Shown here piece by piece: positions 1-64,000 of a stretch of 64,000 nucleotides of DNA. Location: positions 507,707 through 571,706 of the forward strand of contig DLUH01000005.1 in NCBI GenBank assembly GCA_002742845.1, read 5' to 3'. Below the pieces are notes generated by a model, which was not told the origin of the DNA, ran no database searches, and worked only from the letters and a program-made list of their open reading frames with translations. A program made the translations under genes and the position numbers. Each line of letters begins with the position of its first letter. Within the stretch, counting starts at the first letter, position 1. This DNA comes from Sulfurovum sp. UBA12169. Lineage in GTDB: Bacteria; Campylobacterota; Campylobacteria; Campylobacterales; Sulfurovaceae.

Positions 1-1175
1 TGAATGGACGGACTGTATTGGTACGCTGCAACGATGTCGATCTCATCTCCGTATTTATCAGACTGGATGGAGGGAATCGTGTAGCTCATCCATTTATTGG
101 CGGGTTCATCGGCATAAAAGGCATGGTATTCGAGTTTGATATTGGTTTTTGGCAATGGTTCTATGATCGCAAAAAGTTCGTAATCTTTGAGATTTGACCA
201 GGACATCAAATTGAGCCTCCCGTAGTACACGTCGCTTGCTCCAAAGGCGGAATCAAAAGTTTCGCGATCAGCTGTGGCAGGATCATCTCCGCTTGCATAG
301 GTGTAGCCTAGCCCAAGTTTTGTAGAGAGGCCTTCAAAACGATATCCGCCGTCTAGATGAAAACCAAAACCGTCGATATCCGTAGCAATTGCACTAAGAT
401 CCGTGTATTCTCCAAAAGATTTGAGACAGGTCATGTCGTAGAAATATCCATAAAAGTCTGTATCGTATATTCTTACACCCGCATAGTAATTTCGGAGTGA
501 CTGATAATTTTCATTGCCTGTTTTGTTTTCTTTGTAAGCAAATATCGGCTCGATAGCACCGGTTTTTCCATAGGCATAGTGTCCGTACATCCCGCCCCCA
601 TAATATCCGTGGCGATGATCCAAACTAAACTCATCAGGGTCATGAAGTATCGTGCCGCCGTAAAAAAAGTCTAAAAAATTACCCTCATCTTTAAAAGAAA
701 CCTTAACCGCATCCCATATCCATTTTCCTGAATTTTTCCATTCCCCGGGACCAAATACCCTGCCGTCTCCGTAGGTAATTTTCTGACGACCCGCTTTGAC
801 TGTTAAATGGGAGGCTGCATAGTGAAGATACGTTTCGTAAAGCTCAAGGGTATCTTTTTGCGGATTATGCTCTTGCATAAACTCTTTGTTGTACCAATCT
901 TGATCATCAAAACCCCACCCTAGGACTCTTGAATCCTGCATAGAGAGTCTGGCTGTCCAGTGTTCATCAAATAGATATGTCATTCCCAGTCTTAATCTTG
1001 TGAACAAATAACCGTCTTCGCTTTCACCCAATTTTGGAGCGGCACCATAGTATTTTTCATTCATATGGTTAAAATACTCAAATCTAAGTCTTATCTCTCC
1101 GTCAAATTGCAAATCCGCACAAAGAAAGCTTTGAGATAAAAGTAGGGCCAAAAGCGGCAGTTTGGTTTGTTTCAT
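1..1175 (-). CDS. Alginate-export-family outer-membrane porin (3' part outside window)
   Basis: The frame starts at an ATG at 1175 and stays open to the window edge, so the C-terminal part is missing. The N-terminus (MKQTKLPLLALLLSQSFLCA) is a clear signal peptide. The mature part shows beta-barrel alternation with Tyr/Phe/Trp-rich strands (LRFEYF, LFTRLRLGMTYLFDEHWTARL, TVKAGRQKITYGDGRVFGPG), typical of the alginate export family (PF13372). Family members form large outer-membrane channels for anions and small solutes. Two ModE-type boxes lie in its 5' region and the mod operon is directly upstream on the same strand. I infer that it is a molybdenum/tungsten-responsive porin, perhaps for oxyanion entry; the substrate is not shown by the sequence. 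Confidence 0.75.
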   Translation of the reverse strand, partial: MKQTKLPLLALLLSQSFLCADLQFDGEIRLRFEYFNHMNEKYYGAAPKLGESEDGYLFTRLRLGMTYLFDEHWTARLSMQDSRVLGWGFDDQDWYNKEFMQEHNPQKDTLELYETYLHYAASHLTVKAGRQKITYGDGRVFGPGEWKNSGKWIWDAVKVSFKDEGNFLDFFYGGTILHDPDEFSLDHRHGYYGGGMYGHYAYGKTGAIEPIFAYKENKTGNENYQSLRNYYAGVRIYDTDFYGYFYDMTCLKSFGEYTDLSAIATDIDGFGFHLDGGYRFEGLSTKLGLGYTYASGDDPATADRETFDSAFGASDVYYGRLNLMSWSNLKDYELFAIIEPLPKTNIKLEYHAFYADEPANKWMSYTIPSIQSDKYGDEIDIVAAYQYSPSI

Positions 1176-1203
1176 GCGGTTCCTTTTTTTTTACGGCCAG
1201 TGG

Positions 1204-1224
1204 TATATAAAAATATATATAACG
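1204..1224 (-). promoter_or_regulatory. ModE-type operator box 1 for the left porin
   Basis: TATATA (1204-1209), six bases, then TATATAACG (1216-1224). This half-site architecture matches the known ModE operator pattern (TATATA, 6-7 bases, TATATAACG). It lies 29 bp upstream of the porin start codon at 1175. The call rests on the pattern and on the modE gene in the same island; binding is not shown. Confidence 0.6.
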
Positions 1225-1273
1225 CTCAATAAAACAATAAGTTTTAATTTCAAATTTTAACACGTTAAAACTT

Positions 1274-1294
1274 TATATATTTTTATATATAACG
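1274..1294 (-). promoter_or_regulatory. ModE-type operator box 2 for the left porin
   Basis: A second copy of the same design: TATATA (1274-1279), six bases, then TATATAACG (1286-1294), with identical internal spacing to box 1 and a start-to-start distance of exactly 70 bp. It sits between the modC stop codon and the porin gene. Two equally spaced boxes in the same orientation argue against chance AT-richness. Confidence 0.6.
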
Positions 1295-1319
1295 AATATA
1301 CGGGATCTTTTTGTGTCTT

Positions 1320-2192
1320 TTAAATGGGGGTAATGATCGGATTGAATGCTTTTGATGACAGAGTAACCCTTTGTCCTATCCTTAAATCTTCAATCTCCTC
1401 TTTTGTCGAGACCACCTTCACCACATCCTGTCCCACCAAAATACTCACGATAAAAATGATATCGCTTTGAGCGATATCTACAATTTCACCCGTAAATTTG
1501 AACTTGCCGCTTATCCTGCTTCCGCCGAATATATCGTTTGGCGTTCCTTTTCTGAGCACTTTTCCTTCTGCAAGCTCCAGGACAAAATTTGCCAACTTGT
1601 AGACTTCGCTTATATCGTGACTGACTAAAATGGTAGTGAGATTAAAATATCTTTGGATTTTAAGCAGTTCATCTTGGAGTTTGGCTCTCATCACAAAATC
1701 AAGGGCCGAAAGAGGCTCGTCAAGAAGAAGTATTTTTGGCTCTCTCACCAATGCTCTTGCAAGCGCTACTCTTTGTTTTTGGCCTCCGGAAAGAGAATCC
1801 GGTTTTTCATTCGCTAGATTTGTTAACTCGGTAATTTCAAGTATCTCATCCGCTTTAAATGTTTTTTTCTTGTCTTCAAGCGCATAAAGGAGATTTTGTC
1901 TGACACTCATATTGGGGAAGAGGGCATAATCTTGAAAAACAAAACCGACTTTTCTTTTTTGCGGAGGAAGGTTGATTTTTTTGCTGCTGTCGTACCAAAC
2001 TTCATCGCCTATTACTATTTTACCGCCGGTTGGCTCAAGCAGCCCTGCAATCATTTTCAAGATAGTACTTTTGCCTGCTCCGCTTTTTCCAAAAAGAACG
2101 GTAAGTTCGCCGTGATTGAGCTTGGTGTTGATCTCGAGCGGAATAATTCCGTCCGCACCTCTTAAATCTTTTGAAAGTATGAGTTCATTCAT
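1320..2192 (-). CDS. modC: Molybdate/tungstate ABC transporter ATPase ModC
   Basis: ATP-binding subunit that powers oxyanion import through the ModB permeases. Walker A GKSGAGKST (residues 35-43), signature LSGGQKQR (134-141), Walker B ILLLDEP (154-160) and the H-loop SHD (191-193) are all intact, so it should be an active ATPase. The C-terminal 60 residues look like one TOBE/Mop domain. At 290 aa it is shorter than E. coli ModC (about 350 aa). The ATG overlaps the modB stop as ATGA. It is the only ATPase gene in the island, although there are two permease genes and three binding-protein genes; it may serve both permeases. Confidence 0.93.
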   Translation of the reverse strand: MNELILSKDLRGADGIIPLEINTKLNHGELTVLFGKSGAGKSTILKMIAGLLEPTGGKIVIGDEVWYDSSKKINLPPQKRKVGFVFQDYALFPNMSVRQNLLYALEDKKKTFKADEILEITELTNLANEKPDSLSGGQKQRVALARALVREPKILLLDEPLSALDFVMRAKLQDELLKIQRYFNLTTILVSHDISEVYKLANFVLELAEGKVLRKGTPNDIFGGSRISGKFKFTGEIVDIAQSDIIFIVSILVGQDVVKVVSTKEEIEDLRIGQRVTLSSKAFNPIITPI

Positions 2193-2872
2193 GATAGTTC
2201 GGCCTTTAGAAAGTGTTTATTGATTGCATAGACAAAAAGCAAAATAGCAAAAGAGATGATAAAAAGCGTAAGCGCATAGTGATTTGCAGCGCTATAATTT
2301 AATGATTCTACTTCATCATAAATGGCAATACTTGCCACCCTTGTTTCTCCTGAAATATTGCCCCCCATCATCAAAACTACACCAAATTCACCTACGGTGT
2401 GGGCAAAGGAGATGACAATGCCTGTAAGAAGTGAGGGGCGAATGTTGGGCAGCAGCGCTCGAAAAAGAACATTGATTTTGCTTTTGCCTAACGTGTAAGC
2501 GGCTTGTGCAAGATTTTTGGGCAATGCGGAAAATCCGCTTTGTATAGGATGCACCATAAAAGGGAGCGAAAAGAGAATAGAAGCGACCACAAGGCCTTCA
2601 AAGCTGAAGACCAATCTCAGGCCCAATGATTCATCCAGCCATTGCCCAAAGGCATTTTTGGGGCTGAAAAAAACAAGCATATAAAATCCAAGTACACTGG
2701 GAGGCAGTACTAAGGGCATAGAAACCACAGCTTCAAATACCGGCTTGAATCTGTTTTTTGTAGTAGCCAGGTAGTATCCAAGCGGTATTCCTATCATCAG
2801 CAGAAACAAAGTTGTCACGCCTGCCAGTTTGAAAGTAAGCGACATGGTCTGCATAAAGCTTTCTTCTATCAT
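2189..2872 (-). CDS. modB: Molybdate ABC transporter permease ModB (modC-proximal copy)
   Basis: Inner-membrane permease of 227 aa, close to the usual ModB length. About five hydrophobic segments are visible, and the EAA loop that contacts the ATPase reads AQAAYTLGKSKINVLFRALLPNIR. The later GEFGVVLMMGGNI segment is typical of ModB. I chose the ATG at 2872, which overlaps the stop of the preceding Mop gene as ATGA, rather than an upstream in-frame start that would run 45 bases into that gene. It is translationally coupled to modC downstream. Confidence 0.92.
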   Translation of the reverse strand: MIEESFMQTMSLTFKLAGVTTLFLLMIGIPLGYYLATTKNRFKPVFEAVVSMPLVLPPSVLGFYMLVFFSPKNAFGQWLDESLGLRLVFSFEGLVVASILFSLPFMVHPIQSGFSALPKNLAQAAYTLGKSKINVLFRALLPNIRPSLLTGIVISFAHTVGEFGVVLMMGGNISGETRVASIAIYDEVESLNYSAANHYALTLFIISFAILLFVYAINKHFLKAELS

Positions 2873-3270
2873 TTGGTGCCTTTTTGGAGGGTTACCTCGT
2901 TTGCTTTGACAAACCATAAAAACTCTTTGCCGGTTTGAATTTGAAGTCTTTGAAGTGACGAGGCGGTGATAATCGATATGATATCGTTTCCTTCAAAATC
3001 AAAAAAGACTTCGCTGAGAATCTCGCCTTGATTGATCTTTTTTACCGTAGAGACAAAAGCATTGCTGGCGCTTACGATAGATTCATTTGTCCCGATAATG
3101 ACTTCGGCTTCTTTGAAAAGCACTTTGATCTCTTTGCCGATGGCGATATCGCCAAAAGAGTCTATATCGATGACGAGAGAGACAAAGGTATGACCTTTAA
3201 GATCAATTTCTATTTTTGATAGCTCGTTGACGGTTTGTATTTGTTTGATTTTGCCGTGCAATACATTCAT
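2869..3270 (-). CDS. Di-Mop (TOBE) molybdate-binding protein
   Basis: A 133-residue protein made of what look like two consecutive TOBE/Mop-like units (about 1-65 and 66-133), rich in short beta strands, with no membrane segment. Mop and TOBE domains bind molybdate or tungstate in the cytoplasm, as storage proteins (molbindins) or as sensor parts of ModE and ModC. Here it stands alone between modD and modB, with ATGA overlaps on both sides. I infer a cytoplasmic Mo/W buffer or a regulatory subunit of the transporter; which metal it prefers cannot be told. Confidence 0.75.
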   Translation of the reverse strand: MNVLHGKIKQIQTVNELSKIEIDLKGHTFVSLVIDIDSFGDIAIGKEIKVLFKEAEVIIGTNESIVSASNAFVSTVKKINQGEILSEVFFDFEGNDIISIITASSLQRLQIQTGKEFLWFVKANEVTLQKGTK

Positions 3271-4103
3271 TGGTTATCTTCCTGTTTGGAAATTTTTATT
3301 TGGATATCCAGCGGTTTGGCATGATACGGGGATGAGGTGACCAGAAAATCAACCCCGCACTGTGCATATGCATAGGCGTTTTGCACAGTGATGCCGCCTG
3401 TTGCAGAGAGCAGCAGATGCGGGTATTGGGATTTGAGCGATACACATTTTTTGAGAGTATCAAAATCCATTTTTTCGCACTGCAAAATGTCTGCTCCCAA
3501 AGAGGCAAAATAGCGTGCTTCTTCATAGGTATCCACTTCTACGGCCACTTTTTTTTCAATAAATTTTGTTTTGAGCTGTTTGAAATGTGCTTCAAGTTTT
3601 TGTTTCTCTTCCAAAAAAATCAAATGCTGTTTAAAAATCAAAATAGAATCATACACGCCCAGTCTGTGAACAGATCCTCCCCCTGCCAAAACCGCTTTGA
3701 TCATCATCTCTTTGGTATTGGGGAAGTTTTTTCTTGTGGTTGCAACGGTGATGTTTGGGTTTGCTTTTCTTGCATGAAGGAGCATATGGTGCGTATAGGT
3801 AGCAATGCCGCTTAAATACTCCAATAAATTTTGGGATATTTTCCATGCATAATGAAGGTTTTGTGCATTTGAGGCGCACTCTAAAATCAAGCTGTTTTTT
3901 ACGACAAAATCCCCGTCTTTTGCATGCAGTATAAATTCGATAGAGAGTTTATTTAAAATTTGGGTCACATAGTCCAGGCCGCAAATGATCATGTCGTCAC
4001 GGGCGATACATTCCATTTTGCCTTTATGCTCTCCTATATCTAAACCATAGGTGGTGGCATCAAATATCTGTATGTCTTCATTCATTAAATTTTCTATATT
4101 CAT
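3267..4103 (-). CDS. modD: ModD, quinolinate-phosphoribosyltransferase-like protein
   Basis: 278 aa, full length for the nicotinate-nucleotide pyrophosphorylase-like family. Visible motifs are ATTRKNFPNTKEM (about 121-133), AGGGSVHRLGVYDSIL (about 140-155) and a glycine-rich SATGGIT near the C-terminus, as in the phosphoribosyl-binding barrel. ModD proteins occur in mod operons of other bacteria, but their reaction has not been settled to my knowledge. A canonical nadC would be expected in a NAD biosynthesis context; the position between tauE-like and Mop genes supports ModD. The ATG has an AAAGGAG ribosome site and overlaps the upstream stop as ATGA. Confidence 0.85.
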   Translation of the reverse strand: MNIENLMNEDIQIFDATTYGLDIGEHKGKMECIARDDMIICGLDYVTQILNKLSIEFILHAKDGDFVVKNSLILECASNAQNLHYAWKISQNLLEYLSGIATYTHHMLLHARKANPNITVATTRKNFPNTKEMMIKAVLAGGGSVHRLGVYDSILIFKQHLIFLEEKQKLEAHFKQLKTKFIEKKVAVEVDTYEEARYFASLGADILQCEKMDFDTLKKCVSLKSQYPHLLLSATGGITVQNAYAYAQCGVDFLVTSSPYHAKPLDIQIKISKQEDNQ

Positions 4104-4894
4104 TTTATGCTCCTTTTTTTAATTAATAACATTTTAAAAGCCGACACAATCAGCAAACACCCTAAAAACAGCTCTATAAATAAACCATTTGCATGTCCCA
4201 GCAGGAGTACTCCCAGAAATGCACCGATGATGGAACCTCCGGCCATACACAGTGCAAAATCTTTGTTGTTCGCTATTGGATCAAGACCTAATTTCTTATG
4301 GTATTTGTAAAGCGATACCAGCAGTGTGGGGATACTGATAAGCAGGCTTAAGCTTCCGGCCAGTTTTATGTCAACACCGTATATTAATACGATAGCAGGA
4401 ATGATCAGCTCGCCCCCGGCAACCCCAAGCATACTGCTCACAAGTCCTATAAAATACCCGCAAACGACGCTTAAAAGAAAGCGTATCGGCGGTGAAAATC
4501 CAAGTTTAAAGTCGCTCTCGAGGCAAGAATGGAGCATTAAAACAATACCAAGAAACAATAAAAAGACAAAAACTATTTTCTTAAGCATTGCCTCGTCGAC
4601 CCTTGAAACCAAATTGGCTCCAACATAAGAGCCATAAAGTGACCCCATCAGGATATTTAAAACAATAAAAACATGGGTCCAAACTGACAAAATGTCAACT
4701 TCAAAGGCCCTGAAAATCAATGAAAAAGCAACGGTTACCAAAGAAATGGCAAGGTTTATAACTATAGCGCTTTTTAAATCAAATTTAAAAACAATATTAA
4801 GCAAAGGCAGCCTAAATTCTGCACCGCCTAAACCTATAAGCCCGCCCAAAGACCCAATAGCTGCGCCGCTGATAAAACTATAAAAATTTTTCAA
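4100..4894 (-). CDS. TauE/SafE-family anion permease in the mod operon
   Basis: About eight hydrophobic segments in 264 aa, with the paired glycine-rich repeats typical of TauE/SafE (COG0730): GGLIGLGGAEFRLP near the N-terminus and GLVSSMLGVAGGELIIP in the second half. The family moves sulfite, sulfoacetate, taurine-derived anions and similar solutes. I prefer the TTG at 4894, which has AGGAG seven bases upstream; a TTG at 4918 would run into the preceding gene without a good ribosome site. Its place among Mo/W genes suggests export or exchange of a competing oxyanion, but that is inference. Confidence 0.82.
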   Translation of the reverse strand: MKNFYSFISGAAIGSLGGLIGLGGAEFRLPLLNIVFKFDLKSAIVINLAISLVTVAFSLIFRAFEVDILSVWTHVFIVLNILMGSLYGSYVGANLVSRVDEAMLKKIVFVFLLFLGIVLMLHSCLESDFKLGFSPPIRFLLSVVCGYFIGLVSSMLGVAGGELIIPAIVLIYGVDIKLAGSLSLLISIPTLLVSLYKYHKKLGLDPIANNKDFALCMAGGSIIGAFLGVLLLGHANGLFIELFLGCLLIVSAFKMLLIKKRSIK

Positions 4895-4904
4895 AAAGTA
4901 TCTC

Positions 4905-5558
4905 CTAAAGATAAGCAAATTTTCTAAGCCCCAAAAAGAGGCCGATAGAAATCACACCCAAAAGAAGCGACAATACGATCGCCTTATCGATCTCCCCGCT
5001 AAAAGAGTAGTTGTAGATAGCTAAAGAGATCGTATCGGTTTTGCCTATGATGTTGCCTCCGAGCATCAGGGTGATACCGACCTCGCCGAGTGATCTTCCA
5101 AAGCCTAAAAAGACAGAGACCAAAATTACTTTTTTAATGTTGGGCAGCAGGACAAAAATAAGCGTATACAGCTTACTTTTGCCAAGCGTGTAAGAAGCCT
5201 CTGCATACCTTTTTGACTGTTCATCTATGGCGGCTTGAACGGGTTTTACCACCAAGGGCAATCCGGCCACAAAAGAGGCTATCAAAACGCCCGTCATGCT
5301 AAAGATAATCTCTATATCAAACCGGGCAAACAGTTGGCCTATGATCCCGTTTTTGCCAAAGAGCAAGAGCAAAAAAAACCCCAAAGCAATCGGAGGGAAA
5401 ACGATCGGTATCGTGACGAAAATATCAACAATAGATTTAATAAAAGTTTTGCGTCCGCTCAAATAGTAGGCGATGCCGATCCCTAAAAACAGGTGCAATA
5501 TAATCGTGGCGACGCTTACTTTAAGAGATAAAAGTGATGGTTGATAGAGCCATTCCAT
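4905..5558 (-). CDS. modB: Second ModB-like permease
   Basis: A 217-residue inner-membrane permease with about five to six hydrophobic segments. The EAA loop reads AEASYTLGKSKLYTLIFVLL, and GRSLGEVGITLMLGGNI marks the ModB/TupB type. It starts three bases after the stop of the third binding-protein gene. It differs clearly from the permease at 2189-2872, so the operon carries two paralogous permeases. With no ATPase of its own nearby, it probably shares ModC. It could be the tungstate-preferring partner (TupB-like), which the sequence alone cannot decide. Confidence 0.88.
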   Translation of the reverse strand: MEWLYQPSLLSLKVSVATIILHLFLGIGIAYYLSGRKTFIKSIVDIFVTIPIVFPPIALGFFLLLLFGKNGIIGQLFARFDIEIIFSMTGVLIASFVAGLPLVVKPVQAAIDEQSKRYAEASYTLGKSKLYTLIFVLLPNIKKVILVSVFLGFGRSLGEVGITLMLGGNIIGKTDTISLAIYNYSFSGEIDKAIVLSLLLGVISIGLFLGLRKFAYL

Positions 5559-5561
5559 CGA

Positions 5562-6269
5562 TCAAAGCCCTTGTTCGTTTAAAATATTTTTGGCTTTATC
5601 CGAAGATAAAAATTCTATTAAAGCGTCTGTTTGGGGACTTTGTCTTCCGCTGAGCACAACACCGATTATTTTAATGGGAGAGTAGAGATTTTTTTCTATT
5701 TCAATCATTTTTCCCACATTTTGTTTTATGCCAAGATAGTCACTCTTGTTAATAAAGCCGGCATCCAGGTCACCGCTTACAAGATATGAGCTCACTTGCG
5801 GGGCGGCCTGGAATACATTCAATTTGTTTTTGAGCGTATGATGCAGATTCGCATGGTTTAAAAATTCATCGGCAGCTTTTCCGTATATGGTTTTTTGGGT
5901 ATCTGGCAATCCTATTTTTTTGATTGTCTCAAGCGACAACGCTTCAATATCGGAGACGTTTTGGTGATTTTTTGAAAAAACAAGCACCAAAGATCCCATG
6001 CCAAGTTCAATTTTTTGAGAATAATCTATTTTGAGTTTCTTGATAAAATCTTCATCGCCAACAAATACCGCTATCTTGTCACTGTATTTTATCTGTTTGG
6101 AAATTTGCTGCATATTGCCGTATATTTGATTGACTTTAATTTGTGTTTTTTGTTCAAAAACAGCGGAAAGCTCACTGATAGCTCTTTTGTATCCCGCTAC
6201 ACTTGCTATGTATATTTCATTTGCCGCTAAACCGGCAGATAGGGCAAGAAGCAGAAACAATGTTCTCAT
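5562..6269 (-). CDS. Divergent ModA-like periplasmic binding protein (third copy)
   Basis: 235 aa with a signal peptide (MRTLFLLLALSAGLAAN) and the overall layout of a ModA-type binding protein, including a later GKAADEFL segment and APQVSSYLVSGDLDAGFI, which matches the hinge region of ModA. The second serine-rich oxyanion motif (GSSGK in its two neighbours) is replaced by GNMQQ, and the first motif reads IASVAGYKR. The ligand pocket has therefore probably changed, and it may bind another anion or act as an accessory. It overlaps the previous gene by four bases (ATGA) and directly precedes the second permease. Confidence 0.75.
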   Translation of the reverse strand: MRTLFLLLALSAGLAANEIYIASVAGYKRAISELSAVFEQKTQIKVNQIYGNMQQISKQIKYSDKIAVFVGDEDFIKKLKIDYSQKIELGMGSLVLVFSKNHQNVSDIEALSLETIKKIGLPDTQKTIYGKAADEFLNHANLHHTLKNKLNVFQAAPQVSSYLVSGDLDAGFINKSDYLGIKQNVGKMIEIEKNLYSPIKIIGVVLSGRQSPQTDALIEFLSSDKAKNILNEQGL

Positions 6270-7009
6270 TGTGCTCTCCTGAAGCCATATTTTTCTAAAA
6301 TGACTTGACCTTTTTCGGAAAGAACAAAGTGTGCAAACTCTTGTGCCAAGGGTTTATTTTTAGCATATTTCGTGAGCACAAAAGATTGATAAAGCGGGGC
6401 GTAGAGCGACTGGTCTACAAGTTTGTATACCCCCTTGGGAGCATTTGTTTCTTTTAGCAATGAAAACGCAATAAGTCCCATATCAGCAGCGCCGCTGTCT
6501 ACAAAATGAATCGCCTGGGATAAATTCTCACCCAGAACAATTTTATGTCGGACAGCTTCAAGCAATGAAGCATTTTTGAGTACTTCCATGGCCGCTGTTC
6601 CATAGGGAGCCACTTTCGGATTTGCTATCGAGATCTTTTTTATTTTGTCAGTTGCTGCTGTTTTGATCCCTTCATCGATCAGTTTTTGATCCAGCGAATA
6701 AAAAGCCAACACGCCTATAGCGTACACCGTGGATGGGGTGATGGCATTGCCGTCGGCAACGATTTGTTCAGGGTATTTAGAATCAGCAGAGAAGAACATA
6801 TCATAGCGCATGCCGCTGTTAAATTGCGTATAGGCTTTCCCGGAAGAGCCGGCATAAAATTTAATTTCATCGCCCTGTCTTTTTTTTAAAAATTCAGTTC
6901 GCAGTTCTTCCATTGCATATTTGGTTGCGGTTGCTCCAAAAATGTTTAGTTGATCGGCAAAAAGAGTTATGGAGCAAAGCATTAAGAATGATAGAATTGA
7001 TTTTTTCAT
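6266..7009 (-). CDS. modA: Molybdate/tungstate-binding periplasmic protein ModA (second copy)
   Basis: 247 aa with signal peptide MKKSILSFLMLCSITLFA. The oxyanion-site motifs are IFGATATKYAM near the N-terminus and FYAGSSGKAYTQF, and IHFVDSGAADMGLIAFSLL is the conserved region before the last lobe. The start at 7009 has GGAG nine bases upstream; an upstream in-frame start at 7048 would run into the preceding gene. It delivers oxyanion to a ModB permease. It is distinct in sequence from the neighbouring modA copy, which suggests divided ligand range (molybdate versus tungstate) rather than a fresh duplication. Confidence 0.88.
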   Translation of the reverse strand: MKKSILSFLMLCSITLFADQLNIFGATATKYAMEELRTEFLKKRQGDEIKFYAGSSGKAYTQFNSGMRYDMFFSADSKYPEQIVADGNAITPSTVYAIGVLAFYSLDQKLIDEGIKTAATDKIKKISIANPKVAPYGTAAMEVLKNASLLEAVRHKIVLGENLSQAIHFVDSGAADMGLIAFSLLKETNAPKGVYKLVDQSLYAPLYQSFVLTKYAKNKPLAQEFAHFVLSEKGQVILEKYGFRRAQ

Positions 7010-7019
7010 TGTTTTTCTC

Positions 7020-7781
7020 CTAGTTGTTTGATGACGCGCTAAAGCCATATTTTTTCATACTCTCAATGGCCTCTTTGGTTTCCATAAAATCATAAAATTT
7101 TCTTGCAAGCGGCAAGCTTGACCCCGCTTTTGTAATGCCGTATCCTTGAGTGAGCGGATCGTGAAGCCTGTCGTCTATGAGATAATAGGCATTGTGATCA
7201 CTGTTTGCTATGGCCGGCGCACATGCAAGGGAGAGTGCGATGATACCTGCATCTGCCGCGCCATTTGCTATAAATCCGGCTGTCTGAGAGATATTTTCTC
7301 CCATCACGAGCTTTGATTTGATGTCATCATAGATACCGGCTTTTTGCATCGCCTGCTTTGCTTTTTCACCGTAAGGCGCATGGGTTGGGTTTGCAATGGC
7401 AATTTTTTGAGCCCATGAAGCTTGTAAATTTTCAAATCCGAGCTCCGGTTGAAAGTTTTTATGTTTGCTCCAAATGACAATCCTGCCAACCGCATAAAGC
7501 TTTGGCTTTGTAGCCACATCCCCCTTTGCATAAAGTTGCTCTACAAAATCCATATTTGCAGAGAAAAAGAGATGATAGGGGGCACCGTTTTCTATCTGGC
7601 GCATCCCTTTTCCTGATGAACCGTAAATGATTTCGATCTGATCTTTCGGATTTTGTACTAAAAACAAATTTTTAATACCATCTAGTGCAAACTTCAAATC
7701 GCTTGCCGCAAATACAGTTATCTTGTCTGCCGACAACATAGTGCATAACAGCATGCTTGTCAGTAACAATTTTTTAAACAT
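7020..7781 (-). CDS. modA: Molybdate/tungstate-binding periplasmic protein ModA (first copy)
   Basis: 253 aa with signal peptide MFKKLLLTSMLLCTMLSA. Both oxyanion motifs are close to the classical ModA form: VFAASDLKFAL and IYGSSGKGMRQI. TAGFIANGAADAGIIALSL is the conserved hinge region. AAGGAG lies six bases upstream of the ATG. It is the first binding-protein gene after the OprD-type porin, with a 14-base gap, so the operon order follows the path of the solute: porin, binding proteins, permease, ATPase. Confidence 0.9.
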   Translation of the reverse strand: MFKKLLLTSMLLCTMLSADKITVFAASDLKFALDGIKNLFLVQNPKDQIEIIYGSSGKGMRQIENGAPYHLFFSANMDFVEQLYAKGDVATKPKLYAVGRIVIWSKHKNFQPELGFENLQASWAQKIAIANPTHAPYGEKAKQAMQKAGIYDDIKSKLVMGENISQTAGFIANGAADAGIIALSLACAPAIANSDHNAYYLIDDRLHDPLTQGYGITKAGSSLPLARKFYDFMETKEAIESMKKYGFSASSNN

Positions 7782-7795
7782 TTGATCTCCTTGAA

Positions 7796-9274
7796 TTAAA
7801 ACAGATAATTAATTTCAAATCTCAAGTCCCTATAGGAAGGGTCATCCTTAGGTGAGCCGTCCATGGCAACCGTATCGTCTTTCCCGTCACTAAACCCCAT
7901 ACCTATTTTAGTAGAAAGATTTGGTGCGGATTTGTATGTCTTGATGAGATGTATCGTGAACACGTTGCTGTCTGCCTGCACTCCCGGCTTTGTGTCATCA
8001 AAATTTTGTATCGCGTAGCCGGCTTTGGCTTTTAGTCCCGAAATAAGCCCCGCTTTTCCAAAATCGTATTTGCCGTCTATTGCAGTTGTTTTGGTGTTTG
8101 CGTAGATGTTGTACTGTCCCATGAGTCTCGTGTAGCCGCTGGTTGGAAATTTTCTCCAGGGGGCGATGAGGTCTCCTTTGTCTCGAACCTGAGTGTAGCC
8201 TAACCCGATATCCCATACACCTTGCAACAGGTCGATTTTTGCACCAAACAGACCGCTGTCAAGACTATTTGGATCATCATAGCCGATGGTATTTGTGACG
8301 AGATTTGCACCGCCTATTTTGCCCGCCCCTTTGTCCATTTGATGCATGTATCGTAGTGAAGAAGTGATGTTTACGTTATTGTTAAGATGAAACGTATAGG
8401 CTCCATTGATGGTTGCTGAAGCGATCAGTTCAGGCACAGCAGTATAGTTAAACATCAGTTCGAGATCGGAGTTTACCGCATGTGCGGCTTCGAAGATAAC
8501 AAGCCGGTCATCGATCCCCTCTGCCTGGAGCTTGGAGAGGGTCAGGCCTTGGTGCATGGCACTGTCATCATTGTCAGCCCAGCCGGCACCCAGCACTGTC
8601 GGATTGTCTCCGTAAGCAAGAAGATGATGGAATGTTTCATGATCTCTGAGTTTTTGACGCGTAAGATAGGCTGTTTTGACGGATAGGAAAGGAATATTTC
8701 CAGAGTGTAGCGTGATGCCTTCAAAGGTATTGGGAACCATTTTGGTGTCATTGCTTGCGGTTAAAAAGCTCTCAAATATCTGGCGGCCCGCCTTGATGGA
8801 GAGTTGTTTGTTTTTGTATTCCAGATACGACTGTGCAAAGGTGGCCAAATCAAACCTTCCTCCATGAAGCACTTCGAAGCGTGAAAAAAGATCTTTGCCT
8901 GACTTGACAAATCCGACATCTTCTGCATCCATATGCAAAGGATTGTAAGAGGTGTAAAGGCCCGCAGTGAAACCAAAACCGTCAAGATAGGCGCTTTTGT
9001 AAATCAAGCTGCTGCCAATTGCGGTTGCCCAGTTGTTTTGATTTTGATCGGTTTGTATTCCCCAATTCCATTTAAAGCTGTTCAGACGAAGTCTTCCGTA
9101 GAATATACCTTTCTCAAACATCTGTGTAAAAGTTTCTGCAGACCCAGGCAACTGGTTGTACACTTCTGTCATATTGGTTTTGAGTGTACGTTTAGGAATT
9201 TGGTCGGATGCATCGGCTATTTTTGTGTGCAGAAGGAGGATTGATACAATGAGGCAAAATCTAAAAATTGACAT
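7796..9274 (-). CDS. OprD-type outer-membrane porin heading the mod operon
   Basis: About 492 aa with a signal peptide (MSIFRFCLIVSILLLHTKIADA) and many amphipathic beta strands ending in FEINYLF, a typical C-terminal barrel signature with terminal Phe. The pattern (KGIFYGRLRLNSF, SIKAGRQIFES, TAYLTRQKLRDHE) matches the OprD-like porins common in Campylobacterota. I start at the ATG at 9274 with AAGGAG six bases upstream; an adjacent ATG at 9277 is also possible, while a longer form to 9352 would cover the ModE box. Being first in the operon behind that box, it is probably an outer-membrane entry route for molybdate or tungstate. Confidence 0.82.
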   Translation of the reverse strand: MSIFRFCLIVSILLLHTKIADASDQIPKRTLKTNMTEVYNQLPGSAETFTQMFEKGIFYGRLRLNSFKWNWGIQTDQNQNNWATAIGSSLIYKSAYLDGFGFTAGLYTSYNPLHMDAEDVGFVKSGKDLFSRFEVLHGGRFDLATFAQSYLEYKNKQLSIKAGRQIFESFLTASNDTKMVPNTFEGITLHSGNIPFLSVKTAYLTRQKLRDHETFHHLLAYGDNPTVLGAGWADNDDSAMHQGLTLSKLQAEGIDDRLVIFEAAHAVNSDLELMFNYTAVPELIASATINGAYTFHLNNNVNITSSLRYMHQMDKGAGKIGGANLVTNTIGYDDPNSLDSGLFGAKIDLLQGVWDIGLGYTQVRDKGDLIAPWRKFPTSGYTRLMGQYNIYANTKTTAIDGKYDFGKAGLISGLKAKAGYAIQNFDDTKPGVQADSNVFTIHLIKTYKSAPNLSTKIGMGFSDGKDDTVAMDGSPKDDPSYRDLRFEINYLF

Positions 9275-9307
9275 CATCCTCTCCTTTTTGCTCATTTTTA
9301 AAATCAT

Positions 9308-9335
9308 ATCGTTATATAACTTATAACATAACGAT
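9308..9335 (-). promoter_or_regulatory. ModE-type palindromic operator of the mod operon
   Basis: Perfect 8-bp inverted repeat ATCGTTAT / ATAACGAT (9308-9315 and 9328-9335) around a 12-base AT-rich centre, a near-textbook ModE operator. It lies 33 bp upstream of the OprD-type porin start and downstream of modE, so it should control the whole operon from the porin to modC. By analogy with known ModE proteins I infer repression when molybdate or tungstate is plentiful. Confidence 0.78.
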
Positions 9336-9387
9336 TTTTTAAAATATTTCAAGATCTTTTGATGATTTTTTGTACAGTATAGTTAAT

Positions 9388-10179
9388 CTATATGGCTAAT
9401 AATGCATTTGAAATATCAAACGAAGCCCAGATTTTATCTTTTAGGGCTAAAGACTGCTCTCTTAAATTTTCGGTTGGGATAGATGCGATAAGCGTCTGCT
9501 TTCCTTCAAGCAAGACTGTGACTTCGCTTTGTGCTTCATCTTCTTCAATGCATGTAATTGTCCCGTTCAGATAGTTTTTTGTCTCTTCCGGGGCAGCCGG
9601 TTTGGTTTTAAATAAAGAGATCCAAGCGGCTTTAAGCAAAACATAGAGTGCGGCCCCTTTTTGGATATCCATCTCTTTAAGGCTCTGCTTGGTGATTATA
9701 ACAGCAACTTGTGTTTTGTCGTCTATCTTTATGATGAGTTTTGCCTGATTTTTGTTTGTTTTGATTTCTAAAACAGTGCCCAGAAGCTGATTTCTTGCGC
9801 TGGTTCGCAAAGTCAGTTTGGAGATAAAAGCGGAAAACTTATCGTTGTCATCAGTATAATGCTCGAGTGTTTCAAAAAAGAGATGCTGGGCATGCTCGAT
9901 CTTTTTATAGAGGGTGATGTATTCTAGTCCTTTAGGGGTAAGGCGTGTGCCTCCGCCTCCTTTGCCTCCTGTGGAGCGTTCCACTAGCGGTTCTTCGGAG
10001 AGTTTGTTGATCGCATCGATGGCATCCCAGGCAGCTTTGTAGCTCATTTTCATGATTTTGGCAGCGCCGGAGATGGAGCCCGTTTGATGAATATGTTCAA
10101 GCAGTTCAATGCGCCCTCTGCCTAAAAAATTTTGTTTGGCTTTGCTGATCCAAAGTCTTCCGTCGATATGGTTATGCAT
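9388..10179 (-). CDS. modE: Molybdate-responsive transcriptional regulator ModE
   Basis: 263 aa, matching E. coli ModE (262 aa). The N-terminal winged helix-turn-helix covers about residues 1-105 (LLEHIHQTGSISGAAKIMKM; ERSTGGKGGGGTRLTPKGLE), and two TOBE/Mop domains follow (from about 125 and about 195). It binds DNA as a dimer after loading molybdate or tungstate. I chose the ATG at 10179, behind AAGGGT, because the extra 32 residues of the longer frame do not look like the family. It sits just upstream of a ModE-type palindrome and the mod operon, in the same direction. Confidence 0.93.
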   Translation of the reverse strand: MHNHIDGRLWISKAKQNFLGRGRIELLEHIHQTGSISGAAKIMKMSYKAAWDAIDAINKLSEEPLVERSTGGKGGGGTRLTPKGLEYITLYKKIEHAQHLFFETLEHYTDDNDKFSAFISKLTLRTSARNQLLGTVLEIKTNKNQAKLIIKIDDKTQVAVIITKQSLKEMDIQKGAALYVLLKAAWISLFKTKPAAPEETKNYLNGTITCIEEDEAQSEVTVLLEGKQTLIASIPTENLREQSLALKDKIWASFDISNALLAI

Positions 10180-10341
10180 GAATACCCTTGCTTTTTTGAT
10201 CCGGTATGGGGAGTAAATAAATGAATATCGAAAAATACAATTGATAAAAAACAATTCAAATTTTTCATTTATCAAGTATGTATATCAATTTATGGATTGA
10301 AAAAGTATAGCAAAAAGAAGATTTTTTTACAATAGTGTAAG

Positions 10342-10416
10342 TGGTGACCCCACGGAGACTCGAACTCCGGTAACATGGATGAAAACCATGGATCCTAACC
10401 GCTAGACGATGGGGCC
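10342..10416 (-). tRNA. tRNA-Glu (anticodon TTC), copy 1
   Basis: 75 bases including an encoded CCA end. The acceptor stem GGCCCCA/TGGGGTC has one G-T wobble, the T loop is GTTCGAGTC, and the anticodon loop TTTTCAT presents TTC, read on the minus strand. It is identical to the copy at 10447-10521 and 30 bases downstream of it, so both are probably processed from one transcript. Confidence 0.95.
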
Positions 10417-10446
10417 AAAACTATTTAAAGAAAAAACAAGTTAAAA

Positions 10447-10521
10447 TGGTGACCCCACGGAGACTCGAACTCCGGTAACATGGATGAAAACCATGGATCC
10501 TAACCGCTAGACGATGGGGCC
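10447..10521 (-). tRNA. tRNA-Glu (anticodon TTC), copy 2
   Basis: Same 75-base sequence as the copy at 10342-10416, including the CCA end. It is the promoter-proximal copy. A -10-like element lies about 20 bases upstream of its 5' end. Confidence 0.95.
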
Positions 10522-10540
10522 ATTACAACTTGTGGACGAA

Positions 10541-10546
10541 ATTATA
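10541..10546 (-). promoter_or_regulatory. Probable -10 element of the tRNA-Glu pair
   Basis: TATAAT on the minus strand, 20 bases before the 5' end of the first-transcribed tRNA-Glu. No good -35 is seen, which is usual for this phylum. Confidence 0.45.
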
Positions 10547-10606
10547 TAAATTGAGCGCTTAAAAAACTCTTAAAGTGAGAAAATTTAAACAAAAAAGGAA
10601 AAAACA

Positions 10607-11092
10607 TTGAAAATAGTATCTTTTGTATTTTTTATAATGGGTATATTCTTTCTTGGCGCGTGCGCACCCAAACAGTATATAAAACAAAATGCGGCCCTGA
10701 TTATTTTTAAAACACCGGCATTTCAGTATGCTGATTTGGGATTTATTTACGAGAATAAAGAGGAAACAAAAGTAGAAATTTACAGTAATGCTCAACCATT
10801 AATGTCGCTTAAAATATTAAAAGAAACAATTTGTATGAGTTTTTTGAAATGCATGTCCAAAGAGACATTCAATCAAAAAGTACTAAGTGCCTACTATCCT
10901 CAAGATACCCTTGCGCATATTTTTCACGGAAAACCTATTTTTGAACAGACGGGATTAGAAAAAAATCGTAACGGCTTTACGCAAAAAATCGTAAGTCCAA
11001 AAAAATATGACATTTTTTATAGTGTTTTAAATGATGAAATTATTTTCCGTGATACAATCAACCAAATACTCATCAAGGTGAAAAAACAATGA
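10607..11092 (+). CDS. Small hypothetical lipoprotein
   Basis: 161 aa starting at a TTG behind AAAAAGGAAAA. The N-terminus is a lipoprotein signal with lipobox FLGAC, so Cys19 should be acylated. The rest is basic and soluble, with two Cys in SFLKCMSKE and TICMS and no recognisable domain. The stop overlaps the nfo start as ATGA, so it is translationally coupled to nfo. No function can be given from sequence; it resembles small lipoproteins conserved in Campylobacterota. Confidence 0.75.
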
Positions 11093-11976
11093 AATTTGTA
11101 GGCGCGCACGTCAGCATAAGCGGAGGGATAGAAAATGCTCCTTTAAATGCCAAAGCTATCGGGGCAAAAGCTTTTGCCCTTTTTACAAAAAACCAAAGAC
11201 AGTGGGCAGCAAAATCTTTGCTGCAAGAAAATATTGATGCTTTTCATCAAAATCTAAAACTCGCAGGCATTCTGCCCAAACATGTGCTTCCGCATGACAG
11301 TTATCTGATTAATCTGGGGCATCCTGAAGCCGACAAGCTTGAAAAATCCCGCGAAGCATTTATCGATGAACTGGAGCGCTGCGGTATATTGGGGCTTGAC
11401 AAACTCAATTTTCACCCCGGTTCGCATTTGACAAAGATTAATAAAAAAGATCCTTTATATGATGCGTTGTTGGCAGATGCGGAACAATCCTGCCTGGACG
11501 TGATAGCTGAATCAATGAACAGGGCCATAGAGGCAACCAAGGATTCCGGCGTCAAGCTTGTGATAGAAAATACTGCCGGCCAAGGCAGCAATCTTGGGTA
11601 TAAGTTTGAACAGTTGGGGTATCTAATCGATAAAATTGATGACAAAAGCCGTGTAGGGGTCTGTTTGGATACCTGTCACACCTTCACGGCAGGCTATGAT
11701 CTGCGCACCAAAGAGAGCTATAATGAAACAATGGAGGCATTTGAACGCATTGTTGGATTCAAATTTCTTAGCGGTATGCATCTTAATGACTCTAAGCCAA
11801 AACTGGGCTCAAGAGTGGACAGGCATGCTTCTTTGGGCCAAGGGGAGCTTGGCTGGGATACGTTTGAATGGATTATGAATGATCCGCGTATGGATGACAT
11901 TCCTTTGATACTCGAAACGATCGATGAATCTCTTTGGGCAGAGGAGATCAGAGGATTGTATGCGCTGATCAAATAA
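11089..11976 (+). CDS. nfo: Deoxyribonuclease IV (AP endonuclease Nfo)
   Basis: Cuts DNA 5' to abasic sites in base excision repair. 295 aa, slightly longer than E. coli Nfo (285). The metal-binding motifs of the TIM barrel are all present: GAHVSISGG (5-13), [37 protein letters not shown] and [14 protein letters not shown], ending with LILETID. The zinc-binding His, Glu and Asp residues are intact. It overlaps the lipoprotein gene by four bases. Confidence 0.97.
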
Positions 11977-12015
11977 TATAGATAAAATGAGTTGCCATAA
12001 AGGAGGGCAAGGGGG

Positions 12016-13230
12016 ATGAATACAACAAAAGGGTGGATACTGAGTGTTATGACAGGCACGATGGCTATGGCAGGAGGGTATAAGATCCCTGAGCAGTCGC
12101 TTAATTCGATGGCTTTGGGAGCGGCATATGTTGCCCATACCACTGAAGCGGATACGGCATATTTTAATCCTGCAAACATGAGTTTTATGAACGAATCGCA
12201 ATACGTTGAGGGAGGTCTGACGCTGGCGCATCTTCCTTCAAATATTTATACGCTGATTGATCCGTATTCAGGGGAGTCTAAGACGGAAGATATCCTTATT
12301 CCCCACTTTCATTATGTATCCGCATCTGCAGGAGATTTTAGGTGGGGGGCAAGCTTGACGGTACCTGCGGGGTTGACAAAACGCTGGGATACGCCTTATC
12401 AAAAACTGTATGCCAAAGAGTTTACACTGAAAGTTTTAGAATTTAATCCATCGCTTTCCTATAGGGTGTCGGATCATTTGAGTATGGGCGGAGGAGTAAG
12501 ATTTGTTTACAGCGAAGGGACGGTGAAAAGCGAAGGGGATGTTTCACGGGACATGGAAGGCGATACGTTTGAGACAGGATACAATCTGGCACTGGCATAC
12601 AAGCCTGTTCCGGATGTCGATTTTGCAGCAACATACCGATCCAATATCGATCTTAATGAAGAAGGAACCGCAAAACTTTTTTACGGAAGCGCTTTGCTTT
12701 ACAACGGCGATGCAAGCGTTTCGGTTCCTCTGCCCGCTTCGCTCAATATCGCCATCAGCAAAACATGGCAAGAAAAGTTCACTTTAGAATTCAATTATGA
12801 AAAAACCTATTGGTCAAAGTATAAGACATTGGATTTTAAATATGGCGGCACAGATATTGGGCCATTGACACCTTATTTTGATGACCCTATTGCCAAAAAC
12901 TGGAAAGATACCGATACCTTTAGGATCGGAGCAACCATAAAAATGGACAATCAGTTGACAGCCATGTTCGGTTTTGCAATTGATGAGACCCCCGTTCCCG
13001 TAGAGACCGTCGGTTTCGAATTGCCCGACAGCGATGCCAAGATCTTTTCGATGGGATTTCGCTATCGGCAAACAGACAATCTTTCATGGGGTGCTGCATT
13101 TCTTTATGACAGCAAAGAGAGTTTTTCTGTGCCCGCAGGCGTTAATCCAAATGCGGTACTTGCAAATGGCGGAAGCTTTGATGAAGGAGGAGCTTTCTTG
13201 ACGACCATAGGAATTTCTTACGAGTATTGA
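12016..13230 (+). CDS. FadL/TodX-type outer-membrane transport protein
   Basis: 404 aa with signal peptide and the family N-terminus GGYKIPEQSLNSMALGAAYVA followed by DTAYFNPANMSF, as in OMPP1/FadL/TodX (PF03349). The N-terminal plug region and the C-terminal FLTTIGISYEY strand are both present, so it is complete. FadL proteins pass long-chain fatty acids or hydrocarbons across the outer membrane. An AGGAGGGCAAGGGGG purine run gives the ribosome site. It is followed after one base by the acyl-CoA ligase part of the fusion gene, the usual partner for activating imported fatty acids. Confidence 0.9.
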   Translation: MNTTKGWILSVMTGTMAMAGGYKIPEQSLNSMALGAAYVAHTTEADTAYFNPANMSFMNESQYVEGGLTLAHLPSNIYTLIDPYSGESKTEDILIPHFHYVSASAGDFRWGASLTVPAGLTKRWDTPYQKLYAKEFTLKVLEFNPSLSYRVSDHLSMGGGVRFVYSEGTVKSEGDVSRDMEGDTFETGYNLALAYKPVPDVDFAATYRSNIDLNEEGTAKLFYGSALLYNGDASVSVPLPASLNIAISKTWQEKFTLEFNYEKTYWSKYKTLDFKYGGTDIGPLTPYFDDPIAKNWKDTDTFRIGATIKMDNQLTAMFGFAIDETPVPVETVGFELPDSDAKIFSMGFRYRQTDNLSWGAAFLYDSKESFSVPAGVNPNAVLANGGSFDEGGAFLTTIGISYEY

Positions 13231-13231
13231 T

Positions 13232-15919
13232 ATGGATGAAGTGTTTAATAATTTTTATGAGCTGATCTCTTTTAGAGCACAAAAGGACAGAAGAAAAGTA
13301 GCGCTTCTTATTGATGAAGAAAAAATCAGGTATGGCCAGCTGCTTGAAAAAATAGATGCGTTTGCAGGATTTTTGGCACATAAGGGCATTAAAAAAGGCG
13401 ATAAGATCGCACTTTTTTTGCGCAACTGTCCAGAGTTTATCTATAGTGTTTTTGCTGCTTCAAAAGTCGGGGCTATTGTTGTGCCGATCAATACTTTTCT
13501 AAAAGAAGAAGAACTTTCTTATATTCTTGAAAACAGCAAAACGACCATACTGATAGCTTCTGCAGCTTATGAAAAAATAGTGAAAGCAAGTCGTGCTTAT
13601 GCACTATGCGCAAATGTGATATGGGAAGGGGATCTTGAAACAAAGAGCAATTTTGATTGCGAATACAAAGAGGCTATAAATTCAACATTTCATGTATCAC
13701 AAGCAGGCACGACACCCGAAGATATAGCGGTGGTCATCTACACCTCCGGGACTACCGGCAAACCAAAAGGGGCGATGCTAAGCTATAAAAATATTTTTTC
13801 CAATACTCGCTCAGGAACAATTACAATCAATGTTACGTCCAAAGATCGAGCCATTGTTTTTTTACCGATGTTTCATTCTTTTACTTTTTCTATAGGGGTA
13901 ATGCTGCCGTTGTATGTGGGGGCAAGCATTGTCATCATCAAATCCATACAGCCTTTTTCAAATATTTTTAAACAGGTATTGCTTAAACGTGTAACCATTT
14001 TCTTCGGAATACCTGATGTATACAATGCGCTTTCAAAAACAAAACTGCCTTGGTATTTTATGTGGTTTAACTGTGTGCGCGCTTTTATTTCCGGAGCAGC
14101 GCCCTTACAGCCCAAAACGCTTGATGCAATGGCAAGCAAATTTAAAAAAGCAGTTTTGCTCGAAGGGTATGGTTTAAGCGAAGCATCACCCGCGGTCAGT
14201 ATAAATACATTTAAAAAACAAAAAGCCGGATCAGTAGGAACGGCGCTATACGGGTATGAGATAAAGATTGTAGATGAAAATCTGGTTGAAGTGCCACGGG
14301 GTGCAACGGGTGACATTATCGTCAAGGGGGATAATGTCATGAAGGGCTATCTTGGGCTCCCGGAAGCTACAGCCCAGACCATCGTCAATGGGTGGCTGCT
14401 TACCGGCGATATGGGGTATATGGACGAAGAGGGATTTTTGTTTATTGTTGACAGAAAAAAAGATTTGATCATCTCAAAAGGAATTAACATTTACCCGCGT
14501 GAGGTTGAAGAGGTAATCAACGGCTTTAAAGGAATCGCTGCTTCTGCAGTAATAGGGGCAGAAGATGAAAAAAGCGGCGAAATACCTATAGGGTATTTGG
14601 AACTTGAAGAAGAACTCGATCACATAGACGAAGCAGAGCTTAAAGCCTATGTGCGTCAACACCTTGCCGATTATAAGATACCTAGACAATTTCATATTGT
14701 CAAGGCATTGCCCAAAAATGCAACGGGAAAAGTGCTAAAGCGCGCATTAAAAGAGCAACTAAAAGAAAAGCATTTGTTTGAAGATTCGGGAGTTATTAAA
14801 GCGATCGTCAATGCCAGACTGTTTCTTGAGGAGGAGATAATAGAAGGAAAAGTATTGCTTTTTGGCAAGAAGATTGTCGGTATTGTCGACGTGCCTCCTG
14901 AAAATATAGAGATCATTGATGCAAAAGGGGCTTGCGTGAGCGCAGGTTTTATCGATTTGCATATTCATGGCTCTGGTGGCGCGGATGTCATGGATGCCAC
15001 ACCTTTGGCATTGGAAACGATCTCTTCAACACTTCCGCAGACGGGCACAACCTCTTTTTTGGCTACAACGATGACGATGTCAACAGAAGCGATATGCAAT
15101 GCTTTGAAAAATATTCAAGCAAGCAAACAAAAGGTAAGCGGCGCAAAGATATTGGGAGCGCATTTGGAAGGGCCATTTATCAATCCCTTAAAGCATGGCG
15201 CACAAAATAAGGCATACGTGCAAACACCCAATACGGCATGGATTGAGGCATATGCGGATGAGGTGAAAATGATTACGCTTGCTCCTGAAGTGGAAGGAGC
15301 ACAAGAGTTTATTCGGTATATTGCAAAACAATATCCTTATATTGTTTTAAGCATTGGGCATAGTGATGCAAGCTATGAACAAACCAAAGCAAGTTTTGCG
15401 CAAGGCATTTCTCATGCGACACACCTCTTTAATGCAATGAACGTTTATCATCACAGAAAACCGGGTGTCGTCGGCGCTGTATTTGATGCGGACGTTACAT
15501 GTGATATTATTGCAGACTTGGTACATACGCATCCTTCTGTCTTGGCGCTTACATATCGGCTTAAAAAAGATAAACTGATCCTTGTTTCTGATGCAATGCG
15601 CGCAGGATGCATGAAAAACGGGACATATGATTTGGGCGGACAAAAGGCGGAGGTTTCAAAAGGAAAAGCGTTGCTCGAAGACGGCACGCTCGCGGGCAGC
15701 GTATTAAGGCTGAATGAGGCATTGAAAAATATGATAACCTTTACTCCCATGACGCCGCTGGAAGCAGTGAGGAGCGTGACAGCGCTTCCCGCCCAAAAGC
15801 TCAGCATAAAAAAGGGAGCACTTAAAGCGGGGTATGATGCAGATATAGTGATGTTTGATGAAGATTTTAGTATCATGCTAACAGTCATTGACGGAGAAGT
15901 AAGCTATCAAAGGGGATAA
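13232..15919 (+). CDS. Fusion: long-chain acyl-CoA ligase + N-acetylglucosamine-6-phosphate deacetylase
   Basis: 895 aa in one frame. Residues 1 to about 510 form a complete AMP-binding acyl-CoA synthetase: YTSGTTGKPKG (about 170-180), GYGLSEASPA, GDMGYMDEEGFLFIVDRKKD and the C-terminal catalytic lysine in KNATGKVLKR. Residues from about 517 to the end form a full-length NagA: GFIDLHIHGSGG, HLEGPF, GHSDAS, THLFNAM and VSDAM carry the metal and substrate residues. Nothing of either enzyme seems lost. The linker is only about ten residues. The fusion spans two pathways: fatty-acid activation (with the FadL-type gene before it) and GlcNAc use (with EIIA after it). Loss of a stop codon between operon neighbours is the simplest origin; a sequencing frameshift is the alternative. 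Confidence 0.88.
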   Translation: MDEVFNNFYELISFRAQKDRRKVALLIDEEKIRYGQLLEKIDAFAGFLAHKGIKKGDKIALFLRNCPEFIYSVFAASKVGAIVVPINTFLKEEELSYILENSKTTILIASAAYEKIVKASRAYALCANVIWEGDLETKSNFDCEYKEAINSTFHVSQAGTTPEDIAVVIYTSGTTGKPKGAMLSYKNIFSNTRSGTITINVTSKDRAIVFLPMFHSFTFSIGVMLPLYVGASIVIIKSIQPFSNIFKQVLLKRVTIFFGIPDVYNALSKTKLPWYFMWFNCVRAFISGAAPLQPKTLDAMASKFKKAVLLEGYGLSEASPAVSINTFKKQKAGSVGTALYGYEIKIVDENLVEVPRGATGDIIVKGDNVMKGYLGLPEATAQTIVNGWLLTGDMGYMDEEGFLFIVDRKKDLIISKGINIYPREVEEVINGFKGIAASAVIGAEDEKSGEIPIGYLELEEELDHIDEAELKAYVRQHLADYKIPRQFHIVKALPKNATGKVLKRALKEQLKEKHLFEDSGVIKAIVNARLFLEEEIIEGKVLLFGKKIVGIVDVPPENIEIIDAKGACVSAGFIDLHIHGSGGADVMDATPLALETISSTLPQTGTTSFLATTMTMSTEAICNALKNIQASKQKVSGAKILGAHLEGPFINPLKHGAQNKAYVQTPNTAWIEAYADEVKMITLAPEVEGAQEFIRYIAKQYPYIVLSIGHSDASYEQTKASFAQGISHATHLFNAMNVYHHRKPGVVGAVFDADVTCDIIADLVHTHPSVLALTYRLKKDKLILVSDAMRAGCMKNGTYDLGGQKAEVSKGKALLEDGTLAGSVLRLNEALKNMITFTPMTPLEAVRSVTALPAQKLSIKKGALKAGYDADIVMFDEDFSIMLTVIDGEVSYQRG

Positions 15920-16390
15920 ATGTTTGGATTTTTTAAGCGCAAAGCAAGGGAGATAAAGTCTCCCGTAGATGGAATGGTGGTAGCACTTGAAAGTGTCAAG
16001 GATGATGTTTTTTCCCAAAAAATGGTGGGAGACGGGGTGGCTGTGATACCAATGTCTGAGATATTTACAGCACCTATTGACGGCGTGGTCGTAAAAATTT
16101 TCCCAACCAATCATGCCTATAGCATTAAATCAGATAAAGACTTGACTGTTATGGTACATATTGGTTTGGATACGGTTGAGTTAGAGGGAAGAGGGTTTGA
16201 GCGCCTTGTCAATGAAGGGGATACCGTTTCTTGCGGGGACGCGATCATTCGGGCAGATCTGCCTTATTTGCGCCAACATGCAAAAGATATCATCACGCCG
16301 GTTATTATTTCTGATGAAAGTGATGTTAAAAAGATCGAAAAAAAATACACTATTGTCAAAAGCGGCGATAGTATAATGGAAGTAATGTGA
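15920..16390 (+). CDS. crr: PTS glucose/GlcNAc-type EIIA component
   Basis: 156 aa, complete IIA-Glc fold. The phosphate-accepting His lies in VMVHIGLDTVELEGRGF, and the partner His in TNHAYSIKSDKDL. It takes phosphate from HPr and passes it to the IIB domain of the EIICB at 16482-17858, which lacks a IIA domain of its own. The ATG follows directly after the stop of the deacetylase fusion gene, so the two are co-translated. A small membrane-peptide frame overlaps its stop as GTGA. Confidence 0.93.
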   Translation: MFGFFKRKAREIKSPVDGMVVALESVKDDVFSQKMVGDGVAVIPMSEIFTAPIDGVVVKIFPTNHAYSIKSDKDLTVMVHIGLDTVELEGRGFERLVNEGDTVSCGDAIIRADLPYLRQHAKDIITPVIISDESDVKKIEKKYTIVKSGDSIMEVM

Positions 16391-16485
16391 TACCGGAAGT
16401 TGACAGCTATTACCACTATATTGCATATGCAGTTATTGTTGTTGTTTTCTTTTTGGTCTTAAAGTTGCCTAAAAAGAAAGATTAA
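16387..16485 (+). CDS. Candidate 32-residue single-span membrane peptide
   Basis: A GTG overlapping the crr stop (GTGA) opens a 33-codon frame ending at TAA 16483-16485. The peptide starts VIPEVDSYYHYIAYAVIVVV, continues with FFLVL, and ends in LPKKKD: a short head, about 17 hydrophobic residues and a positively charged tail, the pattern of a small inner-membrane protein with a cytoplasmic C-terminus. Four-base coupling to crr and its fit into the gap before the convergent nagE (overlap of four bases) support it. Chance is not excluded for so short a frame. It could be an accessory of the PTS permease. Confidence 0.45.
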   Translation: MIPEVDSYYHYIAYAVIVVVFFLVLKLPKKKD

Positions 16486-17858
16486 CGCTTTAGTGCCTCT
16501 TTGATCGATTCGGCAATATGTTGCGCTTTTGTGCCAAGCACGATCTGGATAGATGTATCGTCAGGCCGTATTACTCCTTTGGCTCCCAATGCTATAAATG
16601 CTTTTTCATTAAGCCCCTTGTTTTGTTTGAGACGCATTCTTAGCCTTGTAATGCATGCATCTGTATGGATAATATTGTCTGCTCCTCCCAATGCATTGAT
16701 AAAGGCCAAAGCTTCATTGCCGGCTTGGGGCTTGGGTGTTTCTGCGGATTCTTCAAATAGTTTCAGCCTAAAATATTTGATAACGTAATAGCTGACAACA
16801 AAATAGATAAGCGCAAATACTATTCCCAGCGGAAGGATAAGCAGTGGGCGGGTAGCAAGTGTATAGTTGATGAGATAGTCTATAAATCCTGCAGAAAAAC
16901 CAAAGCCCGCATGGATATCAAGTAACTGCGCCAAGGCAAGTGCCAAGCCTGTGAGGAGCGCATGCACAATAAAAAGAAAAGGCGCTTCAAACAAAAATAA
17001 AAATTCCATAGGCTCGGTAATTCCTGTAAGAAAAGAGGTAAAAGCAACACCTCCTAAAAGTGCTCCTGCCTTTTTTCGATATGCTTTTGCTGTACCAAGG
17101 TACATTGCCAGCGCCATGCCTGGCAATCCAAACATCATGACTATGTAAAATCCCGACATATACACGCCGGCAGTTTTGTCTCCTGCAAAAAAACGGTGCA
17201 GATCGCCGTGCGCAATGATCTCTTGACCTTCTTTGATGTAGCTGTAATCGCCCAATTGAAACCAAAAAACAGAATTAAGAATATGGTGCAATCCTAAAGG
17301 AATAAGCAGACGATTGAGAGTGCCGTAGATAAAGGTACCCCATGCCTCCAGCCCTATAATTGCGCTGGAAAACGTATCGATACCGCTTTGAGCATAATGC
17401 CAAAAATACCCGGCCAGCACCCCCACAAAGATCGCAGCAAAAGAAGTGACAATAGGTACAAAGCGTTTGCCTCCAAAAAAACCGAGATACTCGGGAAGTT
17501 TGATATCATGAAAGCGATTGTAAAGACTGCCTGCAAGTACGCCGATGATGATGCCTATAAATACACCCATGTTGACGTTCTCATCGATGTTTACATAGAC
17601 TGCTTTGGCTATCAGTACGCCTATTGCACCAGAAAGCGCAGCGGCTCCGTCGTGGTTTTTGGAAAGTCCATAGGCGATTCCGACACCGAAAAGAAGATCA
17701 AGATTGGTAAACACAGCATCTCCGGCACTTTTCATCACCGAAGCTATTTGTCCGTCAAAAATGTCACCAAAGCCCAAACGAAGCAATAGTGCCGCAACGG
17801 GCAGTACCGCTATGGGGGTCATCAAGGCTTTGCCGATACGCTCAAACAGGCTAAACAT
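16482..17858 (-). CDS. nagE: PTS EIICB permease, N-acetylglucosamine (NagE) type
   Basis: 458 aa. The N-terminal IIC part (about 1-365) has about ten hydrophobic segments and starts FERIGKALMTPIAVLPVAALLL. GLHHILNSVFWFQLG and FFAGDKTAGVYMSGFYIVMMFGLPG fit the GlcNAc branch of the glucose superfamily. The IIB domain (about 385-458) has the phosphocysteine in DACITRLRMRL. There is no IIA domain, which is supplied by the crr gene converging on it. It imports and phosphorylates its sugar to a 6-phosphate, the substrate type of the NagA domain at 13232-15919. It overlaps the upstream HPr-EI gene by eight bases. Confidence 0.92.
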   Translation of the reverse strand: MFSLFERIGKALMTPIAVLPVAALLLRLGFGDIFDGQIASVMKSAGDAVFTNLDLLFGVGIAYGLSKNHDGAAALSGAIGVLIAKAVYVNIDENVNMGVFIGIIIGVLAGSLYNRFHDIKLPEYLGFFGGKRFVPIVTSFAAIFVGVLAGYFWHYAQSGIDTFSSAIIGLEAWGTFIYGTLNRLLIPLGLHHILNSVFWFQLGDYSYIKEGQEIIAHGDLHRFFAGDKTAGVYMSGFYIVMMFGLPGMALAMYLGTAKAYRKKAGALLGGVAFTSFLTGITEPMEFLFLFEAPFLFIVHALLTGLALALAQLLDIHAGFGFSAGFIDYLINYTLATRPLLILPLGIVFALIYFVVSYYVIKYFRLKLFEESAETPKPQAGNEALAFINALGGADNIIHTDACITRLRMRLKQNKGLNEKAFIALGAKGVIRPDDTSIQIVLGTKAQHIAESIKEALKR

Positions 17859-19689
17859 GCCGTATCTCCTCTTTAACGGTGCTGATCATTTTGGGAGAGA
17901 CGCTCAATGTCTCGATCCCTAGAGTTATCAGTTTGGGTATTGCCTTAGCCTCTGAGGCAAGTTCTCCGCAGAGGCTAAGAGGTTTAGCAGCTTCTTTGAC
18001 AATCTTTTCCAGCACATCAAAAAGTATGCTCGAATGCGCATCGAGTTTAAGCGTGGGGTGGGTACGCTCAACGGCAAAAAGATATTGGCTTAGGTCATTG
18101 GTGCCGATCGAATAAAAATCAACTACACTATTGAACCGCTGCAGCAAAAAGAGTACCGAAGGAACCTCTATCATAATGCCAAATTGGATAGAAGAGATAT
18201 CAAGTTCATGCTTTTGAGCGATGCGATAGGCAAACGCTTTGGCTTCAATAAACTCCTCTACTTGAGCAACCATCGGGAACATAATTTTTATAGGTTTTTT
18301 TTGTGCAGCAACAAAAATGGCATGCAGTTGTTCTTCAATGATTTCAGGATGTGTCCGGAAAAGACGTATGCCCCGTACGCCCAAGAAAGGATTGTTCTCA
18401 TGCGGGAGCCGGATGTACGGCAATGCTTTGTCTCCTCCTATATCCAGTGTACGAACAGTAATGTTGTCAAAGAGGGCAAAGATCTCCTTATAGGCGTGCA
18501 CTTGAGTCTCAAACGAGGGTTTTACCTGGGTAAATAAAAATTCACTGCGCAAAAGACCGATGCCTTCGGCGCCTTCTTCTTTGGCTTCTTTGGCACTTTT
18601 GACATCCGAGACATTGGCAAGAAGATGAATTGGTTTGCCTTGTGTGGTGAGCGCCTTTTTGAAACGTTGAGACCGGATATGTCTTTTTGTGCGTTTATTC
18701 TTTTGTAAACGCTCTGTCGCTTTTTGTAAATCATTTTGGCTTGGTGTGTAAATCAGTACCCCGGCATAGGCATCCAATACAATCACATCAGGAACAAGAG
18801 TACACTCTGTATCGTCGGGTAAGGCAAGGATAAGCGAAGGTATCCCTGCTGCGCGCAGCAAAATAGCAGCATGTGAACGTAAAGAGGATTTCTTAAGGAT
18901 GACACCTTGCACCCGGCTTTGTGTCAACTGCTCTATTTGGTTAGGAAGAAGATCCTCTGCAAAAAGAATAAAAGGTGTTGCCGGAAGTACCATTTTTTCT
19001 TCTATTCCCAAATGTTTTTTCACGCGCCAAAGGAGATCTTGGTAGTCGCTTATTTTGGCTTTCATCGAAGTTTCCCCAAGAGAACATGAAGCCTGTTGAA
19101 CGGCATCCTCAAAATCTTCCAGCGTATTATTTTTTTGTGTCAATGTTTTGAGTAGTTCTTTTTGTGCAAGATAGATACTCGCATCAGGTGTTGTTTGGTG
19201 TAGGGTGTGCAGCATGTCAAGCTCCTGCAGGCTATTTTTGAGAGCCTCTTGAAAGCCTAAGCTGTTTTGTGTCGATACCTCTTGTGTCGTATGCTCATAC
19301 AGCTTGGCTATAGCAATGCCTTCTGCGATGATGTCTCCTTCGAGAATTTTTCCTTCATAGGCAATCTTTTCTTTTTGTATCGGGTGTATTTCCTGGTCGT
19401 TTTGCATGAGAAAAGAAAACTGTTTTGTCAAGGCCTCAAGCGCTTCTTCTGCTTTTCTGCCTTGAGTGATAAGCGTAAAGCAGTCTTGTGTGTCCAGAGA
19501 AAGCGAAAGCAGCGCATTAATGTTTTTGGCATCGACTTTTTTATCCTTAAAAGAGGCGAAAATACTGCATGGAAACTGTTTTGCCGTACTGGCAAAAGAA
19601 GCCACGGGCCGCAGATGAAATCCATTAGCTGATGTAACGCACAGGTGCGCTTGATAGGGTTTATAAAAAATTGTAGTTAAAAATGACAT
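17851..19689 (-). CDS. ptsI: PTS HPr-Enzyme I fusion protein
   Basis: 612 aa. An HPr domain (about 1-95) with phospho-His in NGFHLRPVASF is fused to Enzyme I. EI features: phospho-His in SLRSHAAILLRAAGIPS, GIGLLRSEFLF, LGVRGIRLFRTHPE, and the PEP-site region IGTNDLSQYLFAVERTHP with the catalytic Cys in LCGELA. It transfers phosphate from PEP through its own HPr to EIIA. The EI part is a little shorter than E. coli EI (575 aa), mostly in the N-terminal helical part, but no catalytic residue is missing. It is the first gene of a two-gene operon with nagE. Confidence 0.93.
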   Translation of the reverse strand: MSFLTTIFYKPYQAHLCVTSANGFHLRPVASFASTAKQFPCSIFASFKDKKVDAKNINALLSLSLDTQDCFTLITQGRKAEEALEALTKQFSFLMQNDQEIHPIQKEKIAYEGKILEGDIIAEGIAIAKLYEHTTQEVSTQNSLGFQEALKNSLQELDMLHTLHQTTPDASIYLAQKELLKTLTQKNNTLEDFEDAVQQASCSLGETSMKAKISDYQDLLWRVKKHLGIEEKMVLPATPFILFAEDLLPNQIEQLTQSRVQGVILKKSSLRSHAAILLRAAGIPSLILALPDDTECTLVPDVIVLDAYAGVLIYTPSQNDLQKATERLQKNKRTKRHIRSQRFKKALTTQGKPIHLLANVSDVKSAKEAKEEGAEGIGLLRSEFLFTQVKPSFETQVHAYKEIFALFDNITVRTLDIGGDKALPYIRLPHENNPFLGVRGIRLFRTHPEIIEEQLHAIFVAAQKKPIKIMFPMVAQVEEFIEAKAFAYRIAQKHELDISSIQFGIMIEVPSVLFLLQRFNSVVDFYSIGTNDLSQYLFAVERTHPTLKLDAHSSILFDVLEKIVKEAAKPLSLCGELASEAKAIPKLITLGIETLSVSPKMISTVKEEIRHV

Positions 19690-19717
19690 TTATATATTAT
19701 TATCGCATAGGCTTATG

Positions 19718-19734
19718 GTGTACTTTTGGTACAC
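19718..19734. promoter_or_regulatory. Palindrome upstream of the HPr-EI/nagE operon
   Basis: Perfect inverted repeat GTGTAC-TTTTG-GTACAC, 29 bp upstream of the HPr-EI start codon, with weaker symmetry outwards (TTATG / CATAA). It is well placed for an operator of a sugar-responsive repressor. No such regulator gene is in the window. Confidence 0.45.
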
Positions 19735-19749
19735 GGCATAAAGAGAGTA

Positions 19750-19777
19750 CGGTTTAAATATAAAGATATATTTACCG
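19750..19777. promoter_or_regulatory. Second imperfect palindrome in the ptsHI / AAA+ intergenic region
   Basis: CGGTTTAAATATA and TATATTTACCG are near-inverted copies around a short centre. It lies between two divergent genes (starts at 19689 and 19877), so it could act on either promoter. Function is inferred only from symmetry and position. Confidence 0.3.
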
Positions 19778-19876
19778 CATCCGTCAGCCTGTGCATACTT
19801 TATTCCTTAAGGATGGGGTGTCTTAGTCAAAGTATAGCAAATCTTTGTTATACTCAAAGAAAAAATAGGAATTTTA

Positions 19877-21610
19877 GTGAAACACCTTATTGATTTCATC
19901 GAAACAAAAGATGTCTGCAAAGCATCGATTTACGAGCACCTTAAATGCACCAAAGAGGAGGCGGAGCTCATTCAATATGTGTGTAAACGCTATGTCAAAG
20001 GACTTGAAGAGGTTTCCGTGCTGGAGATGCTCCAGGAAATTTTTTCAGAGAAAGATTATATTTATCTTAAGAAGCTGGCATTAATAAAAAATCTTTTGGA
20101 TTTAGGATGGATTATTCAAATCAGTTTCGGGCAGATAAAAGCCCATGAAGCGTCACAGCTTGAATTGCTGAATGTCTCGATAGCCCCGAGTATCTCTTTG
20201 CTGCGTTTGCTTGAAGAGGGCTCTTTGGAAATATTTCTTCCGGAAGTGAAACCCTATACGGATCATCTTGAATACCTTCAGGACCAGTTTGACATGGTAG
20301 CACTGCTTCATAAAATAGCCACATACAAACAAGGGCTTGCAGACAATTCGCTCAGTATCGGACGCTTGAAAAACAAGTTGACTCTTTTGACTGCACGCAT
20401 AGAAGAGCGCGTGAAGATGACCCAAACACCTATTGTTGTTGAGGAGTTTTTTAAAGAAAAAGGACTGGATGAAAAAGAAAAACGCCTTTTTTTGGCACTT
20501 CTTAAAGAGGAGTATAGCGGGGGTGAGGGGCATTTTAGAGATATGAATACGCTTATAGAGCTTATCAGTTTTGATGAATATGAGAAGATAAAAAACCGTG
20601 CATTGCTTGAAGACGGGGCAAAACTTATCACCGAAGATATTATTGACTATGAAGAGATTCTCAATATGTTCGGAGGAGTGAGCCGTTCATTTTACCTTCA
20701 AGAAGAGGTAATGCAGCGCATCATTCATCCCACTAAAAATAAAAAAGTTACCAAACTCAAGCTGGACGCCTTGGTTCAAGAGCAGGAACTTTTCGAATAC
20801 CTTAAGCCCGTCACAACACTTGATGATGTGGTATTGCATCCCAAAACAAGAGAGACGCTCAATACGCTGATCAAACAGGTGGACAAAGAGGTATTTAAAA
20901 AACTCAAAGAGTGGGGAATAAAAGATAAACGCAAGGGGATCGATGCGCGCATTATTTTTTATGGCCCTCCGGGTACGGGAAAGACAATGACGGCAATGAG
21001 TTTGGCAAAAACACTCAAAAAGCCTATTTTGTCTTTTGACTGCTCAAAAATCCTTTCAATGTATGTAGGAGAGAGCGAAAAAAATGTGCGCAGAATATTT
21101 GATGATTTTAAAGAGTTAAGCCAAAAAGCTAAAGTTGAACCGATATTGCTGCTTAATGAAGCCGATCAGTTTTTGGGTTCAAGAAGTGAAGGCCTGGCAA
21201 GCAGTGCAGATAAGATGCATAACCAGATGCAAAATATTTTTCTTGAACAGATAGAAAAATTTGAAGGTATACTTATTGCTACAACCAATCTGCTCGGCAA
21301 TATTGATAAAGCTTTTTCACGCCGTTTTAACCATAAAATAGAATTTAAAAAACCGGGCAAAAGAGAACGGTTGAAACTGTGGCAGTTTATCCTTCCGCAA
21401 AATGCAGAATATGAAGAAGGCTTTGACGTCAATATGCTTGCGGTACATGAGCTTACCGGCGGGCAGATCAGCCTTATTGTTAAAAATACAGCATATAAAG
21501 TGGCTGTACGCGAAGAGAGTCTTTTTGCAATGCAGGATTTTCTCGAAGAGATAGAAAAAGAAATGGGCTCTAGTTTCGAAGGAGAGAAGAGCATGGGATT
21601 TAAAATCTGA
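19877..21610 (+). CDS. AAA+ ATPase with helical N-terminal region, unknown role
   Basis: 577 aa from a GTG start. About 350 N-terminal residues are helical and charged with no known domain. The AAA core follows: Walker A YGPPGTGKT (about 362-370), a pore-like segment SMYVGESEKNVRRIF, Walker B ILLLNEADQF (about 423-432) with Asn where Asp is usual, sensor ATTNL and arginine finger SRRFNHKIEF. The Asn in Walker B also occurs, as far as I recall, in related proteins of this phylum; the catalytic Glu remains. It looks like a classic-type (FtsH/ClpX-related) remodelling ATPase without a protease domain. It is monocistronic, divergent from ptsHI. Confidence 0.8.
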   Translation: MKHLIDFIETKDVCKASIYEHLKCTKEEAELIQYVCKRYVKGLEEVSVLEMLQEIFSEKDYIYLKKLALIKNLLDLGWIIQISFGQIKAHEASQLELLNVSIAPSISLLRLLEEGSLEIFLPEVKPYTDHLEYLQDQFDMVALLHKIATYKQGLADNSLSIGRLKNKLTLLTARIEERVKMTQTPIVVEEFFKEKGLDEKEKRLFLALLKEEYSGGEGHFRDMNTLIELISFDEYEKIKNRALLEDGAKLITEDIIDYEEILNMFGGVSRSFYLQEEVMQRIIHPTKNKKVTKLKLDALVQEQELFEYLKPVTTLDDVVLHPKTRETLNTLIKQVDKEVFKKLKEWGIKDKRKGIDARIIFYGPPGTGKTMTAMSLAKTLKKPILSFDCSKILSMYVGESEKNVRRIFDDFKELSQKAKVEPILLLNEADQFLGSRSEGLASSADKMHNQMQNIFLEQIEKFEGILIATTNLLGNIDKAFSRRFNHKIEFKKPGKRERLKLWQFILPQNAEYEEGFDVNMLAVHELTGGQISLIVKNTAYKVAVREESLFAMQDFLEEIEKEMGSSFEGEKSMGFKI

Positions 21611-21822
21611 TTTTTAGATAGATTTTTAAAACTTTTTCTTTGTTTCACATGGTTACATACCTAAAACTAATTTTTTAAAGCATTCAAACACCAAAACACT
21701 TTAATATTCTTTTAGATAATATGAAAGCAATATTCTGAGAATACTCTCATAATACGATGCCTTACTTTTTTAGTGAGTGTGCATCAGTGCGGGAGGAATC
21801 TGGGGTGAGGGGATGCAAAAGT

Positions 21823-21837
21823 GGGCAGAAAGTGCCC
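21823..21837 (+). other. Hairpin in the nuo leader
   Basis: GGGCA-GAAAG-TGCCC forms a 5-bp GC-rich stem with a five-base loop, 47 bp before nuoA, inside a purine-rich stretch (GGGAGGAATCTGGGGTGAGG). The remaining leader (21611-21884) shows no gene. It could be an mRNA structure affecting the operon; no T-run follows, so it is not an intrinsic terminator. Confidence 0.35.
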
Positions 21838-21884
21838 TCCGGTGTATACTCCATCTTCAAGAAGAATGACAAAAAAGGGGATTT

Positions 21885-22277
21885 ATGATGACTCATGTAA
21901 TTACAGAACATCCGTATTTTGGGGTATTTGTTCTATTTGCACTGACGGCAGTTGCATTTCCGGCAACGCTTTTTTTAGCACGTTTTATCAGCAGAAAGCT
22001 TGCAAGGCTCGATACTGAAAAACTCAAACTTACGATATATGAATGTGGACCTGAAGTAACAAAGCAGCCCAACACCATCTCTTCTCAATTTTATCTAATA
22101 GCACTTTTATTTATTTTGTTTGATGTTGAGATTATTTTTATGTTCCCGTGGGCAATTGATTTTAAATTGCTTGGTTGGTTTGGTTTTGTGGAGATGATAC
22201 TGTTTATCTTGTTACTCGCAATCGGTTTTGTATATGCATGGAAGAAAGGGGCACTAGAATGGCACAGCATCAAGTAA
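21885..22277 (+). CDS. nuoA: NADH-quinone oxidoreductase subunit A
   Basis: 130 aa, three membrane spans, the usual NuoA size. The conserved loop [15 protein letters not shown] (NuoA typically YECG) carries the family Glu-Cys-Gly. [19 protein letters not shown] is the diagnostic second span. It starts the 14-gene complex I operon. An alternative start is the second ATG one codon on; AAAAGGGG lies just upstream. Confidence 0.97.
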
Positions 22278-22777
22278 ATTACACTTCATCGGCAGGTTTG
22301 CCGATTGCATTGACTTCGGTTGATAAACTCGTAAACTGGGGGCGCTCAAATTCACTTTGGCCGTTGACTTATGGTTTGGCATGTTGCGCAATAGAGATGA
22401 TGGCATCAGGAGCAAGCCGCTACGACTTTGATAGAATGGGAACTATCTTTAGGGCTTCTCCCAGACAAGCCGATGTGATGATTTTGGCAGGAACGCTCTC
22501 TAAAAAACATTCAGAGTTTGCCAGAAGATTGTATGACCAAATGACAGAACCCAAATGGGTTATTTCGATGGGTTCATGTGCCAACACCGGCGGTATGTTT
22601 AACACCTATGCAACCGTTCAAGGGGTTGATCGTATTGTGCCGGTAGATATTTATCTGCCCGGATGTGCGCCAAGACCGGAAACGCTTCAGTATGCATTGA
22701 TGATGCTTCAAAAGAAAATTCGTAAAGAGTCAGCTGATATGAAGAAAAACAAAAAACAAAACTTGAGGTTAGTGTAA
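22259..22777 (+). CDS. nuoB: NADH-quinone oxidoreductase subunit B
   Basis: 172 aa. It carries the terminal N2 iron-sulfur cluster that reduces quinone: the adjacent cysteines in [10 protein letters not shown], then [10 protein letters not shown] and PGCAPRPE supply the four ligands. I use the ATG at 22259, which overlaps nuoA by 19 bases; the longer frame from 22175 adds residues unlike NuoB. Confidence 0.97.
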
Positions 22778-23559
22778 TGAGAAAATATACGCCAAAAGAT
22801 AATGTCCAGGCAAAATCTTACTATACAGACAGATTTTGGGTAGCTCCGCGCGTGCCCAGAGAGGCAATAGAAGAAGGGACACATTTTGAAAAAGTGGTTG
22901 CTGCTTTGGGGGCACAAGCTAAAGAAGTCTATATCCAGCTGGGCCAGCTTGTCGTGCATATAGAAGCTGCCGAAAATTTTCAGGTAATAAAAATGCTTAA
23001 AGAGCAATGCGGATATGTGCAATGTTCAGAGCAAAGTGCTGTTGACTACCTTGCCAAAGACGGCGAATTTGAACTTTTTTATCAGCTTTTAAATGTCCAT
23101 GAAGCCAAAAGGGTCAGAGTGGTATGCCGAATCAAAAAAGATGAGGCAATTGAAAGTATTGTACCGTTGTTTAAATCTGCCAATTTTGCGGAACGGGAAA
23201 TGTTTGATATGTTTGGTATCAGAGTAAACAACCATCCTTTCCTGAAAAGAATTATCATGCCTGATGACTGGGAAGGGCATCCGCTCCTTAAGACATACCC
23301 GTTGCAGGGAGACGAATTTGCCTCATGGTATGAAGTGGATAAAATCTTTGGAAAAGAGTACAGAGATATTATTGGGCCGGAAAATAGAGATCCTGCGCGT
23401 ATAGACAGGTACGATACAAAACGTTTCTCCAGAATAGGATACGAGGTGCCGTTTGGTGCAGATATTTCCGGCGGCGAGACAGAACAGCCGATCGAATATA
23501 GCGAAACTTTCATGGTAAATTACAATAAATCATCTAAACAATTAGATGAGAGAAAGTAG
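22777..23559 (+). CDS. nuoC: NADH-quinone oxidoreductase subunit C
   Basis: 260 aa in the peripheral arm next to NuoD. The family signature ANFAEREMFDMFGIRVNNHPFLKRIIMPDDWEGHPL is split here as REMFDMFGI and DDWEGHPLLKTYPL. The first 60 residues, before the standard start of the 30-kDa domain, are longer than in short NuoC forms. The ATG overlaps the nuoB stop by one base. It is separate from NuoD, not fused as in E. coli. Confidence 0.95.
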   Translation: MRKYTPKDNVQAKSYYTDRFWVAPRVPREAIEEGTHFEKVVAALGAQAKEVYIQLGQLVVHIEAAENFQVIKMLKEQCGYVQCSEQSAVDYLAKDGEFELFYQLLNVHEAKRVRVVCRIKKDEAIESIVPLFKSANFAEREMFDMFGIRVNNHPFLKRIIMPDDWEGHPLLKTYPLQGDEFASWYEVDKIFGKEYRDIIGPENRDPARIDRYDTKRFSRIGYEVPFGADISGGETEQPIEYSETFMVNYNKSSKQLDERK

Positions 23560-23568
23560 GGAGGGAAG

Positions 23569-24795
23569 ATGCAACAGCCGAATAAACTAACCCCATTTTT
23601 TGAAAACCTCAATTTTGAACGCGAAAACAACACAATGGTCATTAACTTTGGCCCGCAGCACCCTTCTGCTCACGGTCAGCTCAGGCTGGTACTTGAGCTC
23701 GATGGAGAGCTTGTGATCAAAGCCTATCCGGATATCGGGTATCTGCACCGCGGAATTGAAAAAATGGCTGAAAATATGACGTATAATGAGTTTTTGCCTA
23801 CAACCGACAGACTTGATTATATTGCATCAACGTCAAACAATTATGCTTATGCCCACGCGGTAGAAAAGCTGCTTGGCATAGAAGCCCCCAGAAGAGCACA
23901 GGTCATCAGAACTATACTCCTTGAAATCAACCGTATCATTTCCCATCTTTTCTTTTTGGCAACACATGCGCTGGATGTGGGCGCTATGTCAGTTTTCCTC
24001 TATGCTTTCCGAGAGAGAGAGTTTGCAATGGATTTGATGGAAGACTATTGCGGCGCAAGATTGACCCATTCGGCAGTACGTATCGGCGGCGTGCCGCTGG
24101 ATTTGCCTGCGGGATGGATTGAAAAGCTCGCTGTCTACGTTGAAAAATTGCCGGAAGCGGTTAAGATGTATGAGGATTTACTTACAGAAAACCGTATTTG
24201 GAAAATGCGTTTGGAAAATGTTGGAGTTATTTCAGGGGAAGAAGCACTCAATTGGGGATGTACAGGGGTGATGCTTAGGGGATCAGGGATTAAATACGAC
24301 ATTAGAAAAGAAGAGCCTTATGAGTTGTATTCTGAATTGGATTTTGATATTCCGGTAAGTGACAGATGCGATTCTTACGGGCGTTATAGACTCTATATGG
24401 AAGAGATGAAAGAATCTGTAAAGATTATCAAGCAGCTTATTCCTATGTATCCGGAAACTGAGCCTCAACTCATGGCGCATGCTCCTCAATATATCTCTGC
24501 ACCCAAAGAAGAGATTATGACACAAAACTACGCGCTTATGCAGCATTTTGTATTGGTTGCGCAAGGGATGAGACCACCCAAAGGAGAAGTCTATGCACCC
24601 ACAGAGTCTCCAAAAGGCGAACTTGGTTTTTATATCAAATCAGAGGGAGAGCCGTATGCTTACAGGCTCAAATGCAGAGCGCCGAGCTTTTTCCATACGG
24701 GGCTTTTGCAAGAGATTTTAGTGGGGACATATATTGCAGATGTTGTAACCATTATTGGAACAACCAATATTGTATTTGGTGAAGTAGACCGTTAA
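23569..24795 (+). CDS. nuoD: NADH-quinone oxidoreductase subunit D
   Basis: 408 aa, the 49-kDa subunit lining the quinone site with Nuo[23 protein letters not shown] and [11 protein letters not shown] are the conserved N-terminal motifs with the quinone-contacting His. [18 protein letters not shown] and [14 protein letters not shown] form the conserved C-terminus. GGAGGGAAG provides a good ribosome site. Confidence 0.97.
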
Positions 24796-24806
24796 GGAGA
24801 GCAGGC

Positions 24807-25127
24807 ATGAAAAGATACGACTTAAGACATCTAAAAGATGATTTCTACGGAAGAATGGTTGAGCTTATTGAGAAGGGGCTCAATGTTGGAGAAGTGGGGA
24901 TATTTCTTTTTGAGGTGGGGGATTTTTCTTCTATCCAAAAAAGCGCTGATGTCGTCAAGGCAGCCGGGCATGACCTGATGAACTCGCTTAAATTCAATGA
25001 AGTTGATTGGACAATCGTTGTAAAAAAATCTACTCCACAGATACAAAAAGAGCGTCAGGAACAAATGAAAGCGGCACAAGAAAATGCAGAGCAAAATGCT
25101 CAAGAAGTCGAAGAGAAGGCCGAATAA
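24807..25127 (+). CDS. NuoE-like small subunit of Campylobacterota complex I
   Basis: 106 aa, in the place of nuoE but without the thioredoxin-fold 2Fe-2S cysteines of true NuoE; the protein has no Cys at all. It matches the small proteins (HP1264/Cj1575-type) that replace NuoE in Helicobacter and Campylobacter. Residues 1-75 are a compact domain (KRYDLRHLKDDFYGRM, GEVGIFLFEVGDFS), and the last 30 residues are a charged coiled-coil tail rich in Gln and Glu. It probably helps dock the non-classical electron-input module encoded next. Confidence 0.82.
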   Translation: MKRYDLRHLKDDFYGRMVELIEKGLNVGEVGIFLFEVGDFSSIQKSADVVKAAGHDLMNSLKFNEVDWTIVVKKSTPQIQKERQEQMKAAQENAEQNAQEVEEKAE

Positions 25128-27136
25128 TGTCAAAGATTGTATTCTCTACTTGGAGGGATGAGTTTATCGATAATCGCGGCAAACCATCAGAAGAGTTGAG
25201 TGAATCTGCGTTTAAACTGCCCGAAGCATACCATGGGGACAGGGATTCAAAAGCGTTCATCGGATGGGACGGTGTTGCCATTTTTGAAGAAGATATTGAT
25301 GCAGTTGAATTGGCATCCCAGTACGCAGCTCAGTATCAGCAGTATTCTGAAGCATGCGGGCGTTGCGCACCGGGCAGATGGGGCGGAAGAATTCTTTATG
25401 ACCTGCTTGATAAAATAGCACGCGGAGAAGGCTCGCATGATGACATGGTACATTTAAAGGAGATCAGTCAGACGATGATGATGACCTCTAAATGCGAAAT
25501 AGGCAAAACAGTACCTAAGCCCATTCTGGATTTGATGGAGCACTATAAAGATCAATTTGATGATGCAATCAATCATCAAAAGCCATCAAAACATTATGGA
25601 GGAGATACCAGCTATATTGCAAAGGTGACCGCTCCTTGTACCGATATGTGCCCATCTCACGTCGATATACCCGCTTATATCGAAGGGGTAAGAGATATGC
25701 TCTTTGGAGACTCTTTGGCAGCAACAAGACAAACGATGCCTCTTGCACACACTTGCGGACGCGTATGTCCTCATCCATGCGAAGATGCCTGCCGCCGTAC
25801 AAATCTTGATGAGCCCATTTCCATTATGGAACTCAAAAGAATGGGCGCAGACTACGAGACAGACCATGGGTTGCCTTGGCATCATCCGTATGCACCCCAA
25901 CCATTGAGAAATGACGGAAAGAAAGTAGCCATTATCGGTGCCGGTCCGGCAGGACTTACCGCCGCTTATTATTTGGCGCTCGAAGGCATCAAGGTAGATA
26001 TTTTTGAGGAACTGCCTGTTCTTGGAGGAGAAGTGGCAGTGGGCGTACCTGAGTATCGAATGCCTATAGATAAATACAATAAAGACATAGAGCTTGTAAC
26101 CTCTTTAGAGGCAGTAGATGTATACAGCAACCATCGTGTCAATGCTGAACGCCTGAAGGAAATAGATGCAGAGTACAATGCAACACTTTTAGCTTTTGGA
26201 ACAAGACTTTCAAAAAAGGTGTATGCTCATAATGAAAATCCAAAAATAGGTGGATATTGGGGTGCTATCGCAATGCTAGACCAGGTGAATCTTTGGAATA
26301 AGTATAAAATAGGTGAACCCGCATCCAATCAGCTTAAAGATAAAGTCGTTGTATGTGTGGGCGGCGGATTTACTTCAATGGACGTGGTAAGATGTTCTAT
26401 TCGCGAGGGCGCAAGAAAAGTAATTATGCTCTACCGTCGCGATGAAAAGACAATCATCCGCAATACAACCTATGAAGAGTATCACGAAGCGGTAGAAGAG
26501 GGAGTTGAGTTTATTTTCCACTCAGCAGTTGAAGAGATATTTGATGATGGAGAAAAGATCACCAAGCTCAAAGTCAACCGATTTGAACTTGTTCCGGATC
26601 CAAACGGCGGAAGAGCAGAGCTTGTAAAAATAGAAGACGGAGATTTTGAAATAGAATGTGACTACCTTATTCCGGCAGTATCTCAGGCGGCTGATTTGCA
26701 ATTGCTTCCTGAAGAGTGGAATATTGAACTTACCTCCTGGAATACGCTTCTAACAAACGGCAAAGACTACATGACGTCACGTCCAGGACTTTTTGCCGCC
26801 GGAGATTGTGAATATGGACCAATGACTATTGTTAATGCAGTTGGACAGGCAAAAAGAGCAGCTTCGGTAATATCGCGTTATATCTATGAGGGAAAAATAA
26901 GTCTTACAGACAATGAAATCATGGAAGACCATCTGGCTAAACTCAAAGTGTATGACAAGAATGAGAAAATTACAGGATGGATGCCCGGACTGCCTCGTGC
27001 AGTAAGCGAAAAATTGAGTGTAGACGAGAGAAAGACGAACAATAAAGAAGTAAACCTCGGCTTTAGCGGCGAAGAGGCGATAGCAGAAGCGGAAAGATGC
27101 ATGCGATGTTATTATATTTCTATGGTGGCGGTATAA
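25127..27136 (+). CDS. Complex I electron-input subunit: N3-like domain fused to GltD-like flavoprotein
   Basis: 669 aa starting at the ATG at 25127, which overlaps the previous stop by one base. Residues about 75-150 resemble the C-terminal N3-cluster domain of NuoF (EACGRCAPGRWGG, then TSKCEIG), but the third Cys of the CxxCxxC motif is Gly. From about 165 it is a GltD-like (glutamate synthase small chain) module: CTDMCPSHVDIPAYIEG and TCGRVCPHPCEDACRR for two 4Fe-4S clusters, FAD motif IIGAGPAGLTAAYYL (about 266), NAD(P) motif VCVGGGFTSMDVV (about 408) and FAAGDCEYGPMTIVNAVGQ. It replaces the FMN/NADH part of NuoF. The donor could be NADPH, NADH or ferredoxin; this is not decided by sequence. 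Confidence 0.88.
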   Translation: MSKIVFSTWRDEFIDNRGKPSEELSESAFKLPEAYHGDRDSKAFIGWDGVAIFEEDIDAVELASQYAAQYQQYSEACGRCAPGRWGGRILYDLLDKIARGEGSHDDMVHLKEISQTMMMTSKCEIGKTVPKPILDLMEHYKDQFDDAINHQKPSKHYGGDTSYIAKVTAPCTDMCPSHVDIPAYIEGVRDMLFGDSLAATRQTMPLAHTCGRVCPHPCEDACRRTNLDEPISIMELKRMGADYETDHGLPWHHPYAPQPLRNDGKKVAIIGAGPAGLTAAYYLALEGIKVDIFEELPVLGGEVAVGVPEYRMPIDKYNKDIELVTSLEAVDVYSNHRVNAERLKEIDAEYNATLLAFGTRLSKKVYAHNENPKIGGYWGAIAMLDQVNLWNKYKIGEPASNQLKDKVVVCVGGGFTSMDVVRCSIREGARKVIMLYRRDEKTIIRNTTYEEYHEAVEEGVEFIFHSAVEEIFDDGEKITKLKVNRFELVPDPNGGRAELVKIEDGDFEIECDYLIPAVSQAADLQLLPEEWNIELTSWNTLLTNGKDYMTSRPGLFAAGDCEYGPMTIVNAVGQAKRAASVISRYIYEGKISLTDNEIMEDHLAKLKVYDKNEKITGWMPGLPRAVSEKLSVDERKTNNKEVNLGFSGEEAIAEAERCMRCYYISMVAV

Positions 27137-27137
27137 A

Positions 27138-29399
27138 ATGAATGTCCATAATTTTATTGATAAAAACAAAGAGATCACCGTAACTATAGACGGCAGACTA
27201 TGTCACAGCACATTCGGAAAAACGATACTCCAGATAGCAAGAGAAAACGATATCTATATCCCGACAATGTGTTACCTCACCAAAGTGCTTCCCATAGGGT
27301 CATGCCGTATGTGCATGGTAAAAGTGGAGGGTGTGGACGGCTTTATTCTTTCGTGCCAAGAAAAAGCAACCGACGGCGCAGTGATTTATACACAAACTGA
27401 TATGCTTTACAAAGAGCGTCAGAATATTATGAAACTTTATGGCGTCAATCATCCTTTGGAATGCGGTGTATGTGATAAAAGCGGAGAGTGTGATCTTCAA
27501 AATAAAACGACAGAATTTGACATTAAAGAACAAAATTTTACAGCAAGAGACCAAGCTAGACAAGTAGAGAATTGGGGGCATGTGTCCTACGATCCTTCAC
27601 TTTGTATTATGTGTGAAAAGTGTGTGAGAGTTTCCACAGAAATTACAGGCGATGAGGCGCTACAAGTCAAATTTGGAGGATATTCCTCATCTATCATCAA
27701 TGTCAAAAAAGAAAAAAATTATGCTTCTCTTGGAGAAGCAGCAGCAGTATGTCCCGTTGGCGCATTGGTGAGTACAAATTTTAAGTATACATCCAACGCA
27801 TGGGAATTGGACAAAATACCCAGCTCCTGTCCTCATTGCGGCGGCGGCTGCCAAATGTATTATGAAGTAAAACGCGACAAGATTTATCGCGTAACCAACA
27901 ACTATGAATTTACGAGTATGTGCGGGGCGGCCAGATTTGGTTTTGATTATGCCAATGGAGAAGTTGTTAAAGACACAAAAGCATTTCAAGCAGCACTTGA
28001 AGCATTTAAAAATGCAGGAAGCATTCTTTTTTCAAGTGTGATATCCAACGAAGAAGCATTTATTTTGCAAAAGATTAAAGAAAAGTATGGTTGTAAACTT
28101 ATTTCGCATGAGGCAAGAGCTTACCAAAAATTTATGCAGTCCTATAGCGGGGTAAGCGGAAAAAATCTTTATAACGGAACGCTCAAAGCGCTCTCTGAAT
28201 CAAAGGGAATTATCGTTTTAGGAAGCAAAATCAATGATGATGCGCCGATAGTCAAATACCACATCAACATGGCAAGCAAATGGCATAGAGCAAGAGTGGC
28301 TTATCTGCATCCCATAGAAGATACAGAAATAAAAAATATCGTAACTCAATTTATCAAATATGAAGCCGGCAGCGAAGAGGGTGTTGCGGCATTGTTGGCG
28401 GAGACTTTACTCCAAGAAACAGAACTTCCCGAAAATATTAGAAACTTTTTAAATGATTTGGATATAGGTAATTTGAGTGCCGAATGCAATGTGGGGGAGG
28501 AGGAGTTGTTTACACTCAAGCAATCACTCAGTAAAAAATCCGGTTTTTCTTTGGTCGTGGGAGCAGATCTTTATGCGCACCCGCGTGCCGCTCATATTGC
28601 AAAAATTATTGCATTATTTGAAAAATATGCAGGCTTTAATGTGTTGTGCATCCCGCCTGCAGGCAATGCAATGGGTGTCTCGTTGATTTGTGAGCTGGAT
28701 GATACGATTGAAGGGCCAACGGTAGGCTATAATGTTTTGGCAGATTTTACTCTGAGTGCTTTGGGCGAAGGCGATTTGGATATGCCTGCAATGAATCAAC
28801 AAGAAGGAACGCTTACAACTTTTGATAAGCGTGTTGTGCCCATGCATGTAGCATTGCCTTACGGGGGTTATGTTTTAAATGATATTGCCAATGCATTGGG
28901 ATTAAAGGCGGCATACACTATTGACTATACCAAAGAGCTTCCTCAAAGCAAAGGCTTCAAATGTATAGAGTTTGACAGTTTGCCTGATTCTTTCGATCTT
29001 GTCGGTAATGAAAATAGGGGCTACCTACTCCAATCTACGGAGATTCAAACAGATGAACTACTCGAAGAGGTGTTGGATATAGAAGAGTTTGACGGTGCTG
29101 TAGTGTATTGCTGTAATACATCAGAACAGTTTTCTCCGTTTACGGCAAAATGTGATTTACTTGATAGTAAAACAGCACTTTGGGGTTCACAACAATTCGC
29201 AATGGTTACAAAACTTCAAGAAGGCGACCATATATCTTTTACAATAGATGGAGTATGTTTCACTAGAATGTTTAAGATTGATACATCCATGAAAGGAACA
29301 ATTGCGATTAATCCTACGTTTGATATGGGATTAAGTAGTGCTTTGCTATCCTCTTATAGGTTTAGCAGGTTAGAATTTGAAAGAGTAGGAAGAAGCTAA
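27138..29399 (+). CDS. nuoG: NADH-quinone oxidoreductase subunit G, copy 1
   Basis: 753 aa. The N-terminal 2Fe-2S ligands lie in PTMCYLTKV and GSCRMCMVKV with a later Cys, the His-ligated cluster in HPLECGVCDKSGECDLQN, the N4 cluster in CIMCEKCVRV with VCPVGAL, and a fourth cluster (N7 type) in SCPHCGGGCQMYYEV with SMCG. The molybdopterin-oxidoreductase-like body carries no cofactor signature that I can see. A block ALGEGDLDMPAMNQQEGTL (18 shared residues) is repeated in the second copy, which shows duplication. Confidence 0.92.
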   Translation: MNVHNFIDKNKEITVTIDGRLCHSTFGKTILQIARENDIYIPTMCYLTKVLPIGSCRMCMVKVEGVDGFILSCQEKATDGAVIYTQTDMLYKERQNIMKLYGVNHPLECGVCDKSGECDLQNKTTEFDIKEQNFTARDQARQVENWGHVSYDPSLCIMCEKCVRVSTEITGDEALQVKFGGYSSSIINVKKEKNYASLGEAAAVCPVGALVSTNFKYTSNAWELDKIPSSCPHCGGGCQMYYEVKRDKIYRVTNNYEFTSMCGAARFGFDYANGEVVKDTKAFQAALEAFKNAGSILFSSVISNEEAFILQKIKEKYGCKLISHEARAYQKFMQSYSGVSGKNLYNGTLKALSESKGIIVLGSKINDDAPIVKYHINMASKWHRARVAYLHPIEDTEIKNIVTQFIKYEAGSEEGVAALLAETLLQETELPENIRNFLNDLDIGNLSAECNVGEEELFTLKQSLSKKSGFSLVVGADLYAHPRAAHIAKIIALFEKYAGFNVLCIPPAGNAMGVSLICELDDTIEGPTVGYNVLADFTLSALGEGDLDMPAMNQQEGTLTTFDKRVVPMHVALPYGGYVLNDIANALGLKAAYTIDYTKELPQSKGFKCIEFDSLPDSFDLVGNENRGYLLQSTEIQTDELLEEVLDIEEFDGAVVYCCNTSEQFSPFTAKCDLLDSKTALWGSQQFAMVTKLQEGDHISFTIDGVCFTRMFKIDTSMKGTIAINPTFDMGLSSALLSSYRFSRLEFERVGRS

Positions 29400-29400
29400 A

Positions 29401-31881
29401 ATGAGCGATGGAAAAACGGTAGAAAACTTGATTACTATAACAATTGACGGGAAAGAGTATAAGACAAAAGAAGGTGAGTATATTCTTAATGCCGCACGTG
29501 CAAACGATGTTTTTATTCCTGCGATTTGCTATTTAACACGATGTTCTCCGACATTGGCATGCCGCCTTTGTCTTGTAGAGGCTGATGGCAAACAGGTATA
29601 TGCATGCAATTCAAAAGTAAAAGAGGGATTGGAGATAGTTACGCAAACACCGAATATTCTTGAAGAGCGTCGGGCAATCATGGAGGTTTATGACGTCAAC
29701 CATCCCTTGCAATGCGGTGTATGTGACAAAAGCGGAGAGTGCGAACTTCAAAATTACACACTTGAATTAGCAGTAGATTCGCAAAGCTATATGATTCCTG
29801 ATACCAAAAGAGAAACAGCCAACTGGAGCTCGGTACTGCATTATGATGCAGGTCTATGTATCGTATGTGAGCGCTGTACAACAGTCTGTAAGGATATGAT
29901 TGGTGATGCGGCACTCACGACGGTCAAGCGGGGGGGAGCAGAATTAGACAAGACCTATAAAGATACGATGCCAAAAGATGCTTATGCGATGTGGAATAAA
30001 TTGCAAAAGTCAGTTATTGCGCCAAGTAACGGAACAGAGCACACCAATTGCTCGGATTGCGGTGAATGTATTGCTGTGTGTCCCGTGGGAGCACTTTCAA
30101 GCAGAGACTTTGTTTATACTTCCAATGCGTGGGAATTAAAACGTATCCCTGCAGTCAGTGCCCATTCAAGCGACGGATTTCAGATTTATTATGAAGTTAA
30201 GCCTACATCCATAGAAGATAGAAGCGAAAAAATATACCGTGTGACTAACGAATGGAATTATGTCTCTCTTGATGGATCTGCACGTTTTGCTTATGATTTT
30301 GAAAACAGAGGTGTGACAAAAAATAAAGAGGCGTTTGCACATGCGATTGAAGCTTTTAAAAAAGCAAAAACGGTACGTTTTAATTCTGTGATTACAAATG
30401 AAGAAGCACTTATGTTGCAGACACTCAAAGAAAAAATGGGATTAAAGCTTTATAATCCGGAAGTAAGAGCATTTCAAAAGTTCTTAGCATACTATACAGA
30501 AGCTTCAGGCCAATCACTTTACAGTGCCGATATGGATAAGATTATGAAAAAAAGTGATTTTGTGATATCGGTGGGCATAGCACTCAGAAATGACAGCCCG
30601 GGATTAAAATACGCTTTTAACAATGTACAAAAATTAAATAAGGGTGCAGGACTCTATTTCCATCCTGTTGGAGATACGTTGATCCCCGGTTTTGGCAAAT
30701 CCGTTGAATGTTTTGTTCATAAGCCGGGGAGAGAAGAGGCAGTACTTTATCTTATCTTAGATTTATTTGCAGACAAAGAAAAGCTTCCAGAAGAAGTAAA
30801 AACATATATAAACAGCTTTAAGCGCATCAGCAAAGAAACAATCAAAGAAAAAGTAATGAAAGAAGTTGTTGAAACTGTGACAGACGAAGAGACAGGTGAA
30901 TCCAAGGAAGTAAAGAAAAAAGTACCTGAAACAATAGAAAAAGAGATTGAGGTTGAGCAAAACGGCTTGATTGAGTTTTTGGGTAAAGAAAGCAGCGCAT
31001 TTACTGATGCTTTTACAAAAATGTTAAGCAAAAAAGAGACTTTCTCTCTTATGATAGGTGAAGATCTCTATTATCATTCGAAAGCAGAAAATCTAGCAAA
31101 ACTTGTAGCGCTTATTGAAAAGACTTGTGCAATGGACGTAGTGATGGTTCCGCCAAAATCAAATGCATTGGGCGTTGCATTGATTTGTGATCTTGATGAT
31201 GAGGCAGAAGGCTATACGATCGGCTATAATGAAAATGGTGACTTTAAGCTTTCTGCTTTGGGCGAAGGCGATCTTGATATGCCTGCAATGAATCAACAAG
31301 AAGGGACACTGGCAAACATGTCCAAAAGGGTAGTCCCCACCAACGCCGCATTGGAATACGGAGGTTATGAACTCAACGATCTTGTAAGGGAACTTATTGG
31401 AGCGCCCAAAGAGACGATAGGGTGGACTGCAAAATTGCCGATCTCCAAAGGCTTTAAAGCAGTAGAATTTGATACTCTTGCTAACGGATACACAAATGAC
31501 GGAGTTGAAAACAGAGGATACCTTCTTGATATTCTGGTCAAAGAAACGCAAATGCCTGATGTTGAGAAGTTTGACGAAAAGGATACAGTGGAAGGAGAAA
31601 TCGCTTACAGATGTAATCCTGCAAGACAATTTAGTGATTTTACAGATAAAGCTCATGAGATATTTGAGCCTTTTGCACTCTATGCAAGCAGAGCCAAAGC
31701 AGAAAGCTTGGGGGAAAAAGTGGAAGTAGTGTTTAAAAATGGAAGTATCATGTTAGACGTGATAGCAGATGATAAAATCTTGGGCGATATTGTAAAGGTG
31801 CCTGATTTTAAAAGCGCCGAAAATGTCTATGAACTCTTCGATGGTTTAAGATATCAAAATGTAACAATAAGAAAGGTGTAA
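29401..31881 (+). CDS. nuoG: NADH-quinone oxidoreductase subunit G, copy 2
   Basis: 826 aa, starting two bases after copy 1. It keeps the 2Fe-2S and His-ligated cluster motifs (HPLQCGVCDKSGECELQN) but differs beyond: two full CxxCxxCxxxC motifs, CIVCERCTTVC (about 152-162) and CSDCGECIAVCPVGAL (about 216-231), so an extra 4Fe-4S cluster is likely. The N7-type cysteines are gone (VSAHSSDGFQIYYEV). A highly charged insert of about 40 residues (about 475-520, rich in Glu, Lys and Val) is absent from copy 1. It is therefore not redundant with copy 1; both may sit in one complex. Confidence 0.92.
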   Translation: MSDGKTVENLITITIDGKEYKTKEGEYILNAARANDVFIPAICYLTRCSPTLACRLCLVEADGKQVYACNSKVKEGLEIVTQTPNILEERRAIMEVYDVNHPLQCGVCDKSGECELQNYTLELAVDSQSYMIPDTKRETANWSSVLHYDAGLCIVCERCTTVCKDMIGDAALTTVKRGGAELDKTYKDTMPKDAYAMWNKLQKSVIAPSNGTEHTNCSDCGECIAVCPVGALSSRDFVYTSNAWELKRIPAVSAHSSDGFQIYYEVKPTSIEDRSEKIYRVTNEWNYVSLDGSARFAYDFENRGVTKNKEAFAHAIEAFKKAKTVRFNSVITNEEALMLQTLKEKMGLKLYNPEVRAFQKFLAYYTEASGQSLYSADMDKIMKKSDFVISVGIALRNDSPGLKYAFNNVQKLNKGAGLYFHPVGDTLIPGFGKSVECFVHKPGREEAVLYLILDLFADKEKLPEEVKTYINSFKRISKETIKEKVMKEVVETVTDEETGESKEVKKKVPETIEKEIEVEQNGLIEFLGKESSAFTDAFTKMLSKKETFSLMIGEDLYYHSKAENLAKLVALIEKTCAMDVVMVPPKSNALGVALICDLDDEAEGYTIGYNENGDFKLSALGEGDLDMPAMNQQEGTLANMSKRVVPTNAALEYGGYELNDLVRELIGAPKETIGWTAKLPISKGFKAVEFDTLANGYTNDGVENRGYLLDILVKETQMPDVEKFDEKDTVEGEIAYRCNPARQFSDFTDKAHEIFEPFALYASRAKAESLGEKVEVVFKNGSIMLDVIADDKILGDIVKVPDFKSAENVYELFDGLRYQNVTIRKV

Positions 31882-31885
31882 TGCA

Positions 31886-32890
31886 ATGGAAGCAACAACA
31901 TTAGGTATAGTCATCAAAGCCATTATTATTTTGGCAATCATTTCAGCAGTAGCGGGATTTGGTACCTACCTGGAAAGAAAGGTGCTTGCATTTATGCAGC
32001 GTCGTTTGGGTCCAATGCATGTAGGACCTTATGGATTGATGCAAATTTTGGCAGACGGGATCAAATTGTTTACGAAGGAAGATATTATTCCTCAAAATGC
32101 CAATAAATTGATTTTTGCACTTGCCCCGGCCATCACAGCCGCAACAGCATTTATAGCGCTTTCAGCCGTTCCTGTATTTCCGGATTTTACTATTCCTTCA
32201 TGGATACCGCTGCTTGGAGGTACATTTGTACCCTCTATAGCCGCAGATATCAATATCGGTATTTTATTTGTGCTCGGGATGATGGCAGCAGGACTTTACG
32301 GCCCTTTGCTTGCAGGTATGGCACAAGCAAACAAATGGGGAATTATCGGTGCAGCAAGAACGGCAATTCAATTTTTAAGTTACGAGGTAGTCACAGGATT
32401 ATCAATATTGGCACCCATCATGATTGTTGGATCACTCTCTTTGGTTGATTTTAATAACTATAGCAGTGAGCATGCATGGCTTATGTTTACTCAGCCTGTA
32501 GCCTTTGTACTTTTTTTGATTGGCGGTTTTGCAGAGACAAACAGAACACCATTTGACCTTTTGGAGCATGAAGCCGAGGTTGTTTCGGGATATGCAACTG
32601 AATATTCCGGCATGAGATGGGGGATGTTCTTTATAGGGGAATATGCGAATATGATTACGGTTTCAGTGTTGACCGCAATTGTATTTATGGGCGGCTACAA
32701 TGATATGTGGTTTCTTCCGGGCTGGCTGGCTATCCTGCTAAAGATCGCATTTGTATTTTTCCTTATGTTGTGGGTGAGGGCGTCATGGCCGCATGTCAGA
32801 CCGGATCAATTGATGTGGTTGTGCTGGAAGGTATTGATGCCGATCGCAGTGATCAATGTGGTTATTACCGGTATTGTGATAATGGTATAA
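31886..32890 (+). CDS. nuoH: NADH-quinone oxidoreductase subunit H
   Basis: 334 aa with eight hydrophobic segments; the subunit joins the peripheral arm to the membrane arm and forms part of the quinone chamber. Conserved motifs are ERKVLAFMQRRLGPMHVGPYGLMQ near the N-terminus (residues 27 on) and ETNRTPFDLLEHEAEVVSGY in the loop near the quinone site, with all acidic residues present. Confidence 0.97.
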   Translation: MEATTLGIVIKAIIILAIISAVAGFGTYLERKVLAFMQRRLGPMHVGPYGLMQILADGIKLFTKEDIIPQNANKLIFALAPAITAATAFIALSAVPVFPDFTIPSWIPLLGGTFVPSIAADINIGILFVLGMMAAGLYGPLLAGMAQANKWGIIGAARTAIQFLSYEVVTGLSILAPIMIVGSLSLVDFNNYSSEHAWLMFTQPVAFVLFLIGGFAETNRTPFDLLEHEAEVVSGYATEYSGMRWGMFFIGEYANMITVSVLTAIVFMGGYNDMWFLPGWLAILLKIAFVFFLMLWVRASWPHVRPDQLMWLCWKVLMPIAVINVVITGIVIMV

Positions 32891-32900
32891 GGAGGAAGAG

Positions 32901-33524
32901 ATGGGTTTAGAACAGTTTAAAAATAGAAATATCGGTACACAAACGTATAGAATGCTTGATTTGGGGCAAACACCTACCCGTGGTTCTGATAAATTCAAGC
33001 AGGTCGTCCAAAGAACCTTTAAAGGTGAGCTTTTTGTCGGACTTTGGGTAACACTAAGAGCAATGATAAATTCACTTTTTCGCGGAGAACTGCACACAGT
33101 AAAGTATCCGTTTGAAAAACTTCCTATTTCTCCGAGATATAGGGCAATACATGAAATGCTCAGACTTCTTGAAAGCGGACATTACAGATGTATAGGATGC
33201 GGACTGTGTGAAAAAATATGTATTGCAAACTGTATTAGCATGAATACGCGTTATGATGAAAATCAGCGTAAAGAAGTAAGCGAGTACACCATTAATTTTG
33301 GCCGCTGTATTTTTTGCGGTTATTGTGCAGAGGTATGTCCTGAACTTGCAATTGTCCATGGTTCCAGATACGAGAATGCATCTGAACAAAGAGCAAGTTT
33401 TTCACTTTTTGAAGATATGTTGACGCCAATTGATAAGCTCAGTTTGCAAGAAGAATATGATGGATTTGGTGCAGTGACACCTTATGCAGATGACCATATT
33501 AAAAAAACGCCATTAGCGTATTAA
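32901..33524 (+). CDS. nuoI: NADH-quinone oxidoreductase subunit I
   Basis: 207 aa with two 4Fe-4S motifs for clusters N6a and N6b: CIGCGLCEKICIANC and CIFCGYCAEVCPELAI. The first motif has Ile where Pro usually follows the fourth Cys (CIANC). It passes electrons from NuoG to NuoB. GGAGG lies nine bases upstream. Confidence 0.96.
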   Translation: MGLEQFKNRNIGTQTYRMLDLGQTPTRGSDKFKQVVQRTFKGELFVGLWVTLRAMINSLFRGELHTVKYPFEKLPISPRYRAIHEMLRLLESGHYRCIGCGLCEKICIANCISMNTRYDENQRKEVSEYTINFGRCIFCGYCAEVCPELAIVHGSRYENASEQRASFSLFEDMLTPIDKLSLQEEYDGFGAVTPYADDHIKKTPLAY

Positions 33525-33535
33525 GGAGAGTATAA

Positions 33536-34099
33536 ATGTATGAACAAATAGCATTCTATCTATTTTCGGTTTTAACGGTGATACTCTTTTTAATCACCGT
33601 AATGAGTAAAAATGTACTGTATGCGATGACGTCTTTGGCCTCAGGGATGGTGCTTATCTCTGGATTCTTTTTTATCTTGGGTGCAGATTTTCTTGGTGTT
33701 GTACAGCTTATCGTGTATGTAGGTGCTGTGATGGCGCTCTATTCTTTTGCGATGATGTTTTTTGACGCAACAAGAGATGTTAAAGAAAAAAATACTAATT
33801 CGGCATTGGTGTTTATCTTGGGCGGAATGAGCGCTTTGGTGTTAGTGCTTATGTTTGCGGCACCCATTTTCAGTGAAAATATTCAGGCACTTTATCCGAT
33901 GCATCCTGAGGTAGGCAATGCTCAAGATGTGGGTATAGTGCTTTTTACTAAGTATCTTATTCCTTTTGAAGTTGCAGCAGTAATGCTTTTGGTTGCCATG
34001 ATAGCAGGAATTATTCTTGCAGGTAAGAAAATGGATCAAAGTTTTACGCAAGATATGAGTGTAGATGAAGAAATTTTGAAACAAAAGGACACAAAATGA
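33536..34099 (+). CDS. nuoJ: NADH-quinone oxidoreductase subunit J
   Basis: 187 aa with five membrane spans. LGVVQLIVYVGAVMALYSFAMM holds the pi-bulge span of NuoJ that couples quinone chemistry to proton channels. The stop overlaps the nuoK start as ATGA. Confidence 0.96.
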   Translation: MYEQIAFYLFSVLTVILFLITVMSKNVLYAMTSLASGMVLISGFFFILGADFLGVVQLIVYVGAVMALYSFAMMFFDATRDVKEKNTNSALVFILGGMSALVLVLMFAAPIFSENIQALYPMHPEVGNAQDVGIVLFTKYLIPFEVAAVMLLVAMIAGIILAGKKMDQSFTQDMSVDEEILKQKDTK

Positions 34100-34398
34100 T
34101 AGGACTTAACCACTACCTTATCGTTTCCGCACTACTCTTTTCTATTGGATTGGTGGGAGTATTAAGAAGGAGAAATCTGTTGATGCTTTTTTTCGCAACA
34201 GAGGTTATGCTTAATGCGGTAAATATTGCATTTGCAGCTATTTCACACTACTATAATGATCTTACAGGCCAAATGTTTGCATTTTTTGTAATCGCAATTG
34301 CGGCAAGTGAAGTTGCAGTAGGTTTGGGTATTTTGATCGTATTGTATAAAAAACAAGGAAGTCTTGATCTTGATGAGCTCGCGACTATGAAGGGGTAA
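34096..34398 (+). CDS. nuoK: NADH-quinone oxidoreductase subunit K
   Basis: 100 aa with three spans, standard for NuoK. The conserved membrane glutamates appear in FFATEVMLNAVNIAF and AIAASEVAVGLGILI, with RRRNLLMLF before them. Part of the proton pathway next to NuoJ. Confidence 0.97.
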   Translation: MIGLNHYLIVSALLFSIGLVGVLRRRNLLMLFFATEVMLNAVNIAFAAISHYYNDLTGQMFAFFVIAIAASEVAVGLGILIVLYKKQGSLDLDELATMKG

Positions 34399-34400
34399 CA

Positions 34401-36296
34401 ATGGAAAACTTAGTATATATAGCGCTATTTGCACCGTTAATTAGTTCACTGTTTGCCGCTTTATTTGGTATGAGCCCAAGACAGACATTTGTTGGCGTCA
34501 TCTCTTCGGCATTACTTTTCGTATCAATGACTGCATCGTTGATGCTTGCCTATCATATATATCAAACAGGCATGCCGATTCATGTGACAATGATGGAATG
34601 GATCAGCATGGGTGACCTGTTTATACCATTCGGTTTTCTTGTTGACCAAGTTTCTGTAACGATGATGAGTGTTGTCACATTGGTTTCTACGGTGGTTCAC
34701 GTTTATTCGATCGGATATATGGACCACGATAAAAGTTTTAATAGATTTTTCTCTTATCTCTCTGCCTTTGTATTTTCTATGATGGTTCTTGTGATGAGTG
34801 ATAACTTCGCGGGTCTCTTTATAGGATGGGAAGGCGTAGGTGTTTGTTCGTGGCTGCTTATCGGTTTTTGGTATCATAAACCTGACCAATCAAGAGAAGA
34901 AAATCCGTCCATTTCGCCTTCATGGGCTGCAAATGAGGCATTCATTGTAAACCGTATTGCCGACCTTGGGATGTTAGTCGGAATTTTTATTCTTTACTGG
35001 AATGTAGGTTCTTTGCAATATGACGAAGTTTTCGCAGCACTTCCTCACCTTAGTGAAAGTATTTTAACTATGGCAGCTTTGGCGCTCTTTATCGGTGCGA
35101 TGGGTAAGTCCGCTCAATTCCCGCTCCATACTTGGCTAACAGACGCAATGGAAGGGCCTACCCCTGTATCGGCACTGATCCATGCGGCAACAATGGTAAC
35201 TGCCGGGGTATTTTTGGTCATCAGAGCAAATCCTCTTTTTTCAATGACGCCCGAGGTAAGTTTCTTTATTGCAGCACTTGGTACGTTTGTAGCATTTTTT
35301 GCAGCTTCAATGGCTTTAGTAAACAGAGACCTTAAAAGAATTATCGCATTCTCTACACTCTCGCAGCTGGGATATATGTTTGCAGCAGCCGGACTTGGTG
35401 CTTACTGGATAGCGCTTTTCCATTTGGGGGCACATGCATTTTTTAAAGCGCTATTGTTCTTGGGCGCGGGTAACGTGATGCATGCGATGCATGATGAGCT
35501 TGATATTTTTAAGATGGGCGGACTTAAAAAGCAGATGAAATGGACCTACATTTATATGGGATTGGCTTCATTGGCACTAGCAGGTATCCCGCCTTTGGCA
35601 GGATTCTTCTCTAAAGATGCCATTATCGAGACTGCATTTAATGAAGGCACATTGGTTTTGTGGGCTATTTTGGTTGTGACTGCAGGAATGACGGCATTTT
35701 ACAGTTTCAGACAGGTATTTTTAACCTTTCACGGCGATGAAAGATATAAAGCTTTCGGCATCCATCCTCATGAGATGTACAAATTTGTTCTTATAGCGCT
35801 GTCTCCGTTAGCACTGTTAGCTGCGATTGCAGGATTTTTCCAAGGCGGATTCCATGATTTTGTCACCCGTTTGCTTCCTGAATATGAAATGAGCGAACAC
35901 ACCCATCATCTGGCATTGTTATTGGGCGCAATAGTGCTTGCATTTGCGGTAGGAGGGATTGCTTTAGCATATAAAAAATATGCCAATGGACTTAAAAGGG
36001 ATGAAAAAGTTGAGAACGGATTCCTCTATAAACTCCTTGCTAACCAATACTATATTCCTCATTTGTATGAGGAGATCATTTCAAAACCATACAAAATGAT
36101 CTCAGATCTGATGTGGAAAAATGTGGATTTGAAGATAGTGGATGCAACGGTAGACGGCATTGCTAAATTCCTCTATAAAAGCGGTGACGGAACAAGAAAG
36201 ATGCAAACAGGTAACCTCTCAAGTTATCTAAACTGGATGGCCATCGGCGGGATATTGCTCCTTGTTGTTGCGATGCTTTCGGCAATGTTAGGTTAA
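34401..36296 (+). CDS. nuoL: NADH-quinone oxidoreductase subunit L
   Basis: 631 aa, the distal antiporter-like subunit with the long C-terminal lateral helix. GWEGVGVCSWLLIGFWY carries the key Glu, GAMGKSAQFPLHTWLTDAMEGPTPVSALIHAATMV is the family block (key residues GKSAQFPLHTWL), and later Lys and His sites (KRIIAFSTLSQLGYMF) are present. It pumps protons or possibly sodium. Confidence 0.97.
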   Translation: MENLVYIALFAPLISSLFAALFGMSPRQTFVGVISSALLFVSMTASLMLAYHIYQTGMPIHVTMMEWISMGDLFIPFGFLVDQVSVTMMSVVTLVSTVVHVYSIGYMDHDKSFNRFFSYLSAFVFSMMVLVMSDNFAGLFIGWEGVGVCSWLLIGFWYHKPDQSREENPSISPSWAANEAFIVNRIADLGMLVGIFILYWNVGSLQYDEVFAALPHLSESILTMAALALFIGAMGKSAQFPLHTWLTDAMEGPTPVSALIHAATMVTAGVFLVIRANPLFSMTPEVSFFIAALGTFVAFFAASMALVNRDLKRIIAFSTLSQLGYMFAAAGLGAYWIALFHLGAHAFFKALLFLGAGNVMHAMHDELDIFKMGGLKKQMKWTYIYMGLASLALAGIPPLAGFFSKDAIIETAFNEGTLVLWAILVVTAGMTAFYSFRQVFLTFHGDERYKAFGIHPHEMYKFVLIALSPLALLAAIAGFFQGGFHDFVTRLLPEYEMSEHTHHLALLLGAIVLAFAVGGIALAYKKYANGLKRDEKVENGFLYKLLANQYYIPHLYEEIISKPYKMISDLMWKNVDLKIVDATVDGIAKFLYKSGDGTRKMQTGNLSSYLNWMAIGGILLLVVAMLSAMLG

Positions 36297-36307
36297 GGAG
36301 TAGATAG

Positions 36308-37834
36308 ATGGAAAATATTTTAAGCGTATTAGTTTTTTTCCCGGCAATCGCAGGATTGTTGGGGTTTGTTGTCAATAAAGAAAGTGCAAGAGTCTATGGT
36401 ATTACAGTGGCCGCCATAGAATTTTTTCTCTCTTTATGGCTATGGTTTGCATTTGATGGCAATAATGCAGGAATGCAATTTGTAGAAATGATTCCCATGA
36501 TTCCTGACTTTGGAGTGAGCTATTATTTGGGAGTAGATGGTATCAGTCTCTTTATCGTGTTGATGAGCACTTTAATGACACTTATAGGTATGATGAGCAT
36601 GAATATTACTAAAAATGTTAAAAACATGGTCATTACTCTTCTTTTCCTTGAGATGACAATGGTAGGCGTATTTCTTTCGCTGGATGCGATTATTTTTTAT
36701 CTCTTCTGGGAACTTTCGCTTGTGCCGATGCTTTATATTATCGGTGCATGGGGCGGGCCTTTGAGAATTTATGCATCTATCAAATTCTTTCTTTACACCT
36801 TTATGGGCTCATTGATTATGCTTGTAGGAATGCTGTTTGTAGCCTATATTTACCATGATCTTACCGGCGTATGGAGTTTTGCGCTTACAGACTGGTATGC
36901 CTTGGTACTTCCTGTAAATTACCAATTGTGGCTTTTTGCAGCATTTTTTATCGGTTTCGCTATTAAGGTGCCTATGTTTCCTTTTCATACGTGGCTGCCT
37001 TATGCACACGGTCAGGCACCTACTATCGGTTCAGTGATTCTTGCAGCAGTTTTGCTTAAAATGGGAACGTATGGATTTGTAAGATTTTCTTTACCGATGT
37101 TCCCTGACGCTTCTGTGATTGCAATTACGCCTATTGCAATCATTTCGATTATTATGATTATCTACACGGCAATGGTGGCTTATGCGCAAAAAGATATGAA
37201 ACAGGTGATTGCCTACTCTTCAGTCTCTCATATGGGGATCATTATGCTCGGTGTTTTTGCAATGAATGCCGAAGGGATCGGCGGTTCGGTCTTTCAAATG
37301 CTTTCTCACGGTATCGTATCGGGAGCTTTGTTTATGCTGGTAGGAGTGATCTACGACAGAAGACATACTAAAATGATGGATGAGTTCGGAGGTTTGGCTT
37401 CAGTGATGCCAAAGTATGCTGTGATTTTTGGAATCATGCTGATGGCATCTGTTGGCCTTCCGCTGACAATCGGATTTGTAGGAGAATTCTTAGTCTTGAT
37501 CGGTTTTTATCAAGTATCGCCAATCATGACTATTTTGGCGGGAACGTCGATTATTGTCGGAGCAGTTTATATGTTGTCTGTATACAAAAAAAGTTTTTTT
37601 GGCCCTGTCACGCATGAGGCAAATAAAACACTTAAGGACCTAGATGTCAGAGAGACTGTTTCGTTGGTTCCGCTAGTGCTGATCGTCGTATGGCTGGGAG
37701 TTTACCCTAAACCTGTTTTGGAGCCGATCAATAACTCTGTCAAAGCGATGTTAAGTTTTATGGACGAAAAAGCCATTACTCAAGAGGCTAAAGAGATGAT
37801 AAAAGTAGCCAAATCAACACAGGAGATAAAGTAA
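36308..37834 (+). CDS. nuoM: NADH-quinone oxidoreductase subunit M
   Basis: 508 aa with about 14 spans. FLFWELSLVPMLYIIGAWGG has the conserved Glu of the proton channel, and KVPMFPFHTWLPYAHGQAPT the Lys and His of the family block; KQVIAYSSVSHMGIIMLG follows. Its final base is shared with the nuoN start codon. Confidence 0.97.
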   Translation: MENILSVLVFFPAIAGLLGFVVNKESARVYGITVAAIEFFLSLWLWFAFDGNNAGMQFVEMIPMIPDFGVSYYLGVDGISLFIVLMSTLMTLIGMMSMNITKNVKNMVITLLFLEMTMVGVFLSLDAIIFYLFWELSLVPMLYIIGAWGGPLRIYASIKFFLYTFMGSLIMLVGMLFVAYIYHDLTGVWSFALTDWYALVLPVNYQLWLFAAFFIGFAIKVPMFPFHTWLPYAHGQAPTIGSVILAAVLLKMGTYGFVRFSLPMFPDASVIAITPIAIISIIMIIYTAMVAYAQKDMKQVIAYSSVSHMGIIMLGVFAMNAEGIGGSVFQMLSHGIVSGALFMLVGVIYDRRHTKMMDEFGGLASVMPKYAVIFGIMLMASVGLPLTIGFVGEFLVLIGFYQVSPIMTILAGTSIIVGAVYMLSVYKKSFFGPVTHEANKTLKDLDVRETVSLVPLVLIVVWLGVYPKPVLEPINNSVKAMLSFMDEKAITQEAKEMIKVAKSTQEIK

Positions 37835-39324
37835 TGTTGGAACCTATTAAAGTAAGTTTAGAGAGTCTCAATCTCATTACACTTGCACCGATGCTGATAG
37901 CAATTGCGGGCGGCTTGATCATTTTGTGTATTGATTTGCTTAAAGAAAATTTAGATAAATCTCTTTATGTAATGCTGACAATATTGATACTTGTGGTTGA
38001 TTTTGGTTCAGTGATGGGCTTAAATACCAATGAACGCGGCTTCTTTGATGTAATGCTGATCGATGGCATCTCAATTATTTCGCAACTATTGATAGTAGTA
38101 GGTTCAATGCTCTTCATTCCTCTTGGGTTGACTTCAAAAAGATTTCATGAATACGAATACCCTGAGTTTTTTGCACTCTTTTTATTTATGGTTGCAGGGT
38201 TCCAGTTTATGGTTGCCAGCGACAATCTAATTTTGATTTTTGTAGGCCTTGAGACAGCATCGTTGGCACTTTATACTTTAATTGCTATGCACAACAGAAG
38301 CGATTCGTATGAAGCAGCAGTTAAGTATTTTACCATGGGCGCTCTTGCCTCAGCATTTTATGCAATGGGATCAGCCGTAGTTTATGCACTCACAGGAAGC
38401 GTAGAGCTTTATCAGGTTGCAGAAGTTCTCTCTTCACGTTTGGATGAGGCAGGCATAATGATAGCTATTTTTGGCGGCTCAGTACTCTTGTTGACGGCAC
38501 TAGCCTTTAAGCTTTCTCTTTTCCCTTTCCACACATGGGCACCGGATGTCTATCAAGGGGCTTCGGCACCGCTTGCGGGATATATGTCTGTTGTCCCCAA
38601 GATAGCCGCTTTTGTGGTTTCTATCAGAATTTTTGGCATGTATATAGAGTTGGGCATCGAATGGGTAAGAATCATTATATTGATTATTGCCGTACTTACG
38701 ATGACATTGGGGAACATCATGGCATTGGTGCAAGAAGATGTCAAGCGTATGCTGGCATACTCTTCGATTTCTCATGCCGGTTTCGTAGTGGCAGCCTTGG
38801 CTCTGGATACAACTGAAGGCAACACAGCCATATTCCTTTATTATGCGCTCTTTATGTTTACCAACCTTGGTGCCTTTGCAATGCTATGGATTTCTCGTCA
38901 TAAACAAAGAAGGTTTGATGACCGTTTTGACAACCCCTATGAAAAATTTGCAGGTCTTATCAACATCATGCCGATCGGCGCAGTAATTATGGCTTTATTT
39001 ATGCTTTCGCTTGCAGGGGTGCCGCCGTTCTCTGTATTCTGGGGAAAAATTTATGTAATGCAAGCAGCCGTCAATGCAGGATATGTATGGCTGGCTATTG
39101 TGATGGGACTTAACTCGGCAATTGCAGCGTATTATTATTTAAAACTTGTAGTCTATATGTTCCTTAAAGAGCCGGTCAAAAGTGTGGATGTAGTGTACTA
39201 CAATCTCTCTAAACCGTTAATGGCAATTATTGGTTTGGCTACAGTGGCTACTGTCGGGGCAATTTTCTATGTACAGCCATTGGTCTCATATTTTTATTAT
39301 ATGATAAGCGCAAGCGGATATTAA
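37834..39324 (+). CDS. nuoN: NADH-quinone oxidoreductase subunit N
   Basis: 496 aa with about 14 spans, last gene of the operon. GLETASLALYTLIAMHNRS has the channel Glu, KLSLFPFHTWAPDVYQGAS the family Lys-His block, and KRMLAYSSISHAGFVVAAL the next channel motif. It is followed by terminator-like hairpins. Confidence 0.97.
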   Translation: MLEPIKVSLESLNLITLAPMLIAIAGGLIILCIDLLKENLDKSLYVMLTILILVVDFGSVMGLNTNERGFFDVMLIDGISIISQLLIVVGSMLFIPLGLTSKRFHEYEYPEFFALFLFMVAGFQFMVASDNLILIFVGLETASLALYTLIAMHNRSDSYEAAVKYFTMGALASAFYAMGSAVVYALTGSVELYQVAEVLSSRLDEAGIMIAIFGGSVLLLTALAFKLSLFPFHTWAPDVYQGASAPLAGYMSVVPKIAAFVVSIRIFGMYIELGIEWVRIIILIIAVLTMTLGNIMALVQEDVKRMLAYSSISHAGFVVAALALDTTEGNTAIFLYYALFMFTNLGAFAMLWISRHKQRRFDDRFDNPYEKFAGLINIMPIGAVIMALFMLSLAGVPPFSVFWGKIYVMQAAVNAGYVWLAIVMGLNSAIAAYYYLKLVVYMFLKEPVKSVDVVYYNLSKPLMAIIGLATVATVGAIFYVQPLVSYFYYMISASGY

Positions 39325-39326
39325 TA

Positions 39327-39350
39327 GGAGGGGAGACCCCCCCGTTTTTT
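39327..39350 (+). terminator. Terminator of the nuo operon
   Basis: GGGG-AGA-CCCC with flanking G/C, then six T (39345-39350). It sits directly after the nuoN stop codon. Confidence 0.6.
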
Positions 39351-39352
39351 GG

Positions 39353-39373
39353 TATTTCCTAGAGTCGGAAATA
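39353..39373. terminator. Second hairpin between convergent nuoN and miaA
   Basis: TATTTCC-TAGAGTC-GGAAATA, a perfect 7-bp stem, with a T7 run 20 bases downstream on the plus strand. It may serve as a backup terminator or as the end of miaA transcription from the other side. Confidence 0.45.
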
Positions 39374-39432
39374 TAAAATAGTTTCGTTTTTTTATAACAT
39401 TAAAACAATAGCCAAAGCCCCACTAAAAAGAC

Positions 39433-40332
39433 TCAATTATTAAGAATAATTTTTTCTAGCTCTTGGGCGTTTCCCATGATTGTGTTGTCAAATTGAGAGC
39501 GGTTAAAGGTGGTTTGCCTTTTGGCAAGCTGGGCTGTATGGACAGTAATTTTTTCGTGAAGCATTTTTTTATCATATGCGCCGTCAAGATATGCCAAAGT
39601 TTCTTTAATGCCTATAGCTTTCATACAATTGGGCCTACGTGTATATTTTTTTTCCAATCCGCAGATCTCATCAATAAGTCCATTTTCTATCATCTGTTTG
39701 GTTCTAAGCGCAATGCGGGATCTCAGCGTCTCTCTGTCAACCGCAATTTGATAAATAGAAGGAGTTGCTTTGATGGTTGGTTTTGGAGGAAATTGTTTAA
39801 AATATTCACTGGGCACAAAAGATGTTTCAAAGTAAATGTTTAAAGCCTTTTCAATGCGATAAGAGTCATTGGATGCAATTTGTGACATATAGCAAGGATC
39901 AAGTTCTTTTAACCAATTGTAAGATGTATGAAGCGATTTTAAACAGTTTTGTGTTTTGAGTTTTGTCTGCGGGCTAATCATCGGCAAAGTACTGATGCCT
40001 TCTAGGAGCATCTTAAGATAGAAGCTGGTTCCCCCAACAATTACAAGATTTTTTTTATTTTTTAAGGCTAAGGCGTAAACATCTTCATAAAGTTTAATAA
40101 AAGTGGTGACATCAAAATTTTGATCGGGACAAAGGTGGTCTATCCCAAAATGTTCAATCGCTTCACGCTCTTTAAGAGAAGGTTTGGCAGATACAATATC
40201 AATCTCTTTATAGATGGAAAGTGAATCCAAAGAAAGAATATAGGCATCTATTTTTTGTGCTATTTTGATAGACAAAGCTGTTTTGCCTGATGCTGTAGGA
40301 CCGATAAGGGCAAGTTGTTTTGGTGTGCTCAT
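39433..40332 (-). CDS. miaA: tRNA dimethylallyltransferase MiaA
   Basis: 299 aa. It adds the isopentenyl group to A37 of tRNAs reading codons that begin with U, the step before MiaB (encoded at 52337-53635). P-loop GPTASGKTALS near residue 12, SLDSLSIYKEIDI, the substrate-site segment VIVGGTSFYLKMLLEG and KAIGIKETLAYLDG are present. The ATG at 40332 lacks a clear ribosome site; longer in-frame starts (to 40392) add a hydrophobic stretch not seen in the family. Confidence 0.92.
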   Translation of the reverse strand: MSTPKQLALIGPTASGKTALSIKIAQKIDAYILSLDSLSIYKEIDIVSAKPSLKEREAIEHFGIDHLCPDQNFDVTTFIKLYEDVYALALKNKKNLVIVGGTSFYLKMLLEGISTLPMISPQTKLKTQNCLKSLHTSYNWLKELDPCYMSQIASNDSYRIEKALNIYFETSFVPSEYFKQFPPKPTIKATPSIYQIAVDRETLRSRIALRTKQMIENGLIDEICGLEKKYTRRPNCMKAIGIKETLAYLDGAYDKKMLHEKITVHTAQLAKRQTTFNRSQFDNTIMGNAQELEKIILNN

Positions 40333-40440
40333 AAGTAGAATGATAGCAAAACCATAAAAAACTAGCAACCGGTGCATCAAAGCTATAATCACCCTATAAT
40401 CGCAATCACGGTAAAATGAGAAAATTTTATTGGGGTATAT

Positions 40441-40998
40441 ATGGATTTATTAGATAAAAGTAATCGTTTTAATCTTGCCAATTTGATCACCTTTGGAAAT
40501 ATTGCATGCGGTGTGGTCGCTATCTATTTTATTGTCAAAGGTGATTTTTTGACCGCTATTGTTCTGGCCTGGATTGCAGGAGGTTTAGATATTGCAGACG
40601 GTAAGGTGGCAAGAAAGCTTGATCTCTCTACAGATTTTGGGGTTCAGCTTGACAGTTTTGCGGATTTTCTTTCTTTTGTGGTTATGCCCTCATTCTTACT
40701 TTTTTATGCGTTGCAATCCGGGATGACGGGCCAGGCGCAAGAGTTGATTGTAGGGACCGTTTTTGTGCTCTACATCATCAGCGGACTCCGAAGGCTTGTT
40801 GAGTTTAACTTAAAAGCAGATGTGGGAGGAGTGACAAAGTTTTTTGAAGGCGTGCCCACACCGCTTGGTGCAATTTTGCTGTGGATGCTCTATCTTATTT
40901 ATAGTTACGGATTGGTGGAAAATGTATATGTTATTGCATTGCTTGTGATAGCGGTAGCATGGTCACTCAACAGTAAACTCAAAATACCTCATCCTTGA
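40441..40998 (+). CDS. pssA: CDP-diacylglycerol-serine O-phosphatidyltransferase type (PssA-like)
   Basis: 185 aa, about five to six membrane spans. The CDP-alcohol phosphotransferase motif is complete: DGKVARKLDLSTDFGVQLDSFAD, with the three Asp that bind the metal. Serine as acceptor is the likeliest for this short integral-membrane type, giving phosphatidylserine as precursor of phosphatidylethanolamine; another alcohol (glycerol phosphate) cannot be excluded. Its neighbour downstream is the menaquinone prenyltransferase. Confidence 0.82.
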   Translation: MDLLDKSNRFNLANLITFGNIACGVVAIYFIVKGDFLTAIVLAWIAGGLDIADGKVARKLDLSTDFGVQLDSFADFLSFVVMPSFLLFYALQSGMTGQAQELIVGTVFVLYIISGLRRLVEFNLKADVGGVTKFFEGVPTPLGAILLWMLYLIYSYGLVENVYVIALLVIAVAWSLNSKLKIPHP

Positions 40999-41027
40999 AA
41001 TATACAGAAAGTAATTTACGGTGAATC

Positions 41028-41894
41028 ATGATTATGACTAAATTGTCTTGGAAAGAAAAACTGGCTCATTTTTCAGAGCTGGTTATGTTTAAACACTCGG
41101 TTTTCGCTTTGCCTTTTATCTTTATAGCCATGCTCATTGCTTCAAAAGGTTGGTTTGGCTGGAAGCTGTTTTTTTTAGGTATATTTGCAGCAGTAAGTGC
41201 CAGAAATTTTGCCATGGGCGTCAACCGTTATTTGGACAGAGATATCGATATTCTTAATCCGCGCACCAAAAACAGGCCTTCTGTGGACGGAAGGGTATCC
41301 GGAGTGCAAATGGTATGGTTTATTGCGATCAATGCATCGGTGTTTATTGCGGTCGCTTTTCTTATCAACCCTTTGGCTTTTGCGCTTTCTCTGCCGATCT
41401 TGATCGTATTGGGCGCTTACACGTTTTTTAAGCGTTTTTCTGCAGCCGCACATTTAGTCTTGGGGATTAGTTTGGGGCTTGCACCTATTGCGGGTGTTGT
41501 TGCCGTTTTAGGCGATATAACGCTGTGGTCAGTGTACCTTGGTTTGGGGGTGACGTTTTGGGTTGCGGGGTTTGACCTACTTTACTCGCTGCAAGATATT
41601 GAGTTTGATAAAGCCCACGGCCTTCATTCTATTCCTTCTCGTTTTGGCGCACAAAATACGATGCATATAGCGAGCATATTACATATACTTACGGTTGTAT
41701 TTTGGGCAGGATTTGTTTATGAGGCAGACTTGGGAATTTTTGCCGGTTTGGCGGTACTGTTTTCTGCGGGAATGCTGGCTTATGAACATAGCATTGTTCA
41801 TAAAGACTTTACAAAAATAGACAAAGCTTTTTTTACAGTCAATGGATATTTGGGATTTGTATTTATGCTTTTGATTGTCATAGAGGTAATATAA
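41028..41894 (+). CDS. mqnP: UbiA-family prenyltransferase, probable menaquinone MqnP
   Basis: 288 aa, about eight membrane spans. The two Asp-rich prenyl-diphosphate sites are NRYLDRDIDILNPRTKNRP (about 64 on) and DLLYSLQDIEFDKAHGLHSIP (about 186 on). Campylobacterota make menaquinone by the futalosine route, where this UbiA-like enzyme (MqnP) attaches the side chain; ubiquinone is not expected. A start two codons downstream (MTKLSWKEK) is equally possible. Confidence 0.82.
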   Translation: MIMTKLSWKEKLAHFSELVMFKHSVFALPFIFIAMLIASKGWFGWKLFFLGIFAAVSARNFAMGVNRYLDRDIDILNPRTKNRPSVDGRVSGVQMVWFIAINASVFIAVAFLINPLAFALSLPILIVLGAYTFFKRFSAAAHLVLGISLGLAPIAGVVAVLGDITLWSVYLGLGVTFWVAGFDLLYSLQDIEFDKAHGLHSIPSRFGAQNTMHIASILHILTVVFWAGFVYEADLGIFAGLAVLFSAGMLAYEHSIVHKDFTKIDKAFFTVNGYLGFVFMLLIVIEVI

Positions 41895-41895
41895 G

Positions 41896-42231
41896 ATGGA
41901 GATAATGGATTATATTATTTTGGGCGCACTCCTTACGCTTGTATTCATACTTTTTATACTGCTTCATGCAAATAGCACGCTCAAAAAAGAGAATGAAAAA
42001 CTAAGAGAGTTGCTGTATAGTAAAGAAAAGATGATTGCAAATTTAGAAGATTCTCGTGTGGCAGCCAAAGATGTTATGGATAATCTCTCCTCCCAAAAAG
42101 AGGTGATGTTTTTGCTTGGCGCGGGAGAAAGCAAAGAGGTTATTTCTGAAAAATTGGGTATTCCTCTCAATAAATTAGAACTTATCATCAGGTTTGATAG
42201 CATCAAAAAAGAGAAACAGTTTCGTGTATAA
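41896..42231 (+). CDS. Membrane-anchored DUF2802-type protein
   Basis: 111 aa: one N-terminal membrane span (about 5-24), a coiled coil (about 28-60, NSTLKKENEKLRELLYSKEK) and a C-terminal helix-turn-helix-like segment KEVISEKLGIPLNKLELIIR. This layout fits DUF2802 proteins, often found near flagellar or division genes. No function can be assigned. It starts one base after the prenyltransferase stop. Confidence 0.65.
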   Translation: MEIMDYIILGALLTLVFILFILLHANSTLKKENEKLRELLYSKEKMIANLEDSRVAAKDVMDNLSSQKEVMFLLGAGESKEVISEKLGIPLNKLELIIRFDSIKKEKQFRV

Positions 42232-42922
42232 TGACTGGGAAGAGATCCTCGATAAATCCTATCGAGCGCTGGATATTGACTATCAAGCTTTTTTAGAAAA
42301 TAGTTCTGCCTATTTTCCTTCGAAAGAGACCTACTTTAACGCATTTAAAACGCTGCCAAAAGCACAAGTTAACTATGTTCTTTTCGGACAGGATCCTTAT
42401 CCGCGCAAAGAGAGTGCCATGGGCTACGCTTTTATTGATGCCAAGGTTGATTGTATCTTTTCCGAAAAAGGATTAAGCAAAGAAGTCAATCGTGCGACAA
42501 GTCTTCGTAATTTTATCAAGATGGCATTGGTAGCAAGAGGAGATTTGAAAGCAGAAGACAGTTCCCAAGAAGCTATCTCAAAAATTGATAAAAACAATCT
42601 TATATCTTCCATAGAAGAACTGCGTATGAATTTTGAAAAAAATGGCGTGCTGCTTCTCAATACAGCGTTGGTTTTTACCGATAAAAAAAGTTCTTCCAGG
42701 CACATCAAAGCATGGAGTCCGTTTATGCAGAATCTATTGCATTCCCTGGAGGAAAATGCCCCAAAACTCATCTTGTTCGGTACTCATGCAAAAGAATTGA
42801 AAAAAAGGTTTTCTTTGCAGTCGTTTGAAACGATCGAGCTTGAGCATCCCTACAACTATTCGTTTATTTCCAATACCGCTGCATTAAATGTATTTGGAAA
42901 CATGAAACTACTTGAAAAATAA
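42224..42922 (+). CDS. Uracil-DNA glycosylase family protein
   Basis: About 232 aa. Three regions match the uracil-DNA glycosylase fold: FGQDPYPRKESAMGYAF (water-activating Asp, with Pro where family 1 has His), VLLLNTALVFTDKK (uracil-binding Asn) and LEHPYNYS (the HPS-type loop). Those changes mean it is a divergent member and not the classical Ung. I prefer the GTG at 42224 (eight-base overlap with the previous gene); a TTG at 42194 would overlap by 38 bases. Neither has a strong ribosome site. Confidence 0.75.
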   Translation: MYNDWEEILDKSYRALDIDYQAFLENSSAYFPSKETYFNAFKTLPKAQVNYVLFGQDPYPRKESAMGYAFIDAKVDCIFSEKGLSKEVNRATSLRNFIKMALVARGDLKAEDSSQEAISKIDKNNLISSIEELRMNFEKNGVLLLNTALVFTDKKSSSRHIKAWSPFMQNLLHSLEENAPKLILFGTHAKELKKRFSLQSFETIELEHPYNYSFISNTAALNVFGNMKLLEK

Positions 42923-42940
42923 AGAAAATTTTGCTACAAT
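42912..42940 (+). promoter_or_regulatory. Probable promoter of tRNA-Arg
   Basis: TTGAAA (42912-42917), 17 bases, TACAAT (42935-42940), 33 bases before the tRNA 5' end. It overlaps the last codons of the glycosylase gene. Confidence 0.5.
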
Positions 42941-42973
42941 CACGACTCCTAAATATCGCTACTTAATTTTAGT

Positions 42974-43050
42974 GCACTCATAGCTTAGCTGGATAGAGCA
43001 TCGGTTTGCGGTACCGAAGGTCTCAGGTTCGAATCCTGATGGGTGTACCA
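42974..43050 (+). tRNA. tRNA-Arg (anticodon GCG)
   Basis: 77 bases including CCA. Acceptor stem GCACTCA/TGGGTGT has two G-T pairs; D arm GCTTAGCTGGATAGAGC is typical of tRNA-Arg; anticodon stem TCGGT/ACCGA; the seven-base loop TTGCGGT presents GCG. Most bacteria read CGU/CGC with an ACG anticodon edited to ICG; here an unedited G34 would read both. Confidence 0.9.
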
Positions 43051-43130
43051 TTTCTTAATTTTCAAATCCTAAAACCAAGACATAACCAAATTTATACTAC
43101 AATAATATAAATACCTTTTGGAGTATATCT

Positions 43131-43925
43131 ATGCATATTTTACTCATCAATAATAATCCTGTTGTTTCTAGGCTTCTTTCTCTTTGTATGCGTGATAAAG
43201 CATTTTCTTTGGAAGAGGCAGGAAATGCAGATGAGATCAAGGATGACACTTACGATCTCATCTTTGTAGATGACGCATCTTACAGTGATGAAGTACAAGA
43301 GCGCATTGATATGCTTAATGCTGCAAAAACAGTTTTTTTGACGCGCCGCAATGAAGAAAATCGTTTATTTGGCAAAACGATTGTAAAACCTTTTTTGCCC
43401 TCGCAAATTATGGAGGTGATCAAAGAGGTAAAAAAAGAGGAAAATCAAGCCATTCGCCTAAAAGACCACTTTATTTTTCCTCTTTCTGCTGAAACGCTTG
43501 AAGATGAAAGCGCAGAGGCGCTGGAAGATGATTTTATGAAAACAAATATCCTCAATGACAAAGAGATAGAAAAGATAAAAAATCTTTTGGATATGGATGA
43601 AGATGAAGACCTTTACGCTGTAAGCGATGAAATGAATGAAGAGGGAAAAATTGAAATCATTAAGCGTCAATTGGTAAAGGATGGATTGGAAATTATAGAC
43701 GAAAAAGAATTTTTTGAATCTTTTGCCAAAAGCGACAAGGCCGATAAGGAATCTCCGGCTCCAACTGACGAAAAACAAACAATAAAACCAAAGCAGCAAG
43801 ACACCCATTTGGCTTTTGAAGAGGCGCTATTCCAGGCCATAGCAGGCATGAAAGTCAAAAAAATAAGAAAATTGCTTAAGGGCGCAGAGGTAAGTATCAC
43901 GATTCGCTTTAAGGACAAAGCATGA
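43131..43925 (+). CDS. Receiver-like domain protein with acidic C-terminal half
   Basis: 264 aa. Residues 1-105 resemble a response-regulator receiver: LLINNNPVVSRLL at the start, DLIFVDDASY with the presumptive Asp, VFLTRR and the conserved Lys-Pro of IVKPFLPSQI. The acidic pair normally seen at the N-terminus (DD after strand 1) is NN here, so metal binding and phosphorylation are doubtful. Residues 120-225 are very acidic and probably unstructured; the last 40 (FEEALFQAIAGMKVKKIRKLLKG) form a compact end. It overlaps gmk as ATGA. Similar acidic proteins occur beside gmk in this phylum; role unknown. Confidence 0.7.
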   Translation: MHILLINNNPVVSRLLSLCMRDKAFSLEEAGNADEIKDDTYDLIFVDDASYSDEVQERIDMLNAAKTVFLTRRNEENRLFGKTIVKPFLPSQIMEVIKEVKKEENQAIRLKDHFIFPLSAETLEDESAEALEDDFMKTNILNDKEIEKIKNLLDMDEDEDLYAVSDEMNEEGKIEIIKRQLVKDGLEIIDEKEFFESFAKSDKADKESPAPTDEKQTIKPKQQDTHLAFEEALFQAIAGMKVKKIRKLLKGAEVSITIRFKDKA

Positions 43926-44551
43926 TAAAACGAGTAGGTCATGGAGCTATTTTGGTGCTTTCCGGACCTAGTGGAGCGGGGAAAAGCACTATTATTCATG
44001 CTGCCTCCAAAGAAATAGGCGAGTATTATTTTTCTATCTCCACTACTACGCGTGCCCCCAGAGCAGGAGAAGTACATGGAAAAGATTATTTTTTTGTCTC
44101 AAAAGAAAGTTTCAAAGAAGATATTAAGGCAGGGAATTTTCTTGAGTATGCGCTGGTGCACGGCAATTATTACGGTACTTCATTGAAGCCTGTAAGGAAA
44201 GCATTAGAGGAAGGCAAACTGGTTATCTTTGATATTGATGTGCAGGGGCATAGGCTGGTGCGTGCAAAAATGGGAGATATTACCACTTCGGCATTTATCA
44301 CTCCTCCGACACTCAAAGAATTAAAAATAAGGCTAAATAACAGATCCACCGATGATGACTCTGTTATTGCCAAACGCATAGAAAATGCCAAAGAAGAGAT
44401 ACGTGCAGTAGGGGAATATGATTTTACGATCATTAACAGTATTGTAGAAGAAGCTGCCGAAGAGTTCGTGGTGGTAGCCAAGGCGGCAAGACTGAAACAA
44501 AGCAAAGAAGAAGAAACAAGATTTATTCAAAACTGGTTAAACAAAGAGTAG
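43922..44551 (+). CDS. gmk: Guanylate kinase
   Basis: 209 aa, full length. Converts GMP to GDP with ATP. P-loop LSGPSGAGKST (about 12-22), GMP-site STTTRAPRAGEVHGKDYFFV, and VHGNYYGTSLKPV are all conserved, as are LVIFDIDVQG and the lid segment with RIENAKEEI. Confidence 0.97.
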   Translation: MIKRVGHGAILVLSGPSGAGKSTIIHAASKEIGEYYFSISTTTRAPRAGEVHGKDYFFVSKESFKEDIKAGNFLEYALVHGNYYGTSLKPVRKALEEGKLVIFDIDVQGHRLVRAKMGDITTSAFITPPTLKELKIRLNNRSTDDDSVIAKRIENAKEEIRAVGEYDFTIINSIVEEAAEEFVVVAKAARLKQSKEEETRFIQNWLNKE

Positions 44552-44593
44552 CTATTGTGCAAAACATAAGAGGTGCTCTTAAACATTTTTGAG

Positions 44594-44633
44594 TATAATT
44601 GTTAAAATTTTATATTACACTCAATAGTTGAGT
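44594..44633 (+). promoter_or_regulatory. tatA promoter -10 and leader inverted repeat
   Basis: TATAAT at 44594-44599 followed by a 6-bp inverted repeat ACTCAA-TAG-TTGAGT at 44619-44633, just before the tatA ribosome site (AAAGGAT). The repeat could be an operator or a small leader hairpin; both calls rest on pattern only. Confidence 0.35.
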
Positions 44634-44646
44634 ACAAAGGATTGAT

Positions 44647-44871
44647 ATGGGAATGCCAAGTATGCCGGAATTATTGGTTGTATTAGCAATAGTAGTGCTT
44701 CTTTTTGGAGCAAAAAAAATTCCAGATCTTGCAAAAGGTATAGGAAAGGGAATTAAAGACTTTAAGAAAGCGGTAAAAGAAGACGAAGAGGAAGAAAAAA
44801 AAGAAATTGCTTCCAAAGAAGAACCGAAAGTTGAAGCTCCAGCCAAAGAAACAAAAAGCGAAAACGTGTAA
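44647..44871 (+). CDS. tatA: Twin-arginine translocase subunit TatA
   Basis: 74 aa. One N-terminal span ([15 protein letters not shown]) followed by the hinge [22 protein letters not shown] and a charged tail rich in Glu and Lys, the standard TatA/E layout. It forms the pore for folded, often cofactor-bearing proteins, including molybdenum enzymes. No tatB or tatC is adjacent. Confidence 0.95.
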
Positions 44872-44877
44872 AAATCT

Positions 44878-44900
44878 TTTCCCATAATCTTTATGGGAAA
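44878..44900 (+). terminator. Terminator-like hairpin after tatA
   Basis: TTTCCCATAA-TCT-TTATGGGAAA, a perfect 10-bp stem with a three-base loop, immediately after the tatA stop. The T-run is on the 5' side, so it is not a classic plus-strand terminator but may stabilise the tatA mRNA end. Confidence 0.5.
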
Positions 44901-45011
44901 GCTTATATGTTTTAAATAAAGAAAACTTCTTATCACCGTTAGGGTCCATAGGCATTCTTAGTCAAAAACTTGAGAATGGGAAACAGACTACTACCTATTC
45001 ATGGAAAATAT

Positions 45012-46709
45012 ATGAAATTAAAATCAGAAATAAATACTATTATCAAAGAAGCTTTTGAAAAAGCTGGGATAGATGCTTCGGTAGTGTCAGTAACAGAAGC
45101 GACGAAACCTGAGTTTGGAGATTTTCAGTTTAACGGAGTGATGGCATTGGCCAAAACACTCAAGCAAAATCCAAGAGAGATTGCACAAAAGCTTGTATCG
45201 CATATTGATCTTACAAGTGTTGTAGCTAAGGTCGAAGTGGCAGGGCCCGGATTTATCAATTTATGGCTTCATCCTTCATGGATAGCTTTGGCATGTGAAC
45301 AGGCTTTGCAAGACGAGCGACTTGGTGTGTCCAGACGGGAAAGGCCCATAAAAGCGGTAGTTGACTATTCCGGTCCCAATATGGCAAAACAGATGCATGT
45401 GGGACATTTGCGTTCGACTATTATCGGCGATACCCTGGCAAATCTTTTAACTTATCTTGGCGATGAGGTCATTCGTCAAAATCATATAGGAGACTGGGGA
45501 ACACAGTTTGGTATGCTAATTGCTTATCTTGAGGAAAAAGGAAGTGATGGAAGTGCCAATCTGAAGGATCTTGAACAATTTTACAAAGAAGCCAAAACCC
45601 GTTTTGATGCAGATGACTCTTTTGCAAACAAAGCAAGAGAGTATGTTGTCAAAATACAAAGCGGAGATCAGCACTGTCTTAATCTTTGGCAAAAGTTTAT
45701 TGATATTTCGCTTGGACACTGTGAAGATGTATACGGCAAACTTTGTATCAAGCTCACAAGAGAAGATGTCAAGGCGGAAAGTTTTTACAATGAAGACCTT
45801 CCGAATGTCATAGAAGATTTAATCAAGCAGGGACTCCTTAAAGAAAGTGATGGAGCACAATGTGTCTTTTTAGAAGGAGAAGAGATCCCGGTGATCGTTC
45901 AGAAGGGAGATGGCGGATATCTCTATGCTACTACCGATCTGGCGGCCTTAAGGTACAGAGCCAATGTTCTTGACGCGAAGAGAATTTCCTATGTGGTGGA
46001 TGCCAGACAGTCAGAGCATTTTAAACAAGTATTTAAAATAGCAAAAGAGTCTGGATTTGTGCCAGAAGATGTAACTCTTGAGCATATTGCTTTTGGAACC
46101 ATGATGGATAAAACCGGCAAGCCTTTTAAAACACGCGACGGCGGTACGGTCAAGTTGGCAGATTTGCTTGACGAGGCTGTTATCAAAGCCAAAGGAAGCA
46201 TTAAAGACAAAGAGAACCTTTCTCCGGAAGAACTTGAAAGTTTGGCAAAAATTATAGGTATCGGCGCGGTTAAATATGCTGATCTTTCCATCAACAGAGA
46301 ATCTAATTATATTTTTGATTGGGATAAAATGTTGAGTTTTGAAGGCAACACCTCGCTGTATATGCAATATGCCTATGCAAGAATCCAAAGTATTTTTAGA
46401 CGTTTTGACGGAGAAATTCAAGGGCATATCGTGATCAAAGATCAGATAGAGCATCGTCTGGGTGTGATGCTGCTGCGTTTTGAAGAGATGCTTTATCGCG
46501 CAGCAGAAGAAGCAGCCCCCAACCAAATCACAAGCTACCTTTATGAGCTTGCTACCCTCTTTATGCGATTTTACGAGCAAAATCCTATACTAAAAGAGGG
46601 GGTTTGTGAGGAACTGCAGATGAGTCGTTTGGCTCTTGCGCGCTTGACGGCACGAACGATTAAAGAGGGATTGGATATTCTTGGGATAGAAGTGGTCGAT
46701 AAGATTTAG
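45012..46709 (+). CDS. argS: Arginine-tRNA ligase
   Basis: 565 aa. Charges tRNA-Arg, such as the GCG-anticodon gene at 42974-43050. Class I signature HVGHLRSTIIGD (HIGH type), IGDWGTQFGMLIAYL, DLAALRYR, GTMMDKTGKPFKTRDGGTVKL and the C-terminal anticodon domain (YELATLFMRFYE) are present. I chose the ATG at 45012; the in-frame start at 44970 adds residues unlike ArgS. Confidence 0.96.
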   Translation: MKLKSEINTIIKEAFEKAGIDASVVSVTEATKPEFGDFQFNGVMALAKTLKQNPREIAQKLVSHIDLTSVVAKVEVAGPGFINLWLHPSWIALACEQALQDERLGVSRRERPIKAVVDYSGPNMAKQMHVGHLRSTIIGDTLANLLTYLGDEVIRQNHIGDWGTQFGMLIAYLEEKGSDGSANLKDLEQFYKEAKTRFDADDSFANKAREYVVKIQSGDQHCLNLWQKFIDISLGHCEDVYGKLCIKLTREDVKAESFYNEDLPNVIEDLIKQGLLKESDGAQCVFLEGEEIPVIVQKGDGGYLYATTDLAALRYRANVLDAKRISYVVDARQSEHFKQVFKIAKESGFVPEDVTLEHIAFGTMMDKTGKPFKTRDGGTVKLADLLDEAVIKAKGSIKDKENLSPEELESLAKIIGIGAVKYADLSINRESNYIFDWDKMLSFEGNTSLYMQYAYARIQSIFRRFDGEIQGHIVIKDQIEHRLGVMLLRFEEMLYRAAEEAAPNQITSYLYELATLFMRFYEQNPILKEGVCEELQMSRLALARLTARTIKEGLDILGIEVVDKI

Positions 46710-46777
46710 CGAGAAGTTCTTTTTTTAAAGAGTACTTTGTTTATCCTGTAGATATTTTAGGTGGGATGAAAATCTGT

Positions 46778-46818
46778 TTTTCAATACGCAGGAATGAGGG
46801 CCGCTGTGTATTGAAAAA
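46778..46818. terminator. Bidirectional terminator between argS and nadD-rsfS
   Basis: Perfect 11-bp inverted repeat TTTTTCAATAC / GTATTGAAAAA (46778-46788, 46808-46818) with a 19-base loop, between convergent genes. A and T runs on each side suit termination in both directions. Confidence 0.65.
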
Positions 46819-46829
46819 GTGTATATTAA

Positions 46830-47732
46830 TTACAATTTTTTTTGGGTCGCTGTTAATTCGCTTAAAAATGTTTCAAGAGAATAGCGTTGTCGGTATTCTG
46901 GTATCATGATATGAATGAGAATATCACCCAAGTCAATGACTGCCCACTCATCACTGATATCGGCAGCAAGGAATGTTTCACCTTTTGGTTTAAGTGTATT
47001 TTTGAGCTGATCAACAAGTGCCTGGGTGTGCTTTCCGTTGAGCGAGTTTGCTATAACTACACGCTTTGCAATGTAGTCTGCGTTATCAAGATTGAACACC
47101 TCGATCTCTTCAGCTTTTTTTTCATCGAGTAAGGTAACGATATTTTCTATACGTTGTTCCATTGTCATATTTTGTTGTCCTTTTAATAATTTTTTGACAG
47201 ATTCTCTGATCTGTATGTCAACATCTTCCAATTGCTTCGTGTCGCGAATTTTTGAAGAACTGACGGGTGTATTTATCTCTAAAATCTTCCATTTTTTGAG
47301 CATTTGAGTTTTCAGATGGCTACCTTCACGTGTTGCAATCACCCAAGTGATTTCATTGTTGAGCCACTCAAATTCATGCCAGTTCGACAACGTTGTCAAA
47401 TTGTCGGCGCCGATTACAAGATACTTTACGTGATAAATTTGTTTAAAATGTTTTACGGTTTGTGAGGTGGCAGTACCCTTTCCTTCTTGTATCTCATAGC
47501 TGCTCACCTCTACTTTTTCTATCGGATCAAAAAGTGTATGACACCATTGAAGCCGAAGCGCGGCAGGAGCTAAAGAGGAGAACTTGAAGGGGTTAAGATA
47601 GGCGGGTATAACGAGCAACTTCTCTATATCAAGAGAATGCACAGCCTTCTCAATAATAGCCCGGTGTCCTTGATGGGGAGGGTCGAAGCTCCCGCCAAAG
47701 ATCGCTACAGTCGGCTTCTCTTGTTTAACCAA
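46830..47732 (-). CDS. nadD: Fusion: NadD nicotinate-nucleotide adenylyltransferase + RsfS ribosome silencing factor
   Basis: 300 aa in one frame. Residues 1 to about 187 are NadD (NAD synthesis): GGSFDPPHQGHRAII with the HxGH motif, GADNLTTLSNWHEFEWL and VSSSKIRDT. Residues about 190-300 are a full RsfS, which blocks joining of the ribosomal subunits: TMEQRIENIVTLLDEKKAEEI, VIANSLNGKH, SDEWAVIDLGDILIHIM. Just before the RsfS part, AAAAGGACAACAAAAT and an ATG survive inside the frame, so RsfS could also be made separately by internal initiation. The two genes are neighbours in relatives; here the stop between them is missing. Confidence 0.9.
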   Translation of the reverse strand: MVKQEKPTVAIFGGSFDPPHQGHRAIIEKAVHSLDIEKLLVIPAYLNPFKFSSLAPAALRLQWCHTLFDPIEKVEVSSYEIQEGKGTATSQTVKHFKQIYHVKYLVIGADNLTTLSNWHEFEWLNNEITWVIATREGSHLKTQMLKKWKILEINTPVSSSKIRDTKQLEDVDIQIRESVKKLLKGQQNMTMEQRIENIVTLLDEKKAEEIEVFNLDNADYIAKRVVIANSLNGKHTQALVDQLKNTLKPKGETFLAADISDEWAVIDLGDILIHIMIPEYRQRYSLETFLSELTATQKKL

Positions 47733-47787
47733 ATAATAACCTCAATTAGTGTAAAATTGCATAATTTTAGCATAATAAGGTACAAAT

Positions 47788-48792
47788 ATGGCTGTAAAAG
47801 TAGCAATTAGCGGACTGGGTAGGATTGGTAGATGTGTGGCACGTATCATTGCCGACAGAAATGACATAGAACTTGTAGCGGTAAATGCAAGCGGTACGCC
47901 AGAAATGTTAGAGTACAACGTAAAATATGACAGCGTACACGGTATCAGAAAAGATGCAGCAGTGCGAGACGGATATTTGTGCATAGGCAAAGACAAAGCC
48001 AAGATTTTAGAGGAACGCGATCCTGCAAAATTAGATTTTGCTTCGTACGGTGCAGAAGTTGTGCTGGAATGTACGGGTGCCTTTTTGACGCAAGAAAGTG
48101 TACAGCCCTATCTTGAGAACGGAGTCAAGAAAGTAATTTTTTCTGCTCCGGCCAAAGATGACACTCCAACGTTTGTCATCGGTGCCAATGAAGAGAGCTA
48201 TGCGGGCCAATCGATTATTTCAAATGCAAGTTGCACAACCAACGGTTTGGCCCCTATAGCTAAAGTGCTTGATGATGTTTTTGGTATCGAAAAAGGATTG
48301 ATGACAACCATCCATTCTTATACCTCTTCGCAGCCTATCTTAGACGCAAAACACAAGAAAGACCCAAGAAAAGGACGTGCAGGGGCGACCAATTTGGTTC
48401 CGACTACAACGGGGGCGGCTAAGGCGATTTCCAAAGTGCTTCCAAATCTTGAAGGTAAACTTAACGGTCAGGCAATCCGTGTGCCGACTGCTGATGTTTC
48501 AATGGTTGATTTGACAGTAACATTAAGCAAAAATGTCACGCTTGATGAAGTGAAAAATGCTTTTAAAATGGCTAGCGAAGGTTCTCATAAAGGCATATTG
48601 GGCATAGACGAAGAGTATAGAGTCTCTCAAGATTTTGTAGGCGAAGAACTCAGTACGGTTGTGCCGCTTGACACGATTCAGGTAATAGGCGGCAATATGG
48701 TAAAAGTACTTTCCTGGTATGACAACGAGTGGGGATACTCATGTCGTTTGGTTGACATGGCAGTACATGTAAGCAGAAAGCAGGAATCATGA
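47788..48792 (+). CDS. gap: Glyceraldehyde-3-phosphate dehydrogenase
   Basis: 334 aa. NAD-binding [12 protein letters not shown] near the N-terminus, the catalytic cysteine in [17 protein letters not shown], and [19 protein letters not shown] and [16 protein letters not shown] are complete. In an autotroph it serves gluconeogenesis as much as glycolysis. Divergent from nadD-rsfS across a 55-base AT-rich promoter gap. Overlaps pgk as ATGA. Confidence 0.97.
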
Positions 48793-49985
48793 AGGTGAAA
48801 ACACTAAAAGATTTGGATATCGAAGGCAAAAGAGTATTTATACGATGCGACTTCAATGTTCCCAAAGATGAATTTGGCAATATTACCGATGACAGGCGCA
48901 TCCGTTCAGCACTCCAAACTATCCGTTATTGTATTGATAGAGATTGCAAAATAATTTTAGCTTCGCATTACGAGCGTCCGGAGCCGGGCAAATATGAAGA
49001 GCAGTATTCGTTGGCTCCTGTAGCAAAAAGGCTGCACACGCTATTGAAAATCAAAAATGATATCTATATGGCAAATGATGTGGTGGGAGAAGACGCTAAA
49101 GCAAAAGCAGACAAACTTGAAGCGGGAGATGTATTGTTGTTGGAAAATCTTCGCTACGAAGCGGGAGAAACAACCGATAATGAAGAGTTTGCAAAACAAT
49201 TGGCTGATTTTGCAGATTTTTATATCAACGATGCCTTTGGCGCCTGCCATAGAAAACATGCTTCTATCCATGCAATTACCAAATTTTTTGACAAAGAGCA
49301 CAAAGCAGCAGGCTTCCTCATGGAAAAAGAGATCAATTTCTTTTCCAAGGTAATCGAAAAACCCACTAGGCCTTTTGTTGCCGTGGTGGGCGGAAGCAAA
49401 GTCTCAGGCAAGCTTCAGGCATTAACGAATCTGTTGAATAAAGTAGATAAATTGATCATCGGCGGCGGGATGGCATTTACTTTCTTGAAAGCGCAAGGCT
49501 ATGAAGTGGGAAATTCTCTTGTGGAAGATGATCTTTTGGATGAAGCAAGAGCGATTATGGCTAAAGCCAAAGAGCTTAATATTAAATTTTATCTTCCTGT
49601 AGATGTGGTGGTTGCACCTGAATTTTCTGAAAATACGACAGTAAAATTTTTGCCTACGCAAGAGATCCCAAAGGGATGGTATGGATTGGATATAGGTCCG
49701 GCAAGTTCTAGACTTTTTCGTGAAGCACTCAATGATGCTCGGACAATCATTTGGAATGGACCCATGGGAGTTTATGAGATGGACAGATTTTCCAAAGGAA
49801 GCATTGCAATGTCTCACAATATTGCCCAAACCCATGCAACAACGATTGTAGGAGGCGGAGATACTGCAGATGTAACACAAAGAGCAGGTGATGCAGACGA
49901 AATGACCTTTGTGAGCACAGGCGGCGGAGCAAGTCTAAAACTAATCGAAGGGGAAGTGCTTCCCGGACTTGAAGCACTCAGATAA
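48789..49985 (+). CDS. pgk: Phosphoglycerate kinase
   Basis: 398 aa, complete. Substrate-binding [19 protein letters not shown] (about 19 on), [39 protein letters not shown] and the nucleotide motif GGGDTADV with STGGGASL near the C-terminus are present. 'ERP' in place of the common 'GRP' of SHLGRP is a mild change. Middle gene of gap-pgk-tpiA. Confidence 0.97.
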
Positions 49986-50022
49986 TTGGCGATTCAGACC
50001 AAGCAGTAAAAAAGGCAGAGAA

Positions 50023-50712
50023 ATGATTTTTGCAGCAAATTTTAAAACAAACCATACACGCAAGAGCACAAAAGAATACATAGAAACGCTGCTGACAAAA
50101 ATCATAGCAAAAAAAGATGGAGATAAAGTATATATTTTTCCTCCGGCAACTGCTTTAGATCGTTTTTCCGGTGATATTACTTTGGGGGCCCAAAATGCCT
50201 ATATGGCACAAAACGGTGCGTTTACAGGAGAGATAGGGCTAGAACAGCTTGAAGAGTTTGGAATTAAAACCATTCTTGTAGGACACAGCGAAAGAAGAGA
50301 AATTTTAGGCGAAAGTCAAACGTTTATAGCCGAAAAATTTGCCTACTTTCAATCTCACGGATTTGAGATTATCTATTGCATAGGCGAACCTCTGGAAATA
50401 CGTCAACAGGGACAGCACAGTGTTGTAGAATACCTTCTTTCTCAGTTTGAAGGGATTGATACTTCTTATGAAAAACTGATTGTTGCCTATGAACCTATCT
50501 GGGCGATTGGTACAGGAAGATCTGCTACATTTGAAGAGATTGCCAGCACCCATGAAGCATTAAAGAAAACACTCCGGAAGCCACTGCTTTATGGGGGGAG
50601 CGTGAAGCCCCAAAACAGCAAAGAGATTATTGCTATTCGCGGAGTAGACGGTTTGCTTGTGGGGAGTGCTTCTTTGGATGCAGAAAGTTTTGCCAGGATG
50701 ATAATAGATTAA
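50023..50712 (+). CDS. tpiA: Triosephosphate isomerase
   Basis: 229 aa, the short form usual in Campylobacterota (E. coli 255 aa). AANFKTNHT carries the Asn-Lys pair, LVGHSERR the catalytic His, AYEPIWAIGTGRSAT the catalytic Glu, and LYGGSVKPQN the phosphate loop. I use the ATG at 50023 behind AAAAAGGCAGAG; the longer frame from 49969 overlaps pgk and adds unrelated residues. Confidence 0.95.
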   Translation: MIFAANFKTNHTRKSTKEYIETLLTKIIAKKDGDKVYIFPPATALDRFSGDITLGAQNAYMAQNGAFTGEIGLEQLEEFGIKTILVGHSERREILGESQTFIAEKFAYFQSHGFEIIYCIGEPLEIRQQGQHSVVEYLLSQFEGIDTSYEKLIVAYEPIWAIGTGRSATFEEIASTHEALKKTLRKPLLYGGSVKPQNSKEIIAIRGVDGLLVGSASLDAESFARMIID

Positions 50713-50726
50713 GAACTGTTCGTCAT

Positions 50727-50757
50727 TCCCCGTTATCTAAACCTAGACAGACGGGGA
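50727..50757. terminator. Structured hairpin between convergent tpiA and nusA
   Basis: Outer stem TCCCCGT / ACGGGGA (7 bp) enclosing an inner TCTA-AACC-TAGA stem. There is no clear T-run, so a terminator role is only likely. The start (cgtcattccccg) resembles the dispersed repeat family seen at 55.1 kb and 62.7 kb. Confidence 0.4.
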
Positions 50758-50767
50758 GCGTATGGAT

Positions 50768-51901
50768 TTATTTAAATAGATCCGCCAATGCTGAAGTGTC
50801 AGTTGTTTTTTCTGTTTCACCGGACTCCATCCCATTTTCTGTTTGTCTGTCCACAACCCCTTCAACCTCGTTGAGTTCAATGGTATAGCCTGTAAGCATG
50901 GAAGCCAAACGAATATTGATACCGCTTTTACCTATGGCTTTTGCTTTTTGATCAGAGGTGATATTGACTATAGCTTTTTTTGTTGAAGCATCCACTTTGA
51001 TGCCTTGCGTGATCGCGGGACTTAATGCCCGGGTAATAAAGATTTCCGGGATGGGCGAATATTCGATACAATCAATATTTTCTTCGTTGAGTTCATGGCT
51101 TACGGCATTGATTCTTACCCCTTTTACGCCTACGGCCGCACCAATAGGGTCGACATTCATTTGGTCTGTTTTAAGAGCAATCTTGGCACGTTCTCCGGGA
51201 ATTCTTGCTGCGCCGACGATCTCTACCACGCCATCAGCAATTTCAGGAACCTCTTTGGCCATGAGCTGTTCTAAAAATTTAGGTGAAGTTCTTGTGAGTT
51301 CAAGAAATAAACCGTATTGAGGGTCAACACTTACATAGCGCAGTAAAGCTTTAATGGTATCGCCTTGTTTGAATTTTTCACCCTTAATACGATTTCTAAG
51401 CGTTAAAACACCTTTTAGCTCCCCGATTTCAACATACGTATTGTCTTCTGCGTCAATACGGTTGACCACACCGATCATAATCGTATTGAGCTTCTCTTTA
51501 TATTTTTCAAAAAGATCTTGCTCTATACGTCTTTGGACATGGTACTCAAGCTCTCTAAAAAGATTTGAAGAGGCGGTGCGTCCATAATTTTCAAGGATAA
51601 ACTCCTCTTTAAGCTGATCTCCTAATTCAATAGAATCATCAAAATCTTTTGCTTCACTCAAAGAGATGTAGCTATCTGGCTCTGTGTCTAGGCGTGTATC
51701 GTCATCCTTGACAACCGTAATCACTTTATGAATTTGATATGTTTTAGAAGAGGGATCTATCATCACTTCAAAAGTGCTGGTGTGACTGGTAAGTTTTTTT
51801 GCGGTATTAATAAGCGCTTCTTTAAAGGCTTCAATGGCATGATCTTTAGTAATATTTTTTTCGTGTGCAATCGCTTCAATAATATCTAATATTTTTTCCA
51901 T
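50768..51901 (-). CDS. nusA: Transcription termination/antitermination factor NusA
   Basis: 377 aa. N-terminal RNA-polymerase-binding domain (1 to about 130), S1 domain (about 135-200, IMIGVVNRIDAEDNTYVEIG), KH1 and KH2 (ALKTDQMNVDPIGAAVGVKGVRI; VDASTKKAIVNITSDQKAKAIG). No C-terminal acidic repeats, as in other short NusA proteins. Regulates pausing, termination and rRNA antitermination. It is transcribed alone, divergent from the HP0268-type gene. Confidence 0.96.
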   Translation of the reverse strand: MEKILDIIEAIAHEKNITKDHAIEAFKEALINTAKKLTSHTSTFEVMIDPSSKTYQIHKVITVVKDDDTRLDTEPDSYISLSEAKDFDDSIELGDQLKEEFILENYGRTASSNLFRELEYHVQRRIEQDLFEKYKEKLNTIMIGVVNRIDAEDNTYVEIGELKGVLTLRNRIKGEKFKQGDTIKALLRYVSVDPQYGLFLELTRTSPKFLEQLMAKEVPEIADGVVEIVGAARIPGERAKIALKTDQMNVDPIGAAVGVKGVRINAVSHELNEENIDCIEYSPIPEIFITRALSPAITQGIKVDASTKKAIVNITSDQKAKAIGKSGINIRLASMLTGYTIELNEVEGVVDRQTENGMESGETEKTTDTSALADLFK

Positions 51902-52041
51902 AAATATTTTCCTTACAATTTGTTTAATAGTTTTTCAAATCTACCGCTACAAGAGGTAACAAAACAGTGTTAAGAACGTCTGGGAAGTAGTTTTTTTGAA
52001 GATTATAATTATAGCTCATGCAACCTTTACGGAAAATAAAG

Positions 52042-52061
52042 TATAATAAATCAATTATAAT
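52042..52061 (+). promoter_or_regulatory. -10 elements for the HP0268-type gene and miaB
   Basis: Two TATAAT copies, at 52042-52047 and 52056-52061, 35 and 21 bases before the start codon of the next gene. Either could be the -10; no clear -35 is seen. Confidence 0.4.
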
Positions 52062-52081
52062 CACGCACAAAAGGAATATAG

Positions 52082-52321
52082 ATGAAACTTAAACTCGCTA
52101 GAACAACACTTAAGGCAAAACCAAAGATCGTTGAGATTACAAAAATAGAAGAAGAACTAGCAGACAAGTCTATATTTTATTTCGATAAAGACAATTCCCA
52201 TAAAGAGCTTAAGGCGGTAATTGAATATTTTGAAGAGAAAGGCTATAGTGTTTATATGCGTGAAGTAAAATATGGACTAGATGAGAATGAATACATCTAT
52301 GAAGTACACATCATAGCTTAA
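52082..52321 (+). CDS. HP0268-family small protein (possible nuclease)
   Basis: 79 aa, the size of H. pylori HP0268, with the family features MKLKLARTTLKAKPK, SIFYFDKDNSHKELKAVIEYF and the end YEVHIIA. HP0268 has been reported to have nicking endonuclease and ribonuclease activity. It precedes miaB as HP0268 precedes HP0269 (miaB) in Helicobacter, with a 15-base gap, so the pair is an ancient arrangement. Whether this copy is active cannot be told. Confidence 0.8.
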   Translation: MKLKLARTTLKAKPKIVEITKIEEELADKSIFYFDKDNSHKELKAVIEYFEEKGYSVYMREVKYGLDENEYIYEVHIIA

Positions 52322-52336
52322 TACAAAAGAGACTTT

Positions 52337-53635
52337 TTGAGTAAAAAATTATTTATAGAAACTCTGGGTTGCGCAATGAATGTGCGTGACAGTGAACATA
52401 TGATCGCGCAACTCAATCAAAAAGAACCTTATGGGCTTACTGATAAAATAGAAGACGCTGACCTTATCATCATCAATACATGCAGCGTAAGAGAAAAGCC
52501 CGTAGCGAAACTATTTTCAGAAATAGGGGTATTTAATAAGCATAAAAAACCCTCCGCAAAAATAGGAGTAACCGGATGTACTGCATCGCATCTTGGAGAT
52601 GAGATCATCAAGCGCGCACCAAGTGTAGATTTTGTACTGGGTGCGAGAAATGTTTCTAAGATCAATGAGGTGGTTGATAAGAAGCATGCGGTTGAGGTTA
52701 GCATTGATCATGATGAGAGCACCTATGAATTTGGAGAATACAGAACCAACCCTTTTAAGGCACTGGTTAACATCTCCATCGGGTGCAATAAATCGTGTAC
52801 TTTTTGTATCGTGCCTGCTACCAGGGGAGAGGAGATCTCTATACCCCCTTATTTGATCATCCAGGAAATTACCAAAGCTGTGGCTTCAGGTGCCAAAGAG
52901 GTGATGCTGCTAGGGCAGAACGTCAACGATTATGGCAAAAATTTCAGTACCTCTGATGAGCCGTGTGATTTTACGCAGCTGCTGCAAAAAATATCCAAGA
53001 TAGAGGGTTTGGAACGTATCCGATTTACTTCGCCCCATCCTTTGCATATGGATGATGCATTTCTTGAAGAGTTCGCCTATAATCCAAAAATATGCAAACA
53101 GATTCACGTACCGCTTCAAAGCGGTTCCAGCTCATTGCTCAAATCAATGAAAAGAGGCTATACCAAAGAGTGGTTTTTGAACCGGTGTGAAAAAATTCGT
53201 ACATTGTGCCCCGAGGCAACCATTTCAACAGATATTATTGTAGGTTTCCCCGGTGAAAGCGATGCGGATTTTGAAGACACGATGGATGTGCTTGAAAAAG
53301 TGAAATTTGAACAGGTTTTTTCCTTCAGGTACTCTCCTCGCCCCCATACCAAAGCAGCTCTTTTTGATAATCAGATAGAAGCTGAAGCAGCTTCAAAAAG
53401 GCTCACCAGGCTGCAAGAGAGGCATATGGAAATGCTTTCTGAAATGATGGACAGTCAGTTGGGTAAAATGCATCGAGTCTATTTTGACGAACTTAAACCT
53501 GGAGGCAGAATTTCAGGGCGCAGTGATGACGGAAAACTTATTTTTGTCAAAGGAAGCGAAGAGCTTTTGGGCCAAATCAGAAATGTAAAGATCACCCATA
53601 CTTCCAGAGCCGCATTGGACGGCGAGATAGTCTAG
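52337..53635 (+). CDS. miaB: tRNA-2-methylthio-N6-dimethylallyladenosine synthase MiaB
   Basis: 432 aa from a TTG start. Radical SAM methylthiotransferase acting on the i6A37 made by MiaA. UPF0004 domain with [13 protein letters not shown] and INTCSVREK and a third Cys in VTGCTASHL; radical SAM cysteines in [11 protein letters not shown] (about 152 on); C-terminal TRAM domain from about 375. CAMNV replaces the usual CQMN. Confidence 0.95.
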
Positions 53636-53638
53636 GAT

Positions 53639-54259
53639 ATGAAATCCGCGGCAAGAGCTATAGCCAAGGCAATATTTCCTGTAGTGGGATACATACTGGC
53701 GAGATTTTTTTGGTATACCTCCAAAAAATCATTTGATATCGAAGGGGAGATTACGCAAGAACAATGCGTAGCAGTATGTTGGCATGGCGAACTGCTTATG
53801 TCGCCCCAGGCCTATAGATATTTTCATAAACACCAACGCTCCTTTGCAATCATTTCGAGACATTTTGACGGAGAGATGATCGCAAGAGTGATGGTGTTTT
53901 TTGCTATCGGATCTTTGAGGGGATCAAGCAGCAAAGGTGCAAAACAGGTGCTGCTTGAAGCGTTTCGTGCCCTAAAGAGAGGAAGCGATCTACTGGTGAC
54001 TCCTGATGGTCCGAGGGGTCCGCGTTATAAAGTGAGTGACGGGGCGCTTGCTTTGGCACGCAAAGCCAATGTGCCCCTGGTAATTATCAATTATCATCCA
54101 AGCAGCTACTGGCAGCTAAACAGTTGGGATAAGTTTATCATCCCAAAACCTTTTTGCAAGATCACCTTTTATTTGCAATCATTGAGCCTTGAAGGTATGG
54201 AGTTGGATGAAGCCAGAGAGTATCTGCAGCAACGGATGCTTGCGCATGCAATTACATAA
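53639..54259 (+). CDS. DUF374 lysophospholipid acyltransferase-like protein
   Basis: 206 aa. WHGELLMSP supplies the His of the acyltransferase motif (a variant of HxxxxD), followed by SRHFDGEMIARVM and the conserved TPDGPRGPRYKVSDGALALA, diagnostic of DUF374. It probably acylates a lipid A or phospholipid intermediate at the inner membrane. It follows miaB by three bases, as the HP0270 homologue does in Helicobacter. Confidence 0.8.
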   Translation: MKSAARAIAKAIFPVVGYILARFFWYTSKKSFDIEGEITQEQCVAVCWHGELLMSPQAYRYFHKHQRSFAIISRHFDGEMIARVMVFFAIGSLRGSSSKGAKQVLLEAFRALKRGSDLLVTPDGPRGPRYKVSDGALALARKANVPLVIINYHPSSYWQLNSWDKFIIPKPFCKITFYLQSLSLEGMELDEAREYLQQRMLAHAIT

Positions 54260-54268
54260 GAGCAGGTG

Positions 54269-55102
54269 ATGGATTTAATACATAAAATTGAATCGTTTCT
54301 CTCTTATCTTTTTGAGGTGAGAGGGTACAGTGAGACGTCAATCATCACGTACGAAGTGGCATTAAGACAGATGCAAGAGGCCAGCCATTTTTATCAAGAA
54401 GAGGGGGTAATGATTTTAGATATTACTTCTTTTCGATTTAAGATAGTCAAAAATAACAAAAAAACCATTGTAAAAAAACTTTCAGCCGTGCGTTCTTTTG
54501 TACGATACCTGCAAGAGCAAGAACATCTGGTGATAAAACTTATCGCGGATGAGTCTATAAAGGTTCCCCATAGCCTTCCAAAGCCTATTGAGGCAACCTA
54601 TATAGAGGAAGTCTTGAGCAAAGCAAATTTAGAGGAAAAATTGCTTGTTTCAATGCTGTATGGTTTGGGACTTCGTATCTCTGAGCTTTCCCATTTGAAA
54701 CTTGAAGAGATCAAGAGAGGATGGGTTCAGATACACGGGAAAGGAAACAAAGTACGCGAATTGCCTCTTTTGAATGTACTGCAACAACTTATTAAGCAGT
54801 ACACAGACGAAAAAATGCCAAAAAAATATTTGTTTGAAAAAGGAAATGCGCCCATGAACAGTGCGCAATTGCGCTATAAGTTGACCAATTTGTTTAAAGC
54901 TTCAGGGATTAAAGCCACCCCTCATCAGCTTCGGCATTCCTTTGCAACGCATTTGCTCAATGAAGGCGCAAGAATAGCCGATGTCAGCCAATTGCTTGGA
55001 CATGCTACGATGGCTACCACGCAGGTCTATACCAAATTGGGTTCAGCAAAGAAGATGCAAGAGTATATGAAAGCACACCCTTTGGCAAAGAGTGAAGAAT
55101 GA
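54269..55102 (+). CDS. xerH: Tyrosine recombinase, XerH-like
   Basis: 277 aa. N-terminal SAM-like domain (1 to about 100) and catalytic domain with the full set: Arg in GLGLRISELSHLK, the His-x-x-Arg in HQLRHSFATHLL, a later His in LLGHATMATTQ and the Tyr in TQVYTKL. Campylobacterota use a single XerH to resolve chromosome dimers at difH; this gene is probably it, since it sits among housekeeping genes. A GTG three bases upstream is an alternative start. No dif site is visible nearby. Confidence 0.85.
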   Translation: MDLIHKIESFLSYLFEVRGYSETSIITYEVALRQMQEASHFYQEEGVMILDITSFRFKIVKNNKKTIVKKLSAVRSFVRYLQEQEHLVIKLIADESIKVPHSLPKPIEATYIEEVLSKANLEEKLLVSMLYGLGLRISELSHLKLEEIKRGWVQIHGKGNKVRELPLLNVLQQLIKQYTDEKMPKKYLFEKGNAPMNSAQLRYKLTNLFKASGIKATPHQLRHSFATHLLNEGARIADVSQLLGHATMATTQVYTKLGSAKKMQEYMKAHPLAKSEE

Positions 55103-55141
55103 GGAATTGGTAATTAGAAATTGGCGAGTGGCGAGGAGCGA

Positions 55142-55270
55142 CACGTCATTCCTGTGCAGGCAGGAATCCCCAGGCTCCTTTGACGTTATGGATCCCCGGG
55201 TAAAGCCCGAGGATGACGAAGATATCGTATTCCTGCCTCTTCACGGCATTTCGGACTTGCACCCCAGGGG
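55142..55270. repeat. Dispersed 'gtcattcc ... ggatgacg' repeat, copy A
   Basis: Non-coding stretch after xerH. It shares CACGTCATTCCTGTGCAG (55142-55159), a 28-base block at 55171-55198 (caggctcc...gatccccg) and gcccgaggatgacgaagata with the region at 62.7-63.0 kb. The ends are inversely related (CGTCATTCC / GGATGACG), giving a foldable unit. Such units are common intergenic repeats in many bacteria. The rest of the 309-base gap shows no gene. Confidence 0.75.
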
Positions 55271-55329
55271 GGGATTTTCAGGCAGGCATCCAAAATCCCT
55301 TAAAATTCGCTGTGATTGGTTGAGATTCT

Positions 55330-55374
55330 GACTCCGTCATGCTGAACTTGTTTCAGTATCAGGATAACGGAGTC
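55330..55374. repeat. Palindromic 'gtcatgctgaac' repeat element
   Basis: GACTCCGT at the left pairs with ACGGAGTC at the right, with further imperfect pairing inward around CTTGTTTCAG. It lies 38 bases beyond the tilS stop codon on the minus strand, so it could end that transcript. A related string (gatcctgaacctgattcaagatgac) is found near 62.7 kb. Confidence 0.65.
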
Positions 55375-55411
55375 AAAACAATAGTGAAGAGTAAGTAAGT
55401 TGGAATTGGCG

Positions 55412-56407
55412 TTAGAAATTAGAAATAAATAATGAAGGGTTGATACCGGCTTCAAAAAGATAGGCGCGTATTTTGGAAGGAATCTTTGCAATTCTGCATG
55501 CTTCTTTGAATTTTTTTGGCATGTAGATAATTTTATAAGGGGCGATAAAAAGCAGATCGTTTTGAAATTCCACGGCCCATTGTCCTCCGACAACAAGCGA
55601 AGATTCTTTTTCTATTTCATTGCGTTGTGCCGCCGAGAGAAGATATCCTCGTTCCTTGAGAATCAGATCGGCCGCTCTAGCCTTGGCTGAGGAGGCGTGC
55701 AGGCGGAGGACTTTGAGTTCTCTGTCTGAGAAAAGTACTGTAAAATCCTCTTGCATTTTTCTTTTATCTTGCCTTAGATAGTCAAAACTGCGCTTGATAC
55801 CTTTGTGGTATCTGGCTATCAAAGGGTCGGCGAAGCGCTGTCTAAAATAATTTCGTTCGTATCTTTCATCGGTATTGCTCTCATCTACAAAATAAGGATG
55901 GCCGTGTGCATGAAGATAATCAAGCAGTTCTTCTTTGGTATGGCTAAGCAGCGGACGAACAATCGTGTAGTTTTTTCTTTGGCTGAGAGGTTCGAGGCCT
56001 ACGAGTTCGCATACTCCCGCCCCTTTGGTGAGCCGCATAAGCAGCCATTCAAGCTGATCGTTGAGCTGGTGCGCCATCAGGAGCGTCTCATAGCGGTGCT
56101 GTTCGATGATGCGATCGAAAAATGCATACCGGAATTTACGCGCATTAGCTTCAAAATGGCTGGTAAAAGAGGGGGCTTTGATGCTATGGCATACAAGGTT
56201 ATATTTTACGGCCAAGGCTTTGGCGTGCGCTTCTTCTTTGCCGCTGTTTTTCCTTGTGCCGTAGTTGACGATAGCGATATCAAAAGGGATATTGTTTTCT
56301 AGCAGCAGAAAAAAAAGAGCTGAAGAATCAACCCCGGCAGAGAAAGCCAGGAGATTCTTTTTGTCAGTGAGCAGTGAACAGTGAGCAGTGAACAGTTTTG
56401 GTTTCAT
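55412..56407 (-). CDS. tilS: tRNA(Ile)-lysidine synthase TilS with altered N-terminus
   Basis: 331 aa. Adds lysine to C34 of tRNA-Ile(CAU), so it is essential. PP-loop LLAFSAGVDSSALFFLL (Ala where Gly is usual in SGGVDS), LLMAHQLNDQLEWLLMRL and RPLLSHTKEELLDYL are conserved. The first 15 residues (MKPKLFTAHCSLLTD) are encoded by a 14-bp tandem repeat at 56364-56396, so the native start has been replaced or extended. The ATG overlaps the four-helix-bundle gene as ATGA. A Met- or Leu-coded start just before the PP-loop could be the older start. Confidence 0.9.
   Translation of the reverse strand: MKPKLFTAHCSLLTDKKNLLAFSAGVDSSALFFLLLENNIPFDIAIVNYGTRKNSGKEEAHAKALAVKYNLVCHSIKAPSFTSHFEANARKFRYAFFDRIIEQHRYETLLMAHQLNDQLEWLLMRLTKGAGVCELVGLEPLSQRKNYTIVRPLLSHTKEELLDYLHAHGHPYFVDESNTDERYERNYFRQRFADPLIARYHKGIKRSFDYLRQDKRKMQEDFTVLFSDRELKVLRLHASSAKARAADLILKERGYLLSAAQRNEIEKESSLVVGGQWAVEFQNDLLFIAPYKIIYMPKKFKEACRIAKIPSKIRAYLFEAGINPSLFISNF
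56364..56396. repeat. 14-bp tandem repeat at the tilS end of the S23 cassette
   Basis: Two perfect copies of GTGAGCAGTGAACA (56367-56380, 56381-56394) plus a partial one. Inverted, it resembles the 14-bp repeat at 56774-56801 (CTG.....TGCTCA shared). It is read through as the TilS N-terminus. Confidence 0.8.
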
Positions 56408-56757
56408 TGTTTTTTTACTGTTTTTGTACTGGATATAAGAAGTTTAAGCAGTTCCTTAATATCTGGATCAATACTATTGAACATCTTTTCATCAATATAC
56501 TTTGATTCAAAAAGAAGAAGCAGCCAATACTCAGTTTCATTTGCCTCTTTAAGAGCAATCATCAATTTATGTAAAAAATCTGCTTTCGATTGAGTATATT
56601 GAGCTTCTCTAACTAAAGCACCGATAGAAGTTCCGCTGCGCAATATTTGCTTTGAAAGGATATACTCCTTATGCTCTTCCTGTAAATATTTTGATAACTT
56701 AATGATACGAAGAGCAAACTGAAAACTTTTATTGCGTAAAATACTTTTATCTTCCAT
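56404..56757 (-). CDS. Four-helix-bundle protein (S23 family)
   Basis: 117 aa, all helical. RNKSFQFALRIIKLSKYLQ, the central ILRSGTSIGALVREAQ and KADFLHKLMIALKEANETEYWL are the marks of the S23/IVS four-helix-bundle family. Relatives sit in 23S rRNA intervening sequences or free in genomes and probably bind nucleic acid; their task is unclear. Here the gene lies between rimO and tilS, overlaps tilS as ATGA, and is bracketed by tandem 14-bp repeats, which points to insertion as a unit. Confidence 0.85.
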   Translation of the reverse strand: MEDKSILRNKSFQFALRIIKLSKYLQEEHKEYILSKQILRSGTSIGALVREAQYTQSKADFLHKLMIALKEANETEYWLLLLFESKYIDEKMFNSIDPDIKELLKLLISSTKTVKKQ

Positions 56758-56773
56758 GCGAATCCGTTCTTAA

Positions 56774-56801
56774 CTGCTAGTTGCTCACTGCTAGTTGCTC
56801 A
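56774..56801. repeat. 14-bp tandem repeat at the rimO end of the S23 cassette
   Basis: Two perfect copies of CTGCTAGTTGCTCA (56774-56787, 56788-56801). It encodes the last residues of RimO (VSEQLAVSN), which are not typical of that family. Same period as, and inversely related to, the repeat at 56367-56394. Confidence 0.8.
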
Positions 56802-58108
56802 CTCACAAGTGTTGCCAGCAATTGGCTCCCTGCCAGCTCTGTAATGCGCGCTTCATACATTTTGCCATACTCTACAGACAGATCGGAAGTATCATTGATA
56901 AGGATTTCTCCATCGATATCTACCGCCCAGGCAAGCGGCCTGGCACTCAGCAGATACTCATGTTCCTCACTTTCTCCGTCTATTGCGACAGTGACGGTTT
57001 TGCCTAGCATTTTTTCAAGGGAGTTGAGGGTAGATCGCTTGGCGATCTCTCCAAGGATTTGTGTCCGTTGTTCTATAACCTCTTGGGGAAGCTGTTCCAT
57101 CGTGTATGCCGGGGTCGTCTCTTCGTTTGAGTAGGCAAAGGTGTTAAACCGGTCAAAACCAAACTCCTCCATAAATACACAAAGCTTTTTAAAGGCTTCT
57201 TTACTCTCTCCGGGATGGCCTGCGATGACGGAGGTGCGGATAAAGGCGTCCGGTTTGCTTTTCATGTAGTTAAGCAATTCGATAGTCTTTTGTTCGCCGA
57301 AACCTCTTTTCATCGTTTTAAGCACACCGTCATCGATATGCTGGATGGGCATATCATAGTACGTTTGAAAAACTTTAGAGTCGGCAATCGCATCAATGAG
57401 CTTCAATGTCGTTGTGCTCGGATAGAGGTAGAGAATGCGCGCAGACTTTACCCCTTCAATCGCCTCTATGGCACAAATAAGGTCAACAAGCCCGTCTTGC
57501 AATCCCATGTCTCTTCCGTAGCTTGAGCTGTCTTGAGAGATAAAAGAAAAGTCGTAAAACCCTTCAGACACCAGATTGCGGACCTCTTTTTGGATAGAAG
57601 CAAGCGTTCTGGAGTGCAGTTTGCCTTTGAAGCTTGGGATCGCACAAAAGGAGCACTGCTGGTTGCATCCTTCGGCGATCTTGATGTAGGCATGGTAGCT
57701 CGAACCTGTAATGACGCGGTTTGAGTTTTCGTTGGCAAGGTAAACTTCAGGAGAGAAGGTGCTGCGTTTTGAGGCGATGATCCCGTCTATTTTTTCATAG
57801 TCTCCCACACCCGTGAAGATGTCGATCTCAGGCATCTGTGCTTGCAGTTCCTCTTTGTAGCGCTCGCTCAGACAGCCGCTCATCACAAGAAGCGAACCTT
57901 CTTTTCGCTCTTCATGCAAGGTAAGCACTGTGTTGATGCTCTCTTCTTTGGCCGCATCGATAAACCCGCAGGTGTTGACGATGATGACATCGGCTTGCGT
58001 GCTGTCATCAGTGATCTCGTAGGACTTGAGGCGTCCCAGCATTACTTCGCTGTCGACCAGGTTTTTGGTGCAGCCAAGGCTGACAAGGTGTAGTTTTTTA
58101 TTTTTCAT
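56777..58108 (-). CDS. rimO: Ribosomal protein uS12 methylthiotransferase RimO
   Basis: 443 aa. Radical SAM enzyme that methylthiolates Asp of ribosomal protein S12. LGCTKNLVDSE and VNTCGFIDAAKEES, a third Cys in SGCLSERY, radical SAM cysteines in CNQQCSFCAIP and a C-terminal TRAM domain are present; SLGCTKN and GFID separate it from MiaB. The extreme C-terminus is encoded by the cassette repeat and probably lies outside the fold. Confidence 0.95.
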   Translation of the reverse strand: MKNKKLHLVSLGCTKNLVDSEVMLGRLKSYEITDDSTQADVIIVNTCGFIDAAKEESINTVLTLHEERKEGSLLVMSGCLSERYKEELQAQMPEIDIFTGVGDYEKIDGIIASKRSTFSPEVYLANENSNRVITGSSYHAYIKIAEGCNQQCSFCAIPSFKGKLHSRTLASIQKEVRNLVSEGFYDFSFISQDSSSYGRDMGLQDGLVDLICAIEAIEGVKSARILYLYPSTTTLKLIDAIADSKVFQTYYDMPIQHIDDGVLKTMKRGFGEQKTIELLNYMKSKPDAFIRTSVIAGHPGESKEAFKKLCVFMEEFGFDRFNTFAYSNEETTPAYTMEQLPQEVIEQRTQILGEIAKRSTLNSLEKMLGKTVTVAIDGESEEHEYLLSARPLAWAVDIDGEILINDTSDLSVEYGKMYEARITELAGSQLLATLVSEQLAVSN

Positions 58109-58279
58109 GATTTTTCTACTTGTAGTGATATTTGCAGGTGATGATGATCATATCTTCAACTCTTCTGTGTCTGCATGATAGATCGTCTGCATAGCAACTT
58201 CTTTATTTTTGGCATTATAACATAATATCAGGAAACGATGATGTCGCTCATTTTTACCCCCTCATGCACACACTCATAA

Positions 58280-59473
58280 TCAATACAAAAATCCAAATAA
58301 CCAAAGCGGTATTTTATTGCCAAAACCGACTTCTATATCATCAGCTGCAACAAAAGAATTTGGCATGTCTTTTATCTGGCTAAATGATTTATTTTTCCCT
58401 CCAATTTCAAATATATACTGATCATCTATCAAAAAATCTCCTTTTTGCGGATAACTTAATCTATGGTTCACCCTAGCTTGTGTTGCAAAAAACTGTTCTC
58501 GCATTGTTCCGATATCTAAACTATCACAATAATAGTTGTTTAAATTGGTATTGTTTAAATAGAGTTTATTCGGTTTTGTAAAAATATTATTGCTTTTTCC
58601 TTTTGATTTGACAGCATAAAATATATTTCCCAAGCTAAGGTATTCTATATATTGATAGAGCGTTGTTCTGTTTATGCCGATTCTTGAAGATAGCTCGCTA
58701 ATATTTAATTGATAAGGTTTTGATATGCATATAAGGCTTATCAGTTGCTTGAGTTTTTGTATATGTTGCGGTTCGATATTGAAAATGATAGGCAAGTCGC
58801 TTTCTATGACGGCATTGATCGTCTCTTCAAGTTTAAGTCCATAAGTATTTTGATTTGCAAAATAATACGGATAGTATCCGCTCTTGATGTATTCTTCCAG
58901 ATGCTCAAACGGTTTTATTTCTTTTAATATATCATGTGTAATAGCTACATGATTTTCCAATATCTCATCAAGCGGAAAACTTTCAAAACTCATACCCAGT
59001 TTTAGCTCCAAAAATTCTCTAAAAGAAAGTCCCTGAACTCTATATAAAACCGCTCGTCTGCTTAGATCAGCTTTTTTGTGTTCTATCTGCATTGCAGAAG
59101 AACCGCTAAATATCACTTTTAAATCCAAAAAATCATATATCTCTTTTAGATCAATCTCGTAATTTTTATATTTATGTATCTCGTCGATCGCCAAAACCGC
59201 GCCGCCGCTTTTGCTAAATGTATCCGCAATGTCATAAAGCCTGATATTGCTCAGCGCTATGCTGTCAGCGCTAAAATAGAGTTTTTTTTCAAGCGGTATG
59301 TCAAGACTATTTAAGTATTGCAGAATCGATGTTGTTTTTCCTGTGCCTCTAGCGCCGATTATACCGACCATTTTTTCAGAAAAATCTATTTTGTGATAAA
59401 AATATCTTTTATAATGATATGTTTGGAGTTTGGAAATTTTTAAATACTTTTCAAATAGTCCTTCTATATTCAT
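58280..59473 (-). CDS. AAA ATPase with DUF4143-type C-terminus
   Basis: 397 aa. P-loop GIIGARGTGKTTSIL (about 37 on), Walker B AVLAIDEIHKYKNYEIDLKEIYD, sensor VIFSGSSAMQIEHKKADLSRRA and LSFREFLELKLG are the AAA_14 marks; the winged-helix part (ISELSSRIGINRTTLYQYIEYL) and a restriction-endonuclease-like DUF4143 end (FLIDDQYIFEIGGKNKS) follow. Such ATPases are widespread, patchily distributed and of unclear role, often acquired. Codons look more AT-rich than neighbours. Two 22-bp operator-like repeats lie just upstream. Confidence 0.85.
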   Translation of the reverse strand: MNIEGLFEKYLKISKLQTYHYKRYFYHKIDFSEKMVGIIGARGTGKTTSILQYLNSLDIPLEKKLYFSADSIALSNIRLYDIADTFSKSGGAVLAIDEIHKYKNYEIDLKEIYDFLDLKVIFSGSSAMQIEHKKADLSRRAVLYRVQGLSFREFLELKLGMSFESFPLDEILENHVAITHDILKEIKPFEHLEEYIKSGYYPYYFANQNTYGLKLEETINAVIESDLPIIFNIEPQHIQKLKQLISLICISKPYQLNISELSSRIGINRTTLYQYIEYLSLGNIFYAVKSKGKSNNIFTKPNKLYLNNTNLNNYYCDSLDIGTMREQFFATQARVNHRLSYPQKGDFLIDDQYIFEIGGKNKSFSQIKDMPNSFVAADDIEVGFGNKIPLWLFGFLY

Positions 59474-59481
59474 TGGAAACC

Positions 59482-59536
59482 TTTGTTGTTTGAAATATAC
59501 AAATTATATCATATTTTGTTGTTTAAAATAAACAAA
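59482..59536. promoter_or_regulatory. Paired 22-bp operator-like repeats upstream of the AAA/DUF4143 gene
   Basis: Two near-identical 22-bp copies, 59482-59503 and 59515-59536, each with inner and outer dyad symmetry (TTTGTT...AACAAA in the second). They differ at two positions and are 33 bp apart, about three helical turns, so a regulator could bind both on one DNA face. The first lies only nine bases from the start codon. Autoregulation by the winged-helix part of the ATPase is one possibility. Confidence 0.5.
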
Positions 59537-59598
59537 AAATGATGCAACATTTAGATTTTAAGTTATTCAGAGGGTTCAATAAGAAAAAAGAGAGGATA

Positions 59599-59623
59599 GA
59601 GCCAGGCAAAAAAGCCTGAACTC
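59599..59623 (-). terminator. Terminator of the major porin gene
   Basis: On the minus strand CAGGC-TTTTTT-GCCTG with flanking GAG...CTC pairing, followed by CTCTCTTTTTTC, 17 bases beyond the porin stop codon. A classic intrinsic terminator. Confidence 0.75.
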
Positions 59624-59640
59624 TAAGTAAGAAGTAATTC

Positions 59641-60933
59641 TTAGAAGTTGTATCTTCCGATTACACGGATAACATTGTTAGTGTCATCAAAATCTTCAAC
59701 ATCTGCATCCATGAAAGCATACGCTGCAGTAAGATCAATGCTGTCAGTCACTTTCGCAGAGTAAGAAAGATCAAACTCGTTGTAGTCACCCATTCCCATA
59801 TCTGACATGCCGTATGCTGCACATACTTTACCGCCAAATACATCCGCACCTACTTTTACCATGAAAGTATCACTGTCAAATGCGATTGCACGCTCATTAA
59901 ACATCATTTGTGTGTAAAGCGCTGTTTGCTGTCCGCCTACGTTAAATACGCCAAATCCGCCATCATCAACAGATGAGAATGCAAGCGCGCCATGGAAGAT
60001 ATCGTATTTCCCGCCGATCATTGCACCGAATGCCACCGTATCGTCACCACTGTTAAAAGTTTCAAATGCATCATGCATTACCGTACCACCTTGCAATCCT
60101 AGAGTGTAGTTTTGCATAAAGTTGTACTGCGCGTCACCCCATAGGATGTTAAGATCGTCATTTGTAAGGAATTCATTTGAATAGTACCATGAACCTGTCA
60201 AAGTCAAGTTTTCGATCGATTTGTTTTGTGCTGTTAGCATAAACACACCGTGATCACCGTTGATCTCTTCAAATGAGTTCATATCAGATGCAGGTGTACC
60301 CAATATTGGAGGCATACCAGCTTGGAAATTAAAGCTTGGATTAAACCCATTCATAGCACCCAATCCGTAACCGTTTTGGTTTGCACTTCTTACCCATGCA
60401 CCTACCAATGTTGTGTTAGAAATATCACTGTTTACAACAAGCAGTGCATCGTATGTGTTTTTAAATACGTTCCACTCTTCAGAGAAAGCAAACGGCGAAA
60501 GCGCTTTTGGAAGCTCTTGACGGCCTAGTTTGAATGATGTATTGTCAAATCCGTATGTCAAATACATTTGAGAAATCCATCCGCCATCAAGGTCGTCCGT
60601 ACCAAATCCTTGCATTACATCACTTACTACGCTGTTTTCAAGGTCAAAAGTTGCCAAACCGCTTACTTCTACACCTGCACCGATGCCGTTGTAAAGATCA
60701 GCATTTACTGCTCTTAATTGAAGACCTGCGTTAGCTGCTGAAGAATCTTGATCGAAAAGATCGCTATAGCCAAACGCATCATGTGTTTGATAATAAAGTG
60801 CTGCTTGTCCTGAGAATTCCCAGCCAGACACTGCCGGAGCCGGAGTTTCTACTACTGGCTCAACTGGAGCGATATCCCCGCCCGCCATAATCATTGTCGA
60901 CGCTACTACTGAAAGTAATAATGTTTTTTTCAT
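59641..60933 (-). CDS. Major outer-membrane porin of Campylobacterota type
   Basis: 430 aa with signal peptide MKKTLLLSVVASTMIMAGG and a Pro/Glu-rich linker (PVEPVVETPAP) before a beta barrel that ends VIRVIGRYNF, with the terminal Phe of outer-membrane proteins. SFKLGRQELPKALSPFAFSEEW is like other porins of the phylum. The start at 60933 has AGGAG; the longer frame lacks a ribosome site. Regular codon use, a strong terminator and an AT-rich leader suggest high expression. The mature start GGDIAPVE is shared in style with the small barrel at 63003-63677. Confidence 0.88.
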   Translation of the reverse strand: MKKTLLLSVVASTMIMAGGDIAPVEPVVETPAPAVSGWEFSGQAALYYQTHDAFGYSDLFDQDSSAANAGLQLRAVNADLYNGIGAGVEVSGLATFDLENSVVSDVMQGFGTDDLDGGWISQMYLTYGFDNTSFKLGRQELPKALSPFAFSEEWNVFKNTYDALLVVNSDISNTTLVGAWVRSANQNGYGLGAMNGFNPSFNFQAGMPPILGTPASDMNSFEEINGDHGVFMLTAQNKSIENLTLTGSWYYSNEFLTNDDLNILWGDAQYNFMQNYTLGLQGGTVMHDAFETFNSGDDTVAFGAMIGGKYDIFHGALAFSSVDDGGFGVFNVGGQQTALYTQMMFNERAIAFDSDTFMVKVGADVFGGKVCAAYGMSDMGMGDYNEFDLSYSAKVTDSIDLTAAYAFMDADVEDFDDTNNVIRVIGRYNF

Positions 60934-61231
60934 TGTAATCTCCTTGATTTTGAATACAGCCAAAGTATAACACATAATATTAAACAATGTCAACAAAATT
61001 AATAAAAAATTAACAGATCGTTAATCAAGACCTTTCAGCCCCGTAAATACGGCACTTTTTTCATAGGCAGCAGAGCAAAATAGATATATAAATTGCCCCA
61101 TAATTGATTGTGTTTAAGGAAAGCCGACCATTTTTTAAGGTTTTAGATACATATTTTCGTGAAGTTTTATGAAATAGATTGAAAAAGGAAGACATGTGCT
61201 TGATCAGGTTTGGCCCAAAAAACCAAAACGG
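60934..61231. other. Intergenic region upstream of the porin
   Basis: 298 bases between the porin start and the antiporter stop. It holds the porin promoter region (AT-rich, atattaaacaatgtcaac and taataaaaaattaacag) and, at its right end, the antiporter terminator. No gene is supported in it. Confidence 0.6.
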
Positions 61232-61254
61232 CTAGGATTTGGTTGGTTTTGGTT
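61216..61254 (-). terminator. Terminator overlapping the antiporter 3' end
   Basis: Stem AACCAAAAC / GTTTTGGTT (61246-61254 and 61221-61229, read on the minus strand) followed by six T (61222-61217). The left arm is inside the coding sequence, where it encodes the Lys-Pro-Lys-Pro-Thr tail, so gene end and terminator are merged. Confidence 0.65.
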
Positions 61255-62398
61255 TGATTTTTGCCATGATGAATTGAATAAGTATCATGATAAAAACCAC
61301 TTCTATCATCGCCGCCAAGACAAAAGCATAGTATTCATTAAGGCTGATAGCGTTGTTGTTGACCGCTATGGTAGCAATCGCAATCAAAAATGTCAGTGGC
61401 ATTGAATCGCCAAAACTAAACAGGACGGTATCTCTGAAGCCTAAGTATTTATAGTAGGCAACCAAAGAACTTATCAATCTTGCAGAGACCATCGCTAAGA
61501 CAATCAACCCCGCAGTCGTGACAATCTCTTTGGTGAACAAAACTTTAAGATCAAGCGTGGTACCCACGTAGATGAAAAAAAGCGGCACCAAAAATCCAAA
61601 GCCCACCGTATGCAGCGTATGGGGCAACTCTACTTTATGAGCAAAGAAGTTGGCAATAAATACTCCGGCGATAAATGCTCCTAACACCATATCGATACCT
61701 AGATACTGCATTACGGCAATAAGGATAAAAAAGAGCGCCATAGATACACGGATATCCTGGCTCATGTTGTCAATTTCGGGCATGATGATTTTTCGAAGCT
61801 CAGGAAACCACCACAGCAAAAGGCGTAACGCCCGAAAGAGGTAAAAAGAGACCGCCAGTATCAGTATCAAAATACCGATATTTTTATAAAACTCCATACT
61901 GATTCCATGCGCTACAATCGCATCAAAGATAACCAAAGCGGAGATGCTGATCAGTTCCCCGATCACTCCGATAATCAAAGAGAGTTCCAGCCATTTATGG
62001 GTCTTCCCGTGTTCATTGATCAGTGCCATAATCATTCCCAAGGAGACGATGGGAATAGCCACAATATAGACAGGATTGAGCCCCAATACAAAGTAAAGCA
62101 AAAAGGAGATACCGTACAAGCAACCAAAATAGAGCAAAACGTTTTTGATAAATTTATCTTTGAAGCTGACAAACTTTTTGATATTGATCTCAAGTCCTGC
62201 CAAAAACATCAGGTAAAAAAACCCGATCTTGGCAATAGTTTTAAAAATTTCATTGTCCGCTTCAATGAAGCCTGCCCAAACAACCAATGTACCCAGGATA
62301 ATCTCAATTACGGCCACAGAAATCTTAAATGTTCTTGCAAAAATGGGTGCAACGACAATGAGAAGTGCAATTTGTGATAAAAAAGTCAAATTTTGCAT
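61232..62398 (-). CDS. Kef-type sodium/potassium-proton antiporter (CPA2)
   Basis: 388 aa, about twelve hydrophobic segments. IEIILGTLVVWAG, GFFYLMFLAGLEIN, SLGMIMAL, IGVIGELISISALV and LGAFIAGVFIANF fit the Na_H_Exchanger (PF00999) domain of the CPA2 group, with the key acidic residues in GLEI and GFLVPLFFIYVGTTLDL. No C-terminal TrkA domain, so regulation differs from KefB/C. Role: exchange of K+ or Na+ for H+. The ATG at 62398 has AAGG six bases upstream; the tail is Lys-Pro-rich. Confidence 0.85.
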   Translation of the reverse strand: MQNLTFLSQIALLIVVAPIFARTFKISVAVIEIILGTLVVWAGFIEADNEIFKTIAKIGFFYLMFLAGLEINIKKFVSFKDKFIKNVLLYFGCLYGISFLLYFVLGLNPVYIVAIPIVSLGMIMALINEHGKTHKWLELSLIIGVIGELISISALVIFDAIVAHGISMEFYKNIGILILILAVSFYLFRALRLLLWWFPELRKIIMPEIDNMSQDIRVSMALFFILIAVMQYLGIDMVLGAFIAGVFIANFFAHKVELPHTLHTVGFGFLVPLFFIYVGTTLDLKVLFTKEIVTTAGLIVLAMVSARLISSLVAYYKYLGFRDTVLFSFGDSMPLTFLIAIATIAVNNNAISLNEYYAFVLAAMIEVVFIMILIQFIMAKIKPKPTKS

Positions 62399-62527
62399 AG
62401 GAACCTTACAAATCAAATAAGATGTATTGTAGCCAAACAACTCTTAAAGGGGCAGCCCGTAAAGTACGAATGGGATAGTTGCTGATTTCGTTTGGATTGA
62501 AAGAAATATTTTAGGATTATATTTAAG

Positions 62528-62603
62528 TGGTGGCGCGAGAGGGAATCGAACCCCCGACACAAGGATTTTCAATCCTTTGCTCTACCGACTGAGCTATCGA
62601 GCC
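62528..62603 (-). tRNA. tRNA-Phe (anticodon GAA)
   Basis: 76 bases with CCA. Anticodon loop TTGAAAA presents GAA, anticodon stem AGGAT/ATCCT, T loop TTCGATT. The acceptor stem GGCTCGA / TCGCGCC has one mismatch (T4 opposite C69); all other pairs are sound. Probably functional. Confidence 0.9.
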
Positions 62604-62630
62604 ATTTATTTTATACGTGAAGTGGATGAA

Positions 62631-62636
62631 ATTATA
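62631..62636 (-). promoter_or_regulatory. Probable -10 element of tRNA-Phe
   Basis: TATAAT on the minus strand, 27 bases before the tRNA 5' end; no clear -35. Confidence 0.35.
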
Positions 62637-62689
62637 GCTTTTTAAACTTATATATTGCTTAAAAATAATTTGAAGAATAAAAATCAATG

Positions 62690-63000
62690 CGTTGAGATCC
62701 TGAACCTGATTCAAGATGACCACACTGCACGTCATTCCTGTGCAGATGAAAAGCGTTAAGCAAAGTCAAACTGCTTTCTCACAGAGAGTGCAAGCACAAG
62801 GACTTTGTAGGTTTGGAACTGAAGGCGATGTGCTTTTACACCGTCGAAGGAGAATTCACAGGCTCCTTTGACGTTATGGATCCCCGATCGGAGTCGAGGA
62901 TGGCACGGTATGGATCCCCGGGGCAAGCCCGAGGATGACGAAGATACCGCATTTCGCCCCTTCTTCACGTCATTTCGGGCTTGACCCGCAATAAGCCTTG
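62690..63000. repeat. Dispersed 'gtcattcc ... ggatgacg' repeat, copy B (compound)
   Basis: A non-coding stretch between tRNA-Phe and the small barrel gene made of repeat pieces: CACGTCATTCCTGTGCAG (62728-62745), the 28-base block at 62859-62886 and gcccgaggatgacgaagata (62927-62946), all shared with copy A at 55.1 kb, plus a second 'atggatccccg' and gtcatttcgggcttgacccgc. Between the shared blocks lies about 110 bases absent from copy A. No gene is supported here. Confidence 0.75.
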
Positions 63001-63002
63001 CA

Positions 63003-63677
63003 TTAGAAGTCGTACGTAATACCAAAGCTGACAATATTTGCTCTGTAGTCCCTTGGGCCTTCATCATGCATCAAGTTTTGATAATCTACAAAAAGACCCC
63101 AGCCTTTTTCCTGATCGCCGTGGCCATCGAAAGATCTGTCGTATTCGCCTTCTTCTTTGTCGGCATCACGGCTTGAGAGGTCATACTCAAGACCTATCCC
63201 GTAGCTCAAACCGTCATGTTTAAATGTTTCATGGAAGGTACCGCAGTCTGCATCGATCTCGGTATGACCATAGCCAAGCAAACCATAGACATTCATTCGA
63301 TCACCGATGGGCATCATCGGTTTTAGGAAGATGCCGTAATGTTCCACGTCATAAAAGTCGCTGCTGAGATTTGTTGTGAGCGCTCGTGCTTCGATACCGA
63401 AGTACTGATTGAAATCGTATCCTGCTCTGATGATGCCGCCCCAGCTCGAATCTTCCGCTCGTGCGCGGTCATGTACCTCACCTGTGGGCGTAAGACAGAT
63501 GCAGTCGCTACTTACTCCGGCCCAGAGGATGCCGAGCCCCAGATAGAAAGGATTGGGATCAATGTGCACGGGTATGGGCACAATCACCTCTTCGGCAGGA
63601 ACAATGTCCCCGCCGCCAAACAGAGTGCTTGTCGCGACAACTGCGCTAAGGGTTATGGTTTGTATTGCTTTTTTCAT
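63003..63677 (-). CDS. Small outer-membrane beta-barrel protein
   Basis: 224 aa with signal peptide (MKKAIQTITLSAVVATSTLF) and mature start GGGDIVPAEEVIVPIP, the style of the porin at 59641-60933. About eight amphipathic strands (FYLGLGILWAGV, WGGIIRAGYDFNQYFGIEARAL, MNVYGLLGYGHTEI, LSYGIGLEYDLS) end in IVSFGITYDF, an OmpA/Ail-like barrel. Two Cys in SDCICLTP and one in DADCGTF are unusual for such proteins. GGAGGGAGC is the ribosome site. It follows the surface-protein gene by 13 bases. Confidence 0.82.
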   Translation of the reverse strand: MKKAIQTITLSAVVATSTLFGGGDIVPAEEVIVPIPVHIDPNPFYLGLGILWAGVSSDCICLTPTGEVHDRARAEDSSWGGIIRAGYDFNQYFGIEARALTTNLSSDFYDVEHYGIFLKPMMPIGDRMNVYGLLGYGHTEIDADCGTFHETFKHDGLSYGIGLEYDLSSRDADKEEGEYDRSFDGHGDQEKGWGLFVDYQNLMHDEGPRDYRANIVSFGITYDF

Positions 63678-63690
63678 TTTTGCTCCCTCC

Positions 63691-64000
63691 TTATCTTTGG
63701 TTAAGCTCTTCTCTTCTTACAAAGAAAAGGCCAAGCATAAGCGTTATCAGTATCATTAATCCTGCTGAAATATGGTTAAGTGCCGGAGAACCGTCGCTTT
63801 TTACATCATAGCAGGTACAGTAGATCCCTGTATCAAGGGTGTTGTCAACCTCACCTGATTCGACACTGACAGACGATATCATACCGCCGCTGTCTGCATC
63901 AGAATCAACCGCATCATCGCTGCCCATATTGGTTTTTGTGAAGATGTAGTTTTCAGGCAATCCTGAGAATCTTATGCTGTATATTCCTGGCTCCACGTCA
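63691..64000 (-). CDS. C-terminal end of a SdrD-B-type surface protein (partial)
   Basis: The frame is open to the window edge; only the last about 103 residues are visible. GIYSIRFSGLPENYIFTKTN, GSDDAVDSDAD and DNTLDTGIYCTCYDV match the end of a SdrD_B-like (Cna-B fold) repeat. After a short linker come one hydrophobic segment (AGLMILITLMLGLFFV) and the tail RREELNQR, like a C-terminal membrane anchor or sorting signal. The protein is probably a large secreted or surface protein with several such repeats outside the window. Confidence 0.7.
   Translation of the reverse strand, partial: DVEPGIYSIRFSGLPENYIFTKTNMGSDDAVDSDADSGGMISSVSVESGEVDNTLDTGIYCTCYDVKSDGSPALNHISAGLMILITLMLGLFFVRREELNQR

Follow-up and report, generated by a model that had tools for sequence, protein, structure and literature searches.

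Two well-described enzyme families, the FadD-type long-chain acyl-CoA ligases (NF004837/PRK06187, ANL superfamily) and the N-acetylglucosamine-6-phosphate deacetylases (NagA, TIGR00221; solved structures 2vhl, 3egj and 1ymy), are the closest known relatives of the protein described here. Among the results listed in a limited literature search there was no paper on the ligase-NagA domain pair, and those on non-canonical starts and operon fusions were general background only. As far as that search reaches, the pair is apparently new, while its mode of origin is ordinary. The window analysed is a stretch of 64,000 nucleotides from Sulfurovum sp. UBA12169 (genome G000). Its ligase resembles the FadD-type enzymes in the full-length match, the P-loop, the C-terminal lysine motif and the FadL partner, and differs from them in carrying a NagA at its C-terminus. 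The NagA in turn matches its family at full length and above the cut-off, with aligned metal and catalytic motifs. It differs in having its N-terminus tethered to a ligase, and in belonging to a genome without a NagB homologue.

The two enzymes share an uninterrupted frame from ATG to TAA that translates into 895 residues (Table 1). Pfam domains were found at residues 15-374 (AMP-binding, 1e-84), 424-500 (AMP-binding_C) and 569-890 (Amidohydro_1). Residues 3-514 matched PRK06187 (NF004837, long-chain-fatty-acid--CoA ligase) with 550.9 bits against a cut-off of 476, covering profile positions 5-526 of 531, and residues 524-888 matched TIGR00221 (nagA) with 344.5 bits against an equivalog cut-off of 225.65, covering positions 6-379 of 380. 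Both halves score above the curated NCBIfam cut-offs at full length, which bears out the sequence-only reading of two complete enzymes in one 895-residue chain, a FadD-type ligase and a NagA connected by about 8 residues. The best structural match of the NagA half was 2vhl, and its metal and catalytic motifs also aligned with 3egj, 1o12 and 1ymy. The HxH pair, the Glu of LEGPF, the His of GHS, the His of THLFNAM and the Asp of SDA are all present; we take their catalytic and metal-binding roles from the NagA family literature. An AlphaFold model of the fused chain was mediocre (pLDDT 68, pTM 0.43) and too weak for claims about the domain interface. With low overall confidence, it ends the ligase in a helix (499-514), has a low-confidence stretch at 510-519 and begins NagA with a strand at 523. 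As had been noticed from the sequence, the gene lies at the junction of a FadL/ligase module and a GlcNAc-PTS module, with FadL before it and EIIA after it.

Table 1. Features of the fused gene and its neighbours (nucleotide positions refer to the window; motifs are given as residues of the fused chain)
Feature	Position	Strand	Remarks
FadL-family outer-membrane protein	12016..13230	+	upstream; stop codon one base from the ligase ATG
Fused ligase-NagA ORF	13232..15919	+	895 aa; same frame in G073, G096 and G034
FadD-type acyl-CoA ligase half	13232..14767	+	residues 1-512
P-loop YTSGTTGKPKG (ligase half)	residues 170-180
YGLSE (ligase half)	residues 313-317
C-terminal lysine motif PKNATGK (ligase half)	residues 494-500
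Out-of-frame (+1) TAA	14760..14762	+	from Leu-Lys codons CTA-AAA, conserved in 4/4 fused copies; not the ligase stop
Linker	14768..14794	+	K/G/R-H/Y-L-F/L-E-D-S-x-x; equal length in 4/4 fused genomes; low-confidence stretch 510-519 in the model
TTG codon	14774..14776	+	only canonical-type internal start giving full-length NagA; kept in 4/4 fused genomes
ATT codon	14795..14797	+	where many unfused relatives begin nagA, with ATG or ATC/ATT
NagA half	14798..15916	+	residues 523-895; HIHG, HLEGPF, SIGHS, THLFNAM and VSDA align with solved NagA structures
PTS EIIA (glucose/GlcNAc type)	15920..16390	+	immediately downstream of the fused ORF
PTS EIICB	16482..17858	-	best-scoring NCBIfam model: GlcNAc-specific IIBC (518 bits; cut-off of 553 not reached)
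HPr-EI PTS fusion protein	17851..19689	-	HPr at 15-91, then EI domains, in one chain

The NagA half served as the query against 78 genomes of the genus. A 902-codon open frame surrounded NagA in the window genome and in three others (G073, G096 and G034), while the remaining full-length NagA frames measured 374-448 codons, and NagA stood in its own frame in about 60 other NagA-bearing genomes. The sister copies come from separate public records (JAJPEU010000009.1, JAUPLS010000150.1 and DHHF01000001.1) of the Sulfurovum lineage; overall identity is 81-91%, with an uninterrupted frame and a linker of identical length. Among 397 genomes sampled across the class, NagA matches were confined to this family (18 genomes) and were fused only in G000 and G034, though rare cases elsewhere may escape a sample. 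A sequencing or assembly frameshift joining two separate genes had to be considered: the genes are separate in relatives, and near the end of the ligase there is a TAA that a shift of one base would bring into frame. That TAA had been placed at 14758-14760, right after the usual end of the ligase; it actually occupies 14760-14762 and belongs to the +1 frame. Across the genus, almost every unfused ligase examined continues through this point and stops several codons later (e.g. KEQLKEEAQ*, KERLRDT* and KDKLKKDEL*), so the TAA falls within the normal coding region of relatives and is not a natural ligase end. Since three separately recorded genomes share the same continuous frame and linker length, an artefact is refuted for practical purposes, and the ORF is a real, clade-specific fusion of two operon neighbours, not a sequencing error.

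The unfused state is well represented in the genus. In most relatives the ligase gene and nagA are adjacent and co-oriented, separated mostly by -1 to about 60 bases and by longer gaps in a few. Junction alignments showed that in about 12 of 27 unfused cases the two genes already share a frame with one stop between them, a layout in which losing that stop suffices to fuse them. The four fused copies grouped together in the ligase tree and in the NagA tree alike (support 100/99), and every one of 200 bootstrap trees (100%) recovered them as monophyletic. The simplest account is a single fusion event in which the ligase lost its stop. A lineage-specific operon fusion is characterised by one origin and by an outgroup in which the orthologues lie side by side unfused, and the locus shows both. 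In the nearest unfused relative (G030) the nagA frame differs from that of the ligase; a small indel may therefore have been part of the path. Selection for an open linker was considered and set aside, since chance may account for it: under a neutral, substitution-only simulation no stop arose in the linker of any of the four genomes with a frequency of about 21-34% (P 0.21-0.34), and a stop-free linker alone is no proof of selection for the fusion.

Several relatives differ from these layouts. The ligase was found without an adjacent nagA at loci L065, L088, L089, L091, L092 and L099. In several relatives EndoIV, FadL and the ligase follow one another without nag genes, some with an AAA gene after them. 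Conversely, nag genes adjoin EndoIV in G071 and G019, where FadL and the ligase are missing from this place, and at loci L063 and L078 nagA lies next to EndoIV without the ligase. Each module thus occurs without the other; they are separable, and the GlcNAc module looks as if it had been inserted behind the ligase. In the fused gene of G096 (L072), the ligase half groups with the window and G073 and the NagA half with G034, a discordance suggestive of intragenic recombination among members of the clade. The spacers between ligase and nagA are unusually long in G023 (L035, about 210 bases) and G099 (L073, about 130 bases). Immediately ahead of nagA the two resemble each other in one segment (ccatgcaggcagattgg), which may be a small inserted element. 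In the draft genome G031 (L055), nagA consists of two overlapping pieces in different frames and is either frameshifted or mis-assembled.

The sequence-only reading had raised the possibility that a bifunctional enzyme could reuse acetate, the ligase making acetyl-CoA from what NagA releases. Nothing speaks for this except that the two domains stand next to each other. The ligase is a member of PRK06187, a FadD-type family. In acetyl-CoA synthetases, the Trp of the (W/Y)WQTE motif limits the pocket to acetate; the fused ligase has YGLSE instead, its Gly aligning with the Trp of WWQTE (L002) and YWQTE (L003), two Acs-type enzymes of the same genome. The replacement suggests a larger acyl pocket. 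Fusions that channel a substrate join modules that co-occur and share an intermediate; these modules occur separately, with ligase and FadL lacking an adjacent nagA in some relatives and nagA lacking an adjacent ligase in G071 and G019. On grounds of motif and synteny the acetate proposal was rejected, and the fusion is probably not an acetate-recycling enzyme, a role to which we give very little credence.

The genome content bears on what the two halves may do. No match was found in the genome to 3-hydroxyacyl-CoA dehydrogenase (3HCDH, PF00725), acyl-CoA dehydrogenase (PF00441) or NagB (PF01182). The one thiolase-family match was weak (27 bits, in a 347-codon frame) and is probably a FabH-type synthase. 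Without 3HCDH and acyl-CoA dehydrogenase, acyl-CoA from the ligase is probably not fed to beta-oxidation. Since the usual catabolic genes are lacking and GlmM was found, salvage of envelope precursors is favoured over catabolism, with GlcN-6-P presumably passing to UDP-GlcNAc and acyl-CoA perhaps to lipid use. That neither classical catabolic pathway is complete might also indicate that one half is non-functional and carried as a passenger. However, the catalytic motifs are intact, and dN/dS was 0.07-0.14 in both halves (dS about 0.3-1.25). Both halves are under purifying selection, and a passenger half is very unlikely.

The fused gene might also give two products, the full chain and a free NagA initiated internally at TTG 14774. 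This codon is preserved in all four fused copies. In G034, G073 and G096 it is preceded by a Shine-Dalgarno-like AGAGGGG or AGAGAGG with duplex energies of -6.9 to -7.4, computed with a Campylobacterota-like 16S tail; these values reach or pass the -6.9 that marks the strongest 5% of background TTG codons. In the window genome, however, the site has decayed to AAAAGAAAAG (-1.1). TTG was retained in all four copies at 6 of the 64 columns with a conserved Leu, and near the junction codon identity matched the gene-wide level; no extra constraint is seen there, and synonymous constraint at the internal TTG does not rise above background. Internal initiation looks plausible in the three sisters, where a second product is possible, and weakly indicated in the window genome, where the fusion is most likely the source of NagA. 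For the clade as a whole we regard dual output as doubtful, though deserving some weight.

Where nagA usually starts, G000 and G073 have ATT, G096 has GTC and G034 has CTC. Among 55 unfused nagA loci, 13 had no ATG, GTG or TTG in the nagA frame within 45 bases upstream (L043, L044, L052, L054, L058, L062, L084, L085, L101, L104, L167, L169 and L170), and in nearly all of these none occurred back to the in-frame stop either. These loci have ATC or ATT at the usual start, mostly behind a good Shine-Dalgarno sequence (e.g. GGAGG in L058 and L169). The ATC recurs in L056 and L057, behind the strongest Shine-Dalgarno (-14.2) and together with one TTG 21 bases farther upstream. In this group nagA appears to start repeatedly at AUC or AUU.

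We suggest, with a probability of roughly 0.78, that one gene was made once in the ancestor of the four-genome Sulfurovum clade, yielding one chain with two predicted activities side by side whose products probably go to the envelope. Adjacent, same-strand genes for a fadD-like ligase and NagA would have lost the intervening stop with their frames in register, and the gene would then be translated as a single 895-residue chain. Its ligase would activate medium- or long-chain fatty acids admitted by FadL, and its NagA would deacetylate the GlcNAc-6-P that the adjacent PTS supplies, both activities running alongside each other without channelling. The products would probably enter envelope building, GlcN-6-P via GlmM and acyl-CoA through lipid use, a destination proposed because the genome lacks the usual genes of catabolism. 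Nothing observed points to metabolic coupling between the halves, and the fusion is probably functionally modest. That the tether itself was selected, keeping NagA next to a membrane-associated fatty-acid ligase and supplying envelope synthesis with acyl chains and recycled amino sugar at a fixed 1:1 ratio, seems unlikely.

The locus is a well-bracketed case of two unrelated enzymes becoming one bacterial protein, since a single genus contains unfused in-frame neighbours, fused sisters with a ribosome-binding-like site and the window species in which that site has decayed. It also cautions annotators that a fusion resembling an accident of gene order should not imply a metabolic link. Compared with known fusions of operon neighbours by stop-codon loss, the partners here belong to unrelated pathways and their modules lie apart in relatives, so that the pathway logic is not obvious. 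In every other respect compared it follows the same pattern: adjacent genes on the same strand, a short gap, frames often in register and a single clade.
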